Of a DNA stretch of 64,000 nucleotides, positions 1 through 64,000 are shown one piece after another. The translations under genes and the position numbers were made by a program. The stretch lies in assembly GCF_001426435.1 (NCBI RefSeq), contig NZ_LMER01000018.1:189-64188 (forward strand), written 5' to 3'. This DNA comes from Angustibacter sp. Root456 (GTDB taxonomy: Bacteria; Actinomycetota; Actinomycetes; Actinomycetales; Angustibacteraceae). Numbering within the stretch: the stretch's first letter is position 1; each line of letters begins with the position of its first letter. Under the pieces are notes generated by a model. It was given only the letters and a program-made list of their open reading frames with translations, did no database searches and was not told the origin of the DNA.

Positions 1-315
1 TGCCGTTCTCGTTCTACTGCCCGTCCGCGTCGAGGTCCTCGGGCCGAGGCGCGAGGCCTGCGGTGAGGTCCTTCAGTGGGGACCGGGGTCACCTACTCTA
101 GCAGGCTCTAGGAGCCGGTCTGACCAGCGCCCTCAGGACGCCGGCGACCCCCGAGCAAGACACTCGGCGCCATCAGCAGGAAGTCAGCCTGCGGGACCGG
201 CCACCTCACGGTGTCCGTGCCTCCCAACCGGGCTGACGTCGAGAAGATTACGGGCGCCGTCTCGGCCGAGTCAAATCCGCCGCGCCGGCCGCGGGGAACC
301 CAGCTGCCCCATGCC
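1..315. other. Intergenic region left of tyrS: leader of an off-window unit
   Basis: No protein gene is convincing here. Read on the minus strand, the stretch begins just after the tyrS stop, carries a strong promoter (245-274) and then about 240 nt of apparently untranslated, hairpin-rich leader running off the left edge. A small hairpin with CCGAG/CTCGG arms lies near 152-168. A second TAGAGT hexamer at 95-100 could be another -10 element but has no good -35. The pattern suits the leader of a 16S-23S-5S operon, which follows tyrS in a number of actinomycetes; the rRNA itself is not in the window, so this is inference. Confidence 0.5.
245..274 (-). promoter_or_regulatory. Strong sigma70-like promoter reading out of the left edge
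   Basis: The minus strand reads TTGACT (269-274), an 18-base spacer, then TAATCT (245-250). Both hexamers are close to the housekeeping consensus, much closer than other promoters in this window. It fires away from tyrS into a region without a reading frame, which fits a stable-RNA (rRNA) promoter. The transcribed product lies outside the window. Confidence 0.7.
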
Positions 316-1578
316 TCAGGAGGCCACGACCGCTGCGGCCAGGGACTTCTTGCCCCGCCGCAGGACGGCGAAGCGACCGTGCAGCAGGTCGTCCGCCGTC
401 AGCACGGCGTCGGGGTCCGTCACCTTGACGTTGTTGACGTACGCCCCGCCCTCGTCGATCGTGCGGCGCGCCGCCGAACGGCTGGCCGACAGGCCGGCGT
501 CCACGAACGCGTCCACCACCGAGCTGCCCGCCTTCACCGAGGCCTGTGGCAGCTCCGCGGTCGCGTCCGCGAGGGTCCGCTCGTCGAGCTCGTCGAGCGC
601 ACCTCGCCCGAAGAGCGCGCGACTGGCCGCCTCGACGGCCGCGGTGGCCTGCGCGCCGTGGACCAGCGTCGTCACGTCGGCCGCCAGGGTGCGCTGGGCC
701 TCCCGTGCGAACGGGCGCTCGGTCACCTCGCGGTCGAGCGCCTCGATCTGCTCGCGGCTGCGGTCGGTGAAGACCTTCAGCAGCGTGACCACCGACGCGT
801 CCTCGACGTTGAGCCAGTACTGGTAGAACGCGTACGGACTGGTCATGTCCGCCGACAGCCAGATCGCGTTGCCCGCGCTCTTACCGAACTTCTCCCCCGA
901 CGAGTCGGTGAGCAGCGGTGTGGTCAGCAGGTGCACCGACGCCCCCTCGACCCGGTGGATCAGGTCGGAGCCGGCCGTGAGGTTGCCCCACTGGTCGTTC
1001 CCGCCGGTCTGCAGGGTGCACCCGTAGTCGCGGAACAGCTGCAGGTAGTCGAGCCCCTGCAGCAGCTGGTAGCTGAACTCGGTGTAGGAGATGCCCTCGT
1101 CGGAGTTGAGCCGCGCGGCGATGGCCTCCTTCTTCACCATCTGGTTGACCCGGAAGTGCTTGCCCACGTCCCGCAGGAAGTCCAGCGCCGACAGCCCCTG
1201 GGTCCAGTCGAGGTTGTTGACGAACACCGCGGGGTTCTCGCCGTCGCTACGCAGGAACGGGCGCACCTGGTCCTGGATGCGGGCCACCCACTGCGCCGTC
1301 TGCTCCTTGGTCTTGAGCACCCGCTCGGCGCTGGGCCGCGGGTCACCGATGAGGCCGGTGGAGCCGCCCACGAGGCAGATGACCCGGTGCCCCGCCCGCT
1401 GCAGGTGACGCAGCACGATCAGCTGCACGAGGTTGCCGAAGTGCAGCGAAGGCGCGGTCGGGTCGAAGCCGCAGTAGGCCGTGAGCGGACCGTCCGCGAG
1501 GGCCTGGCGCAACGCGGCTTCGTCGGTGGTCTGCGCCACCAACCCACGCCACTTCAGCTCGTCGAGGATGTCGACCAC
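316..1578 (-). CDS. tyrS: Tyrosyl-tRNA synthetase
   Basis: Class I aminoacyl-tRNA synthetase that charges tRNA-Tyr in the cytoplasm. The product is 420 aa, close to the usual bacterial length of about 420. The HIGH-type motif appears as HFGN at residues 46-49 and the KMSKS-type loop as KFGKS near residue 230; the final 70 residues form an S4 RNA-binding domain. A GTG start at 1578 is chosen because a GAAGGGA ribosome-binding site lies 5 bases upstream and the protein then begins at the conserved N-terminus (VVDILDEL). Open frame continues upstream but enters the mpg gene. It is 62 bases downstream of mpg and is followed by the putative rRNA promoter. Confidence 0.97.
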   Translation of the reverse strand: MVDILDELKWRGLVAQTTDEAALRQALADGPLTAYCGFDPTAPSLHFGNLVQLIVLRHLQRAGHRVICLVGGSTGLIGDPRPSAERVLKTKEQTAQWVARIQDQVRPFLRSDGENPAVFVNNLDWTQGLSALDFLRDVGKHFRVNQMVKKEAIAARLNSDEGISYTEFSYQLLQGLDYLQLFRDYGCTLQTGGNDQWGNLTAGSDLIHRVEGASVHLLTTPLLTDSSGEKFGKSAGNAIWLSADMTSPYAFYQYWLNVEDASVVTLLKVFTDRSREQIEALDREVTERPFAREAQRTLAADVTTLVHGAQATAAVEAASRALFGRGALDELDERTLADATAELPQASVKAGSSVVDAFVDAGLSASRSAARRTIDEGGAYVNNVKVTDPDAVLTADDLLHGRFAVLRRGKKSLAAAVVAS

Positions 1579-1640
1579 GATCGTCCCTTCGTCCGTGCCG
1601 GAGCCCGCGCCCCGCCGTCTGCTGCCGCCAGCCTGCCTGA

Positions 1641-2336
1641 TCAGCCCGCGCTGCGGCGAACCGGTTCCTGGCGCCCATCGCCGCGCACCACGCCCGGCCG
1701 GTACGCCGACACGCTGGGCTCGCCGTCGAGCCAGAACCGCCAGGGGTAGCGCTCGCCGTCCCCTCCGGCGCCGCTGACGCCGACCCGCGGGCCCGTCCGG
1801 ACGGCGCTCCCCGGCGTCGCGGGGACCACCAGCCGCACCGGGGACGCCGACCGCGCACCCCCCAGGGCCACGCCGTCGAGCGAGCCGTCGAGTCCCAACG
1901 CGGAGGCGAGGCGGGCCGGGCCGCGGGCCAGGTCGCGGTCGGTCCGCGCCGCCGGACGGCGGGCGCGGGCCAGGTCGTGGCCGCCCACCACCTCGCCGGC
2001 GCGCAGCAGGACGGCGGACGCCGCGCCCTCCGGCGCGCACACCACGTTCACGCACCAGTGCATGCCGTACGAGAAGTACACGTAGAGGTGCCCGGGCGGC
2101 CCGAACATGACCTGCGTGCGGGGCGTGCGCCCGTTGCGCGCGTGCGACCCCGGGTCCCCCGGCCCGGCGTAGGCCTCGACCTCGGTGAGCCGGACGGCCA
2201 CCACTCCGGCGTCGGTGCGGTGCTCGAGGACAGCGCCGAGCAACCGCGGCGCGACGTCGAGCACCGGGCCGCTCAGCAGCCGCGCGAGCGAGCGCGGCGG
2301 CGCGCCGGCGCCGGGCGGCAGGTCGAGGTCGGCCAC
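1641..2336 (-). CDS. 3-methyladenine DNA glycosylase (AAG/Mpg family)
   Basis: Base-excision repair glycosylase that removes alkylated purines such as 3-methyladenine and hypoxanthine. The 231-aa product matches the AAG fold: the TEVEAY segment holds the presumed catalytic glutamate, followed by the family blocks GDPGSHARNG, RTQVMFGPPGHLYVYFSYG and MHWCVNVVC, and a C-terminal RVGVSGAG block. The GTG start at 2336 is the likely one because the minus strand has TACGAT ending 6 bases before it, the arrangement of a leaderless transcript; no Shine-Dalgarno sequence is visible. It is divergent from the DUF3099 gene and reads toward tyrS. Confidence 0.93.
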   Translation of the reverse strand: MADLDLPPGAGAPPRSLARLLSGPVLDVAPRLLGAVLEHRTDAGVVAVRLTEVEAYAGPGDPGSHARNGRTPRTQVMFGPPGHLYVYFSYGMHWCVNVVCAPEGAASAVLLRAGEVVGGHDLARARRPAARTDRDLARGPARLASALGLDGSLDGVALGGARSASPVRLVVPATPGSAVRTGPRVGVSGAGGDGERYPWRFWLDGEPSVSAYRPGVVRGDGRQEPVRRSAG

Positions 2337-2348
2337 CTGCGGATCGTA
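2337..2348 (-). promoter_or_regulatory. Leaderless -10 element of the AAG glycosylase gene
   Basis: TACGAT at 2343-2348 (minus strand) is followed by six bases and then the GTG start. Transcription would begin at the first base of the start codon. No clear -35 is seen. Confidence 0.5.
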
Positions 2349-2411
2349 CGGGCGCCGCCGGGCTGCGGCCCGCTCGGGCGGCCGGCGCCGCGCGCGGGCA
2401 CACTCGGTGCC

Positions 2412-8306
<5,895 letters not shown>

Positions 8307-8310
<4 letters not shown>

Positions 8311-9211
8311 GGCGTCACCATCGTTCCCGTGCCTTCGCTGGTCACCATCTCGAGCAGCAGCGCGTGCGGCAGGCGGCCGTCGACCACCGTGGCGCGGGTG
8401 ACGCCGCCGCGAACGGCGCGCAGGCAGGCGGCCATCTTGGGGGCCATGCCGGAGTCGATCTGCGGCAGCACCTCCTCGAGCTCGTCGGCCGCGATCTGCT
8501 GCACGAGCGACGACCGGTCGGGCCAGTCGCTGTAGAGGCCCTCGACGTCGGTGAGCACCACGAGCTTGACCGCGCCCAGCGCGACGGCGAGCGCCGCGGC
8601 GGCGGTGTCGGCGTTGACGTTCAGCACCTGGCCACCGCGTTCGGGCGCGATGGACGACACGACGGGGATGCGTCCGGCGCCGACGAGGTCGAGCACCGCC
8701 GCCGGGTCGACCTCGACGACGTCGCCCACGAGTCCGATGTCGACCGGTGCGCCGTCGACGACGGGCCGGTGGCGCTCGGCCCGGAGGAGTCCGGCGTCCT
8801 CGCCCGAGAGCCCGACTGCGTGCGGGCCGTGCTCGTTGATGAGACCCACGAGCTCGCGACCGACCTGGCCGACGAGCACCATGCGCACCACGTCGACCGT
8901 CTCCTCGGTGGTGACGCGCAGGCCGGCGCGGAACTGCGACTCGATGCCGAGGCGGGCCAGCATGGCCGTGACCTGCGGGCCACCGCCGTGCACGACGACG
9001 GGGCGGATGCCGACGTGGCGCAGGAAGACCATGTCCTCGGCGAAGGCGCGCTTGAGGTGCTCGTCGGTCATGGCGTGCCCGCCGTACTTGATCACCACGA
9101 CCTGGCCGTGGAACTGCTTGAGCCACGGCAGGGCGTCGATGAGGACGCCGGCGCGGGTGGCGTCCCAGGCCGGGTCGTCGGCGCGCATCGGTCGCGAGGT
9201 GCCCCAGCGGC

Positions 9212-9215
<4 letters not shown>
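8307..9215 (-). CDS. argB: N-acetylglutamate kinase
   Basis: Phosphorylates N-acetylglutamate, usually the arginine-inhibited step in bacteria that use the cyclic pathway. The 302-aa product is an amino-acid kinase fold with [10 protein letters not shown] (ATP loop) near residue 39, VVVHGGGPQ, and [14 protein letters not shown] near the nucleotide site. An N-terminal extension of about 30 residues is in the place where arginine-sensitive NAGKs carry their extra helix. ATG start overlaps the argJ stop (ATGA). Confidence 0.97.
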
Positions 9216-15138
<5,923 letters not shown>

Positions 15139-15242
15139 CTACTTCCGTGACGAGCGTGACGGCACCGCCGGCGACGGGGCCGGCGCACCAGGTGGCCATC
15201 GTCCCAGGCCGCGGTGAGGCGACGCTGAGGGGGCGCCCGCGC

Positions 15243-16340
15243 TCAGGCCACGTGGTCCGGGGCCGACGCGGGCAGGGTAAATCGGAACTGCGCACCACCC
15301 GACGCCGCGCGACCGACCGTGATCCGCCCGCCGTGCGCCTCGACCAGACCGCGCACGAGGTAGAGCCCCAGCCCCGTCCCACCGCGGCGGCGGCCGTGCC
15401 AGAACCGGGTGAACACCCGCTGCAGGTCGGCCTCGTCGATGCCCTCACCCTCGTCGCTCACGCTGACGACCAGCACGGGCTCGGCCGCCGCGCCGGGAGT
15501 CAGCACCTCGGAGCCGGACATGAGGTCCAGCGTGACGGTGCCGTCGCCGTGGCGCACGGCGTTTTCGAGCAGGTTGGCGAGCACCTGCTCGATCCGGTCG
15601 GGGTCGGCCCACACCTCGGGCAGCTCGGTGTCGGCGTTGACCACGAACTGCCGGGCGTCGGTGCCGCTGGCCACCATGCGGTCGACGTAGCGACGGGCGG
15701 CCGACTCGACGTCGACGGGCTGGCGCCGCACCTCCAGCCGTCCGGCGTCGATGCGCGAGATGTCGAGCAGCTCGGTGATGAGCCGGGTGACGCGGTCGGC
15801 GTCGTGCTCGATCGTCTCGAGCATGAAGCGTTTCTGGTCGTCGGTGAACCGGTCCCAGCGGCGCAGCAGCGTCGCGGTGAACCCCTTGACCGACGTCAGC
15901 GGCGAGCGCAGCTCGTGCGCCACGGTCGAGATGAGGGCGCCGTCCTCCTCGTGGGTGCGGCGCCGGCTGATGGCGTCGCGCACGGACAGCACCACGCGGT
16001 CGACCGGCGCCAGGTGCCCGGGCCGGTGGTAGGTGGCGGTGACGAACAGCTCGATCGGCTGCTCCTTGCCGGGCAGCAGCAGCAGCCGCTCGCGGTGGCC
16101 GGTGCGGGTGGCCAGGCCGTTCCAGGGGTCGGTGCACGTCCACCAGCGCCGGCCCTGGGTGTCCTGCAGCGGCAGGACCTCGCGCACGTCGCGGCCGAGC
16201 AGGTCGTCGCGCTGGCGCTGCAGGATCCGCACGGCGGCGGAGTTGAGCTGGACGACCCGGGCCGCGCCGTCAGCCACGAGCACGCCGTCGGGCAGGTGCT
16301 CGATCCCCACCGGTGAGGTGTCAGGCTCCGGGGACATCAC
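15243..16340 (-). CDS. Soluble PAS-domain sensor histidine kinase
   Basis: The 365-aa product has a PAS-like sensor (about residues 12-125), a HisKA dimerisation domain with the phosphoacceptor His142 in TVAHELRSPLTS, and an HATPase_c domain with N box (NLLENAVRHGDG), G1 (DEGEGI) and G2 (GTGLGLYLVRG). No transmembrane segment is present, so it should sense a cytoplasmic signal. No response regulator is adjacent. It lies between the trmH-like gene and pheS. The start is either GTG 16340, overlapping the stop of a 12-codon upstream ORF (GTGA), or the ATG directly after it. Function and partner are unknown. Confidence 0.9.
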   Translation of the reverse strand: MMSPEPDTSPVGIEHLPDGVLVADGAARVVQLNSAAVRILQRQRDDLLGRDVREVLPLQDTQGRRWWTCTDPWNGLATRTGHRERLLLLPGKEQPIELFVTATYHRPGHLAPVDRVVLSVRDAISRRRTHEEDGALISTVAHELRSPLTSVKGFTATLLRRWDRFTDDQKRFMLETIEHDADRVTRLITELLDISRIDAGRLEVRRQPVDVESAARRYVDRMVASGTDARQFVVNADTELPEVWADPDRIEQVLANLLENAVRHGDGTVTLDLMSGSEVLTPGAAAEPVLVVSVSDEGEGIDEADLQRVFTRFWHGRRRGGTGLGLYLVRGLVEAHGGRITVGRAASGGAQFRFTLPASAPDHVA

Positions 16341-16375
16341 GCATCGCCTGCGGGTGCGAGCTGGTCCGCGAGCAT
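16337..16375 (-). CDS. 12-codon leaderless upstream ORF before the histidine kinase
   Basis: The minus strand reads TACAGT (16382-16387), six bases, then ATG (16373-16375), followed by 12 codons encoding MLADQLAPAGDA and a TGA that overlaps the kinase start codon (GTGATG). The spacing fits a leaderless transcript starting at the A of this ATG. The overlap would force ribosomes that finish the uORF to restart on the kinase. The peptide has no recognisable regulatory codon run. It could be chance, but promoter spacing and stop-start overlap agree. Confidence 0.45.
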   Translation of the reverse strand: MLADQLAPAGDA

Positions 16376-16381
16376 GAAGCG

Positions 16382-16387
16382 ACTGTA
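16382..16387 (-). promoter_or_regulatory. -10 element (TACAGT) of the kinase uORF
   Basis: TACAGT ends six bases before the uORF ATG. If used, the kinase-pheS-pheT part of the operon has its own promoter in addition to readthrough from infC. No good -35 is seen. Confidence 0.4.
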
Positions 16388-16418
16388 GTCAATCCGGCGG
16401 ACAGGGGAAGATCCGCGC

Positions 16419-17438
16419 TCACGAGTCGGTCTCGCCGCCGGTCCTGCGGCCCCCCACGCCGTCCGCTGCGCGGGAGGTCGTACGGCGGGACCTCGACAGG
16501 GCGCGGGACGAGGCGTACAGGCACACCGTCGCGGCCATCGCGAGGTTGAGGCTCTCGGCGCGCCCACGCAGCGGGACGCGCACGACGGCGTCGGCGAGGG
16601 CGCGGGTCTGCTCGTCCAGGCCCCACGCCTCGTTGCCGAACAACCACGCGGTCGGCCGGCGCAGCAGCGCCTCGGGGTCGTGCTCGGCGTCGTCGAGCAG
16701 GTCGTCGAGGTCGTGGTCGCCGGCACCGTCCGCAGCGAGGACGACGACACCGCGGGCCCGCAGGCCGGCCACGACGTCAGCCAGCGCCGGGCCCTGGCAC
16801 ACCGGCAGGTGGAACAGGCTCCCCGCCGTCGACCGCACGACCTTGGGGTTGTGGACGTCGACGCTGGCCTCGGTGAACACCACGCCGCAGGCTCCGGCAG
16901 CATCCGCCGCGCGCAGCACGGTGCCGGCGTTGCCGGGGTCGCGCCCGTGCACCAGCACGGCGACGAGCGGCAGCGCGCCCGGCGCGTCTGCCGCCTCGAG
17001 CACCGCGTCGGGCACCGCGTCGGGCACCGCGTCGGGCACGAAGTCGAGCACGGCGTCGAGCACGACGTCGAGCGGATGGTCGACGGTGCGGCACACGGCC
17101 AGCAGGCCCTGCGGCGAGACGGTGTCGGTGAGCGCCGCCATCACCGGCTCACTGGCGCCGAGAGGCACGATCGCGGCCTCGCGGGCCGCGGCGACGACGT
17201 CGGGCCAGCGCTCCAGCGCGGCGGACGTGGCGTACAGCTCGTCGACGACGTCACCGGTCTGGGCGTGCGCGGCGACGGCCTCACGGACGGCTTGGGGTCC
17301 CTCGGCGAGGAACCGGCCGCCCCGATCACGACCGACGCGCCTGGCCAGCCGGTGCACGCGCTTGACCCGGTCGGCTCGAGGGTTGTCGAGCCAGACCTCC
17401 ACGCCGTCTCGTGTCGGATCGGCGGGGATGGGGGTCAT
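16419..17438 (-). CDS. TrmH/SpoU-family RNA 2'-O-methyltransferase
   Basis: SAM-dependent ribose methyltransferase of rRNA or tRNA. The 339-aa product has an N-terminal substrate-binding domain (VKRVHRLARRVGRDRGGRFLAEG, about residues 23-45) and a C-terminal SPOUT knot with the three motifs NAGTVLRAADAAG, FGNEAWGL and SLNLAMAATVCLY. Between them, about residues 120-147, is an odd VPDA/VLDA repeat encoded by 12-base tandem units around 17000-17074. Members next to infC-rpmI-rplT in actinomycetes are usually called 23S rRNA methyltransferases, but the target base cannot be read from sequence. Confidence 0.92.
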   Translation of the reverse strand: MTPIPADPTRDGVEVWLDNPRADRVKRVHRLARRVGRDRGGRFLAEGPQAVREAVAAHAQTGDVVDELYATSAALERWPDVVAAAREAAIVPLGASEPVMAALTDTVSPQGLLAVCRTVDHPLDVVLDAVLDFVPDAVPDAVPDAVLEAADAPGALPLVAVLVHGRDPGNAGTVLRAADAAGACGVVFTEASVDVHNPKVVRSTAGSLFHLPVCQGPALADVVAGLRARGVVVLAADGAGDHDLDDLLDDAEHDPEALLRRPTAWLFGNEAWGLDEQTRALADAVVRVPLRGRAESLNLAMAATVCLYASSRALSRSRRTTSRAADGVGGRRTGGETDS

Positions 17439-17490
17439 CGGCGGTGCGGGCTGACGCAGGCGCGTCGGTGGGGTGCTGCTGAGCCTGGGC

Positions 17491-17877
17491 TCAGGCCGCG
17501 TCGGTGGCGGCGTCGGTGGTGGCCGGGACGTTCGCGCGAGACAGCTCGACGAGCGTGGTGAAGGCCGCGGCGTCGTTCACGGCCAGCTCGGCCAGCATGC
17601 GACGGTCGACCTCGACGCCGGCGGCCTTCAGGCCCTGGATGAACCGGTTGTACGTCATGCCGTTGGCGCGGGCCGCGGCGTTGATGCGCTGGATCCACAG
17701 GCGACGGAAGTCGCCCTTCTTGGCCCGGCGGTCGCGGTAGGCGTAGCCGAGGGAGTGGGTGACCTGCTCCTTGGCCTTGCGGTACAGGCGCGAGCGCTGA
17801 CCGCGGTAGCCGCTCGCCCGCTCGAGGACGACCCGGCGCTTCTTCTGGGCGTTGACCGCCCGCTTCACGCGTGCCAC
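17491..17877 (-). CDS. rplT: 50S ribosomal protein L20
   Basis: Early-assembling large-subunit protein that binds 23S rRNA. The 128-aa product starts with the typical [15 protein letters not shown] tail, followed by [17 protein letters not shown] and [16 protein letters not shown] short alanine/threonine tail extends past the usual 117-119 aa. GTG start at 17877. Standard order infC-rpmI-rplT; in other bacteria L20 represses this operon. Confidence 0.98.
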
Positions 17878-17945
17878 GTGAGTACTCCTTCAGTGATGGC
17901 CGGCGACCGCTCCGTCGAGGAGGGCGCCGAGGGGAACGGGTGGCC

Positions 17946-18140
17946 TCAGCGGCCGAGCAGCTTCTTGATCTTCTTGACGTCCGACTTCGCGACCACGACG
18001 TCGTTGGAGAGGGCGCGGGCCTTCTGCGGCGTCTTCTCGTGGAACTTGTGGACGTGACCGGCCTGCTCGCGCATGACCTTGCCCTTGCCGGTGATCCGGA
18101 AGCGCTTCTTCGCACCACTGTGCGTCTTGTTCTTCGGCAT
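17946..18140 (-). CDS. rpmI: 50S ribosomal protein L35
   Basis: Small basic 64-aa large-subunit protein, with the standard MPKNKTHSGAKKRFR start and a KKIKKLLGR end. ATG at 18140. It lies between infC and rplT in the classical order. Confidence 0.98.
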   Translation of the reverse strand: MPKNKTHSGAKKRFRITGKGKVMREQAGHVHKFHEKTPQKARALSNDVVVAKSDVKKIKKLLGR

Positions 18141-18249
18141 GGCTGCCGTTCTCCTCGTCGTCGTCGACCCGCGGGTGCGGGCGCGTCTCGTCGTACCGGC
18201 CGGTGCGGGCACCGGTCGGGAGCTGGTGGTACCTGGTTCAGACCTGGGC

Positions 18250-18882
18250 TCAGGCCTCGGCGGGTGCCGGGGTCTCGGCGGGGCTCGTGGACGGCTCGGT
18301 GGCGCTGTCGGCAGCGGCTGCGGCGTCGTCCGCCGCGCTGCGCCGGCGGCGCTCCTCGGCCTTGGCGTCGGCCTTCTTCTTCGTGGGGCCGAGCACCATG
18401 ATCATGTTGCGGCCGTCCTGCTTCGGCGCGCTCTCGACGAAACCGAGCTCGGCGACGTCCTCCGCGAGGCGCTGCAGCAGCCGGAAGCCCAGCTCGGGCC
18501 GGGACTGCTCGCGACCACGGAACATGATCGTGACCTTCACCTTGTCACCGGCCTTGAGGAACCGCTCGACGTGGCCCTTCTTGGTGCCGTAGTCGTGCGG
18601 GTCGATCTTCGGCCGGAGCTTGATCTCCTTGATCACGGTGTTGATCTGGTTCTTGCGGGCCTCACGGGCCTTCAGAGCCGCTTCGTACTTGAACTTGCCG
18701 AAGTCCATGAGCTTGCAGACCGGCGGGCGGGCCGTGGGGGCCACCTCGACCAGGTCGAGGTCAGCCTCCTGGGCCAGCCGCAGCGCGTCCTCGACGCGCA
18801 CGATGCCGACCTGCTCGCCGTTGGGTCCGACGAGCCGCACCTCGGGTACCCGGATGCGGTCGTTGATGCGGGGCTCGCTGAT
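18250..18882 (-). CDS. infC: Translation initiation factor IF-3
   Basis: Prevents premature 70S formation and proofreads the start codon. From the GTG at 18840 the protein would lack the invariant N-terminal block; reading upstream in frame gives [19 protein letters not shown], the conserved IF3 N-terminus. It begins at an ATC codon (18880-18882) placed six bases after a perfect AAGGAG (18889-18894), so I take ATC as the start, giving 210 aa. Non-standard starts (AUU in E. coli) are how IF3 autoregulates. The N-domain, [11 protein letters not shown] linker helix and C-domain follow, then an acidic/alanine-rich tail of about 30 residues. Confidence 0.93.
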
Positions 18883-18888
18883 GTGCTG

Positions 18889-18894
18889 CTCCTT
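18889..18894 (-). promoter_or_regulatory. Shine-Dalgarno site that fixes the infC ATC start
   Basis: AAGGAG on the minus strand, six bases from ATC. No ATG, GTG or TTG lies at a proper distance from it, and the conserved IF3 N-terminus starts at this codon. Confidence 0.75.
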
Positions 18895-18923
18895 GAGTTC
18901 GGGCGGGACCGCGGAGACGAGAA

Positions 18924-18953
18924 AGGCTCCCGTCGCCGTCGCGAGGGGAGCCT
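18924..18953 (-). terminator. Terminator-like hairpin in the infC leader (attenuator)
   Basis: Arms AGGCTCCC (18946-18953) and GGGAGCCT (18924-18931) form an 8-bp stem followed by TTTCTCGTC on the minus strand, an intrinsic-terminator shape. It sits about 40 bases before the infC start, inside the transcript, so it probably attenuates the infC-rpmI-rplT operon. What controls it (L20, a leader peptide or another signal) is not visible. Confidence 0.6.
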
Positions 18954-19154
18954 CAGGTGGTCCGTCAACCGCGGGGAGCGGGACGCCGGCGAACCGTCGT
19001 ACCGCTGCTCACGGACCGGCCCGAGGGCCGGCCGGACCGAGACCCGGCAGCCGCTAGGCCACTCGGGTGGGAGAGACTCCACTTGCGCACCAGACCTGCT
19101 GGCGACCCGGAGGCCGGCGACGGATCTGGTCGGTCAGTCTGCAAGGGTATCAGC

Positions 19155-19523
19155 ATGGACGAGCACTCCTCTATTCCGTCAGCTCCCGAGCCTGACGCCG
19201 CCGCCGTGCGCGACATCGCCGACGTCCCAGCGATCGAGGTGATCACGACCACCGCGCTGCACCTCATGAGCGCCGCGGCCGTGAAGTGCGGGCTGGGGGC
19301 CGACGAGGAGAGCGCCGCCCACCGCGACCTCGACGAGGCGCGCAAGCTGATCTCGGCGCTGGCGGGCCTGGTCACCGCCGCCGCGCCCGAGGTGGGCAAC
19401 CAGCACGCGCGGCTGCTGCGTGACGGGCTGCGCCAGGTGCAGCTGGCGTTCCGCGAGGCCTCCCCCGTGCCCGACCCGCCCGGCCAGGGCCCGGGCGAGA
19501 AGCTCACCGGCCCCGTCTCCTGA
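19155..19523 (+). CDS. DUF1844 family protein
   Basis: A 122-aa acidic protein with the DUF1844 core: AIEVITTTALHLMSAAAVKCGL (about residues 24-45) and a second helix pair DLDEARKLISALAGLV to LLRDGLRQVQLAFREA. Family members occur almost always beside infC in actinomycetes, but no function is established. ATG at 19155, preceded by AAGG eight bases upstream. It is divergent from infC and convergent with the macrodomain gene. Confidence 0.85.
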   Translation: MDEHSSIPSAPEPDAAAVRDIADVPAIEVITTTALHLMSAAAVKCGLGADEESAAHRDLDEARKLISALAGLVTAAAPEVGNQHARLLRDGLRQVQLAFREASPVPDPPGQGPGEKLTGPVS

Positions 19524-19567
19524 CCGTTGCCCCGCTCTCCCGTTGATCACGTTCAGTGGGTGACACT

Positions 19568-19601
19568 CCGCTTGCTGAGGGGTGCACCCCTCAGCAAGCG
19601 G
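19568..19601. terminator. Perfect palindrome between convergent genes
   Basis: A 34-base perfect inverted repeat (arms CCGCTTGCTGAGGGGTG and its complement, no loop) lies between the stops of DUF1844 (plus) and the macrodomain gene (minus). It works equally in both directions, the expected form of a shared terminator. Confidence 0.8.
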
Positions 19602-19637
19602 GAGCAACCCTCGACCAGCGAGCGATGGCGGCCCGGC

Positions 19638-20150
19638 TCAGCGATCGGCGAGCGCCAGCTCGAAGGCGGCGTAGGCGGCGCGGCCGCACAGCACGAACCG
19701 CACGTGCGCCACGGCGGCGCCGGACTCGCGCACGGTGCGGACGGCGATCGGCGCGGCCTCGGCCAACGGGTAGCCGTACGCGCCGGTGGAGATCGACGGG
19801 AAGGCCACGCTGGCCGCACCCAGCTCGTCGGCGACCCGCAGGCTCTCGCGGTAGGCCGAGGCGAGCAGCTCGGCTGCGGCCGGGTCCCGCCCGTAGACGG
19901 GGCCGACCGTGTGGATCACCCAGCGCGCCGGGAGGCGCCCGGCCGTCGTGGCCACGGCCTGCCCCGTGGGCAACCCGCGGGGCAGCGACGTGGCGCGCAG
20001 CTCGCGGCAGGCGGACAGGATCTCGGGGCCGCCCGCCGCGTGGATGGCGCCGTCGACGCCTCCTCCGCCGAGCAGCGAGGAGTTGGCCGCGTTGACGACG
20101 GCGTCGACGTCCTGGGTGGTGATGTCACCTGCCACGAGCTCGATGCGCAT
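19638..20150 (-). CDS. Macrodomain protein (O-acetyl-ADP-ribose deacetylase type)
   Basis: The 170-aa product is a single macrodomain of the YmdB/MacroD type, which removes acetyl or ADP-ribosyl groups from ADP-ribose conjugates. Visible motifs: [30 protein letters not shown] (cut here at its key blocks: [17 protein letters not shown]) for ADP-ribose binding, [11 protein letters not shown], and the phosphate loop [12 protein letters not shown] at 20150. A CACACT hexamer lies 7 bases before it, so it may have a leaderless promoter. Convergent with DUF1844. Confidence 0.93.
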
Positions 20151-20192
20151 GCGGCCCAGTGTGCGCGACGCCGGACCCGCCGGCGCCCGGGG

Positions 20193-21386
20193 TCAGGCGA
20201 GCGCGCGGCGGCGCAGGGCCACGACCGCCAGCCCCGCGGCCGCGAGCAGCGCACCCAGCGCCCCCACCGTGGCGAATCCGACCGACGCAGCGCCGCGGTC
20301 GATGGCGAAGCCCGCGAGAGGCGCGCCGACGGCCGTGCCCACGGTGAGCGCCGAGCCGTGCCAGCCCATCGCCTCACCGCGCACGGCCTCGGGCACGAGC
20401 GCGGTCAGCACCTCCGCCGTCGCCGTGATGACCGGGGCGCACAGGAACCCCGCCGGCAGCATGGCGAGCGAGAGGGCGAGCGGACCGTGAGCCAGTCCCA
20501 CCGGCACGGTGAGCGCGCCCAGCCCGAAGAGCAGCCAGAACGGCGGCAGCGAGCGCGGGACGAGACCGTAGACCACCCCGCCCAGCAGTGACGCGAACGC
20601 CCACACCGCGGCGACCAGGCCAGTCCACCCGAGCTCGCCGGTCGACCGCAGCGAGGCGATGATCGACACGTCGGTGCCGGCGAGCACCACCGTCGCGCCC
20701 GCAGCCGCCGCCAGCACCGCGAGCAGCGCCGGCGTCACGGGGATGCCGACCTTCGGGCGCGCGCGGCCGTCGTGGCGGTCGGCGGCGTCCTGCGCGGTGC
20801 GCTCGGCGCTGCGCGTCGGCGGGTTCAGCGCCATCAGGCCCACACCCGCGAGCACCATCGACACCCCCAGCGCCACCAGGGCGAGCGCCGTCGACGCGTG
20901 CGTCGCGAGGAGCACACCGAGGGCCGGCCCCACCATGAACGACACCTCGACGCTGACCGAGTCCAGCGCGAAGGCCGTGCGTCGCTGGGCCTGCGGCACC
21001 ATGAGCGACAGCGCCAGCCGCACGACGGTGAACGTCGGGAGCCCGAGGGCACCGCCGACGACCACCGTCGCGACGAGCGCGGGGAACGGCAGCCACGGCG
21101 CAGTGCACCACACCGCGCCCTCGGCGACGAGGGACGGGATCAGCGCCGTGCGCAGCCCCAGGCGGTCGACCGCGCGGCCCCGCCACGGCGCCCCGAGGGC
21201 CATCCCCACGGTCCAGGCGGCCACGACGAAGCCCGCGGCTCCGTAGCCGCGGCCGAGCGTGGTGACGACGTGCACGGTGAGGATGACGGCAGTCGCGGCG
21301 TGCGGGATGCGGGCCGCGATGCCGAGCAGGGTCAGCGAGCGCACACCCGGCACCGCCAGCACCCGGCGGTAGGGGGTCAGGGGCAC
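20193..21386 (-). CDS. Major facilitator superfamily transporter
   Basis: The 397-aa membrane protein has about 12 hydrophobic helices in two halves, split by a charged loop near residues 195-220 (NPPTRSAERTAQDAADRHDG). The first-half signature between helices 2 and 3 reads GRAVDRLGLRTAL. It resembles drug/sugar efflux MFS proteins, but the substrate cannot be told. GTG at 21386 is chosen as the start since the protein then begins just before helix 1. It lies 31 bases after the sseB-like gene, probably same unit. Confidence 0.85.
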   Translation of the reverse strand: MPLTPYRRVLAVPGVRSLTLLGIAARIPHAATAVILTVHVVTTLGRGYGAAGFVVAAWTVGMALGAPWRGRAVDRLGLRTALIPSLVAEGAVWCTAPWLPFPALVATVVVGGALGLPTFTVVRLALSLMVPQAQRRTAFALDSVSVEVSFMVGPALGVLLATHASTALALVALGVSMVLAGVGLMALNPPTRSAERTAQDAADRHDGRARPKVGIPVTPALLAVLAAAAGATVVLAGTDVSIIASLRSTGELGWTGLVAAVWAFASLLGGVVYGLVPRSLPPFWLLFGLGALTVPVGLAHGPLALSLAMLPAGFLCAPVITATAEVLTALVPEAVRGEAMGWHGSALTVGTAVGAPLAGFAIDRGAASVGFATVGALGALLAAAGLAVVALRRRALA

Positions 21387-21417
21387 GCCGGCCAGTCTGG
21401 CAGCCGCCTGCGAGCGC

Positions 21418-22188
21418 TCAGCCCTCGGCAGGTGCCGGCGCGCGCACGAGCGCCAGCTCGACGCCGTCGACCCGCTCGCGCACCACGTCGCTGGCTTGCA
21501 GCCGCTCACCCACCCGCGCGCCGAGAGCGCGCAGCGCCTCGCGATCGAGGTCAGCTGACACCGCGACGACGACCCGCAGCTCGGCCCGCTCCCCCGGCTC
21601 ACCGGTCACCGAGTCGACGTCGGCGAGGGCCGCCGCGACGCCCCGCAGGACGGCAGCCACCTGCGGGTCGCGGTGGGCGGGCACCCACGGCCGTCCTTGG
21701 CCCAGCGCCCACAGCGCCGGGCGCCCGACGACGAAGCTGACCGGCCCGGAGGGGTCGAGCACCATGGCGTCGCAGCCTTCGGCGACGGCCGACACCGCAG
21801 CCCGGCGGGCCTCGACCGGCACGGGACGCGCTGCCGAGTCCCACCGCGCCAAGGACTCCAGGCTGCTGAAGACCGGGAGCGCACGGACGCCGTCCGGCGA
21901 GGTCAGCGTCACCAGGGCCATGTCGGCCTGCTTGTCGGCCGTCCCGTGCGCGGCCTCGATGCCTTCGCCGAGCACCGCCACGACGGGCACCAGCAGGCGC
22001 GCGGTGGCGAGCGCCGCCACGACGTCCTCGTCGCCGGCCCGACCCGCGGCGTTGTCGGCCAGCGCGTGCTGCAGGGCGGCGTCCGCGCTGCCGTCGTCGC
22101 CGGGGAACCCACCCGCGGGCAGCGTGCGGCCGGTCCACGGCACGCCCGCCGAGTCAGCCGCCTCACCGGACGACGCGTGGTCGGCCAT
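21418..22188 (-). CDS. SseB-family protein
   Basis: The 256-aa soluble protein has an SseB-type domain: a helix rich in ALATARLLVPVVA (about residues 58-72), ALVTLTSPDGVRALPVFSSLESLARW (given here by its blocks LTSPDG, ALPVF, SLESLARW) and a later VLDPSG segment. Family members are of uncertain function. The ATG start overlaps the proS stop (ATGA), so it is translationally coupled to the prolyl-tRNA synthetase. Confidence 0.8.
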   Translation of the reverse strand: MADHASSGEAADSAGVPWTGRTLPAGGFPGDDGSADAALQHALADNAAGRAGDEDVVAALATARLLVPVVAVLGEGIEAAHGTADKQADMALVTLTSPDGVRALPVFSSLESLARWDSAARPVPVEARRAAVSAVAEGCDAMVLDPSGPVSFVVGRPALWALGQGRPWVPAHRDPQVAAVLRGVAAALADVDSVTGEPGERAELRVVVAVSADLDREALRALGARVGERLQASDVVRERVDGVELALVRAPAPAEG

Positions 22189-23600
22189 CAGTACGCCCGG
22201 GCCACGACCGCGATCGCCCCGGGCTCGTCGTCGGAGTCCGGCACGCCGCCGTCGGGCCGCACGAGGCAGCGGACGGTGACCCCGCGGGCCGCGAGCTTCG
22301 CCTCACCCTCCACCCCGAGCGTCGACCACGGGATGCGAGCCCAGCCGGCCGTGGCCGCCTCGGCTGCCTCGTCGACCGAGGTGACGTCGGCGGTGAGCCG
22401 CTCGCGGCGGGCGAGCGCCTCGTCGTGCAGGGCCTGGTGGTCAGCAGCGAGCGCTTCGCTCACGGCCCGCACGACGTCCGCGAGCGCCGTCGGCGTCTTG
22501 GTCTGGGGCACGCGCCGCACCACCGTCACCTGGCCCTCGGCGAGGTCGCGCGGCCCCACCTCGATCCGCACGGGCACGCCCTTGAGCTCGGCGTCGACCG
22601 CGCGGCGCCCGAACGGCGTGTCGGTGCGGTCATCGAGCTCGACGCGCACACCGGCTGCCCTCAGCTCGTCGACGAGGCGGTGCGCGGACGCCGCGACGCC
22701 GTCGCCGTCCTTGACGACGGTGACGAGCGCCTGCACCGCCGCAAGCAGTGGCGGCACGCGCAGGCCGTCGTCGTCGCCGTGGCACATGATCAGGCCGCCG
22801 AGCATGCGGGTCGAGGTGCCCCACGAGGTCGTCCAGGCGAGCTGGCGCTCCCCCGTCGCATCGAGGAAGTCGATGTCGAAAGCGCGCGCGAAGTTCTGGC
22901 CGAGCTCGTGGCTGGTGCCCATCTGCAGCGCCTTGGCGTCACCCATCATGGCCTCCAGGCACAGGGTCGCCGTCGCGCCGGCGAAGCGCTCGCGCACGGT
23001 CTTGCGACCGACGACGACCGGCATGGCGAGCACCTTCACCATGAAGTCCTCGTACACCTCGTGCAGGATGCGCCGCGCGTACGCCGCGGCGTCGGCCTGC
23101 GTCGCGTGCGCGGTGTGCCCCTCCTGCCACAGGAACTCGCTGGTGCGCAGCAGCAGGCGCGGGCGCATCTCCCACCGCACGACGTTGGCCCACTGGTTGA
23201 GCAGCAGCGGCAGGTCGCGGTAGCTCGCCGTCCACTTGGCCATGAACTCGCCAATGACCGTCTCAGACGTCGGCCGCACCACCACGGGCTCCTCGAGCTC
23301 CTTGCCGCCGGCGTGCGTCACGACGGCGAGCTCGGGGCTGAAGCCCTCGACGTGCTGAGCCTCGCGCTGCAGGTAGCTCTGCGGGATGAAGAGCGGGAAC
23401 GCCGCGTTGCGGGCGCCCGCCGCCTTGATGCGGGCGTCCATCTCGGCCTGCATGCGTTCCCAGATGGCGTACCCGTAGGGCCGGATCACCTGGCTGCCGC
23501 GCACCGGGCCGTTCTCGGCCAGCTCGGCCTTGGCCAGCACCTCCTGGTACCAGCGGGGGAAGTCCTGGGCTCGGGAGGTGAGAACGGGTTGGCGGGCCAT
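22188..23600 (-). CDS. proS: Prolyl-tRNA synthetase, short (type 3) form
   Basis: Charges tRNA-Pro. The 470-aa class II enzyme lacks the bacterial editing insertion and has the eukaryote/archaea-like layout: catalytic core with VVRPTSETVIGEFM, LLLRTSEFLWQEGHTAH and GTSHELGQNFA, an HGTP anticodon-binding domain near residues 270-380, and a C-terminal domain ending in tyrosine, which is typical of this form. ATG at 23600 is favoured over a GTG two codons upstream. TAGGAT at 23610-23615 puts a possible start point 3 bases before the ATG. Confidence 0.95.
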   Translation of the reverse strand: MARQPVLTSRAQDFPRWYQEVLAKAELAENGPVRGSQVIRPYGYAIWERMQAEMDARIKAAGARNAAFPLFIPQSYLQREAQHVEGFSPELAVVTHAGGKELEEPVVVRPTSETVIGEFMAKWTASYRDLPLLLNQWANVVRWEMRPRLLLRTSEFLWQEGHTAHATQADAAAYARRILHEVYEDFMVKVLAMPVVVGRKTVRERFAGATATLCLEAMMGDAKALQMGTSHELGQNFARAFDIDFLDATGERQLAWTTSWGTSTRMLGGLIMCHGDDDGLRVPPLLAAVQALVTVVKDGDGVAASAHRLVDELRAAGVRVELDDRTDTPFGRRAVDAELKGVPVRIEVGPRDLAEGQVTVVRRVPQTKTPTALADVVRAVSEALAADHQALHDEALARRERLTADVTSVDEAAEAATAGWARIPWSTLGVEGEAKLAARGVTVRCLVRPDGGVPDSDDEPGAIAVVARAY

Positions 23601-23684
23601 GGGCACCAGATCCTACGGGGACGCCGGGGCCTGGCTCATCGAGGTTTCGCGCGGCAGCGCACCTCGGGGCGCGCTGGCTGGGGC

Positions 23685-24428
23685 TCAGACGTCGGGGCGG
23701 CCGGCCACGTCGAGCGCCTCGCCGAGGGTGAACGCCTGCGCGTACAGCGCCTTGCCGACGATCGCGCCCTCGACGCCCAGCGGCACGAGGTCGCGCAGGG
23801 CTCGCAGGTCGTCGAGGCTCGAGATGCCACCGCTGGCCACCACCGGCGCGCTGGTGCGGGCGCAGACCTCGCGCAGCAGGTCGAGGTTGGGGCCGCGCAG
23901 GGTGCCGTCCTTGGTGACGTCGGTGACGACGTAACGGGCGCAGCCGTCGCGGTCGAGCCGCTCCAGGGTCTCCCACAGGTCACCGCCCTCCTGGGTCCAC
24001 CCGCGGGCGGCCAGCGTCGTGCCGCGCACGTCCAGGCCCACGGCGATGCGGTCGCCGTGCCGGGCGATGGCCTGCGCCGTCCAGTCCGGGTCCTCGAGCG
24101 CGGCCGTGCCGAGGTTGACCCGGGTGCAGCCGGTGGCGAGCGCCGCGTCCAGCGACGCGTCGTCGCGGATGCCACCGCTCAGCTCGACGGCGACGTCGAG
24201 CCGGGCGACGACGTCGGCCAGCAGCTCGCGGTTGGAGCCGCGGCCGAAGGCGGCGTCGAGGTCGACGAGGTGGATCCACTCGGCACCGGCCTCGGCCCAG
24301 GCGAGGGCGGCGGCCAGCGGGTCGCCGTACGACGTCTCGCTGCCGGCCTCGCCCTGGACGAGGCGCACGGCCTGCCCGTCGGCGACGTCGACGGCGGGCA
24401 GCAGCTGCAGACGGGACTCACCGGACAC
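23685..24428 (-). CDS. priA: Phosphoribosyl isomerase A (dual HisA/TrpF)
   Basis: In actinomycetes this enzyme isomerises ProFAR in histidine synthesis and phosphoribosylanthranilate in tryptophan synthesis. The 247-aa product is a (beta-alpha)8 barrel; [13 protein letters not shown] gives the first catalytic aspartate and [15 protein letters not shown] the second. Phosphate-binding loops are [10 protein letters not shown] and VVASGGISS. The dual activity is inferred from lineage; the sequence alone cannot exclude a plain HisA. GTG start at 24428 has AAAAGGAG seven bases upstream. Confidence 0.93.
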
Positions 24429-24470
24429 GGTGGCGCTCCTTTTCGGGACAGGTCAGGGCTCGGGGATCGC

Positions 24471-25121
24471 TCACAGCGAGCGCACCCAGTTGGCGAGCAG
24501 GTGCGCGCCGGCGTCCCCGCTCTTCTCGGGGTGGAACTGCGTGGCGCTGAGCGGACCGTTCTCGACGGCGGCCACGAACCGACCGCCGTGCTCGCTCCAG
24601 CTCACCAGGGGTGCGGTGAGCCGGCTCGTCTCGGCACCGGGCTCGGGCAGCTCCCACCGGCGCACGGCGTAGGAGTGCACGAAGTAGAACCGTTCGTCCT
24701 CGACACCGGCGAACAGCGCCGAGCCCGGGGCCACCTCGACGGTGTTCCAGCCCATGTGGGGCACGACCTCGGCCGACAGCCGCTCGACGACACCCGGCCA
24801 CTCCCCCAGGCCGTCGAGCGCACCCGCGTCGTACGGCTCGGTCGAGCGCTCGAACATCACCTGGTGGCCGACGCAGATGCCGAGCACCGGACGCCCACCG
24901 GCCAGCCGGCGGCCGACGAGCTCGCCGCCGCGCACGGCCTGCAGCCCGCGCACGCAGGCCGAGAAGTTGCCGACGCCCGGCACCAGCAGACCGTCGGCGT
25001 CGAGCACCGCGGCGCGGTCGGCCGTGAGGGTGACGTCGGCGCCGACCCGCTCGAGGGCGCGCACGGCGGAGTGGACGTTGCCGGAGCCGTAGTCCAGGAC
25101 GACGACGCTGGGGCGGGTCAC
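24471..25121 (-). CDS. hisH: Imidazole glycerol phosphate synthase, glutaminase subunit
   Basis: Supplies ammonia from glutamine to HisF. The 216-aa product is a class I glutamine amidotransferase: nucleophile cysteine in [12 protein letters not shown], histidine in ATQFHPEKS and the glutamate two residues on. GTG start overlaps the stop of the preceding unknown gene (GTGA). hisF itself is not in the window; the his unit here ends with priA and then proS. Confidence 0.96.
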
Positions 25122-25762
25122 GAGCGGTCCTCCAGCTGCTGGGCGAGCTCGCGCTCGTGCGCGACGTGGGCGTCGAAGCGCGCGACGGCGCGCTCGTCGG
25201 GGTCGATGCGCACCGCCCCGGGCAGGTCGCCCGCGCGGACGGCGTCGATGCTCACGCCCGCGCCCGGCAGGCCCAGGGCGCGGAGCACGTCGTCGACCAC
25301 GTCGGCGCCGCTGCGGGCGTCGGCGGCGAGGGCGGCGCGCAGACGCTCCAGGCCCACGGCGCCGGTGTGGGGCGCGGCCAGCTCGGCCAACGCGGGCAGC
25401 GCCAACCGCGGCAGCTGCTCGACCCGCTGCAGGCCGGCCGCACGGCTCCACACGAGCCACCGCGGCCGGCTCAGCCGGCTCGCCTCGTGCGCGGTGACGA
25501 CCGCGCGCGGCCCGTCGGCCACGACGCACAGCGAGGGCCGCAGCCGCGCGGGCAGCGGGCGACCGCCGAGCAGGGCGATCGGGTCGTCGTAGGGCGGCGC
25601 ACTGGCAGCCGGGCCGGCCGGCACGACGAGCGTCCACGCGACGTCCGGGACGATCCACACCGGCACCAGGCCCTTGCGGGCCCAGGCGCGCACGCCGTCG
25701 AACCGGCCGCGCGCCAGCAGCAGCACCCGGGGGCCGGCGAGGCCCTCGGGCGTCGAGGTCAC
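25118..25762 (-). CDS. Uncharacterised protein in the his operon
   Basis: A 214-aa soluble protein I do not recognise. It begins with a beta-strand-like [20 protein letters not shown] segment, has conserved-looking [11 protein letters not shown] (about 35-45) and [13 protein letters not shown] (about 102-114) blocks, and a helical C-terminal half. No cofactor motif, signal peptide or membrane segment is seen. It overlaps both neighbours by four bases (hisB stop, hisH start), so it is fully embedded in the his operon and is probably made together with HisB and HisH. GTG start. Confidence 0.75.
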
Positions 25763-26361
25763 AGGACGCCCTTGGTGCTCGGGACCCCACCCACCCGCTC
25801 GTCGGGGGCGATGGCCGCGCGCAGGGCTCGAGCCACGGCCTTGTACTGCGCCTCGACGACGTGGTGGGGGTCGCGCCCGCTGAGCACCCGCACGTGAAGC
25901 GCGATCCCCGCGTGGTGGGCGAGGGTCTCGAACACGTGCCGGGTGAGCGAACCGACGTAGCTGCCGCCGATGACGACGTAGGCCTGGCCCTCGGCCTCGC
26001 CGGTGTGCACGCAGTAGGGCCGACCGCTCACGTCGACGGCCACCTGCACGAGGGTCTCGTCGAGCGGCACGAGGGCGTCACCGAAGCGAGCGATGCCCGC
26101 CTTGTCACCCAGCGCCTCGCGCAGCGCGTCCCCGAGCACGATCGCGACGTCCTCGACCGTGTGGTGCGCGTCGACGTGCGTGTCGCCGTCAGCCTCGACG
26201 GTGAGGTCGAGCAGGGCGTGCTTGGCCAGGCTGGCGAGCATGTGGTCGTAGAAGCCGACGCCGGTGCTGACGCTGGAGCGGCCGGTGCCGTCGAGGTCGA
26301 CCTCCACGAGCACCCGGCTCTCGCCGGTGCTGCGCTCGATCCGGGCGCGACGCGTCGTCAT
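25759..26361 (-). CDS. hisB: Imidazoleglycerol-phosphate dehydratase
   Basis: Dehydrates IGP to imidazole-acetol phosphate, using manganese. The 200-aa monofunctional form (no phosphatase domain) shows the two metal-binding motifs [11 protein letters not shown] near residue 70 and [12 protein letters not shown] near residue 170, plus the GVGFYDHML block. Start ATG overlaps the hisC stop. Confidence 0.98.
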
Positions 26362-27452
26362 CGGGACTCCTCGAGGGTGGCGGCGAGCGCGGTCAGGAAG
26401 GCGGTGGTCTCATCGGGCGTACCCGCCGTGACGCGAAGGTAGCCGGGAAGGCCGACGTCGCGGACGAGCACCCCGTGCTCGAGCAGGTCGCGCCACGTCG
26501 CCGCGGCGTCGGCGAGGCCACCGAACAGCACGAAGTTGGCGTCGCTCGGCACCGGCTGGACGCCGAGGCCGGGCAGCGCCGCCACGATGCGGTCGCGCTG
26601 GGCGCGGATCGCCGCGACGGTGCCGAGCAGCACCGGCGCCTGGCGCAGGGCCGCCACGGCAGCGGCCTGCGTCAGCGACGACAGGTGGTACGGCAGGCGC
26701 ACGAGTCGCAACGCGTCGCACACCGCCGGGTCGCCCGCGAGGTACCCCACCCGGGCCCCGGCGAAGGCGAAGGCCTTGCTCATGGTGCGGGTGACGACGA
26801 GCCGTGGCCGCCCAGGCAGCAAGGTCAGCGCGCTCGGCGTGCCGGCGCGGGCGAACTCGGCGTACGCCTCGTCGACCACGACCATCGCGTGCCCGGACGC
26901 CTCGTACGCCGCGCGGACGACCTCGAGGGGCAACGCCGTGCCGGTCGGGTTGTTCGGCGAGCAGAGGAACACCACGTCGGGGTCGGTGTCGCGCACCTGC
27001 CGCGCGACGTCGTCCGCGTCGAGGTCGAAGTCGCCGGACGCCGCACCGCGCCGGCCGTCGACCCACGCCGTCGACGTCGTGGCCGTGATGATCGGGTGCA
27101 TCGAGTACGCCGGCGTGAACCCGAGGGCGGTGCGTCCGGGGCCCCCGAAGGCCTGCAGCACCTGCAGCAGCACCTCGTTGGACCCGTTGGCCGCCCACAG
27201 CTGCTCGGTCGCCAGGTCGTGCCCGAGGTAGCGCGCGAGCTCCTCGCGCAGCACCGTGAACTCGCGGTCGGGGTAGCGGTTGAGGTGGCGGACCTCGCGG
27301 GCCACCGCCTCCACGACGGCCAGTGCGACCGGCTCGGGCAGGTCGTACGAGCTCTCGTTGGTGTTCAGCCGGACGGCGACGTCGAGCTGCGGGGCGCCGT
27401 ACGGCACCGAGCCTCGCAGGTCTTCGCGCAGCGGCAGCGCGTCGAGGCTCAT
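26358..27452 (-). CDS. hisC: Histidinol-phosphate aminotransferase
   Basis: PLP class I/II aminotransferase of histidine synthesis. The 364-aa product has the N-terminal [13 protein letters not shown] block, the [10 protein letters not shown] motif and PLP lysine in [20 protein letters not shown] overlaps the hisD stop (ATGA). Confidence 0.97.
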
Positions 27453-28801
27453 GCGTCGCGCAGGCGCACCCGGACGGCGTCGCCGTGACCGGGCAGGTCC
27501 TCGGCGTTGGCGAGCGCGACCACGTGGTCGGCCACCTCGGCCAGGGCGGCGCGGTCGTACTCGACCACGTGGATGCCGCGGAGGAACGACTGCACCGACA
27601 GGCCGCTGGAGTGACGCGCGCAGCCGCCGGTGGGGAGCACGTGGTTGGATCCGGCGCAGTAGTCACCGAGCGAGACGGGCGCGAAGGCACCGACGAACAC
27701 CGCGCCGGCGTTGCGCACCCGCGCCGCCACGTCCGCGGCGTCACGGGTCTGGATCTCCAGGTGCTCGGCCGCGTAGGCGTCGCACACGGCCAGACCGGCC
27801 TGCACGTCGTCGACGAGCACGATGCCCGACTGCGAGCCGCCGAGGGCCTCGCGCACGCGCTCGGTGTGCTTGGTGGCCGCGACCTGCTGCTCGAGCTCGG
27901 CCTCGACGGCGTCAGCGAGCGCCGCGTCGGGGGTGACGAGCACGGACGCGGCGAGCGGGTCGTGCTCGGCCTGGCTGATCAGGTCGGCCGCGACGTGAGC
28001 GGGGTCGGCCGTGTCGTCGGCCAGCACGGCGATCTCGGTGGGACCCGCCTCGGAGTCGATGCCGATCACGCCCTTGAGCAGGCGCTTGGCCGCCACGACG
28101 TAGATGTTGCCCGGACCCGTCACCAGGTCGACGGGCTCGCACAGCACCTCGCCGTCCGGGCCCCCGTCGGGGCCGGTCTCCTTGGCGCCGTAGGCGAACA
28201 TCGCGACCGCCTGGGCTCCCCCGACGGCGTAGACCTCGTCGATGCCGAGCAGGGCGCAGGCGGCCAGCACGGTGGGGTGCGGCAGGCCGGCGAACCGCTC
28301 GGGGTTGTCGCGCTGGGGCGGGCTCGCGAGCGCGATCGACGGCACGCCCGCCTCTTGCGCCGGCACGGCGTTCATCACGACGCTGCTGGCGAGCACGGCG
28401 AGGCCGCCGGGGGCGTACAGACCGACTCGGCCCACCGGTACCCAGCGCTCGGTGACCCGGCCTCCCGGCACGACCTGCGTGACGACGTCGACGCGGCGCT
28501 GGTCGCGGTGCACTCGACGGGCGCGCTCGATCGACTCCTCCAGCGCCGCCCGCACCGCGGGGTCGAGCTCGTCGAGCGCGGCCTGCAGTGCTGGCGCGGG
28601 GACGCGCAGCTGGGTGGGGCGCACGCCGTCGAACCGCTCACCCAGGTCGCGCAGGGCCTGGGCGCCGCCATGGCGCACCTGCTCGCAGATCGGTCGCACG
28701 ACGTCGACAGCGGCCTCGACGTCGAACCCGGCCCGGGGCAGCACCTGGCGCAGCGTCGCGGCGTCGAGCCGGCGTCCGCGCAGGTCGGTACGTGCGATCA
28801 C
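27449..28801 (-). CDS. hisD: Histidinol dehydrogenase
   Basis: Zinc- and NAD-dependent double oxidation of histidinol to histidine; first gene of the his operon. The 450-aa product contains the family signature [15 protein letters not shown] and the [20 protein letters not shown] zinc-site region. GTG start at 28801 is set by the promoter: TAGACT ends exactly six bases upstream, so the mRNA is probably leaderless and begins with this GTG. Confidence 0.97.
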
Positions 28802-28813
28802 CCGACCAGTCTA
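28802..28813 (-). promoter_or_regulatory. Leaderless hisD promoter -10
   Basis: TAGACT at 28808-28813 within GACCTAGACT, followed by six bases and GTG. The same 10-base string occurs at the dnaE and DUF3352 promoters. No -35 is evident. Confidence 0.6.
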
Positions 28814-28874
28814 GGTCAGCGGCCCGACGTCCCCGCCGCGTGCTCCGTCTGGCAAGACGCCGTGCCCGGGCCGG

Positions 28875-28886
28875 TACCGTCGCCGG
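28875..28886 (+). promoter_or_regulatory. Leaderless -10 of the FetB-like permease gene
   Basis: TACCGT (28875-28880), six bases, then GTG at 28887. It is divergent from the hisD promoter, the two start codons being 85 bases apart. Confidence 0.45.
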
Positions 28887-29675
28887 GTGACCTCGAGCGC
28901 GCTGCACTCCGCGGCGATCGTCGACATCAGCACCGGCGCCACGCGGTGGGCCCTGGTGGCCGTCGTGGTCACCAGCACGGCGGCCGCGGCGGTGGTGAAC
29001 GTCGTCGGCTCGCTCGGCCAGGCCTGGGCCGTGCTGCGCGCCGCCGGGCGCGCCATGGTGCAGCTGCTCGTGGTGGCGCTGGTGATCGCCGCGGTGCTCG
29101 ACTCGCTGCCCCTCACCCTGGCGTTCCTGCTGCTCATGGTGGGCGTCGCCGGCGCAACGGCGGCGCGCCGGCTGACCGAGGACCGCACGGGGCTGTGGGC
29201 GCTGCTCGCAGTGGTCGCGGGTGCCACGCCCGCGATCCTGCTCACCCTCGCCACCGGGCTCGTGCCGCTGGAGGGTGTCGCCCTGGTGCCGATCGGGGGG
29301 ATCCTCATCGGTGGGGCGATGACCGCGACGGTGCTCGCCGGGCGCCGGTGCCTGGACGCGCTCGCCCGGCGTCACGGCGAGTACGAGGCCGCGCTGTCCA
29401 TCGGTCTGGCCCCGCGCGAGGCGGCACTGCTGGTCGCCCGCGACGACGCGGCGCTGGCGCTCGTGCCAGGCCTCGACCAGACGCGCACCGTCGGCCTGGT
29501 GACCCTGCCGGGCGCGTTCGTCGGCATGCTGCTCGGTGGCGCGACGGCCATGGAGGCGGCGGCCGTCCAGCTCGTGGTGCTGGTGGCGCTGCTCATGGTG
29601 CAGTCGGTCGCGGTGCTCGTCGTGGTCGAGCTGGTCGCGCGAGGCCTGCTGCACGAGCGCGGCGCTCGCCGCTGA
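28887..29675 (+). CDS. FetB-like (UPF0014) membrane permease
   Basis: The 262-aa protein has about seven hydrophobic helices and the UPF0014/FetB family layout: AAGRAMVQLLVVALV near residue 55, GGILIGGAMTATVLA near 132, and the cytoplasmic loop EYEAALSIGLAPREAALL then GLVTLPGAFVGMLLGG. In E. coli FetB pairs with the ATPase FetA in iron export; no ATPase gene is next to it here, so substrate and partner are open. GTG start at the predicted transcription start. Confidence 0.85.
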   Translation: MTSSALHSAAIVDISTGATRWALVAVVVTSTAAAAVVNVVGSLGQAWAVLRAAGRAMVQLLVVALVIAAVLDSLPLTLAFLLLMVGVAGATAARRLTEDRTGLWALLAVVAGATPAILLTLATGLVPLEGVALVPIGGILIGGAMTATVLAGRRCLDALARRHGEYEAALSIGLAPREAALLVARDDAALALVPGLDQTRTVGLVTLPGAFVGMLLGGATAMEAAAVQLVVLVALLMVQSVAVLVVVELVARGLLHERGARR

Positions 29676-29686
29676 GGCGAGGTGGC

Positions 29687-30184
29687 TCAGCGGGCGGGGC
29701 TGCTGAAGAGCGCTCCGAGGCAGCGAGTGACGGCGAACAGCAGCGGGCCCACCAGCAGCACCGACGTGGTGCGCAGCTCCAGCGGGGTCGTGGGATGCGT
29801 GGCACCGGCGGCCACCTGGGCCGCCAGGGACGCGGGCCCGAGCCACTGCCCCACCTGCCAGGCCACCGCACCCACGACGAACACGCCGAGCAGGGCCACG
29901 ACCGCGCGCCCGGCCTGCGGCTCGCGGGCTCGCGCCGACTGCACGGTGGCCACCGTGACCCCGAGCAGTGCCAGCAACAGCGCGAGCCAGCCGTCCTGAG
30001 CCACCTGCAGCTCGCGGTGGCCGGTGAGGTAGACCCCGCCGCCGACCACGTCGGCGCGCGCCAGCGGTGCGAGCAGCCGCCACGCTGCCCCAAGGGCCAC
30101 GCCGACGACGAGCGCACCGGCGACGGGCAGGGCGGCGCGCACCGCGGGGTGCTCGCGTCGCCTGCCCGGCCGGGCCCCGATCAC
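29687..30184 (-). CDS. Small integral membrane protein (DUF2567-like)
   Basis: A 165-aa protein with about four membrane helices (approximately residues 15-35, 63-80, 88-108 and 138-158). The first two are joined by a loop reading WRLLAPLARADVVGGGVYL and QVAQDGWLALLLALLGV, which resembles actinobacterial DUF2567 proteins; this match is tentative. The GTG start overlaps the stop of the DUF3352 gene (GTGA), so both are co-translated and may form a membrane complex. The stop lies 11 bases from the convergent fetB-like stop, without a clear hairpin. Confidence 0.65.
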   Translation of the reverse strand: MIGARPGRRREHPAVRAALPVAGALVVGVALGAAWRLLAPLARADVVGGGVYLTGHRELQVAQDGWLALLLALLGVTVATVQSARAREPQAGRAVVALLGVFVVGAVAWQVGQWLGPASLAAQVAAGATHPTTPLELRTTSVLLVGPLLFAVTRCLGALFSSPAR

Positions 30185-31677
30185 TTGGTGGTCAGCCGCG
30201 CGTCGTAGGAGAGCCGGTCGCCGTCCTGCGTGACGGTGAGCCCGAACGCGCGCAGCACCTTGAGCTGCTCGCGCTCGGTGGCACTGAGCTCGGCCTGGTC
30301 GCCGACCTGCGCCAACGCCGACGCGACGTCGACGTACAGCACGCCTTGGGCGTCCTTGGCGTCGGGCACGGCGTCCTTGAAGGCCGGCGCGCCGCCGAGC
30401 CCGTGCTGCGTCGCCACCTCGTCGGCGTACGCCTGGGACGACGCGAGCACCGTGTCGGAGCCCGACTGGGCCTTGCCCAGGGTCAGGCCGGTGCCGCCCT
30501 GCACCGCGTTGACGATCTTGTCGAGGGTGCCCCGGTCGCCGCTGAACCGCGCGGCGACCTTCGGCGCCCCGTCGTCGGTGCCCCCGTAGACGAGCGCCAT
30601 CCGGTCGCCGATCGCCCGGGTGACGTCGCCCGGCACGCTGATGCCGAACTGCTGCTGCACCTGCCGAGTGGCGGCGTCCAGCTGCTCGACGCCGTTCATG
30701 CTCTCGGCCGCCTTGCGCACCTGCGCGTAGGCGTAGTCGACGAGCCGGTCGGCGCCGCTGAAGCCGTACACCGCCACCGAGCTCGCGGGCAGGTCGTCGA
30801 CACCGGCCGTGCCGGTGAGCTTCGGCAGCTGGGTGCCGGTGGCCTGGCCGGTGAGCTCGAGGGTCGGGCCGTCGAACCGCAACGCGAACGCCGTGCGGCC
30901 GGTGAGCTTCGCGCTCGACAAGGCGGCGCTCAGCTGCGCGCCCGACGTCGGAACGGCCTCCTGCAGCTTGCCGAGGTCGAACCACGCCCGGGCGATACCG
31001 CGCTCACCGAGCGCGTCGACGTCGGCGGTGTAGTCCTTCGCCTGCGACAGCGGCTTGTCGGCGGCGTCCTTGACGGCCTTCGACACCACGGCGGCGTCGT
31101 CGGAGCAGACGGCCCAGCCGTCGGGGAACTCGCACTTCGCCTGGCCCTCGCTCACCTTGGCGATGCCCGCCTTGGCCTTGTCGGCGTCGGTGACGGCCAG
31201 CACGACGACCGCGCCCGGGTCGTCGCCGTCGGCCTGGGGGGGCAGCACCGCGAAGCCGGCCCGGTCACCGAGCCAGGGCGCGACGTCGGACGACCAGTCA
31301 CCCTTGATCTGGCCGTCCTTCTTGAGGGCCTCGAACAGCGCCTTGCGCACGTCGTCGTCCGAGCCGATGGCCTTGCGGGCGTCGGGGAACTTGCGGGCGA
31401 AGCGCAGGAAGTCGACCTTCTGGCCCGCCGAGGGGTCGAGGTCGACGGCGAAGAAGCCGACCGCCGAGGCCGGTACCACCTCGTCGGGCTGGGCGCCGCC
31501 GCCACCGAGCTTGCTGGCGGCCAGGGCGGCACCGCCCCCGACGAGCGCGACCGCGAGCACGCTGGCCCCGATGAGCACGCCGCGGCGGCGACCCCGCGCC
31601 GACACGGCCGGCTCTGCGGCGAGGACGTCGGCGCCGGCCAGGTGCTGCTCGGGCTGGTCGCTCGGAGGCTGGGTCAT
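30181..31677 (-). CDS. DUF3352 membrane-anchored protein
   Basis: A 498-aa protein with a short cytoplasmic N-terminus, one membrane helix (about residues 34-55, GVLIGASVLAVALVGGGAAL) and a large external domain opening with VVPASAVGFFAVDLDPSAGQ, the typical start of the DUF3352 family. Function unknown. ATG at 31677 is preferred over upstream in-frame codons because a GGGGGAA Shine-Dalgarno lies before it and the family N-terminus fits. A TAGACT -10 at 31782-31787 would give a leader of about 100 nt. Confidence 0.85.
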   Translation of the reverse strand: MTQPPSDQPEQHLAGADVLAAEPAVSARGRRRGVLIGASVLAVALVGGGAALAASKLGGGGAQPDEVVPASAVGFFAVDLDPSAGQKVDFLRFARKFPDARKAIGSDDDVRKALFEALKKDGQIKGDWSSDVAPWLGDRAGFAVLPPQADGDDPGAVVVLAVTDADKAKAGIAKVSEGQAKCEFPDGWAVCSDDAAVVSKAVKDAADKPLSQAKDYTADVDALGERGIARAWFDLGKLQEAVPTSGAQLSAALSSAKLTGRTAFALRFDGPTLELTGQATGTQLPKLTGTAGVDDLPASSVAVYGFSGADRLVDYAYAQVRKAAESMNGVEQLDAATRQVQQQFGISVPGDVTRAIGDRMALVYGGTDDGAPKVAARFSGDRGTLDKIVNAVQGGTGLTLGKAQSGSDTVLASSQAYADEVATQHGLGGAPAFKDAVPDAKDAQGVLYVDVASALAQVGDQAELSATEREQLKVLRAFGLTVTQDGDRLSYDARLTTK

Positions 31678-31781
31678 GGTCGGGTTCCCCCCTGGGTGGA
31701 CGCGCGGATCGGGCTCCGGGCCGTGGTGGTTCGCAGGTGTCGAGCCGGGCATCGCTCTGCGAGCGGCTGCGGCGGCCACCC

Positions 31782-31787
31782 AGTCTA
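31782..31787 (-). promoter_or_regulatory. -10 element (TAGACT) of the DUF3352 gene
   Basis: Embedded in GACCTAGACTGG, the same core as at hisD and dnaE. Transcription would start near 31775, about 98 bases before the ATG. Confidence 0.5.
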
Positions 31788-31826
31788 GGTCGTCACACCG
31801 ACCGTCGGACTCAAGCCTCGCGGCGC

Positions 31827-31890
31827 GCCGACCCTCCTCAGCCGACCCTCCTCAGCCGACCCTCCTCAGCCGACCCTCCTCAGCCGACCA
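31827..31890. repeat. 14-bp tandem repeat across the dnaE stop codon
   Basis: Four complete copies of GCCGACCCTCCTCA (plus strand) and a partial fifth. On the minus strand each unit begins TGAGGAGGG; the TGA of the first copy is the dnaE stop. Copy-number changes therefore leave DnaE unchanged. The repeats each contain a Shine-Dalgarno-like GAGGAGG. Confidence 0.9.
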
Positions 31891-34800
31891 GGCACGAGGG
31901 CCCGAGCAGCGCCTTCAGCTCGCCGAACAGCGCCGGGCCGGCCGTGACGCGCAGCCGGTCGTCGAGCCGCATCACGGTGGAGCGGCCGGACTGGGTGAGC
32001 CGCAAGTGCACCTCGGTGACTCCCGGGTGGGTGGCCAGGACGTCCTTCAGCCGCTCAGCCACCGGGGGGGTGCAGCGCGCGAGCGGCAGCGCGATCACCA
32101 CCGGCCCGCGCGGACCCTCGGAGATGTCGGGGATCGTGAGCTCGGAGGCGTAGAGGGTGGGCACGTCGTCGCGCCGGTTGAGCCGGCCGCGCACGACGAC
32201 CACGAGGTCCTCGGCCAGCATGGTCGACACGGTCTGGTACGCCTGCGGGAAGAACAGCGCCTCGATCGCGCCGTCGAGGTCCTCGACGGTCGCGATGGCC
32301 CACGGGTTGCCCGCCTTGGTCATCTTGCGCTGCAGGCCGCTGATCATGCCCGCGATCGTGACCGTGGTGCCGTCCGGTCGGGACTCGTCGGCCAGCAGCG
32401 CGGCGATCGAGCAGTCGGCCGCGCTGGTGAGGATGTGCTCGATCCCGAACAGCGGGTGGTCGCTGACGTACAGCCCAAGCATCTCGCGCTCGAACCGCAG
32501 CTTGTCGCGCTTGTCCCACTCGGTCATCGGGATGGCCGGCAGCACGGCGAGCTCGATCGGGGCCTCGTCGCCGAAGCCGGCGAACAGCGACTCCTGGCCC
32601 TGCGCCTGTTTGCGCTTCTCGTCGACGAGGGACTCGACGTACACCTCGTGAACGCGCACCAGGCCGGCGCGGCTGTGGCCGAGCGAGTCGAACGCCCCGG
32701 CCTTGGCCAGCGACTCGATCGTGCGCTTGTTGCACACCACTGCGGGCACCTTGCGCAGGAAGTCCTCGAAGGAGGTGAACGCCCCCTGGCCCTCGCGCGT
32801 GGCCACGATGGCCTCGACGACGTTCGTGCCGACGTTGCGGATCGCCGCGAGACCGAAGCGGATGTCGGTGCCGACGGCCGCGAAGTTGGCGATCGACTCG
32901 TTGACGTCGGGCGGCAGCACCTTGATGCCCATGCGCCGGCACTCGTTGAGGTACAGCGCCGACTTGTCCTTGTCGTCGCGCACGCTCGTGAGCAGGGCCG
33001 CCATGTACTCGGCCGGGTAGTTGGCCTTGAGGTAGGCCGTCCAGTACGACACCAGGCCGTACGCCGCGGTGTGCGCCTTGTTGAAGGCGTAGTCGGAGAA
33101 GGGGACGAGGATGTCCCACAGCGTCTTGATCGCGGCGTCGCTGTAGCCGTTGGCCTTCATGCCCTCGCTGAACGGCACGAACTCGGCGTCGAGGACCTCC
33201 TTCTTCTTCTTGCCCATCGCCCGCCGCAGCAGGTCAGCCTTGCCGAGGCTGTACCCGGCGACCTTCTGGGCGATCTGCTGCACCTGCTCCTGGTAGACGA
33301 TGAGGCCCTGGGTCATCAACAGGATCGGGTCGAGCGGCTCGGCCAGCTCGGGGTGGATCGGCGTGATCTCCTGCTTGCCCGTCTTGCGCAGCGCGTAGTT
33401 GGTGTGCGAGTTCGCGCCCATCGGGCCGGGGCGGTAGAGCGCGAGGGCGGCCGAGATGTCCTCGAAGTTGTCGGGCTGCATCTGGCGCAGCAGGGTGCGC
33501 ATGCCGCCGCCGTCGAGCTGGAACACGCCGAGGGTGTCGCCGCGGGCGAGCAGGTCGAAGGTGGCCGGGTCGGTCATGTCCTTCGACAGCGCGTCGAGGT
33601 CGAGCTCGACCCCGCGGTTGAGCTTCACGTTCGCGACCGCGTCGTCGAGGATCGTGAGGTTGCGCAGGCCGAGGAAGTCCATCTTGACCAGGCCGAGCGT
33701 CTCGCAGCTCGGGTAGTCGAACTGCGTGATGATCTGGCCGTCCTGCTCGCGGCGCATGATGGGGATGAGGTCGAGCAGCGGCTCGCTCGACATGATCACG
33801 CCGGCCGCGTGCACGCCCCACTGGCGCTTGAGGCCCTCGAGGCCGAGCGCGGTCTTGACCACCTCACGCGCGTCGGGGTCGGCGTCGTGCAGCGCCCGGA
33901 ACTCGGCGGCCTCGGCGTACCGCTTGTGCTGGGGGTCGAAGATGCCGGTGAGCGGGATGTCCTTGCCCATCACCGCAGCGGGCATCACCTTGGTGAGCTT
34001 CTCCCCCATCGCGAAGGGGAAGCCCATGACGCGCGAGGCGTCCTTGAGGGCCTGCTTGGCCTTGATGGTGCCGTAGGTGACGATCTGGGCGACCCGCTCC
34101 TCGCCGTACTTCTCGGTGACGTAGCGGATCACCTCGCCGCGCCGGCGCTCGTCGAAGTCGACGTCGAAGTCGGGCATCGACGGGCGCTCGGGGTTGAGGA
34201 AGCGCTCGAAGATCAGGCCGTGCGGGATGGGGTCGAGGTCGGTGATACCCATCGCGTACGCCGCCATCGAGCCAGCGCCGGAGCCACGACCCGGACCGAC
34301 TCGGATGCCGTTGCGCTTGGCCCAGTTGATGAAGTCGGCGACGACGAGGAAGTACCCGGGGTACCCCTTGCCGATGATGACCTCGGTCTCGTAGGCGGCC
34401 TGCTGGCGCGCGTAGTCGGGGACGCCGTCCGGGAACCGTCGGTGCAGCCCGGCCTCGACCTCCTTGACGAACCACGACGTCTCGTCCTCCCCCTCGGGGC
34501 AGGGGAAGCGCGGCATGTAGCGCCCCTCGCCCTCGGAGAAGGTGACCTCACACCGCTCGGCGATGAGCAGGGTGTTGTCGCAGGCCTCGGGGAGCTCGCG
34601 CCAGGTGTGGCGCATCTCGGCAGCGGACTTGAGGTAGAAGTCGTCGGCGTCGAACTTGAAGCGGTTGGGGTCGGCGAGCGTCGAGCCCGACTGCACGCAC
34701 AGCAGCGCGGCGTGGGCCTTGGCGTCCTCGGCGCGCGTGTAGTGCAGGTCGTTGGTGGCCAGCAGCGGCAGCCCGAGGTCGCGGGCCAGCCGCAGGAGGT

Positions 34801-35422
34801 CCTGCTGAACCTGACGCTCGATGCCCAGGCCGTGGTCCATCAGCTCGCAGTAGAAGTTCTCGGCGCCGAAGATGTCGCGGAACTCCGCCGCGGCCTCGAC
34901 CGCCTTGTCGTACTGGCCGAGCCGCAGGCGCGTCTGCACCTCGCCGCTGGGGCAGCCGGTGGTGGCGATCAGTCCCTGACCGTAGGTCTGCAGCAGCTCG
35001 CGGTCCATGCGCGGCTTGAAGTAGTAGCCCTCGAGCGAGGCGAGCGAGGCCATCCGGAACAGGTTGTGCATGCCGCCCGTGGTGCGCGCCAGCAGCGTCA
35101 TGTGCGTGTAGGCGCCGGAGCCCGACACGTCGTCGCGGCCGCCGTCGCCGAACTTGACCCGGGTGCGGTCGAAGCGGCTGGTGCCGGGCGTGAGGTACGC
35201 CTCGAGCCCGATGATCGGCTTGACCCCGTGCCGCTGGCCGGCCTTCCAGAACTCGTACGCGCCGAAGATGTAGCCGTGGTCGGTGGTGGCGATCGCCGGC
35301 ATGCCCTGGCGTGCCGCCTCGGCCATCAGGTCGTCGATGCGCGCCGCTCCGTCGAGCATCGAGTACTCGGTGTGGACGTGCAGGTGCGCGAACGAGTCCG
35401 ACGGGGTGGAGCTGGAGGGCAT
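31880..35422 (-). CDS. dnaE: DNA polymerase III alpha subunit (DnaE1 type)
   Basis: Replicative polymerase. The 1180-aa product has an N-terminal PHP domain with intact metal-binding residues (HLHVHTEYSMLDGA at about residues 13-26), which in mycobacterial DnaE1 is the proofreading exonuclease; then the polymerase core with catalytic aspartates in PDFDVDFDERRRG, the little-finger and helix-hairpin-helix region, and a C-terminal OB fold (TTVTIAGMISGLQRK). ATG at 35422: TAGACT lies 7 bases upstream, so the transcript is probably leaderless or nearly so. Confidence 0.98.
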   Translation of the reverse strand: MPSSSTPSDSFAHLHVHTEYSMLDGAARIDDLMAEAARQGMPAIATTDHGYIFGAYEFWKAGQRHGVKPIIGLEAYLTPGTSRFDRTRVKFGDGGRDDVSGSGAYTHMTLLARTTGGMHNLFRMASLASLEGYYFKPRMDRELLQTYGQGLIATTGCPSGEVQTRLRLGQYDKAVEAAAEFRDIFGAENFYCELMDHGLGIERQVQQDLLRLARDLGLPLLATNDLHYTRAEDAKAHAALLCVQSGSTLADPNRFKFDADDFYLKSAAEMRHTWRELPEACDNTLLIAERCEVTFSEGEGRYMPRFPCPEGEDETSWFVKEVEAGLHRRFPDGVPDYARQQAAYETEVIIGKGYPGYFLVVADFINWAKRNGIRVGPGRGSGAGSMAAYAMGITDLDPIPHGLIFERFLNPERPSMPDFDVDFDERRRGEVIRYVTEKYGEERVAQIVTYGTIKAKQALKDASRVMGFPFAMGEKLTKVMPAAVMGKDIPLTGIFDPQHKRYAEAAEFRALHDADPDAREVVKTALGLEGLKRQWGVHAAGVIMSSEPLLDLIPIMRREQDGQIITQFDYPSCETLGLVKMDFLGLRNLTILDDAVANVKLNRGVELDLDALSKDMTDPATFDLLARGDTLGVFQLDGGGMRTLLRQMQPDNFEDISAALALYRPGPMGANSHTNYALRKTGKQEITPIHPELAEPLDPILLMTQGLIVYQEQVQQIAQKVAGYSLGKADLLRRAMGKKKKEVLDAEFVPFSEGMKANGYSDAAIKTLWDILVPFSDYAFNKAHTAAYGLVSYWTAYLKANYPAEYMAALLTSVRDDKDKSALYLNECRRMGIKVLPPDVNESIANFAAVGTDIRFGLAAIRNVGTNVVEAIVATREGQGAFTSFEDFLRKVPAVVCNKRTIESLAKAGAFDSLGHSRAGLVRVHEVYVESLVDEKRKQAQGQESLFAGFGDEAPIELAVLPAIPMTEWDKRDKLRFEREMLGLYVSDHPLFGIEHILTSAADCSIAALLADESRPDGTTVTIAGMISGLQRKMTKAGNPWAIATVEDLDGAIEALFFPQAYQTVSTMLAEDLVVVVRGRLNRRDDVPTLYASELTIPDISEGPRGPVVIALPLARCTPPVAERLKDVLATHPGVTEVHLRLTQSGRSTVMRLDDRLRVTAGPALFGELKALLGPSCLVG

Positions 35423-35435
35423 GGGGTGAAGTCTA
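35423..35435 (-). promoter_or_regulatory. Leaderless dnaE promoter -10
   Basis: TAGACT at 35430-35435 in GACCTAGACT, then seven bases to ATG. Matches the hisD and DUF3352 elements. No convincing -35. Confidence 0.55.
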
Positions 35436-35501
35436 GGTCGCACGTCGGACAGCCGGGCCGAGGGCGGGCAACGTCCCAGGCTGCTGCGCGTGTCGCCGAG
35501 G

Positions 35502-36440
35502 TCAGCCAGCCGCGATGACGTCCAGGGCCCTCGCGAGGTCGTCCGGGTACTCGCTCGAGAACTCGACCGCCTGGCCCGTGCCGGGGTGCTCGAACCCGAG
35601 GCGGACCGCGTGCAGCCACTGCCGCGACAACCCCACCTTCGCCGCGAGCGTGGGGTCGGCGCCGTAGGTCAGGTCGCCCACGCACGGGTGCCGCAGCGCC
35701 GAGAAGTGCACCCGGATCTGGTGCGTGCGCCCGGTCTCCAGGTGCACTTCGGCGAGCGAGGCGGCCCGGAAGGCCTCGATCACCTCGTAGTGGGTGATGC
35801 TGGGCTTGCCGCCCGAGGTCACCGCCCAACGCCAGTCGTGCTGCGGGTGCCGGCCGATGGGGGCGTCGATCGTGCCTCGAAGCGGGTCCGGGTGACCTTG
35901 GACCAGCGCGTGGTAGACCTTGTCGACCGTGCGCTCCTTGAAGGCGCGCTTCAGCACGGTGTAGGCGTGCTCGCTCTTGGCGACGACCATGAGGCCCGAC
36001 GTGCCGACGTCCAGCCGGTGCACGATGCCCTGTCGCTCCGCGGCGCCCGACGTGGCGATCCGGTAGCCGGCACCGGCCAGTCCACCGACCACCGTCGGGC
36101 CGGTCCACCCCGGGCTGGGGTGGGCGGCGACGCCGACCGGCTTGTCGACCACGACGATGTCGTCGTCGTCGTGCACGACCCGCAGGCCCTCGACCGGCTC
36201 GGCGACGACCGGCTCGACCGACCGAGGCACCGGCAGGCTGACCTCGAGCCACTGACCCGCCGAGACGCGGTCGGACTTGGCGGTCGACGACCCGTCGAGC
36301 TGCACCCTGCCCTCCGCGACGAGCTCGGCGGCCCGGGTGCGCGAGAAGCCGAACAACCGAGCCAGCGCGGCGTCGAGGCGCTCGCCCTCGAGCCCGTCGG
36401 GCACGGGCAGCGAGCGCAGCTGCGCGTCCGGCTCAGCCAC
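35502..36440 (-). CDS. rluD: RluD-family 23S rRNA pseudouridine synthase
   Basis: Makes pseudouridines in 23S rRNA helix 69 in the E. coli model. The 312-aa product has an S4 domain (about residues 15-65, [21 protein letters not shown]) and a catalytic domain with [15 protein letters not shown], whose aspartate is the nucleophile, and [12 protein letters not shown]. The GTG at 36440 is chosen because GGAG lies 5 bases upstream, the N-terminus fits relatives and the overlap with lspA falls to 8 bases; an ATG at 36473 is possible. Symbol by family; exact target inferred. Confidence 0.9.
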
Positions 36441-36993
36441 GGTGGCTCCGCCGTCCGCCGGTGCGTGTGCCATCGAGCGCCGTCCCCCGTGCGCCCAGCA
36501 CCATCACGAGCACCGCGGCGGCCACGATGGCGACATCGGCGACGTTGCCGATGAACAGGTGCCAGTAGGCGATGAAGTCGACGACGTGACCGCGCCCGAA
36601 CCCCGGCTGGCGCAGGAGCCGGTCGGTCAGGTTGCCGAGCGCCCCACCGAGCAGGAGCCCCAGCGCGAGCGCCCAGGGCAGGCTGCCGATGCGACGCGAC
36701 GACCGGACGACGACCACGACCACGGCGATGGCCACGAGCGTGAGCACCCAGGTCATGCCCGTGGCGAAGGAGAAGGCCGCACCAGGGTTGCGAATCAGCC
36801 GCAGCTGCAGCACGTCGCCGAGCAAGGGGACGACACGGCCCGATGACAGGTGGTCGACCGCGAGGGCCTTGGTGACCTGGTCGAGGGCGTACACACCCCC
36901 TGCCACGAGGACGAGGACGGCGAGCAGGCCTCGGCGGGCCCGCGTGGGCGAGGGTGCGGCGTCGCTCAGCGACGCTCCTGGAGCTGTTTGCAT
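36433..36993 (-). CDS. lspA: Lipoprotein signal peptidase (signal peptidase II)
   Basis: Cleaves signal peptides of lipid-modified prolipoproteins in the membrane. The 186-aa product has four hydrophobic helices and both catalytic aspartates: GNLTDRLL and GNVADVAIV, with the NPGAAFS block between helices 1 and 2. ATG at 36993 lies inside the end of the DksA-like gene (28-base overlap); an in-frame ATG further up would lengthen the overlap. Part of the dksA-like-lspA-rluD operon. Confidence 0.95.
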
Positions 36994-38051
36994 GACACGC
37001 ACAGGGTCGCACGGGGAAAGGCCTGCAGTCGCATCTTGCCGACCGGGTTGCCGCACGACTCGCACACGCCGTAGGTGCCGTCGTCGATGCGGGCCAGGGC
37101 CCGCAGGCTCTGCTCGAGCATCTCGCGGCTGTTGTTGGCGAGGGTGATCTCCTGCTCGCGCTCGAAGGTCTTCGCACCGGCGTCGGCCTGGTCGTCCCCC
37201 GTGCCGTCACCGGAGTCGCGCAGCAGCACCTGCAGGTCGCTCTCGGCCGCCGTGATCTCGCCCTGCAGCCGCTCGACGTCGCGCCGCAGCTCCTCGCGCA
37301 CCTCGCGCAGCTCGGCGGCGGTCCACGGCGACTCGTCCTCGCGCACCTTCAGCTGCCGGGGAGCGGTCTTCGTCGCGGTCTTCGACGCGGCCTTCGTCGC
37401 GGCCTTCGTCGCGGCCTTCGTCGCCGGGCGTTCCGGCGTCGGCGCCGCCATCCGCTTGATGTTCGAGATGCGGCGAGCGGGCGGTCGCTTCGTCGTGCTG
37501 GTGGATGGGGCTGCCTTCTTCGTGGGCGCCGCCTTCTTCGCGGGCGCCGCCTTCTTCGTGGGCGCCGCCTTCTTCGTGGGCGCCGCCTTCTTCGCGGTCG
37601 CGGCCTTCTTCGCCGTCGCGGCCTTCTTCGCGGGCGCCGTCTTCTTCGCGGTCGTGACCTTCTTCGCCGCCGCCGCCTTCTTCGCCGTCGCCGCCTTCTT
37701 CGCCGTCGTGACCTTCTTCGCCGTCGCCGCCTTCTTCGCGGTCGTGACCTTCTTCGCCGTCGCCGCCTTCTTCGCCGTCGCCGCCTTCTTCGTGGGCGCG
37801 GCCTTCTTCGCCGTCGCCGCCTTCTTCGTCGTAGTGGCGCTCTTCGTCGGCGTGGCCTTCTTCGCCGTCGCCGCCTTCTTCGCCGTGGCGGCGCTCTTCG
37901 TCGGCGTGGCCTTCTTCGCCGCCTTCTTCGCGGGCGCTGCGGCGCCGACGCGGGCGCTCGTGACCTTCTTCGCCACCCGGGCGGCCGAGGCGACGGCCAC
38001 ACCGACAGCGCGGCGGGCGGTGGTGCCCACGCTGATCGTCCTCGCCATCAT
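36966..38051 (-). CDS. DksA/TraR zinc-finger protein with a long Lys/Ala-rich tail
   Basis: The 361-aa product joins two unlike parts. Residues about 28-190 are a low-complexity KKAATAKK/KKAAPTKK array like histone H1 or HupS tails, expected to bind DNA without sequence specificity. The C-terminal 120 residues are a DksA/TraR domain: a coiled coil (ESPWTAAELREVREELRRDVERLQ, in blocks) and a C4 zinc finger CESC...CVSC near the end. It lacks the two-aspartate coiled-coil tip of E. coli DksA as far as I can see. ATG at 38048 or 38051; GGGAGAG precedes them. Function unproved: RNA polymerase modulator or nucleoid protein. Confidence 0.85.
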   Translation of the reverse strand: MMARTISVGTTARRAVGVAVASAARVAKKVTSARVGAAAPAKKAAKKATPTKSAATAKKAATAKKATPTKSATTTKKAATAKKAAPTKKAATAKKAATAKKVTTAKKAATAKKVTTAKKAATAKKAAAAKKVTTAKKTAPAKKAATAKKAATAKKAAPTKKAAPTKKAAPAKKAAPTKKAAPSTSTTKRPPARRISNIKRMAAPTPERPATKAATKAATKAASKTATKTAPRQLKVREDESPWTAAELREVREELRRDVERLQGEITAAESDLQVLLRDSGDGTGDDQADAGAKTFEREQEITLANNSREMLEQSLRALARIDDGTYGVCESCGNPVGKMRLQAFPRATLCVSCKQLQERR

Positions 38052-38076
38052 CTCTCCCAGCTTCGGCCCGAGGGCG

Positions 38077-38109
38077 CCTTCCCGCGCCGCACGGCACGGT
38101 GCGGGAAGG
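38077..38109. other. Strong hairpin in the leader of the DksA-like gene
   Basis: Arms CCTTCCCGCGCCG and CGGTGCGGGAAGG (38077-38089 with 38097-38109) form a 13-bp stem with one G-T pair. It lies between the predicted transcription start and the start codon and has no T-tract, so it may be an mRNA-stabilising or regulatory stem rather than a terminator. Confidence 0.5.
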
Positions 38110-38136
38110 ATAGGGGTGCGGCAGACGCCGACTCAA
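38107..38136 (-). promoter_or_regulatory. Promoter of the dksA-like-lspA-rluD operon
   Basis: TTGAGT (38131-38136), 18 bases, TATCCT (38107-38112) on the minus strand. It starts transcription near 38100, about 50 bases before the ATG and inside the hairpin at 38077-38109. Confidence 0.55.
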
Positions 38137-38189
38137 CGCGACTCGCCGCACCGTCGACGCTCGGTGACGCGCTGGCCCCGAGCACGGCA

Positions 38190-38218
38190 AAGGGCCACCG
38201 GATCATCCGATGGCCCTT
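38190..38218 (-). terminator. Terminator after wag31
   Basis: AAGGGCCA and TGGCCCTT arms with a GC-rich extension (12 pairs, one mismatch, 3-base loop) followed on the minus strand by TTTGCC. It begins 24 bases beyond the wag31 stop and ends the division cluster. Confidence 0.75.
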
Positions 38219-38241
38219 CGCCGACGTGGCGACCCCGTTCA

Positions 38242-39012
38242 TCAGCTCCCGAAGGGGAACCTCGGCGTGTCCTGCTGCTGCGGCTGACCCTGGCGCTCGG
38301 AGTCCGAGCCGCCAGTGAACCCGCCGCCCCGCGTCGGCAGCGGCGTGACCTCGGCCGACGAGCCCCCGGACCCGCTCTGGGCGTTGTCGGGCCCCGAGCC
38401 ACCCACGGATGCCTTGGTCTCGAGCTGCTTGAGCTGGTCCTCCAGGTAGGCCTTCAGGCGGCTGCGGTACTCGCGCTCGAACTGCCGCAGCTGCTCGACC
38501 TTGCGCTGCAGCACCTGCCGCTGCTCCTCGAGGTCGCCCAGCGTCTCGCGCTGCTTCTGCTCGGCCTCGCGCACGAGCCGAGCGGCGTGCTCCTGCGCCT
38601 CGCCGACGATCTTCTGCCGCTCGGCCTTGCCCGCCTCGACGTGCTCGTCGTGGAGCTTCTGGGCGAGCGCGAGCATGCCGGCAGCGCTCTCAGGACCGCT
38701 CGACGCCGCAGCCGGCGCGGGCTGCGCAGCGGCGGGAGCCGGAACGGGAGCGGGAGCCGGGGCAGGGGCAGCGACCGGAGCGGGCGTGGGGGCCTGCTCC
38801 TGGCGGCGGGCCCCGCCGCCACGCGACAACTCGGCCACGCGGCTCTCGCACGCGCTGAGCTTCGCGCGCAGCTCGTCGTTCTCGGCGTTGAGGCGTCGCA
38901 GCTCGGCGACGACCTCGTCGAGGAACTCGTCGACCTCTTCCTCGTCGTAGCCCTGACGGAACTTCGTCGGGCTGAAGCGCTTGTTGACAACTTCCTCGGG
39001 GTTCAGCGGCAT
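38242..39012 (-). CDS. wag31: DivIVA/Wag31 polar growth scaffold
   Basis: Cytoplasmic coiled-coil protein that marks curved membrane and directs polar wall growth. The 256-aa product has the N-terminal DivIVA membrane-binding motif (residues 1-25, with RFSPTKFRQGYDEEEVDEFL), a first coiled coil to about residue 62, a proline/alanine-rich linker (about 72-105), a second coiled coil (about 110-190) and a disordered glycine/serine tail. This two-coil layout with a long Pro/Ala linker is that of actinobacterial Wag31. ATG at 39012 with GAGAGG upstream. Confidence 0.95.
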   Translation of the reverse strand: MPLNPEEVVNKRFSPTKFRQGYDEEEVDEFLDEVVAELRRLNAENDELRAKLSACESRVAELSRGGGARRQEQAPTPAPVAAPAPAPAPVPAPAAAQPAPAAASSGPESAAGMLALAQKLHDEHVEAGKAERQKIVGEAQEHAARLVREAEQKQRETLGDLEEQRQVLQRKVEQLRQFEREYRSRLKAYLEDQLKQLETKASVGGSGPDNAQSGSGGSSAEVTPLPTRGGGFTGGSDSERQGQPQQQDTPRFPFGS

Positions 39013-39175
39013 GTGGTCACCTCTCGGTGTCTGGGGTCGCCCGGCACACGGTAGCGAATCTGCAGGTAGGAGGTCACTTCGACTCCATCACGCGATCCTC
39101 CTCACCGCCTGTCGAGCACGGGCGGGACGCACCCGGGGTGACGAGCTGCGGTCATGGCGGACGTCGGCGCCGGCC
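39013..39175. promoter_or_regulatory. wag31 upstream region
   Basis: A TACCGT on the minus strand near 39048-39053, with GTGACC 18 bases before it, is a candidate wag31 promoter. A perfect AGGAGG (39097-39102) precedes a five-codon ORF ending 39074 (GTG ATG GAG TCG AAG TGA), which could be a leader ORF or chance. No hairpin separates yggT from wag31. Confidence 0.35.
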
Positions 39176-39454
39176 TCACGACAGCAGCTGCATCAGCAGC
39201 AGGGTCACGATGAACAGGATCATGAAGGCCAGGTCGATGGCCACCTGGCCGATGCGCAACGGCGGCACCGCGCGACGCAGGAGCCGCAGCGGCGGATCGG
39301 TCACGGTGTAGATCGCCTCGGCGATCACCAGGACGACGCCGCGGGGACGCCACGCGCGGGCGAAGACCTGGATCCAGTCCAGGACCAGGCGGCCGATGAG
39401 CAGAATGAAGAAGGCCAGGACCACCAGGTAGAGGACCGACCGGACGACGTGCAC
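39176..39454 (-). CDS. YggT-family membrane protein
   Basis: A 92-aa protein with two hydrophobic helices (about residues 5-25 and 68-90) separated by a loop containing DPPLRLLRRAVPP, the YggT hallmark. Between sepF and wag31 it is thought to take part in division or membrane organisation; role not established. GTG start, four bases after the sepF stop. Confidence 0.9.
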   Translation of the reverse strand: MHVVRSVLYLVVLAFFILLIGRLVLDWIQVFARAWRPRGVVLVIAEAIYTVTDPPLRLLRRAVPPLRIGQVAIDLAFMILFIVTLLLMQLLS

Positions 39455-39458
39455 GCCG

Positions 39459-39956
39459 TCAGCTCTGGTTGAACAGGCCCGAGGTGTTCACGGGCTCCTT
39501 GTCCTCCGCGGTCACCTCGACGTGCGCGGGCGACAGGAGGAACACCTTGCTCGTCACGCGCTCGATGGCGCCGTGCAGCCCGAAAACCAGCCCCGCCGCG
39601 AAGTCGACCAGACGCTTGGCGTCGGCGTCGTCCATGTCAGAGAGGTTCATGATCACCGGGATGCCCTCGCGGAAGGCCTCGCCGATCGTCTTGGCCTCGT
39701 TGTAGGTGCGCGGGTGGATCGTCGTGATGCGGCGCAGGTCGGCCTCCGGGGACGCGCTGCGCACGACGCCGACGGCGCGCGATGGCAGCTGGGTGACCTG
39801 GGCGTGGCCCGGGCGGTGTGCCGGCGTCTCGGCGCGAGGGACCTCCGGACGGTGCGACGGCTGGTCGTCGTAGTCGTCGTACATCTCGTCGTCGTACTGG
39901 TCGTCGTCCTCGGCCAGCCCGAGGTACACCATGGTCTTGCGCAGCGCACCTGCCAT
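39459..39956 (-). CDS. sepF: SepF cell-division protein
   Basis: Membrane anchor for FtsZ in bacteria without FtsA. The 165-aa product has an N-terminal amphipathic helix (MAGALRKTMVYLGLA), an acidic linker rich in DDQYDDEMYDDYDD, and the C-terminal SepF domain (IHPRTYNEAKTIGEAF, VIMNLSDMDDADAKRLVDF, FLLSPAHVEV). ATG at 39956 with GGAGGAG eight bases upstream. A TAACGT overlapping the yggS stop may be its own -10. Confidence 0.96.
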   Translation of the reverse strand: MAGALRKTMVYLGLAEDDDQYDDEMYDDYDDQPSHRPEVPRAETPAHRPGHAQVTQLPSRAVGVVRSASPEADLRRITTIHPRTYNEAKTIGEAFREGIPVIMNLSDMDDADAKRLVDFAAGLVFGLHGAIERVTSKVFLLSPAHVEVTAEDKEPVNTSGLFNQS

Positions 39957-40015
39957 CGCCAGCTCCTCCGTGTCGTCAGTGGACGCCCCACGCGCCCGTG
40001 TGACGCCTTCGGACG

Positions 40016-40744
40016 TTACCGGAGTGACGGACGTGATCCGAGGACCGCGCTGCCGACACGCAGGTGTGTCGCGCCGCAGGCCACGGCGTCCTCGAGGTCG
40101 GTGCTCATGCCCGCCGACATCCACGTGGCATCCGGCACGCGCTCGCGCAGCACGGCAGCGGCAGCGGCGAGCCGGGTGAACGCCTCGCGCGCGGGCGCGC
40201 CGAGCGGAGCCACCCCCATCACCCCGCGCAGCGTCAGGCCGTCCGCGGCCTGCACCTGCTCGGCCAGCTCCAGCACCTGCGAGGGCGCCGCGCCGCCGCG
40301 GCCGGTCGCCTTGCCGCTGGGATCGAGGTCGAGCTGGAGCAGCACGGCGAGCTCGCGCCCGGCGGCGACGGTGCCGCGGCTCAGCGCGGTCACCAGAGCG
40401 GGGCGGTCGACCGAGTGCACGACGTCGGCGTAACGCGCCACTGACGCGGCCTTGTTGCGCTGGAGCTGACCGACGAAGTGCCAGCGCAGGTCTGCGGCAC
40501 CCGGCCGAGCGCTGTCGAGCACGGCCTGCACCTTCGCGCGGGCTTCCTGGTCGCGGTTCTCGGCCACGTCGCGCACGCCCAAGCCGACCAGGCGCACGAC
40601 GTCGTCCGCCGGGAAGGTCTTGGTGACCGCGACGAGCGTGACCTCGCCCGCGTCACGGCCGGCGGCAGCGCAGGCGCGCGCGATGCGCTCGCGCACGGCA
40701 GCCAGGTTGCGCTCGAGCTCCTGGGTCCGCGCGTCGAGGCTCAC
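40016..40744 (-). CDS. YggS-type PLP homeostasis protein
   Basis: PLP-binding alanine-racemase-fold protein that maintains the pyridoxal phosphate pool (PLPBP family). The 242-aa product has the PLP lysine in TLVAVTKTFPAD (about residue 42), GENRDQEA-like block (VAENRDQEARAK) and HFVGQLQRNK, and ends with the family STDLEDAVACGATHLRVGSAVLG. GTG start overlaps the pgeF stop (GTGA). Confidence 0.95.
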   Translation of the reverse strand: MSLDARTQELERNLAAVRERIARACAAAGRDAGEVTLVAVTKTFPADDVVRLVGLGVRDVAENRDQEARAKVQAVLDSARPGAADLRWHFVGQLQRNKAASVARYADVVHSVDRPALVTALSRGTVAAGRELAVLLQLDLDPSGKATGRGGAAPSQVLELAEQVQAADGLTLRGVMGVAPLGAPAREAFTRLAAAAAVLRERVPDATWMSAGMSTDLEDAVACGATHLRVGSAVLGSRPSLR

Positions 40745-41490
40745 GCGGCGTCCTGCAGCCAGGCCAGTCCCGCGAACCGGCCGGTGAGGCCGTCACGCCG
40801 GTAGGAGTACAACCGGTCGGACTCGACCGTGCAGCCCGGCAGCTGGCGGACGGCGACGTCGAGCTCGGCCAGCTGGGCCAGCACGCCGGCGGCGACGTCG
40901 ATCGCGGGCCGGCCGTCCCAGGTGAGCGAGCGAGTCTCCGGGCGGCGGGCGGCGACGTCCTCTCGCATGTCGAGGGGCACCTCGTAGCAGCGCGGGCACA
41001 CCGACGGCCCGAGCCGCGCGAGGAGGTCGCGGGCGCCGAGGTCGCGCATCGCCGCGATCGCCTCCCCCACCACGCCGGCCACCATGCCGGGGCGCCCGGC
41101 GTGGGCGACGCCGACCACTCCCTGCTCGGGGTCGGCCAGCAGGACGGGCACGCAGTCGGCGACGAGCACCATCAGCGCCGTCCCCGGGCGGTCGGTGACC
41201 AGGGCGTCGGCCACGGGCGGGTCGGCGCACGGACCGCTCACCTGCACGACGTCGCGCCCATGCACCTGCTCGGCCACCACCAGCGCGTCGGGGGGCAGCG
41301 CCAGCGCGGCGCACAGCCGCTGCCGGTTCGTCGCCACGTGCGCGGGGTCGTCGTCGACGTGGGTCGCCAGGTTGAGGCCGCCGCCCACCGTCCCCGCCCA
41401 CGGCCCGGTGCTGACGCCGCCCTCGCGGTCGGTGAGCGCCAGGCGCACGCCCCCGGCGGCACCGGGCAGGGACTGGCTCCAGGCGATCAC
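40741..41490 (-). CDS. PgeF/YfiH family purine nucleoside phosphorylase or peptidoglycan editing factor
   Basis: The 249-aa product belongs to the YfiH/LACC1 family, shown in different members to act on purine nucleosides or to correct mis-incorporated wall residues. Zinc ligands are visible: His in AEQVHGRDVV, Cys in VADCVPVLLAD and His in GVAHAGRPGMVAG. GTG start at 41490; CACAAT ends six bases before it, suggesting a leaderless transcript, in agreement with the hairpin that separates it from ftsZ. Confidence 0.9.
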   Translation of the reverse strand: MIAWSQSLPGAAGGVRLALTDREGGVSTGPWAGTVGGGLNLATHVDDDPAHVATNRQRLCAALALPPDALVVAEQVHGRDVVQVSGPCADPPVADALVTDRPGTALMVLVADCVPVLLADPEQGVVGVAHAGRPGMVAGVVGEAIAAMRDLGARDLLARLGPSVCPRCYEVPLDMREDVAARRPETRSLTWDGRPAIDVAAGVLAQLAELDVAVRQLPGCTVESDRLYSYRRDGLTGRFAGLAWLQDAA

Positions 41491-41530
41491 CGCTGCATTG
41501 TGTCGCACGTCGTCGCGGCGGCGCCGGACG

Positions 41531-41571
41531 GACGACGGCCCGCCGCGCAGGTCGCGCAGCGGGCCGTCGTC
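41531..41571. terminator. ftsZ terminator hairpin
   Basis: GACGACGGCCCGC (41531-41543) and GCGGGCCGTCGTC (41559-41571) form a perfect 13-bp stem, extended by four further pairs. It follows the ftsZ stop by 11 bases. No T-tract. Confidence 0.75.
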
Positions 41572-41582
41572 GGCGGTGCGGG

Positions 41583-42929
41583 TTACTTGAGGAAGTCCGG
41601 CACGTCGAGCTCGTCGTCGGTGTCGTCGAACACCACCGAGCGCGGCGCGCGGGCACGCACCGGCTCGAGCGACTCGGGCACCACGACCGGCTCCTCGCGC
41701 CGCACGGGCTGCTCGGAGCGTGCGGGCTGGTCGGTCCACTCCGACGACGCCCTCGCGGGCTCGGGCACCGGCGGGTTCGCGGGCACGGGCGTCGGCGTGG
41801 CCGACGTGGCGCCGACCGGCGAGTACGGCCGCTGGCTCACGCCGTTCGGCACGGACGACGTCGAGCCGCTGGACGGCGCCGGCGCGCTCACGTGGCCGGT
41901 GGACTGCCCGGCGGCTGCCGCAGCCCGGGGGGAGGCGCCGGTGATCTGGCCCAGTGCCCGCTCGTCCTGGCGCCGGGTCGGCACGCCGCCGTCGAAACCG
42001 GCCGCGATCACGGTCACGCGCACCTCGTCGCCGAGAGCGTCATCGATCACGGCGCCGAAGATGATGTTGGCCTCGGGGTGCGCGGCCTCCTGCACCAGGC
42101 GGGCCGCCTCGTTGATCTCGAACAGGCCCAGGTCGGACCCACCCTGGATCGACAGCAGCACGCCGTACGCGCCGTCGATGCTCGCCTCGAGCAGGGGTGA
42201 GGAGATCGCGAGCTCGGCGGCCTGGACGGCGCGGTCCTCACCGCGGGCCGAGCCGATGCCCATGAGCGCGCTGCCGGCCCCCTGCATCACCGACTTGACG
42301 TCGGCGAAGTCGAGGTTGATCAGGCCGGGGGTCGTGATCAGGTCGGTGATGCCCTGCACACCCGAGAGCAGCACCTGGTCGGCGCTGCGGAAGGCGTCGA
42401 GCATGCTGACCGCGCGGTCGCTGATCGACAGCAGCCGGTCGTTCGGGATGACGATGAGGGTGTCGACCTCGTCGCGCAGGGCCGCGATGCCGGTCTCGGC
42501 GCTGTTGGCGCGACGGCGTCCCTCGAAGGTGAACGGGCGTGTGACGACGCCGATCGTCAGGGCGCCGAGCGAGCGGGCGATCTTCGCGACGACCGGCGCA
42601 CCACCGGTGCCGGTGCCGCCACCCTCACCGGCGGTGACGAAGACCATGTCGGCTCCGCGCAGGACCTCCTCGATCTCCTCCATGTGGTCCTCGGCGGCCC
42701 TCTTGCCGACCTCGGGGTCGGCGCCGGCGCCGAGGCCGCGGGTGAGCTCTCGGCCGACGTCGAGCTTGACGTCGGCGTCTGACATCAGCAGGGCCTGCGC
42801 GTCGGTGTTGATGGCGATGAACTCCACGCCCTTCAGACCGACGTCGATCATCCGGTTGATGGCGTTGACGCCGCCGCCGCCGATACCGACGACCTTGATC
42901 ACGGCCAGGTAGTTCTGCGGTGCTGCCAC
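41583..42929 (-). CDS. ftsZ: Cell-division GTPase FtsZ
   Basis: Tubulin homologue that forms the Z ring. The 448-aa product has the [10 protein letters not shown] block, the tubulin signature [10 protein letters not shown] near residue 107, the catalytic T7 loop [11 protein letters not shown], a long variable linker (about residues 320-435) and the C-terminal binding tail [14 protein letters not shown] start with GAGAGG eight bases upstream. It stands as its own transcription unit, bounded by hairpins at 41531-41571 and 43272-43306. Confidence 0.98.
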
Positions 42930-42944
42930 GTCGAGTGCCTCTCG

Positions 42945-43046
42945 CTGGGGTGGTGCTGGGGCTGGGGTGGTGCTGGGGCCGGGGTGGTGCTGGGGCCGGG
43001 GTGGTGCTGGGGCTGGAGTGGTGCTGGGGCTGGAGTGGTGCTGAGC
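42945..43046. repeat. 17-bp tandem repeat, six copies, in the ftsZ leader
   Basis: Units of CTGGGGTGGTGCTGGGG (plus strand; small C/T and G/A changes) at 42945, 42962, 42979, 42996, 43013 and 43030. In the ftsZ mRNA this is a C-rich, structure-poor tract of about 100 nt ending just before the Shine-Dalgarno site. The last unit is slightly degenerate. Confidence 0.95.
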
Positions 43047-43063
43047 CGTGTCGCTCGACCCTG

Positions 43064-43094
43064 ACCCTCAAGTTGAGGGTTATAGTTATGTCAA
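43064..43094 (-). promoter_or_regulatory. ftsZ promoter region with CCCTCAA inverted repeat
   Basis: A 17-base inverted repeat (ACCCTCAA, one base, TTGAGGGT; 43064-43080) abuts TATAAC (43079-43084) and TTGACA (43089-43094) on the minus strand. The two hexamers are only 4 bases apart and so cannot be -35 and -10 of one promoter. It is the only A/T-rich stretch in the gap, and the palindrome is a likely operator. Confidence 0.5.
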
Positions 43095-43271
43095 CTACGT
43101 CTGGCGCAGACGCTAAGTGCGCGAGCGGTGAGTCACAACGACCACACCCGGCGTGTCGGCAGACCCGTGGCAATCCCCCGCCAATCCCCGGCCATCCCTG
43201 GCCCGCAACCGCGTCGAGGCCGTCGTCCGAACGCACTGGGGAAGATCACTGCACTCGCGCTGTGCGACTGG

Positions 43272-43306
43272 GGCACCCTGCTGCACTAGGAGTGCAGCAG
43301 GGTGCC
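43272..43306. terminator. Terminator between ftsQ and ftsZ
   Basis: Perfect 16-bp stem (GGCACCCTGCTGCACT with its complement) around an AGG loop, 52 bases past the ftsQ stop. Ends the mraZ-ftsQ unit. Confidence 0.8.
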
Positions 43307-43358
43307 ACCGCGCCAACTCACGGGAGAGGTCTGGAGGGGTGGGAGAGGTCGAGAGGGG

Positions 43359-44105
43359 TCAGCGCAGGACGGGCGTGTGCGGCGAGCTGACGTCGTAGAC
43401 CTTGGCCTGCTGGCGGCTCAGCGCCTGCAGCACCTGGGCCTTCAGCGGGGTGTTGGCGGCGCTCCCCCACACGACGGTGGCTCCGCGCCAGCGCATCCGG
43501 ACGTCGTCCGGAGTGCTCGCGCTGACCTGGCTCACGTTGGCGCGCAAGGGTTCTGGCAGCCCGTCGAGCACCGTCAGCGTCGCCGCGAGCGCATCGCGGC
43601 CAGCGGCTCCGACAGGCACCCGCAGCACCGGCAGGCCCGACGGCGCCTGCCGCACCGTCGCGAACGGCACGCCGTCGGCGTCGACGAGCCGCAACCCCCC
43701 ACCGGGCTGCGGTACGGCTGCCACGGCCACCCGCGGCCGGACGACGACCCGCAGGGTCCACGGCCACGCCCGCTGCACGCGCACGGACGCCACGTAGGGC
43801 AGCTGCGAGACCTCACGCCTCACCGCGCTCGCGTCGGCACGAGGAAGCGGTGTGCCTCGCTGCGTGGCGGCGAGGTCGCGCACCTGCGCCGCCTGGGCGC
43901 CCGTGAGACCACGTACCTCGACGTGGCGCACGTCGAGCAGGGGCCCGAACCACGACACCGCGGCCAGCAGCACCACCACCGTGGCCAGGGCGAACGCCAC
44001 GAGCGCTGGGCGCCGGGCCCGCCAGCGCGCCGCGCGCGCTCGCGCCTCGAACCGGGCCGAGGCGGCCGAGACCGGTTCGCGCACCCGCGTCGAGCGCGTG
44101 CTCAC
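43359..44105 (-). CDS. ftsQ: FtsQ/DivIB division protein
   Basis: Bitopic divisome protein that links FtsL/FtsB to the ring. The 248-aa product has a basic cytoplasmic tail (residues 1-33), one membrane helix (about 34-54), a POTRA domain opening with VRHVEVRGLTGAQAAQV, and a beta domain with RVQRAWPWTLRVVVRPR. GTG start overlaps the murC stop (GTGA). Confidence 0.95.
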   Translation of the reverse strand: MSTRSTRVREPVSAASARFEARARAARWRARRPALVAFALATVVVLLAAVSWFGPLLDVRHVEVRGLTGAQAAQVRDLAATQRGTPLPRADASAVRREVSQLPYVASVRVQRAWPWTLRVVVRPRVAVAAVPQPGGGLRLVDADGVPFATVRQAPSGLPVLRVPVGAAGRDALAATLTVLDGLPEPLRANVSQVSASTPDDVRMRWRGATVVWGSAANTPLKAQVLQALSRQQAKVYDVSSPHTPVLR

Positions 44106-45529
44106 CGCTGCGTGCCCTCGTCGAGCCGGGCCAGCACCTCGTCCGGCAGCATCGTGACGTCACCGGCGCCGACCGTGAGCAGCAGGTCGCCAGGCCGCAC
44201 CCGCGCCAGCACGGCGTCCGTCACGGCCGACCACGACGGCACGAACGCGACCCGCTCGGGAGGCAGCGGCACGGCATCGGCCACCAGCTGGCCCGACACC
44301 CCGGGCAAGGGATCCTCGCGCGCGGCGTAGACGTCCATGACGACGACCTCGTCCGCCAGTCCCAGCGCGCGGCCGAAGGGCTCGGCGAAGTCCCGCGTGC
44401 GCGAGTACAGGTGCGGCTGGAACACCACCACGACCCGACCCCCGCCCGCCACCTGGCGGGCGGTCTCGAGGGCTGCCAGCACCTTGCCGGGGTTGTGCGC
44501 GTAGTCGTCGAAGACCCGCACGCCACCGGCCGTGCCGCGCGCCTCGAACCGCCGCCGCGTGCCGGAGAACACCTCGATCGCCGCGAGCGCCGCCTCGGCC
44601 GGTTGCCCCAGCGCCACCATCGCGGTGTAGGCGGCCAGGGCGTTGAGGGCGTTGTGCCGGCCCGGCACGCGCACGGTCGCGCGGCCGACCGTCCGGCCGT
44701 GGTCGACGACGGTGAACGACGACCCCGCGCCCACCAGGCGCAGGTCGTCGAGGCGCACGTCGGCTCCCGCGTCGGCGCCGTACGTGGTGACCGCGATGCC
44801 TTCGGCGGCCGCACGCTCGGCGAGGCGCGCGGAGCCCTCGTCGTCGGCGCAGGCGACGAGCCGGCCCCCGGGACGGATGCTGCGCGCGAACTGCAGGAAG
44901 CCCTCGTCGACGCCTGCAGCCGTGCCGTAGTAGTCGAGGTGGTCGGGCTGCACGTTGGTCACCACGGCCACCTGCGGCCGGTAGACGACGAAGGTGCCGT
45001 CGCTCTCGTCCGCCTCCAGCACGAAGACGTCGCCACTGCCGAAGTGGGCGTTCGTGCCGCTCTCGGTGAGCTCGCCGCCGATGGAGAACGACGGATCGGC
45101 GCCGCAGTGCTGCAGCATGACGGTGAGCATCGACGTCGTGGTGGTCTTGCCGTTGGTGCCGGCGACGGCCGCCACCTGACGACCGGCGCTGACCGCGGCG
45201 AGGGCCTGCGAGCGGTGCAGCACCAGCAGGCCGAGCTCGCGCGCCCGGGCCAGCTCGGGGTTGGTCGGCCGCACGGCGGACGACGCCACGACGGCGCGGG
45301 CCCCCTCGACGTGCGCGGCGTCGTGACCCACGTCCACCCGCGCGCCCTCGGCTCGAAGCGCGGTGAGCAGCAGCGACTCCTTGGCGTCGCTGCCACTGAC
45401 CTGCAGCCCCATCGCCAGCATGATCCGGGCGATGCCGGACATGCCCGCGCCGCCGATGCCGATGAAGTGCACGGGTGACAGCTCGGCCGCCGGGGGCAGC
45501 TCGAGGTCGAGGTCGACGGTGGCCCTCAC
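44102..45529 (-). CDS. murC: UDP-N-acetylmuramate-L-alanine ligase
   Basis: First amino-acid ligase of peptidoglycan stem synthesis. The 475-aa product has HFIGIGGAGMSGIA (nucleotide fold), the ATP loop [12 protein letters not shown] near residue 122, EADESDG and FDDYAHNP. GTG at 45529 overlaps the murG stop (GTGA). Confidence 0.97.
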   Translation of the reverse strand: MRATVDLDLELPPAAELSPVHFIGIGGAGMSGIARIMLAMGLQVSGSDAKESLLLTALRAEGARVDVGHDAAHVEGARAVVASSAVRPTNPELARARELGLLVLHRSQALAAVSAGRQVAAVAGTNGKTTTTSMLTVMLQHCGADPSFSIGGELTESGTNAHFGSGDVFVLEADESDGTFVVYRPQVAVVTNVQPDHLDYYGTAAGVDEGFLQFARSIRPGGRLVACADDEGSARLAERAAAEGIAVTTYGADAGADVRLDDLRLVGAGSSFTVVDHGRTVGRATVRVPGRHNALNALAAYTAMVALGQPAEAALAAIEVFSGTRRRFEARGTAGGVRVFDDYAHNPGKVLAALETARQVAGGGRVVVVFQPHLYSRTRDFAEPFGRALGLADEVVVMDVYAAREDPLPGVSGQLVADAVPLPPERVAFVPSWSAVTDAVLARVRPGDLLLTVGAGDVTMLPDEVLARLDEGTQR

Positions 45530-46659
45530 GACGGCACCCGGCGACCCTCGACGGCGGCCTCGACGAGGTCGGCGAGCCGCTCGTCCGCGTCGGGCACCAC
45601 GAAGCGCGCCGCCGCCTCGCCCATGGCGCGCAGCGCGGCGGCGTCCTGCAGCAGGGGCACGAGCACCTCGCGCACCCAGCCGGCTGTGCAGTCGGCGTCG
45701 TCGACCAGCAGGCCGCCACCGGCCGCGACCACCGGTTCGGCGTTGAGCCGCTGCTCGCCGTTGCCCACGGGCAGCGGGACGTAGGCGGCGGGCAGTCCCA
45801 CGGTGGCGAGCTCGCACACCGTGTTGGCGCCGGCCCGGCACACGACGAGGTCGGCCGCGGCGTAGGCCTGCTCCATGGCGTCGACGTAGGGCACGACGAC
45901 GTACGGCGGCACGTCGTCGCCCGCTCCCCCGGCGCTCTGCCGCACCTCGACCTGCTTGCCCGTGCCGCTGACGTGCAGCACCTGCGCGCCGGCCGCGCGC
46001 AGGTCGGGCGCCGCCTCGCCGAAGGTGTCGTTGAGCCGCTGGGCCCCGAGCGACCCACCCGTGACGAGCACGGTGGTGCGGTCGAGGTCGAGCCCGAAGT
46101 GCTCGCGGGCGAGCAGACGCCGGGCCAGGCGCTCGGCGTCGTCGGCGCGAGCGAGGTCGCTGATCTCGTGCCGCAGCGGGACGCCGGTCTGCACCGCGTG
46201 CGGCAGCGGCGTGTGCGGGAACGTGGTGGCGACGTACGGCGTGAGCCGGGCGCCGAGGCGGTTGGCCAGGCCGGGCAGCGGGTTGGCCTCGTGGATCACG
46301 ATGGGTGTGCCCCGACGGCGGGCCGCGAGGTAGGCCGGCGGGCAGACGTAGCCCCCGAACCCGACGACGACGTCGGCCTCCGCGGCGTCGAGTGCAGCAC
46401 CCGCCGCACGCACGGCCTCGCGCAGCCGACCGCCGATCCGCAGGAGGTCCGGCCCGGGCCGGCGCGGCATCGGCACCTTCGGCAGCTGCACGAGCTCGTA
46501 GCCGCGCGCCGGCACGAGCCGGGCCTCCAGACCCTCCGCGGTGCCCAGGACGGTGATGCGTGTGGCCGGGTCGCGCCGACGCAGACAGTCGGCGAGCGCG
46601 AGCAGGGGCGTCACGTGACCGGCCGAACCGCCACCGGCCAGCACGACCGAGATCGTCAC
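45526..46659 (-). CDS. murG: Lipid II-forming GlcNAc transferase MurG
   Basis: Adds GlcNAc to lipid I on the inner membrane face. The 377-aa GT-B enzyme has the N-terminal glycine loop LAGGGSAGHVTPLLALA, the acceptor-side GFGGYVCPPAYLA and, in the C-domain, VTGGSLGAQRLN and CRAGANTVCELA. GTG start overlaps the ftsW stop. Confidence 0.97.
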   Translation of the reverse strand: MTISVVLAGGGSAGHVTPLLALADCLRRRDPATRITVLGTAEGLEARLVPARGYELVQLPKVPMPRRPGPDLLRIGGRLREAVRAAGAALDAAEADVVVGFGGYVCPPAYLAARRRGTPIVIHEANPLPGLANRLGARLTPYVATTFPHTPLPHAVQTGVPLRHEISDLARADDAERLARRLLAREHFGLDLDRTTVLVTGGSLGAQRLNDTFGEAAPDLRAAGAQVLHVSGTGKQVEVRQSAGGAGDDVPPYVVVPYVDAMEQAYAAADLVVCRAGANTVCELATVGLPAAYVPLPVGNGEQRLNAEPVVAAGGGLLVDDADCTAGWVREVLVPLLQDAAALRAMGEAAARFVVPDADERLADLVEAAVEGRRVPS

Positions 46660-47933
46660 GAACGACCACCCCGACGGCGCTCGCCGACGTGGTGACCGGG
46701 CAGGACGGCGAGCGAGCGGCGCAGCAGGCCGGTGCGCGCGGTGAGTGCCTCGGCGGCCCCCGGCTCGGCGCGCGCGAACGACATGAGCATGCCGAGCAGC
46801 ACGAGCGACGTCACGAGCGCCGAGCCACCGCTCGACACCAGCGGCAGCGGCACGCCGATGACGGGCAGCATGCCGATGACCGCCCCGACGTTGATGAGCG
46901 TCTGCCCGAGCAACCAGGCCATGGCCGCGGCCGAGGCGATGCGGACGAACAGGTCGTCCGACCGCGTGACGAGCCGCAGGCAAGCCCAGCCCAGGAGGAG
47001 GAACAGCGCGAGGACCACCAGCGCACCCGGCAGGCCGAGCTCCTCGCCGATGATCGCGAAGATGAAGTCGTTGTGCGCCTCGGGCAGCCACGACCACTTC
47101 TCGCGGCTCGCCCCGAGTCCGACCCCCCACCAGCCGCCGTCGGCGAGGGCGTACTTGCCGTGGATCGACTGGTAGCACGCTCCGAGGCGGTCGTCGCATC
47201 CGCCGCCGAGCCAGCTCGCGATCCGCTTCATGCGGTTCTCGCTGGTGACGACCATGAGCCCCACGAGGGCGGCCATCACCCCACCCGCGGTGAGGAACAC
47301 CCGCCCCGGCGCGCCGGCCGCAAATAGCAGCGCAGCCAGGATCATCAGGAGCACCAGCGCGGTGCCGAGGTCGTGGCCGGCGAGCACGAGGCCGATCGCG
47401 ATGAACCCCATCGGGAACATGACCGGGACGGCGACGTGCACCCACCGGTCGAGCAGCAGCCGCTTGCGCGCCAACACCGCCGCGCCCCACAGCACGAGCG
47501 CGAGCTTCATGGCCTCCGACGGCTGCAGCCGCATGCCGCCGACGCCGATCCAGTTCCGGTTGCCGTTGACCGCGACGCCGAGTGGCGAGAACACGAGCGC
47601 CTGCGCGAGCAGCGCCACGATGAGCGCGATCCACCCGATGGCCTTCCAGGCGCGGACCGGGACGCGGGAGGCGATGAGCATCAGCGGGACGCCCACCGCC
47701 GCGAAGACCAGCTGGCTGCGGAACACCGTGAACGACGAGCCGCTCTTGGTGAGCGAGGTGACCGACGACGCCGAGAGCACCATCACCAGCCCGATGACGA
47801 GCAGCAGCAGGGTCGCGCCGAGCAGGACGTAGTACGTCGCCACCGGCGAGTCCAGCCGCTCCAGCGCCGGCAGCTGACGGCGCAGCCGGCTGGTGGCGAC
47901 GGGCGCCGTCCGCGTGTCGACCTGGCTGGCCAC
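46656..47933 (-). CDS. ftsW: FtsW peptidoglycan glycosyltransferase
   Basis: SEDS polymerase of the divisome, partner of FtsI. The 425-aa protein has a cytoplasmic N-terminus, ten hydrophobic helices and a large external loop holding WLPEAHNDFIFAIIGEELG; the PLPLVSSGGSAL motif is in the last loop. A lineage feature is the cysteine pair in GGGCDDRLGACYQS of the external loop. GTG start three bases after the murD stop. Confidence 0.96.
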   Translation of the reverse strand: MASQVDTRTAPVATSRLRRQLPALERLDSPVATYYVLLGATLLLLVIGLVMVLSASSVTSLTKSGSSFTVFRSQLVFAAVGVPLMLIASRVPVRAWKAIGWIALIVALLAQALVFSPLGVAVNGNRNWIGVGGMRLQPSEAMKLALVLWGAAVLARKRLLLDRWVHVAVPVMFPMGFIAIGLVLAGHDLGTALVLLMILAALLFAAGAPGRVFLTAGGVMAALVGLMVVTSENRMKRIASWLGGGCDDRLGACYQSIHGKYALADGGWWGVGLGASREKWSWLPEAHNDFIFAIIGEELGLPGALVVLALFLLLGWACLRLVTRSDDLFVRIASAAAMAWLLGQTLINVGAVIGMLPVIGVPLPLVSSGGSALVTSLVLLGMLMSFARAEPGAAEALTARTGLLRRSLAVLPGHHVGERRRGGRS

Positions 47934-47936
47934 CTG

Positions 47937-49430
47937 CTACTTCCCCTCGTGGTCGCGCGTGTACCGGTGGACGGCGGCGGCGAACTCCTCCCCGCGCTGG
48001 GCGTAGTCGCGGAACATGTCCATCGACGCGGCCGCCGGCGCGAGCAGGACCGTGTCGCCGGGCTGCGCCAGCTCGCTGGCGAGCCGCACGACGTCGTCCA
48101 TCACCCCAGTGTCCGTGCTGGCCACGTCGACGACGGGCACATCCGGAGCGTGTCGCGCGATCGCCTGGGCGATCTCGTCGCGGTCGCGTCCGATGAGCAC
48201 GACAGCGCGCAGGCGGCCAGCGTGCGCGCGGACGAGGTCGTCGACGTCGGCGCCCTTGAGCAGTCCGCCGGCGACCCACACGACGTGGTCGAAGGCACTC
48301 AGCGAGGCAGCTGCCGCCGGCGGGTTGGTGGCCTTGGAGTCGTCGACGTAGGTGACCTGGCCGTGCGTGGCCACGTGCGCGATGCGGTGCGGGTCGGGGC
48401 GAAAGCCACGCAGCCCGTCGCGCACCGCCACCGGCGGCACGCCGGCCGCGCGGGCGAGCGCCGCGGCGGCCAGCGCGTTCGACACCTGGTGCGGTGCCAG
48501 CACCGGGGCGTCACCTCGGACGTCCTCGAGGGTCGCGAGCTCGGCCGCCGAGGTGCGCCGTTCGTCGATGAAGGCGCGGTCGGCGAGCACGTCGTCGACG
48601 ACGCCCAGCATGCCCACCGAGGGGATGCCCCGCGTGAAGCCGATCGCGCGGCACCCCTCGGCGACGTCGGCGTCGCGCACCAGCTTCTCGGTCACCGGGT
48701 TCTGCACGTTGTAGACGCAGGCCAGCTGGGTGCGCTCGTACACCTCGCCCTTGGCGCGGGCGTACGCGTCCATCGAGCCGTGCCAGTCGAGGTGGTCGGG
48801 CTCGACGTTGAGCACCGCGCTGGCCAGCGGGGCCACCGACAGCGGGCTGTGGTCGAGCCAGTGCAGCTGGAAGCTCGACAGCTCGACGGCCAGGACGTCG
48901 AAGGGCTCGGGCGACAACACGGCGTGCAGGATCGGCGTCCCGACGTTGCCCACCGCGGCGGCCCGCAGGCCCGCGGCCTCGAGCATGCGCGCCAGCATGC
49001 GCACGGTCGTGGTCTTGCCGTTCGTGCCCGTCAGGGTGAGCCACGGCGCACCGCCCTCGGCCGGGCGCAGCCGCCAGGCCAGCTCGACCTCGCCCCACAC
49101 CGCGATACCGGCGGCCTGCGCGGCGGCGAGCATCGGCTGGTCGGGACGCCACCCGGGTGAGGTGACGACGAGGTCGGGCTGCTCGGCCAGATCGGGCAGG
49201 CGCGTGGTCGCCTCGGGACCGAGGTGCACCTGCGCGCCCATGATCTGCAGGATCTCGCGGCGCTCGCGCTCGGCCTCACCGTCGCGGCCGTCGACGACGA
49301 CGACCCGCGCCCCCCGCTGCACGAGCGCGTCGGCGGCGGCGAACCCGCTGACGGCCAGGCCGGCGACGACCACCGACAGGCCGGCCCAGTCGGCGTCGCG
49401 GTCGGTGAGGGAGTCCAGCCGGCTGGTCAC
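47937..49430 (-). CDS. murD: UDP-N-acetylmuramoylalanine-D-glutamate ligase
   Basis: Adds D-glutamate to UDP-MurNAc-L-Ala. The 497-aa Mur ligase has the ATP loop [24 protein letters not shown] and [13 protein letters not shown] start at 49430 overlaps the mraY stop (GTGA). The C-terminus is normal with [19 protein letters not shown]. Confidence 0.97.
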
Positions 49431-50527
49431 GAACCGACCACCCACTCGGCGTAGAAGATGCCCAGACCCAGGGCGACGAAGAGGCCGGCGATGATCCAGA
49501 ACCGGATCGTGATCGTGACCTCCTGCCACCCGAGCAGCTCGAAGTGGTGCTGCAGGGGTGCCATGCGCAGCACGCGTTTACCGGTGAGCTTGAACGAGCC
49601 CACCTGCACGATCACCGACAGCGAGATGATGACGAACAGGCCGCCGATCACCAGCAGCAGCAGCTCGGTGCGGCTGGTGATGGCGAGCCCGGCGAGCGCG
49701 CCCCCGAGAGCCAGCGAACCGGTGTCACCCATGAAGATCTTGGCCGGTGAGGCGTTCCACCACAGGAAGCCGATGCAGGCTCCCATGAGGCCGGCTGCCA
49801 CCACGGCGAGGTCGCGCGGGTCGCGCACCTCGTAGCACTTCAGCGCTGCGGCACCGGTCTCGCCCGCCGTGAGCGACTGGCACGACTGGTTGGACTGCCA
49901 GGTGCCGATGAGGATGTACGCGGCGAACACCAGGGTGCTCGCGCCGGTGGCGAGCCCGTCGAGGCCGTCGGTGAGGTTCACGCCGTTGCTGGTGGCGGCG
50001 ATCATGAGGTACGCCCAGACCACGAACAGGATCACGCCGATGGCCGGGCCGGCGAACGCCAGGTCGAGCCGGGTGTCGCGGATGAACGAGATCTGCGTCG
50101 AGGCTGGCGTGCGGTACTGCTGGTTGGGGAACTGCAGCACCAGCACCGAGAACAGCAGCGCCACCACCGACTGGCCGATGAGCTTGGGCACCGCGCGCAG
50201 ACCCAGGCTGCGCTGCTTGCTGATCTTGATGAAGTCGTCGAGGAAGCCCACGACGCCGAGCCCGGTCATGAGGAACAGCACGAGCAGCGCGCTCATCGTC
50301 GGCGCGTTGAGGGTGATGGCGTGGGCGGCGAGGTACGCCAGCAACGTCGCCAGGATGATCACGGCCCCGCCCATCGTCGGCGTGCCGCGCTTGGTGTGGT
50401 GCGAGGTCGGGCCGTCGTCGCGGATGAACTGGCCGTAGCCGCCCTTGACGAGGAACCGGATGTAGAGCGGGGTGCCGAGCAGCGTGGTCATGAGCGAGAC
50501 GGCCGCGGCGATGAGTACGGCCCTCAT
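49427..50527 (-). CDS. mraY: Phospho-MurNAc-pentapeptide transferase
   Basis: Forms lipid I from UDP-MurNAc-pentapeptide and undecaprenyl phosphate. The 366-aa protein has ten membrane helices and the family sites [39 protein letters not shown] and [13 protein letters not shown] start overlaps the murF stop (ATGA). Confidence 0.98.
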
Positions 50528-51924
50528 GCGCTCGCCTGCCCGTCGGCCGCGAGCCGGTCGCCGAGGTAGCGCAGGCCGCTGTCGCGGCTGGACTTCAGCA
50601 GGACGACGTCTCCGGGCTGCAGCTGCTCGCGCAGCAGGGTGTAGGCCGCCTCGACGTCCGGGACGTGCACGGACTCCTCGCCCCACGAGCCCTCGTGCAC
50701 CGCACCGGTGTGGATCGGTCGAGCGCCCGGCCCCACCGCGACGAGCCGAGACACGTTGAGCCGCACCGCGAGTCGCCCGATCTCGTCGTGCGCGGTGAGC
50801 GAGTCGGGGCCGAGCTCGAGCATCTCGCCCAGCACCGCCCACGTGCGCCGGCCCGCGGCCATCGCCACCAGGGCCTTGAGCGCCGCGCGCATCGAGTCGG
50901 GGTTGGCGTTGTACGCGTCGTTGACGACGCGCACGCCGTCGGGGCGGTCGGTGACTTCCATGCGCCAGCGGCTCGCGGCCCGGCCCCGGCCGAGCGCGGC
51001 GGCGATCGCGTCGACCGGCATGCCCAGCTCGCGCGCCACCGCGGCGACCGCCAGCGCGTTGGCCACGTGGTGCTCACCGAACAGCGCGAGCCGCACGGGC
51101 GCCGAGCCCTCCGGCGTCACGAGCACGAACGACGCCCGTGCCTGGTCATCGAGGGTGACCTCGTCGGCGCGCACCGCGCAGTCGGCCGACCGCCCGACGA
51201 GCACCACGCGTCCGCGCGTGCGCTCGCGCATGGCGCGCACCCGCGAGTCGTCGCCGTTCAGCACGGCCAGGCCCTGCGGCTCGAGGGCCTGCACGATCTC
51301 GGACTTGGCCTCGGCGATGCCTTCGACCGAGCCGAACTCGCCCAGGTGGGCGCTGCCGACGTTCAGCACCACCGAGACGTCGGGTCGCACGATCTCGGTG
51401 AGGTAGCGGATGTGGCCACCACCGCGGGCACCCATCTCGAGCACGAGGTAGCGCGTGCTCGGCTCGATGCGCAGGGCGGTCAGCGGCACGCCCACCTCGC
51501 CGTTGAGCGACGCCTCGGGCGCGACGGTGGGGCCGAGCTCGGCCAGCACGCTCGCCAGCAGGTCCTTGGTGCTGGTCTTGCCCGACGAGCCGGTGATGCC
51601 GATGACGGTGACGTCCGGCACGCGCTGCACGACCGCGCGGGCCAGTGCGGCGAAGGCCTCCTGCACGTCGGCGACGACCACGCAGGGCAGGGCGTCGACC
51701 GGCCGGTCGGCCAGCACCGCGGCCGCGCCGCGCTCGAGCGCCTGCGGGACGAAGTCGACGCCGTCGGCGTGCTCGCCCCGGCGGGCGACGTAGAGGCTGC
51801 CGGGCCCGCACTCGCGTGCGTCGGTGACCACTGCGGCGTCGACCACCGTGGCGCCGGCGCGCGGGTCGCCGACCACCTCGCCGCCGGTGACCTGCGCGAT
51901 CTCCAGCAGCGTCAGCGCGATCAC
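50524..51924 (-). CDS. murF: UDP-MurNAc-tripeptide D-alanyl-D-alanine ligase
   Basis: Adds D-Ala-D-Ala to the wall precursor. The 466-aa Mur ligase has [29 protein letters not shown], and the central [20 protein letters not shown] start overlaps the murE stop (GTGA). Confidence 0.97.
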
Positions 51925-53483
51925 GACTGCACCTCGGCCAGCGCCGCCGCGAGCTCCTCGCGGTCGTCGAAGGGGTGCACCACTCCAGCGATCTCCTGCC
52001 CGGGCTCGTGGCCCTTTCCGGCGACCAGCAGGACGTCCCCCGGCCGTCCCGCCCGCCGCGCACCTTCGCCGATCGCCTGCCGGCGGTCGGCGACCTCGAG
52101 CACCTCGACGTGCGGGGCCGCGGCCTCGCGCGCCCCCGCCAGCACGGCGGCCCGGATCGCGGCCGGGTCCTCGCTGCGGGGGTTGTCGTCGGTGATCACG
52201 ACGACGTCGGCCGCCCGCGCCGCCGCCGCGCCCATGAGCGGCCGCTTGTCAGGGTCACGGTCACCGCCGGCCCCCAGCACCACCACGAGGCGGCCCGCAA
52301 CCGACGAGCGCAGCGTCTGCAGCGCCGCGGCCACGGCGTCTGGGGTGTGGGCGTAGTCGACGACGGCGAGCGGGCCCGCCGTCGGGTCACCGACGACCTC
52401 CATGCGGCCGGGCACCCCGCCGGCGTGCCGAAGGCCGTGCGCCACCTGCTGCTCGGTGAGCCCGTGCTCGAGCAGCATGACGGCGGCCAGGGCGGCGTTC
52501 ATGACGTTGAACTCGCCCGGCAAGGGGCAGCGCAGGTCGAGCCGCCGGCCGTCGGCGGCGCACAGCTGGAAATCGGTGCCCCCATCGCGCGGCTCACGAC
52601 CGGTCACCACCCAGTCGGTGCCGGCGTCGGCGCGCCCCGACAGCGTCGTCACCGGCACGCTCGCCCGGCTGGCGGCGGTGCGCGTGCCGTCGTCGTCGAC
52701 CACCACGACCGCACGCCGGCTGTGCTCGGGCGTGAGCAGCAGCTCCTTGGCCGCCAGGTAGGTCGCCATGTCGCCGTGCAGCTCGAGGTGGTCACGGCTG
52801 AAGTTGCTGAAGCCCGCGACGTCGACCACGGCCGCGTCGACCCGGTGCTGGGCTAGGGCCTGGCTCGAGACCTCCATCGAGCAGACCTGCACACCGCGCT
52901 CGCGCATCGCCGCGAGCAGTGCGTGCAGATCGGGGGCCTCGGGCGTGGTGCGCACGCTGCGCAGCCGCTCCTCGCCCACGCGGGTCTCGACGGTGCCGAT
53001 GAGCCCGGTCGTGAAGCCGCCTGCCCGCAGCACGGCGTCCATCAGGAAGGTCGTGGTGGTCTTGCCGTTGGTGCCCGTGACGCCGAGCAGGGCGAGGTCA
53101 GCGGCCGGCCGACCGAAGACGTCGGCGGCGACGGACCCCAGCACGGCGCGCGGGTCGTCGGCGAGCAGCACCGGGAGCTCGACGTCCGCCTCGCGCAGCT
53201 GGTCGCGTCCGGCCGCGTCGGTGAGCACGGCCACCGCCCCGAGATCGCGCGCCGCGGCGGCGAACTGGGCCCCGTGGGCGCGCGAGCCGGGCAGCGCCGC
53301 GTACAGGTCCCCGGGCCGGATGGCGCGCGAGTCGAGGGTCACACCGGTCACCCGGGTGCCGCCGGCGCCGGCCGGATCGAGCGCGAGCGCTCCGGAGGCG
53401 GCGTCCACGAGCTCGCCCAGCGTGCACCCGCTCGTCACCGAGGGACGCAGCCCGGCGGACGACGGCACGGCAGCTGCAGACAC
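51921..53483 (-). CDS. murE: UDP-MurNAc-L-Ala-D-Glu meso-diaminopimelate ligase
   Basis: Adds the third stem residue. The 520-aa product has [15 protein letters not shown] near residue 137, the YAHTPDAVAAAL block and the specificity motif DNPRSEDP, whose DNPR is the meso-diaminopimelate signature rather than that of lysine enzymes. This predicts an A1gamma-type wall. GTG start at 53483, nine bases after the ftsI stop. Confidence 0.96.
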   Translation of the reverse strand: MSAAAVPSSAGLRPSVTSGCTLGELVDAASGALALDPAGAGGTRVTGVTLDSRAIRPGDLYAALPGSRAHGAQFAAAARDLGAVAVLTDAAGRDQLREADVELPVLLADDPRAVLGSVAADVFGRPAADLALLGVTGTNGKTTTTFLMDAVLRAGGFTTGLIGTVETRVGEERLRSVRTTPEAPDLHALLAAMRERGVQVCSMEVSSQALAQHRVDAAVVDVAGFSNFSRDHLELHGDMATYLAAKELLLTPEHSRRAVVVVDDDGTRTAASRASVPVTTLSGRADAGTDWVVTGREPRDGGTDFQLCAADGRRLDLRCPLPGEFNVMNAALAAVMLLEHGLTEQQVAHGLRHAGGVPGRMEVVGDPTAGPLAVVDYAHTPDAVAAALQTLRSSVAGRLVVVLGAGGDRDPDKRPLMGAAAARAADVVVITDDNPRSEDPAAIRAAVLAGAREAAAPHVEVLEVADRRQAIGEGARRAGRPGDVLLVAGKGHEPGQEIAGVVHPFDDREELAAALAEVQS

Positions 53484-53492
53484 GGGCCGAGG

Positions 53493-55484
53493 CTACCGGG
53501 CGGCCGGGGTGATCGAGATCTTGGGCGACTTCGAGCCGGTGGGCGGGATCTGCAGCTTCTGCAGCGCGTACGTCATGACCTCGCGGAACACCGGAGCGGC
53601 GACGGTGCCGCCGTAGTAGCCGCGCACCGGACGCTGCAGCGTGACGGCGACGACCAGCTTCGGGTCGTCGGCGGGGGCCATGCCGATGAAGGAGCCCGTG
53701 TAGCCCTGGTAGCAGCCGCACGTGGGGTCGTACCGCTGGGCTGTGCCGGTCTTGCCGGCGACGCGGTAGCCCGCGATCTTCGCCTCGGGCGCGGTGCCCT
53801 CGGCGCTGACGACCCCCTCGAGCATCAGCCGCAGCGCCGCTGCGGTCCGAGCGCTCACCACGCGCGTCTGCTTCGGCGCGGCAGCCGCCTTCAGGGCGCC
53901 ATCGGCTCCGACCGTGCCCGCGACGAGCTGCGGCTCCACCCGCACACCGTCGTTGGCGATGGTCTGGAAGACACCAGCCGCCTGGACCGCGTTCACCGAC
54001 AGGCCCTGGCCGAACAGCACGGTGTAGCGCTGCGAGCCGCTCCAGTCCTTCGGCTGGGCGAGGATGCCGCGGCTCTCCCCGGGGAAGTCCAGCCCGGACG
54101 GCTGCCCGATCCCGAACTTGGTGAGGTAGCGGTACATCGTCGCCGGCGACAGCTTCTCGCCCGCCATGATCGTGCCGACGTTGCTGGACTTGGCGAGCAC
54201 GCCGGCGAAGGTCAGCCGCTCGGGGGCGTGGTCGTGGGAGTCGTGGAACGTCTTGCCTGCGCGCCGGATGTGGCCGGGCACGGTGAACGGCGTGGTGGGC
54301 GTCACCACGCCCTCCTCCAGGACCGCCGCGGCGGTCATGAGCTTGCTCGTCGACCCCGGCTCGTACACCTCGGACAGGGCGCGGTTCGACAGGTTGGCCG
54401 GCTTGGCCTTGCTCGGCACGTTGGGGTCGAACGTCGGAGCGTTCGCGAGCGCGAGGATCTGGCCGTCGCGCGTCATCACCACGACCGTGCCCGACAGCGC
54501 GCCGCTCTCGTCGACCTTGGCCTGCAGCAGCTGCTCGGCCTTCCACTGCAGGTCGCGGTCGATGGTCAGCTCGACGGTCGTGCCGGGCACCGCGGCCTTC
54601 TGCTCCACGTCGCCGGTAGGGATGTGCCGCCCGCCCGGGTCGCGCTCGTAGGTCACGCTGCCGTCCTGGCCGGTGAGCTCGCGGTTGAGCTTGAGCTCCA
54701 GGCCGCCCAGCGGCTTGCCGTCCTTGCTCATGAAGCCGACCACCGAGGCACCGACGCCGTCGGCCGGGTAGGCCCGCTGTGACGTGGTCTCGGGGTAGAT
54801 CCCCGGGATCTGCAGCGCGTCGACCTTGCGCCACACCTCGGGGGTGACGCGCTTGGCGACGTAGGCGAAGCGCCGGTCGCCGTCGAGCTTGGCACGCACG
54901 GCGTCGACGCTCATGTGCAGCAGCGGGGCGAGGTCGCGCGCCGCTCCGTCGATCCCGAGCACGACCTTGTGCTTGGCGCCGGTCACCGGGTCCTTCTCGT
55001 ACCGGAAGTACTCGGTGACGGTGGTCTGGTCGACCGTGACGTTGTAGCGCTCAAGGCTGGTGGCCATCACGACGCCGTCGCGATCGACGATCTGGCCGCG
55101 GGTCGCGTCGACCGTCACGGTCGTCAGGCGGCTGCCCAGGGCCTGCTGGGCCATCGCCGAGGCGTCGAGCGCCTGCAGCCGAAGCAGCTGCACCGCGAAC
55201 AGGCTCAAGACGATGCAGACGCCGAGGAACATGGTGCGCGCCCGGCGGGCCGGGTGGCCGAGCCGCATCCGACGCACCGGTACGGACGGGCGACGTGGCC
55301 CCCGCGGGCCGTGGCCAGCCGGACGCGCGGGCGCCTGCCGCCGCGGTCGCGCCGCGCCCGCCGCTGGGGAACCGGGCCGCGGTGAACCCGCCCGGGACGC
55401 CGACGACGTCCGCGGCGCAGACCGACGGCTCGACGCCGGGCGGTTCGCGGACCCGCGCGGCGTCGTCCTCGCCTGCCCCATCAC
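53493..55484 (-). CDS. ftsI: Division transpeptidase FtsI (class B PBP)
   Basis: Cross-links septal peptidoglycan. The 663-aa protein has an unusually long basic and proline-rich cytoplasmic tail (about residues 1-82), one membrane helix (about 83-103), the PBP dimer domain, and a transpeptidase domain with active-site Ser378 in STSK, SSN motif in AKSSNVG and KTGTAQ. The cysteines of DPTCGCYQGY lie after the KTG motif. Start is GTG 55484, overlapping the ftsL stop (GTGA), or ATG next to it. Confidence 0.96.
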   Translation of the reverse strand: MMGQARTTPRGSANRPASSRRSAPRTSSASRAGSPRPGSPAAGAARPRRQAPARPAGHGPRGPRRPSVPVRRMRLGHPARRARTMFLGVCIVLSLFAVQLLRLQALDASAMAQQALGSRLTTVTVDATRGQIVDRDGVVMATSLERYNVTVDQTTVTEYFRYEKDPVTGAKHKVVLGIDGAARDLAPLLHMSVDAVRAKLDGDRRFAYVAKRVTPEVWRKVDALQIPGIYPETTSQRAYPADGVGASVVGFMSKDGKPLGGLELKLNRELTGQDGSVTYERDPGGRHIPTGDVEQKAAVPGTTVELTIDRDLQWKAEQLLQAKVDESGALSGTVVVMTRDGQILALANAPTFDPNVPSKAKPANLSNRALSEVYEPGSTSKLMTAAAVLEEGVVTPTTPFTVPGHIRRAGKTFHDSHDHAPERLTFAGVLAKSSNVGTIMAGEKLSPATMYRYLTKFGIGQPSGLDFPGESRGILAQPKDWSGSQRYTVLFGQGLSVNAVQAAGVFQTIANDGVRVEPQLVAGTVGADGALKAAAAPKQTRVVSARTAAALRLMLEGVVSAEGTAPEAKIAGYRVAGKTGTAQRYDPTCGCYQGYTGSFIGMAPADDPKLVVAVTLQRPVRGYYGGTVAAPVFREVMTYALQKLQIPPTGSKSPKISITPAAR

Positions 55485-56035
55485 CTGCTCTTCGTCGTGG
55501 TCGACTTCGTCGAGACCTTCGTGGACTTCGTGGACTTCGTGGACTTCGTGGACGCCTGGCTGGCCTTCTTCGCCTGTCCTGCAACGGTAGGTTGCTCGGG
55601 TTGCTGAGCCGGGGCCGCCACGCCGAGAAGCTTGCCGTCGGACAGCCGCAGGAACGCCGGCGACTGCGACGGCACCATGCCGAGGGCCCTGGCCCGCTCC
55701 GCCAGGCGCTCGGGTGCGGCCTGGACGTCGATGTCCTGGCGCAGAGCCTGCTCGCGGTCACCGAGCTCGTCCGACTGCGCCTGCAGGTCGTGCAGCGTGA
55801 ACGAGCCCTGGGCCAGCGCGGTGTTGATGAGCAGCAGCGAGAGCAGCCCGCCCACCAGCAGCAGCAGGCACGACACGGCGAACACCGTGCGGCCGCGCTC
55901 GACGGCCGGCGGCCGCACCACCCGCAGCGTGGGCCGAGGCGGCCGGGCCGGTCGGACCCCGGGGTTCCCCGGCGCCGTGCGGGCGGCCGCCGCGGACGCA
56001 CGCCGTCCGGTCGCCGCAGCCAAGGTCTGGCTCAT
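55481..56035 (-). CDS. ftsL: FtsL-like bitopic division protein with Ser-Thr-Lys tail
   Basis: The 184-aa protein has a basic cytoplasmic N-terminus, a membrane helix (about residues 50-73) and a short external coiled coil ([19 protein letters not shown]), with the [12 protein letters not shown] motif shared by FtsL/FtsB. Position between rsmH and ftsI gives FtsL. The last 25 residues are an STK repeat (encoded by a 9-base tandem repeat near 55518-55554), unusual for FtsL; it would lie outside the membrane. ATG overlaps the rsmH stop (ATGA). Confidence 0.88.
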
Positions 56036-57012
56036 GCTGCTCTCCCCCCACCAGCGCGGATGCGCGTTGCTGCTCTCAGCCGGGCCGAGGCGGCCCGGGA
56101 GTTGTGCTCGATCTCCGTCTCGCTGGGCACCTCGGCGCCTCGCGTGAGGAGCTGCAGGTACGGCGCGTGCTCGGGCAGCTCGACCGGCAGGCCGACCGGC
56201 GCGCTGCTGCGTGCTCCCGCAGCGAGCACCTGCTTCACCCGGCGGTCCTCGAGCGAGTGGTAGGCCAGCACCGCCAGGCGCCCACCCACCGCGAGCGCCT
56301 CAACCGCTGCGGGCAGGGCCCGGTCGAGGGCCTCGAGCTCGCCGTTGACCTCGATCCGCAGGGCCTGGAACGTGCGCTTGGCCGGGTTGCCGCCTTCCCG
56401 GCGGGTGGCGGCCGGCACGTTGGCCCGCACCAGCTCGACGAGGCGGGCCGACGTCGTGAACGGCGTGCGAGCGCGCTCGCGCACCACCGCGGCGGCGATG
56501 CGCCGCGCGTACCGCTCCTCGCCGTACTCGCGCAGGATCCGCGTGAGGTCGTCCAGCTCGTAGGTGTTGAGCACCTCGGCCGCCGTCAGCGGCTCGTCGG
56601 CGTCCATCCGCATGTCGAGCGGAGCGTCGACGCGGTAGGCGAAGCCGCGGTCGTCCTCGTCGAGCTGCAGCGACGAGACGCCGAGGTCGAGCAGCACCGC
56701 CTGCACTGCGCCCAGCCGCAGGTCGGCGAGGACGTCGGCGAGCTCGTCGTACACCGCGTGCACCAGGTGCACGCGGTCACCGAAGGGGCTGAGGCGCTCA
56801 CCGGCCAGGGTCAGGGCCTCGCGGTCGCGGTCGATCCCGACGAGTTCGGCGTCCGGGCAGGCGCGCAGCAGCGCCTCGGCGTGCCCACCCATGCCGAGCG
56901 TGCCGTCGACCAGCACGGCACCCGGCTCGGCGAGGGCCGGCGCGAGCAGCTCGACGATGCGGGCGAGCATGACCGGCTCGTGCCGTGAGGCGGCGTCGCC
57001 GGTGCGCTGCAT
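56032..57012 (-). CDS. rsmH: 16S rRNA m4C1402 methyltransferase RsmH
   Basis: SAM-dependent N4-methylation of C1402 in the ribosomal P site. The 326-aa product has [15 protein letters not shown], the SAM loop [27 protein letters not shown] and the [11 protein letters not shown] block. ATG at 57012 with AAAGGA six bases upstream. Confidence 0.97.
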
Positions 57013-57062
57013 GGCCGGTCCTTTCGGGGCTCGCGGTGGGTGCGGGGCGAGGTGGGTCGCAG

Positions 57063-57106
57063 GGGATGTACGAGGGATGTACGAGGGATCTGCGAGGGAT
57101 CTGGGA
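57063..57106. repeat. 11-bp tandem repeat between mraZ and rsmH
   Basis: Four copies: two of GGGATGTACGA and two of GGGATCTGCGA/GGGATCTGGGA (plus strand). They form part of the rsmH leader, about 50-95 bases before its start. Confidence 0.85.
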
Positions 57107-57232
57107 AGGAGCTGAAGGACACGGCCGCTCGGCCTGGTCCCCAACCGCTCCGAGCGGCCTGGCACCGGGGAAGGTGCGCCAGGACGTCGGGAGCGGGTGG
57201 AGACCACGACGAGCGGACGAGGTGGGTGAAAC

Positions 57233-57256
57233 GGGTGGGTGGGCGGGCGGGTCGGG
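57233..57256 (+). other. G-quadruplex-type GGG tract just after mraZ
   Basis: Five GGG runs with one-base loops (57233-57251) and a sixth two bases later, ending two bases from the mraZ stop. The G-rich strand is the transcription template of the operon, so a folded quadruplex could slow polymerase between mraZ and rsmH. Confidence 0.6.
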
Positions 57257-57257
57257 C

Positions 57258-57689
57258 TCACATCAGGCCGGGCACCACCTCCTCGGCCTGCTCGGAGAAG
57301 GCCTGCTCGGACTCCGCGAGGTAGCTCGCCCAGGCGCCGGCGTCCCAGATTTCGATGCGCGACCCGGCTCCGATCACGGCCAGGTCGCGGTCGAGTCCGG
57401 CGTACTCGCGCAGCGTCGTCGGGATCGTCACGCGTCCTTGCTTGTCGGGGATCTCGTCGCTGGCGCCGGAGAGGAAGACGCGCAGGTAGTCGCGGGCGGC
57501 CTTGCTGGTCATGGGGGCCGAGCGCATCTGGTCGGCGACCCGCATGAACTCGTCCATCGCGAAGACGTACAGGCAGCGCTCCTGGCCGCGGGTCACGACC
57601 AGGCCGCCAGCGAGCTTGTCCCGGAACTTGGCGGGGAGGATCAGGCGGCCTTTGTCGTCCAGACGCGGCGAGTGAGTGCCCAGGAACAC
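57258..57689 (-). CDS. mraZ: MraZ transcriptional regulator
   Basis: Represses the division and cell-wall cluster by binding direct repeats in its own promoter. The 143-aa product has two AbrB-like halves: [19 protein letters not shown] (near residue 10) and [18 protein letters not shown] (near 85). GTG start at 57689 is set by GGGGAGG six bases upstream and the family start [11 protein letters not shown]. Confidence 0.97.
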
Positions 57690-57785
57690 CTGGCACCTCC
57701 CCTTCGCCGGATGCGCTGGTGCGCACCGCCTGCTCGACCCGTCCGCCTGCTCGACCGCCGGACCGTTCCCTCGGCCTCCGACCTG

Positions 57786-57817
57786 CTCCACTCTACTCCA
57801 CTTCACTCCACGGTCAA
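57786..57817 (-). promoter_or_regulatory. mraZ promoter with three MraZ boxes
   Basis: Minus strand: TTGACC (57812-57817), 16 bases, TAGAGT (57790-57795). Three direct repeats of GTGGAG at exactly 10-bp spacing (57806-57811, 57796-57801, 57786-57791) cover the spacer and -10. This is the known MraZ operator design (G-rich boxes one helical turn apart), so bound MraZ would block RNA polymerase directly. Leader to the GTG is about 95 bases. Confidence 0.85.
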
Positions 57818-58294
57818 GATGAATCGACGCTGCGTGACGGCGCGTCGCACCCCAAAATCGCAGGTCAGAGCGGGCGAATAGGGCAGATCGACTGGTGGAG
57901 GGCGCGTCCGGCGCGTGACTCCTCCTCGAGCCCGGAAGCCGGTGACGTCCCGGGCGCCCGAGCACGCGAGCACCGCTCGCGCTCGCGGCAGAGGGGCACG
58001 GTGGAGCGAAGTGGGGGGCCGCGAGTGCGGACGCCAGACGGGCGCGCAGCTGCGAGCTCGCCACGCGGGAACGCCGGCGAGCGCGTCGACGTTGGCCTGC
58101 TCAGACGCCCAGGCGGGGGTCGGACACGAAACGGCTACGGAGCGGACACGGGACGGTGGAGGAAGCCTCCCCAGGCGACGCGCGCAGTGACAGACTGCTG
58201 ACGTCGGGGTGGCGACGATCACCGCGACCGGGTCACCGTTCGCCGCGGGGCCGATCACCTTCACACCGTGCGGTTCCCCGACCCAGGAGGCCCA
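57818..58294. other. Divergent intergenic region mraZ / moxR
   Basis: About 475 bases between the mraZ promoter and the MoxR start. No convincing gene, hairpin or repeat is seen; the frames across it have no protein-like composition. The only useful signal is AGGAGG at 58285-58290 before the MoxR start. A promoter for the rightward operon must lie here, but I could not identify it. Confidence 0.5.
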
Positions 58295-59296
<1,002 letters not shown>

Positions 59297-59306
59297 GGTC
59301 GCACCG

Positions 59307-60647
59307 GTGACTCTGCGCGGCGTTCGGCGCCGGCTCGGGCAGCGGTTGCTGAGCCCGTTCTCACGCCTGACCACCCGAGGCCGAGCGGTGCTGGCGGCCG
59401 GAGCCACGGCCATCGTGTGCGCGATCGTGCTGGGCCAGCGCGACCTCCTGCGAGTTGGTGCGCTGCTCGCGCTGGTGCCCGTGCTCTCGGCGCTGGTGCT
59501 GAGCCGGGCGCGGTACCGCCTGGCCTGCTCGCGCACGGTGACGCCGGTGCGCGTCGAGGTCGGCAAGCCGGCCCAGGTGGTGCTCGAGATCGCCAACGTG
59601 TCGTCGACCCGCTGCGGCATGGTGCTGGCCGAGGAGCACGTGCCCTACACGCTCGGGTCTCGGCCGCGGTTCGTGCTGCCCGGGCTCGAGGCGGGTGAGC
59701 GGCGCGCGATCAGCTACCCCGTGCGCTCGGACGTGCGCGGCCGCTTCGCCGTCGGGCCGCTCAGCCTGACCCTCACCGACCCGTTCGGCATGGGCGAGCA
59801 CCGCCGCTCGTTCTCGGCGCGGGACGACCTCATCGTCATCCCGCCCGTGGTGGCGCTGCCTCCCGTGGCGCTGGGCGGCGACTGGTCGGGGTCCGGCGAC
59901 ACCAGACCGCGCGCCGTCGCCGCCTCGGGCGAGGACGACGTCACGACCCGCGAGTACCGCCAGGGCGACGACCTGCGACGGGTGCACTGGCGCTCGACCG
60001 CGCGGCGCGGCGAGCTCATGGTGCGGCGCGAGGAGCAGCCGTGGCAGAGCCGGGCGACGCTCGTGCTCGACCGGCGCCGGGCGGCCCACCGCGGGGACGG
60101 GCAGGCCTCGAGCTTCGAGTGGGCGGTGTCCGCGATCGCCTCGCTCGCCGTCCACCTCGCCGGCCGGGGTTACGCCATCCGGCTCTGCGACGGCTCGCCC
60201 GGTGAGGAGGCGCACGTGGCCTGGGCGCACGCGGAGGGCCACTCGTTCACCGGCCTGGCCGAGGCGTCGTCGTCGCTGGTGCTCGACGCGCTCGCCTCCG
60301 CGGCGCTGGGCGGAGCGGTCGAGCTGCAGCGCGCGGTGCACGCGGCGAACCGCTCGGCCACCGGCGGCCTGGTGATCGCGGTGGTCGGCGAGCTCACCCC
60401 CGACGACACCGCGATGCTCGCTGGGCTGCACCAGCTCGGGACCACCTGCATCGCGCTGCTGGCCGACACGACGTCGGCCATCAGCGACGTCGTGTTGCGC
60501 GAGCGCGTGCGGGAGGGTGTCCAGGCGCAGGCCGAGCAGCTGCGCGCGGCCGGCTGGGACGTCATCGAGGTGCGCGAGGGCGAGGGGGTGGCCGCCACCT
60601 GGCGACGCGTCGGTTCGGGCCGCCTGCTCGCAGGAGGTGCCCGGTGA
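59307..60647 (+). CDS. DUF58 membrane protein
   Basis: The 446-aa protein has two N-terminal membrane helices (about residues 23-42 and 46-65), an Ig-like external stretch and the DUF58 core VREYRQGDDLRRVHWRSTAR-type block (TREYRQGDDLRRVHW, near residue 213) followed by a vWA-like domain. Family partner of MoxR ATPases. GTG at 59307, ten bases after the moxR stop; its stop overlaps the next start (GTGA). Confidence 0.9.
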   Translation: MTLRGVRRRLGQRLLSPFSRLTTRGRAVLAAGATAIVCAIVLGQRDLLRVGALLALVPVLSALVLSRARYRLACSRTVTPVRVEVGKPAQVVLEIANVSSTRCGMVLAEEHVPYTLGSRPRFVLPGLEAGERRAISYPVRSDVRGRFAVGPLSLTLTDPFGMGEHRRSFSARDDLIVIPPVVALPPVALGGDWSGSGDTRPRAVAASGEDDVTTREYRQGDDLRRVHWRSTARRGELMVRREEQPWQSRATLVLDRRRAAHRGDGQASSFEWAVSAIASLAVHLAGRGYAIRLCDGSPGEEAHVAWAHAEGHSFTGLAEASSSLVLDALASAALGGAVELQRAVHAANRSATGGLVIAVVGELTPDDTAMLAGLHQLGTTCIALLADTTSAISDVVLRERVREGVQAQAEQLRAAGWDVIEVREGEGVAATWRRVGSGRLLAGGAR

Positions 60648-63112
60648 CCCGCGACCGGCTGGCCGCGCCGCTGGCGGCCCTCGCCACTGCACTGACGATG
60701 TGGTCGCTCGCTCCCACGGTCGACGGCCAGGACTGGCAGACGCCGGCCGTGCTGATGGTCGTGCTCGTGCTGCTCACCGGCCTGGGGGCTCGCGCGCTGC
60801 GGCTGCCGCGCGTCCTGGTGGCCCTCGCCCAGCTGCTGGTCGGTCTCGTGGCGCTCACCGCGACCTTCGCGGGCGACGCCGCGGTGTGGGCGGTGCTTCC
60901 GGGGCCCGCCGCGCTCAATCGGCTGGGCCAGGTGGTCGTCGACGGCTTCGACACGGTCAACCGCTACTCGGCGCCGGTGCCGACGTCGGAGGGGATCTCG
61001 CTGATCCTCGCGATCGGTGTGCTGCTGGTCGCCGTCGCCGTCGACGCCGCGGTGGTCGGGTGGCGCTCCCCCGCCGCCGCAGGCCTGCCGCTGCTCGCGC
61101 TCTACGCCGTACCGGCGGCGGTCGTGCCGGACGGTCTGCAGTGGCGGTACTTCGTCGCCGCCGCGACGGGCTGGCTGCTGCTGCTCGCGCACGACGCCAG
61201 CGGGCGGGTGCTGCGCTGGGGCCGCCTGCTGCCCCGCTGGGGGAGCTCGGCGAGCGCCAGCCGTCAGACGCTGACCACCGACACCGCAGCGATGGCCTCC
61301 ACCGGGCGCCGGCTCGGTGCGGCGGCCATCGTGCTGGCCGTCGTCCTGCCCGCGCTCGTGCCGGGCCTGCCGGAGGGGCTGCTGACCCGTGGTGGCGCGG
61401 GGGCGGGCGGCAGCGGGCTCGGTGGCCTGACGGTGATCAACCCCGTGCTCACGCTGCGCGACAACCTCACGCCGCGCCGGGACATCGAGATCCTGCGCTA
61501 CAACACCAGCCAGGCCGACGTGCAGCCGCTGCGCATCGTCACGGCCGACGCGTTCGACGGCGACACCTGGAAGCCGGGCACGCGCGACGTCTCGCGGCGC
61601 AACCGGGCCAGCCGGGGCCTACCTGCGCCTCCCGGTCTGTCGCCCGACGTGTCGCAGAGCCAGTACTCGATGCGGATCGAGGTCAGCGACGCGCTCAACC
61701 AGGACTTCCTGCCGCTGCCGTACCCGACGCGCCAGGTCGACATCAAGGGCGCGTGGCTGTACGACGCCGCCACGCTCAACGTCATCGGGGACGGCGAGAG
61801 CGTGCGCGGGCGCTCCTACGACGTCACCTACCTCGCCGTGCGGCCGACGGCCGACCAGCTGCGCAACGCCCCGGCGGTTCCCGACAGCAGCATGCAGCGC
61901 TACACGACCTTGCCGCGCGACCTGCCGGACGTCGTGGCCCGCACCGCACGGTCGGTGACGCGCGGCGCCACCAACCAGTACGACCAGGCGATGGCCCTGC
62001 AGCAGTGGTTCCGGACGGACGGCAAGTTCACGTACTCCACCGACGCACCGGCCGACTCCGGTGGCGACGCGGTGGCCGACTTCCTGGCCGACCGCAAGGG
62101 CTTCTGCGTGCAGTTCTCCTCGGCCATGGCGGTGATGGCCCGCAGTCTCGGCATCCCCGCGCGCATCGCGGTCGGGTTCCTGCCCGGAACGCCGGTGCAG
62201 GACGACTGGTGGTCGGTGAAGCTCACCGACGCCCACGCCTGGCCGGAGCTGTACTTCCAGAACGTCGGCTGGGTGCGCTTCGAGCCGACGCCGGCCGCGC
62301 GCACCGGCGCGCCGCCGCAGTGGGCGCAGCTGAACGCCACCGGCAGCGGACCGCAGGTCGGCAACACGACCGCCACGGCGGGTGGCTCCGGCGCCAGCGC
62401 CACGAGCGGACCGGACTCGCGGATCCGTTCGCTCCAGGATGCCGAGCGGCGCGCGAACACCGGTGAGGTGGCCGCACCCGGCGCGCCGCTGGCGCCGGCG
62501 GACCGGACGTGGTCGCGGTGGTGGCGGGTCGGGGCCGTGGTGCTGCTGCTGCTCGCGGCGATCGCCCTCACCCCCGTGACCGCCCTGTTCGGCCGTCGAC
62601 GCCGCCGCCGAGCCGCCCTCACCGACGCGGCGCGGGCTGAGGCGGCGTGGGCCGACCTGCACGAGCAGGTCGCAGACCTCGGGATCACGCTGGCCGACTC
62701 GCTGACGCCGCGTCAGGTCGACCGGCACCTGGCTGAGCAGGTCGACCTCGGCGACCAGTCCCGCGCGGCGCTGGCCCGCGTCACCGGCGCCGTCGAGCGG
62801 GCTCGCTACGCCCGACCGGCCGGCCAGCAGAGCCAGGGGCAGACCGCGCTGGCGGTCCCGCCGCAGGCGTCTGGCGACGGGGCCGGTGGGACGGCGAACG
62901 ATGTCGGCCACGACGTGCGGGCCGTGGTGCGGGCCGTCGCGGGCAGCCGCAGTCGGGGTCAGCGGCTGCGCGCGGCGCTCTACCCGCGCTCGGGCGCAGA
63001 GCGCACCGCGGGGGTGGCACGCTGGTTCGGCCGGCGCTTCGCGGCGGCGGACAGCGCGCTCGCGCGGTGGTCGCACCGGCTGCGACTGCCCCGCGTGCAC
63101 CGTCACCGCTGA
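60644..63112 (+). CDS. TgpA-type transglutaminase-like membrane protein
   Basis: The 822-aa protein has about six N-terminal helices (residues 1-240), an external transglutaminase-like domain with Cys488 (KGFCVQFSSAMAVMARSLG in blocks), His531 (DAHAWPELYF) and Glu547 in the FEPTP position where aspartate is more common, then one helix (about 628-648) and a C-terminal DUF4129-like region. It probably acts on envelope proteins or peptidoglycan. GTG start coupled to DUF58. Confidence 0.92.
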   Translation: MTRDRLAAPLAALATALTMWSLAPTVDGQDWQTPAVLMVVLVLLTGLGARALRLPRVLVALAQLLVGLVALTATFAGDAAVWAVLPGPAALNRLGQVVVDGFDTVNRYSAPVPTSEGISLILAIGVLLVAVAVDAAVVGWRSPAAAGLPLLALYAVPAAVVPDGLQWRYFVAAATGWLLLLAHDASGRVLRWGRLLPRWGSSASASRQTLTTDTAAMASTGRRLGAAAIVLAVVLPALVPGLPEGLLTRGGAGAGGSGLGGLTVINPVLTLRDNLTPRRDIEILRYNTSQADVQPLRIVTADAFDGDTWKPGTRDVSRRNRASRGLPAPPGLSPDVSQSQYSMRIEVSDALNQDFLPLPYPTRQVDIKGAWLYDAATLNVIGDGESVRGRSYDVTYLAVRPTADQLRNAPAVPDSSMQRYTTLPRDLPDVVARTARSVTRGATNQYDQAMALQQWFRTDGKFTYSTDAPADSGGDAVADFLADRKGFCVQFSSAMAVMARSLGIPARIAVGFLPGTPVQDDWWSVKLTDAHAWPELYFQNVGWVRFEPTPAARTGAPPQWAQLNATGSGPQVGNTTATAGGSGASATSGPDSRIRSLQDAERRANTGEVAAPGAPLAPADRTWSRWWRVGAVVLLLLAAIALTPVTALFGRRRRRRAALTDAARAEAAWADLHEQVADLGITLADSLTPRQVDRHLAEQVDLGDQSRAALARVTGAVERARYARPAGQQSQGQTALAVPPQASGDGAGGTANDVGHDVRAVVRAVAGSRSRGQRLRAALYPRSGAERTAGVARWFGRRFAAADSALARWSHRLRLPRVHRHR

Positions 63113-63135
63113 GCGGCACCTTCATCGGCCGCCCC

Positions 63136-63165
63136 TGCGTGCACTTCAGGTCCGAAGGGCACGCA
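63136..63165. terminator. Imperfect palindrome after the transglutaminase gene
   Basis: Arms of TGCGTGCACTTC pair with GAAGGGCACGCA (one mismatch) around an 6-base centre. Together with the next palindrome it separates two convergent units. Confidence 0.65.
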
Positions 63166-63178
63166 CGACGCGACGCGA

Positions 63179-63206
63179 CCGTGCACTTCGGATCCGAAGT
63201 GCACGG
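63179..63206. terminator. Perfect 28-bp palindrome between convergent genes
   Basis: Perfectly self-complementary, centred on GGATCC with arms CCGTGCACTTC. It shares its core with the palindrome at 63136-63165, so the two look like copies of one element. Terminates DUF3040 from the other side. Confidence 0.8.
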
Positions 63207-63220
63207 GTGGCGCGGGGGGC

Positions 63221-63631
63221 TCAGCCCCAGGAGCCGCCGTCGCGGCGGCGGTCCCACCGCTGCTCGAGGCGCTGCATGAAGGTGCCGGAGCGCTGCGCGC
63301 GGCTGCGCTTGGGCCGCGGACGGGTCGCGCCGTCGGGCCCGACGGCACCGAGGGGGCCGGTGGCCGTCTTGCGGGGCGGGGTGGCTGCGAGCGCTCCGGC
63401 GGCGAGCATGAGCACGAATCCGGCGACTGCGAGCGGGACCACGCTGCGGGCCACGCCGAGGACGACGAGCACCAGCCCGACGACGACACCGACGCTGCCG
63501 AGCAGGATGCGCCGACGGTGACGGGCCCGCGGGGTGCGACCGCGCATCGCGGTGGCGAACTTGGGGTCCTCGGCCTGGATGGCGTGCTCCATCTGCTCGA
63601 GCACCCGCTGCTCGTGCTCGGAAAGCGGCAC
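63221..63631 (-). CDS. DUF3040 membrane protein
   Basis: The 136-aa protein starts with the family signature VPLSEHEQRVLEQMEHAI (residues 1-18) followed by DDPKFA-like EDPKFATAM, two membrane helices (about 47-66 and 70-90) and a basic tail. GTG start is set by GGGAGG five bases upstream and by the family N-terminus. Function unknown; in actinomycetes it often lies near mraZ and dinB as here. A TATCCT at 63707-63712 may be its -10. Confidence 0.88.
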   Translation of the reverse strand: MPLSEHEQRVLEQMEHAIQAEDPKFATAMRGRTPRARHRRRILLGSVGVVVGLVLVVLGVARSVVPLAVAGFVLMLAAGALAATPPRKTATGPLGAVGPDGATRPRPKRSRAQRSGTFMQRLEQRWDRRRDGGSWG

Positions 63632-63822
63632 GGTGACCTCCCGCTGGCACTCGGCTCGATGGAGGACGACGGCGTTTCGCTGTCGTCGTACATCCCTGGT
63701 GCTCTCAGGATAGGTCGCACCTCGCACGCGCGAAAGCGGGACCGCAAACTCGGTCTCCGGCTGGCGCGAAGTGGTGGCACCGACGGTCGGTCGGTGCGGG
63801 GTGGGGTGCGGGGTCTGGACGG

Positions 63823-64000
63823 TCAGCCGGGGTGGCGGGAGGGGTCGACCAACGCGGCGGGGCGCACGCTGCCGACCCCGAAGCGCGCGCTGGCGCGGTC
63901 GACCGCGCGCTCGGCGTCGCGCCAGCCGAACGGCTTGTCGTCGAGCGCGAGCTGGCGCTGCTGGTGCTCGACGGCCATCAGGCCCTCGACGCGCACGCCG
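63823..64000 (-). CDS. dinB: DNA polymerase IV, C-terminal end (partial)
   Basis: The last 58 codons of a gene entering from the right. The segment GVRVEGLMAVEHQQRQLALD matches the end of the little-finger domain of Y-family polymerases, and the ASARFGVGSVRPAALVD tail is typical of actinobacterial DinB. TGA at 63823-63825. The catalytic palm lies outside the window, so the name rests on the tail and on the common dinB-DUF3040-mraZ order. Confidence 0.7.
   Translation of the reverse strand, partial: GVRVEGLMAVEHQQRQLALDDKPFGWRDAERAVDRASARFGVGSVRPAALVDPSRHPG

Follow-up and report, generated by a model that had tools for sequence, protein, structure and literature searches.

The window, the whole 64,000-nucleotide stretch of the Angustibacter sp. 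Root456 genome that we analysed, carries on its minus strand a run of genes in the order infC, rpmI, rplT, a SpoU-family RNA 2'-O-methyltransferase gene, a histidine kinase gene, pheS and pheT. Pfam domain assignments placed the methyltransferase gene (PF00588, 16419..17438) upstream of the kinase gene (15243..16340) and pheS (PF01409 and PF02912, 14038..15132) downstream of it, all on the minus strand, confirming the neighbours that the initial annotation had named, an RNA methyltransferase and pheST. The kinase is a protein of 365 residues with PAS, HisKA and HATPase_c domains (Pfam), and its most hydrophobic 19-residue window averages just 1.1. In the absence of a membrane-type hydrophobic stretch we rejected a membrane-anchored kinase, in agreement with the earlier description of a soluble PAS kinase that has no membrane segment, and we likewise found no response regulator gene beside it, as had been claimed. 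Within the methyltransferase gene, a 12-bp tandem repeat of about seven copies (16991-17073) encodes VLDAVLD/VPDAVPD-type repeats ahead of the SpoU domain.

Reading the minus strand directly from 5' to 3' into the kinase gene, we found the hexamer TACAGT (16382..16387), which has the TANNNT form of a -10 element, followed by the six-base spacer CGCTTC (16381-16376) and an ATG at 16375 that opens a 12-codon upstream open reading frame (uORF; 16337..16375, TGA included) with the peptide MLADQLAPAGDA. Its codons are ATG CTC GCG GAC CAG CTC GCA CCC GCA GGC GAT GCG TGA. The uORF runs into the hexanucleotide GTGATG (16335..16340), where a GTG (16340-16338) and an ATG (16337-16335) are both in the kinase frame and the uORF TGA (16339-16337) overlaps the two, giving GTGA at 16340-16337. 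This is the arrangement that had been noted initially, from the spacing of the hexamer to the overlap of stop and start. The spoU stop codon of the window lies 31 nt upstream of the hexamer, and in alignments of the loci from relatives the spoU stop codon and the -10 hexamer of the kinase often overlap, a TAG or TAA stop supplying the first bases of TANNNT in many of them.

Streptomyces and other actinomycetes carry relatives of the kinase gene in the same position, flanked by spoU and pheS, and the window kinase shows 58-60% identity to the Streptomyces-type loci. As a PAS-HisKA-HATPase kinase encoded between these two genes, the window protein is, by gene order and similarity, the syntenic counterpart of Streptomyces OhkA (SCO1596). 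OhkA and OrrA form an orphan two-component system in Streptomyces coelicolor (SCO1596/SCO3008), in which the partner OrrA is unlinked (review, PMC9739842). The designation of the window protein as an orphan kinase was thus apt in that no regulator is adjacent, but a known counterpart exists. In the window's genome, a gene for a NarL-type regulator (L232:4626-5297, minus strand) lies directly after hpf and downstream of mtrB-lpqB, and its product shares 75% identity with the Streptomyces-type protein. We identified this gene as the OrrA counterpart by position and similarity, without a comparison to the S. coelicolor sequence. SCO3008 presumably occupies the same place in S. coelicolor, after hpf near mtrB, as its locus number close to that given for mtrB (SCO3012) in the review also suggests. 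Among 218 genomes of the order, the kinase was detected in 38 (E up to 1e-70), the regulator in 37 (E up to 1e-85) and both in 35, a co-occurrence that is inflated by relatedness among these genomes and that fits the two genes being kept or lost together. We regard the OrrA counterpart as the likely partner regulator of the kinase. The system resembles OhkA-OrrA in that the PAS kinase is encoded between spoU and pheST and the NarL-type regulator is unlinked, downstream of hpf near mtrAB-lpqB; unlike the Streptomyces-type kinase, which has a leader with a Shine-Dalgarno sequence, the window kinase is predicted to be translated by coupling to a leaderless start.

We collected orthologous loci across the class, 178 of them distinct, and compared their kinase starts. 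A TANNNT hexamer lies 5-8 nt before an in-frame ATG or GTG of the kinase in 81 of the 178 orthologs, with a spacing of 6-7 nt in 78 of those 81, whereas the same start motif at 6-7 nt spacing was absent from 86.4 kb of neighbouring spoU coding sequence from the same loci, which served as a control. Since the hexamer precedes the kinase's own in-frame start this often and never appears in the control, the usual state of an OhkA-type kinase locus in the order-level group appears to be a leaderless kinase mRNA that begins at its own start codon; in the order-level sample, the leaderless start is in frame in 27 of 38 genomes and out of frame in just 3. The hexamer-to-start arrangement of the window is accordingly one that also occurs at orthologous loci, which lends comparative support to the initial reading of TACAGT as the -10 element of a leaderless transcript, with a predicted transcription start at the A of the uORF ATG or the adjoining base. 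The comparison further suggests likely start codons for many OhkA-type kinases. The remaining orthologs comprise 68, Streptomyces-type loci among them, that scored as Shine-Dalgarno-led under a permissive four-base rule, 26 that were left unclassified and 3 with an out-of-frame leaderless ORF. An alignment of 80 leaderless loci revealed no conserved -35 element, a likeness to mycobacterial promoters, in which TANNNT is dominant and a -35 motif was not identified (PMC3898074).

Throughout the 64 kb window, the pattern TANNNT-N6/7-RTG occurs eight times on the two strands together. Seven of these matches begin ORFs that are 109-1180 codons long, and most of the seven are evident gene starts; the match at 16375 is the sole one to open a short ORF, the stop of which falls on a gene start. 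Elsewhere in the window, TATAGT-7-GTG at 11403 (minus strand) suggests a leaderless argC start 19 codons inside the longest ORF, which starts at 11460. In addition, a divergent gene pair at 28801 (minus strand) and 28887 (plus strand), both with TANNNT-6-GTG, is predicted to have a leaderless start on each strand, with 86 bp separating the two; by eye, the 450-codon minus-strand ORF of this pair looks like histidinol dehydrogenase.

Only three of the 178 distinct orthologs carry a uORF: the window species, its one compared congener (L002) and the unrelated locus L098 from another family. In the congener, TAGAGT is followed after seven bases by an ATG at the same place, which opens 14 codons ending in a TGA inside ATGA. 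The congener peptide, MPRRPALARPRGGR, is unrelated to that of the window and differs in length (14 versus 12 codons), and coupling has thus been kept between these two genomes, which make up our genus sample, while the peptide has diverged. Within the family the out-of-frame version is confined to these two, and a third member (G003/L004) has TAGAGT-6-ATG in the kinase frame. In all three out-of-frame cases the RTGA falls exactly on a kinase-frame start (GTGA in the window, ATGA in L002 and GTGA in L098). A single assembly error at the window locus is unlikely, because the congener carries a uORF of its own. The alignment of orthologous loci, proposed initially as a check on whether uORF length, frame and overlap are conserved, therefore showed the uORF to be missing from all the other loci, which refutes a conserved regulatory device; a lineage-specific one is possible.

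Although the initial annotation knew of no described system of this kind, the architecture has been reported. A class of coupled leaderless small ORFs, in which an RTGA links the small ORF to the gene that follows, was described in mycobacteria by Shell et al. (2015), with 23 of 220 in M. tuberculosis and with cases in which placement and coupling are conserved and the peptide is not (PMC4633059). Members of this class open with an RTG at the 5' terminus of the transcript; the window uORF shares with them a length within 5-50 codons and a TGA that forms RTGA with the next start, together with a coupling that persists in the congener as the peptide changes. Its transcript would start at the small-ORF RTG, judging from the TANNNT six bases upstream and the recurrence of this arrangement at orthologs, and on this predicted start the uORF fits the description of a coupled leaderless small ORF. 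It differs from the class of Shell et al. in that its transcript and its translation are predicted from sequence, the gene downstream encodes an OhkA-type kinase, and in relatives a leaderless start usually belongs to the kinase itself. The uPPE2-PPE2 pair of M. tuberculosis offers a second parallel, with an out-of-frame uORF, an RTGA overlap and a downstream gene that lacks a Shine-Dalgarno sequence; there, PPE2 expression from the uORF depends on the AUGA, with reinitiation at the overlap (PMC11260477). In contrast to uPPE2, which is Shine-Dalgarno-led and controlled by a B12 riboswitch, the window uORF is predicted to lack a leader, and we found no aptamer.

We consider it probable that ribosomes initiate leaderlessly on the uORF and then pass by termination and reinitiation at the RTGA onto the kinase, in an arrangement that arose through an indel. 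According to this proposal, the OhkA-type kinase gene would have its own -10-driven promoter directly after spoU, and in the window's genus the leaderless ATG would lie out of the kinase frame and open an ORF 12-14 codons long. Initiation by a 70S ribosome would take place at the 5'-terminal AUG. After 12 codons the ribosome would reach the TGA, which lies within GTGA (within ATGA in the congener), terminate there and reinitiate, either by stepping one base back to the kinase GTG or at the ATG next to it. The role of the uORF would be to supply the kinase start with ribosomes, and its peptide sequence would be irrelevant; the idea of a short ORF with such a delivery role is stated in a review (PMC12548453). 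The uORF itself would most likely stem from a small indel in a dispensable N-terminal extension of the kinase, with the overlap kept by selection, as it would preserve kinase synthesis. The initial suggestion that kinase translation depends on the uORF is consistent with the architecture, in which the stop overlaps the start and the window kinase start has no Shine-Dalgarno sequence (best duplex just -2.9 kcal/mol). This start also lies in predicted structure, with a mean pairing of 0.75, compared with 0.39 at the more open 5' end. In the congener, the dependence is possibly weaker because a fair Shine-Dalgarno sequence, AGGGGUGG (-9.4 kcal/mol), precedes the kinase start by 11 nt, and the congener kinase may need the uORF less, or not at all.

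Evidence on the origin of such uORFs, a point that goes beyond the work of Shell et al. (2015), came from the unrelated locus L098 (genome G147). Here TAGCCT is followed after six bases by an ATG and a 24-codon ORF that ends in a GTGA on the kinase start. The peptide of this ORF, MSEVRGDAGTAVEVSS, matches the kinase N-terminus MCEVRGDSDAAVAASP of its congener L096, and its frame is coding-like, with a GC3 of 0.96 compared to 0.68 in the kinase frame. Together, the peptide match and the coding-like GC3 point to the L098 uORF being a former kinase N-terminus that was shifted out of frame, either through a recent frameshift or, as is possible for one draft genome, through an assembly error. A frameshifted former start is also the most likely origin of the uORFs in the window's genus, as judged from position and not from homology, since the two uORF peptides could not be aligned to the kinase N-extensions of relatives and the GC3 of the window uORF frame, 0.73, is not clearly coding-like. 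Two unrelated lineages thus show a leaderless start that is out of frame and RTGA-coupled, once with clear homology between uORF and N-terminus, and this provides a simple and testable account of how one class of uORFs, the coupled leaderless small ORFs with unconserved peptides, could arise. As another source of the uORF we considered an inserted mobile repeat, given that MIRU units have been reported as coupling at start codons; this candidate was rejected, as no other complete copy of the 101-bp region occurs in the genome, where its short matches reach at most about 27 bases.

We also simulated one-base changes in the kinase N-extensions. Deletions gave an RTGA overlap at 6.7% of positions, and among those that met a stop before the PAS domain, 270 of 733 (37%) yielded an RTGA that overlapped a start codon in the kinase frame, indicating that the overlap is not rare after such a deletion; insertions in the same extensions produced none. 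The stop-start overlap is by itself weaker evidence against chance than the hexamer arrangement. These frequencies bear on the reading in which the 5' ATG is incidental. Under this reading the predicted transcription start holds, but the kinase would be initiated on its own account from the 35-nt leader, or else be made from operon read-through, leaving the short ORF as a neutral by-product. We judge this unlikely, though it deserves weight: the simulated deletions would yield the overlap often enough, the congener has its Shine-Dalgarno sequence, and more than a third of the orthologs scored as Shine-Dalgarno-led, but the window has only a poor match of this kind and the RTGA overlap is present in every one of the out-of-frame cases.

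Recoding, in which ribosomes would change frame near the uORF stop and yield an N-terminally extended kinase, has a precedent in a reported frameshifted uORF-PPE2 fusion (PMC11260477), and N-extensions of comparable length occur at this position in relatives. We nevertheless consider it very unlikely here, as a slippery site was not evident when the region was read by eye and the kinase-frame sequence upstream of the GTG, LQSLHARGPARTRRRC, is not coding-like (GC3 0.60).

The initial annotation had also proposed that the uORF senses tRNA or ribosome state and so sets the kinase level, as attenuators do. The adjoining pheST and methyltransferase genes would suit such a role, and cysteine-rich leaderless uORFs in mycobacteria act as attenuators (Canestrari 2020, as cited in PMC9094748); like them, the window uORF is a short ORF, predicted to be leaderless, that precedes a gene. 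Unlike them, it has no residue run, conserved peptide or sign of attenuation. Read as a peptide, the uORF contains no Phe codon, its length is not conserved in the congener, and no terminator-like hairpin or site was found at the uORF, which therefore has neither the run of regulatory codons nor the terminator/antiterminator hairpin of an attenuator leader peptide. Given in addition the rarity of the uORF among orthologs, the sensing proposal lacks support; we rejected tRNA/Phe attenuation and regard a regulatory sensor in general as extremely improbable. A riboswitch or other known RNA family was likewise rejected, since Rfam returned no curated family at or near the uORF; its one sub-threshold match in the window lies elsewhere (19035-19135).

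Returning to coupled reinitiation after a small indel, a broader and more speculative extension, which we hold to be doubtful, is that the conversion of a leaderless start into a coupled uORF is a recurrent route, kept because only ribosomes that have loaded on the kinase's own leaderless mRNA would then synthesize the kinase, so that OhkA output would respond to conditions that change leaderless initiation or ribosome recycling. Separately, two kinase orthologs, L187 (G462) and L194 (G267), contain an internal stop (TAG and TGA, respectively) in the six-frame match and may be pseudogenes or reflect sequencing errors.
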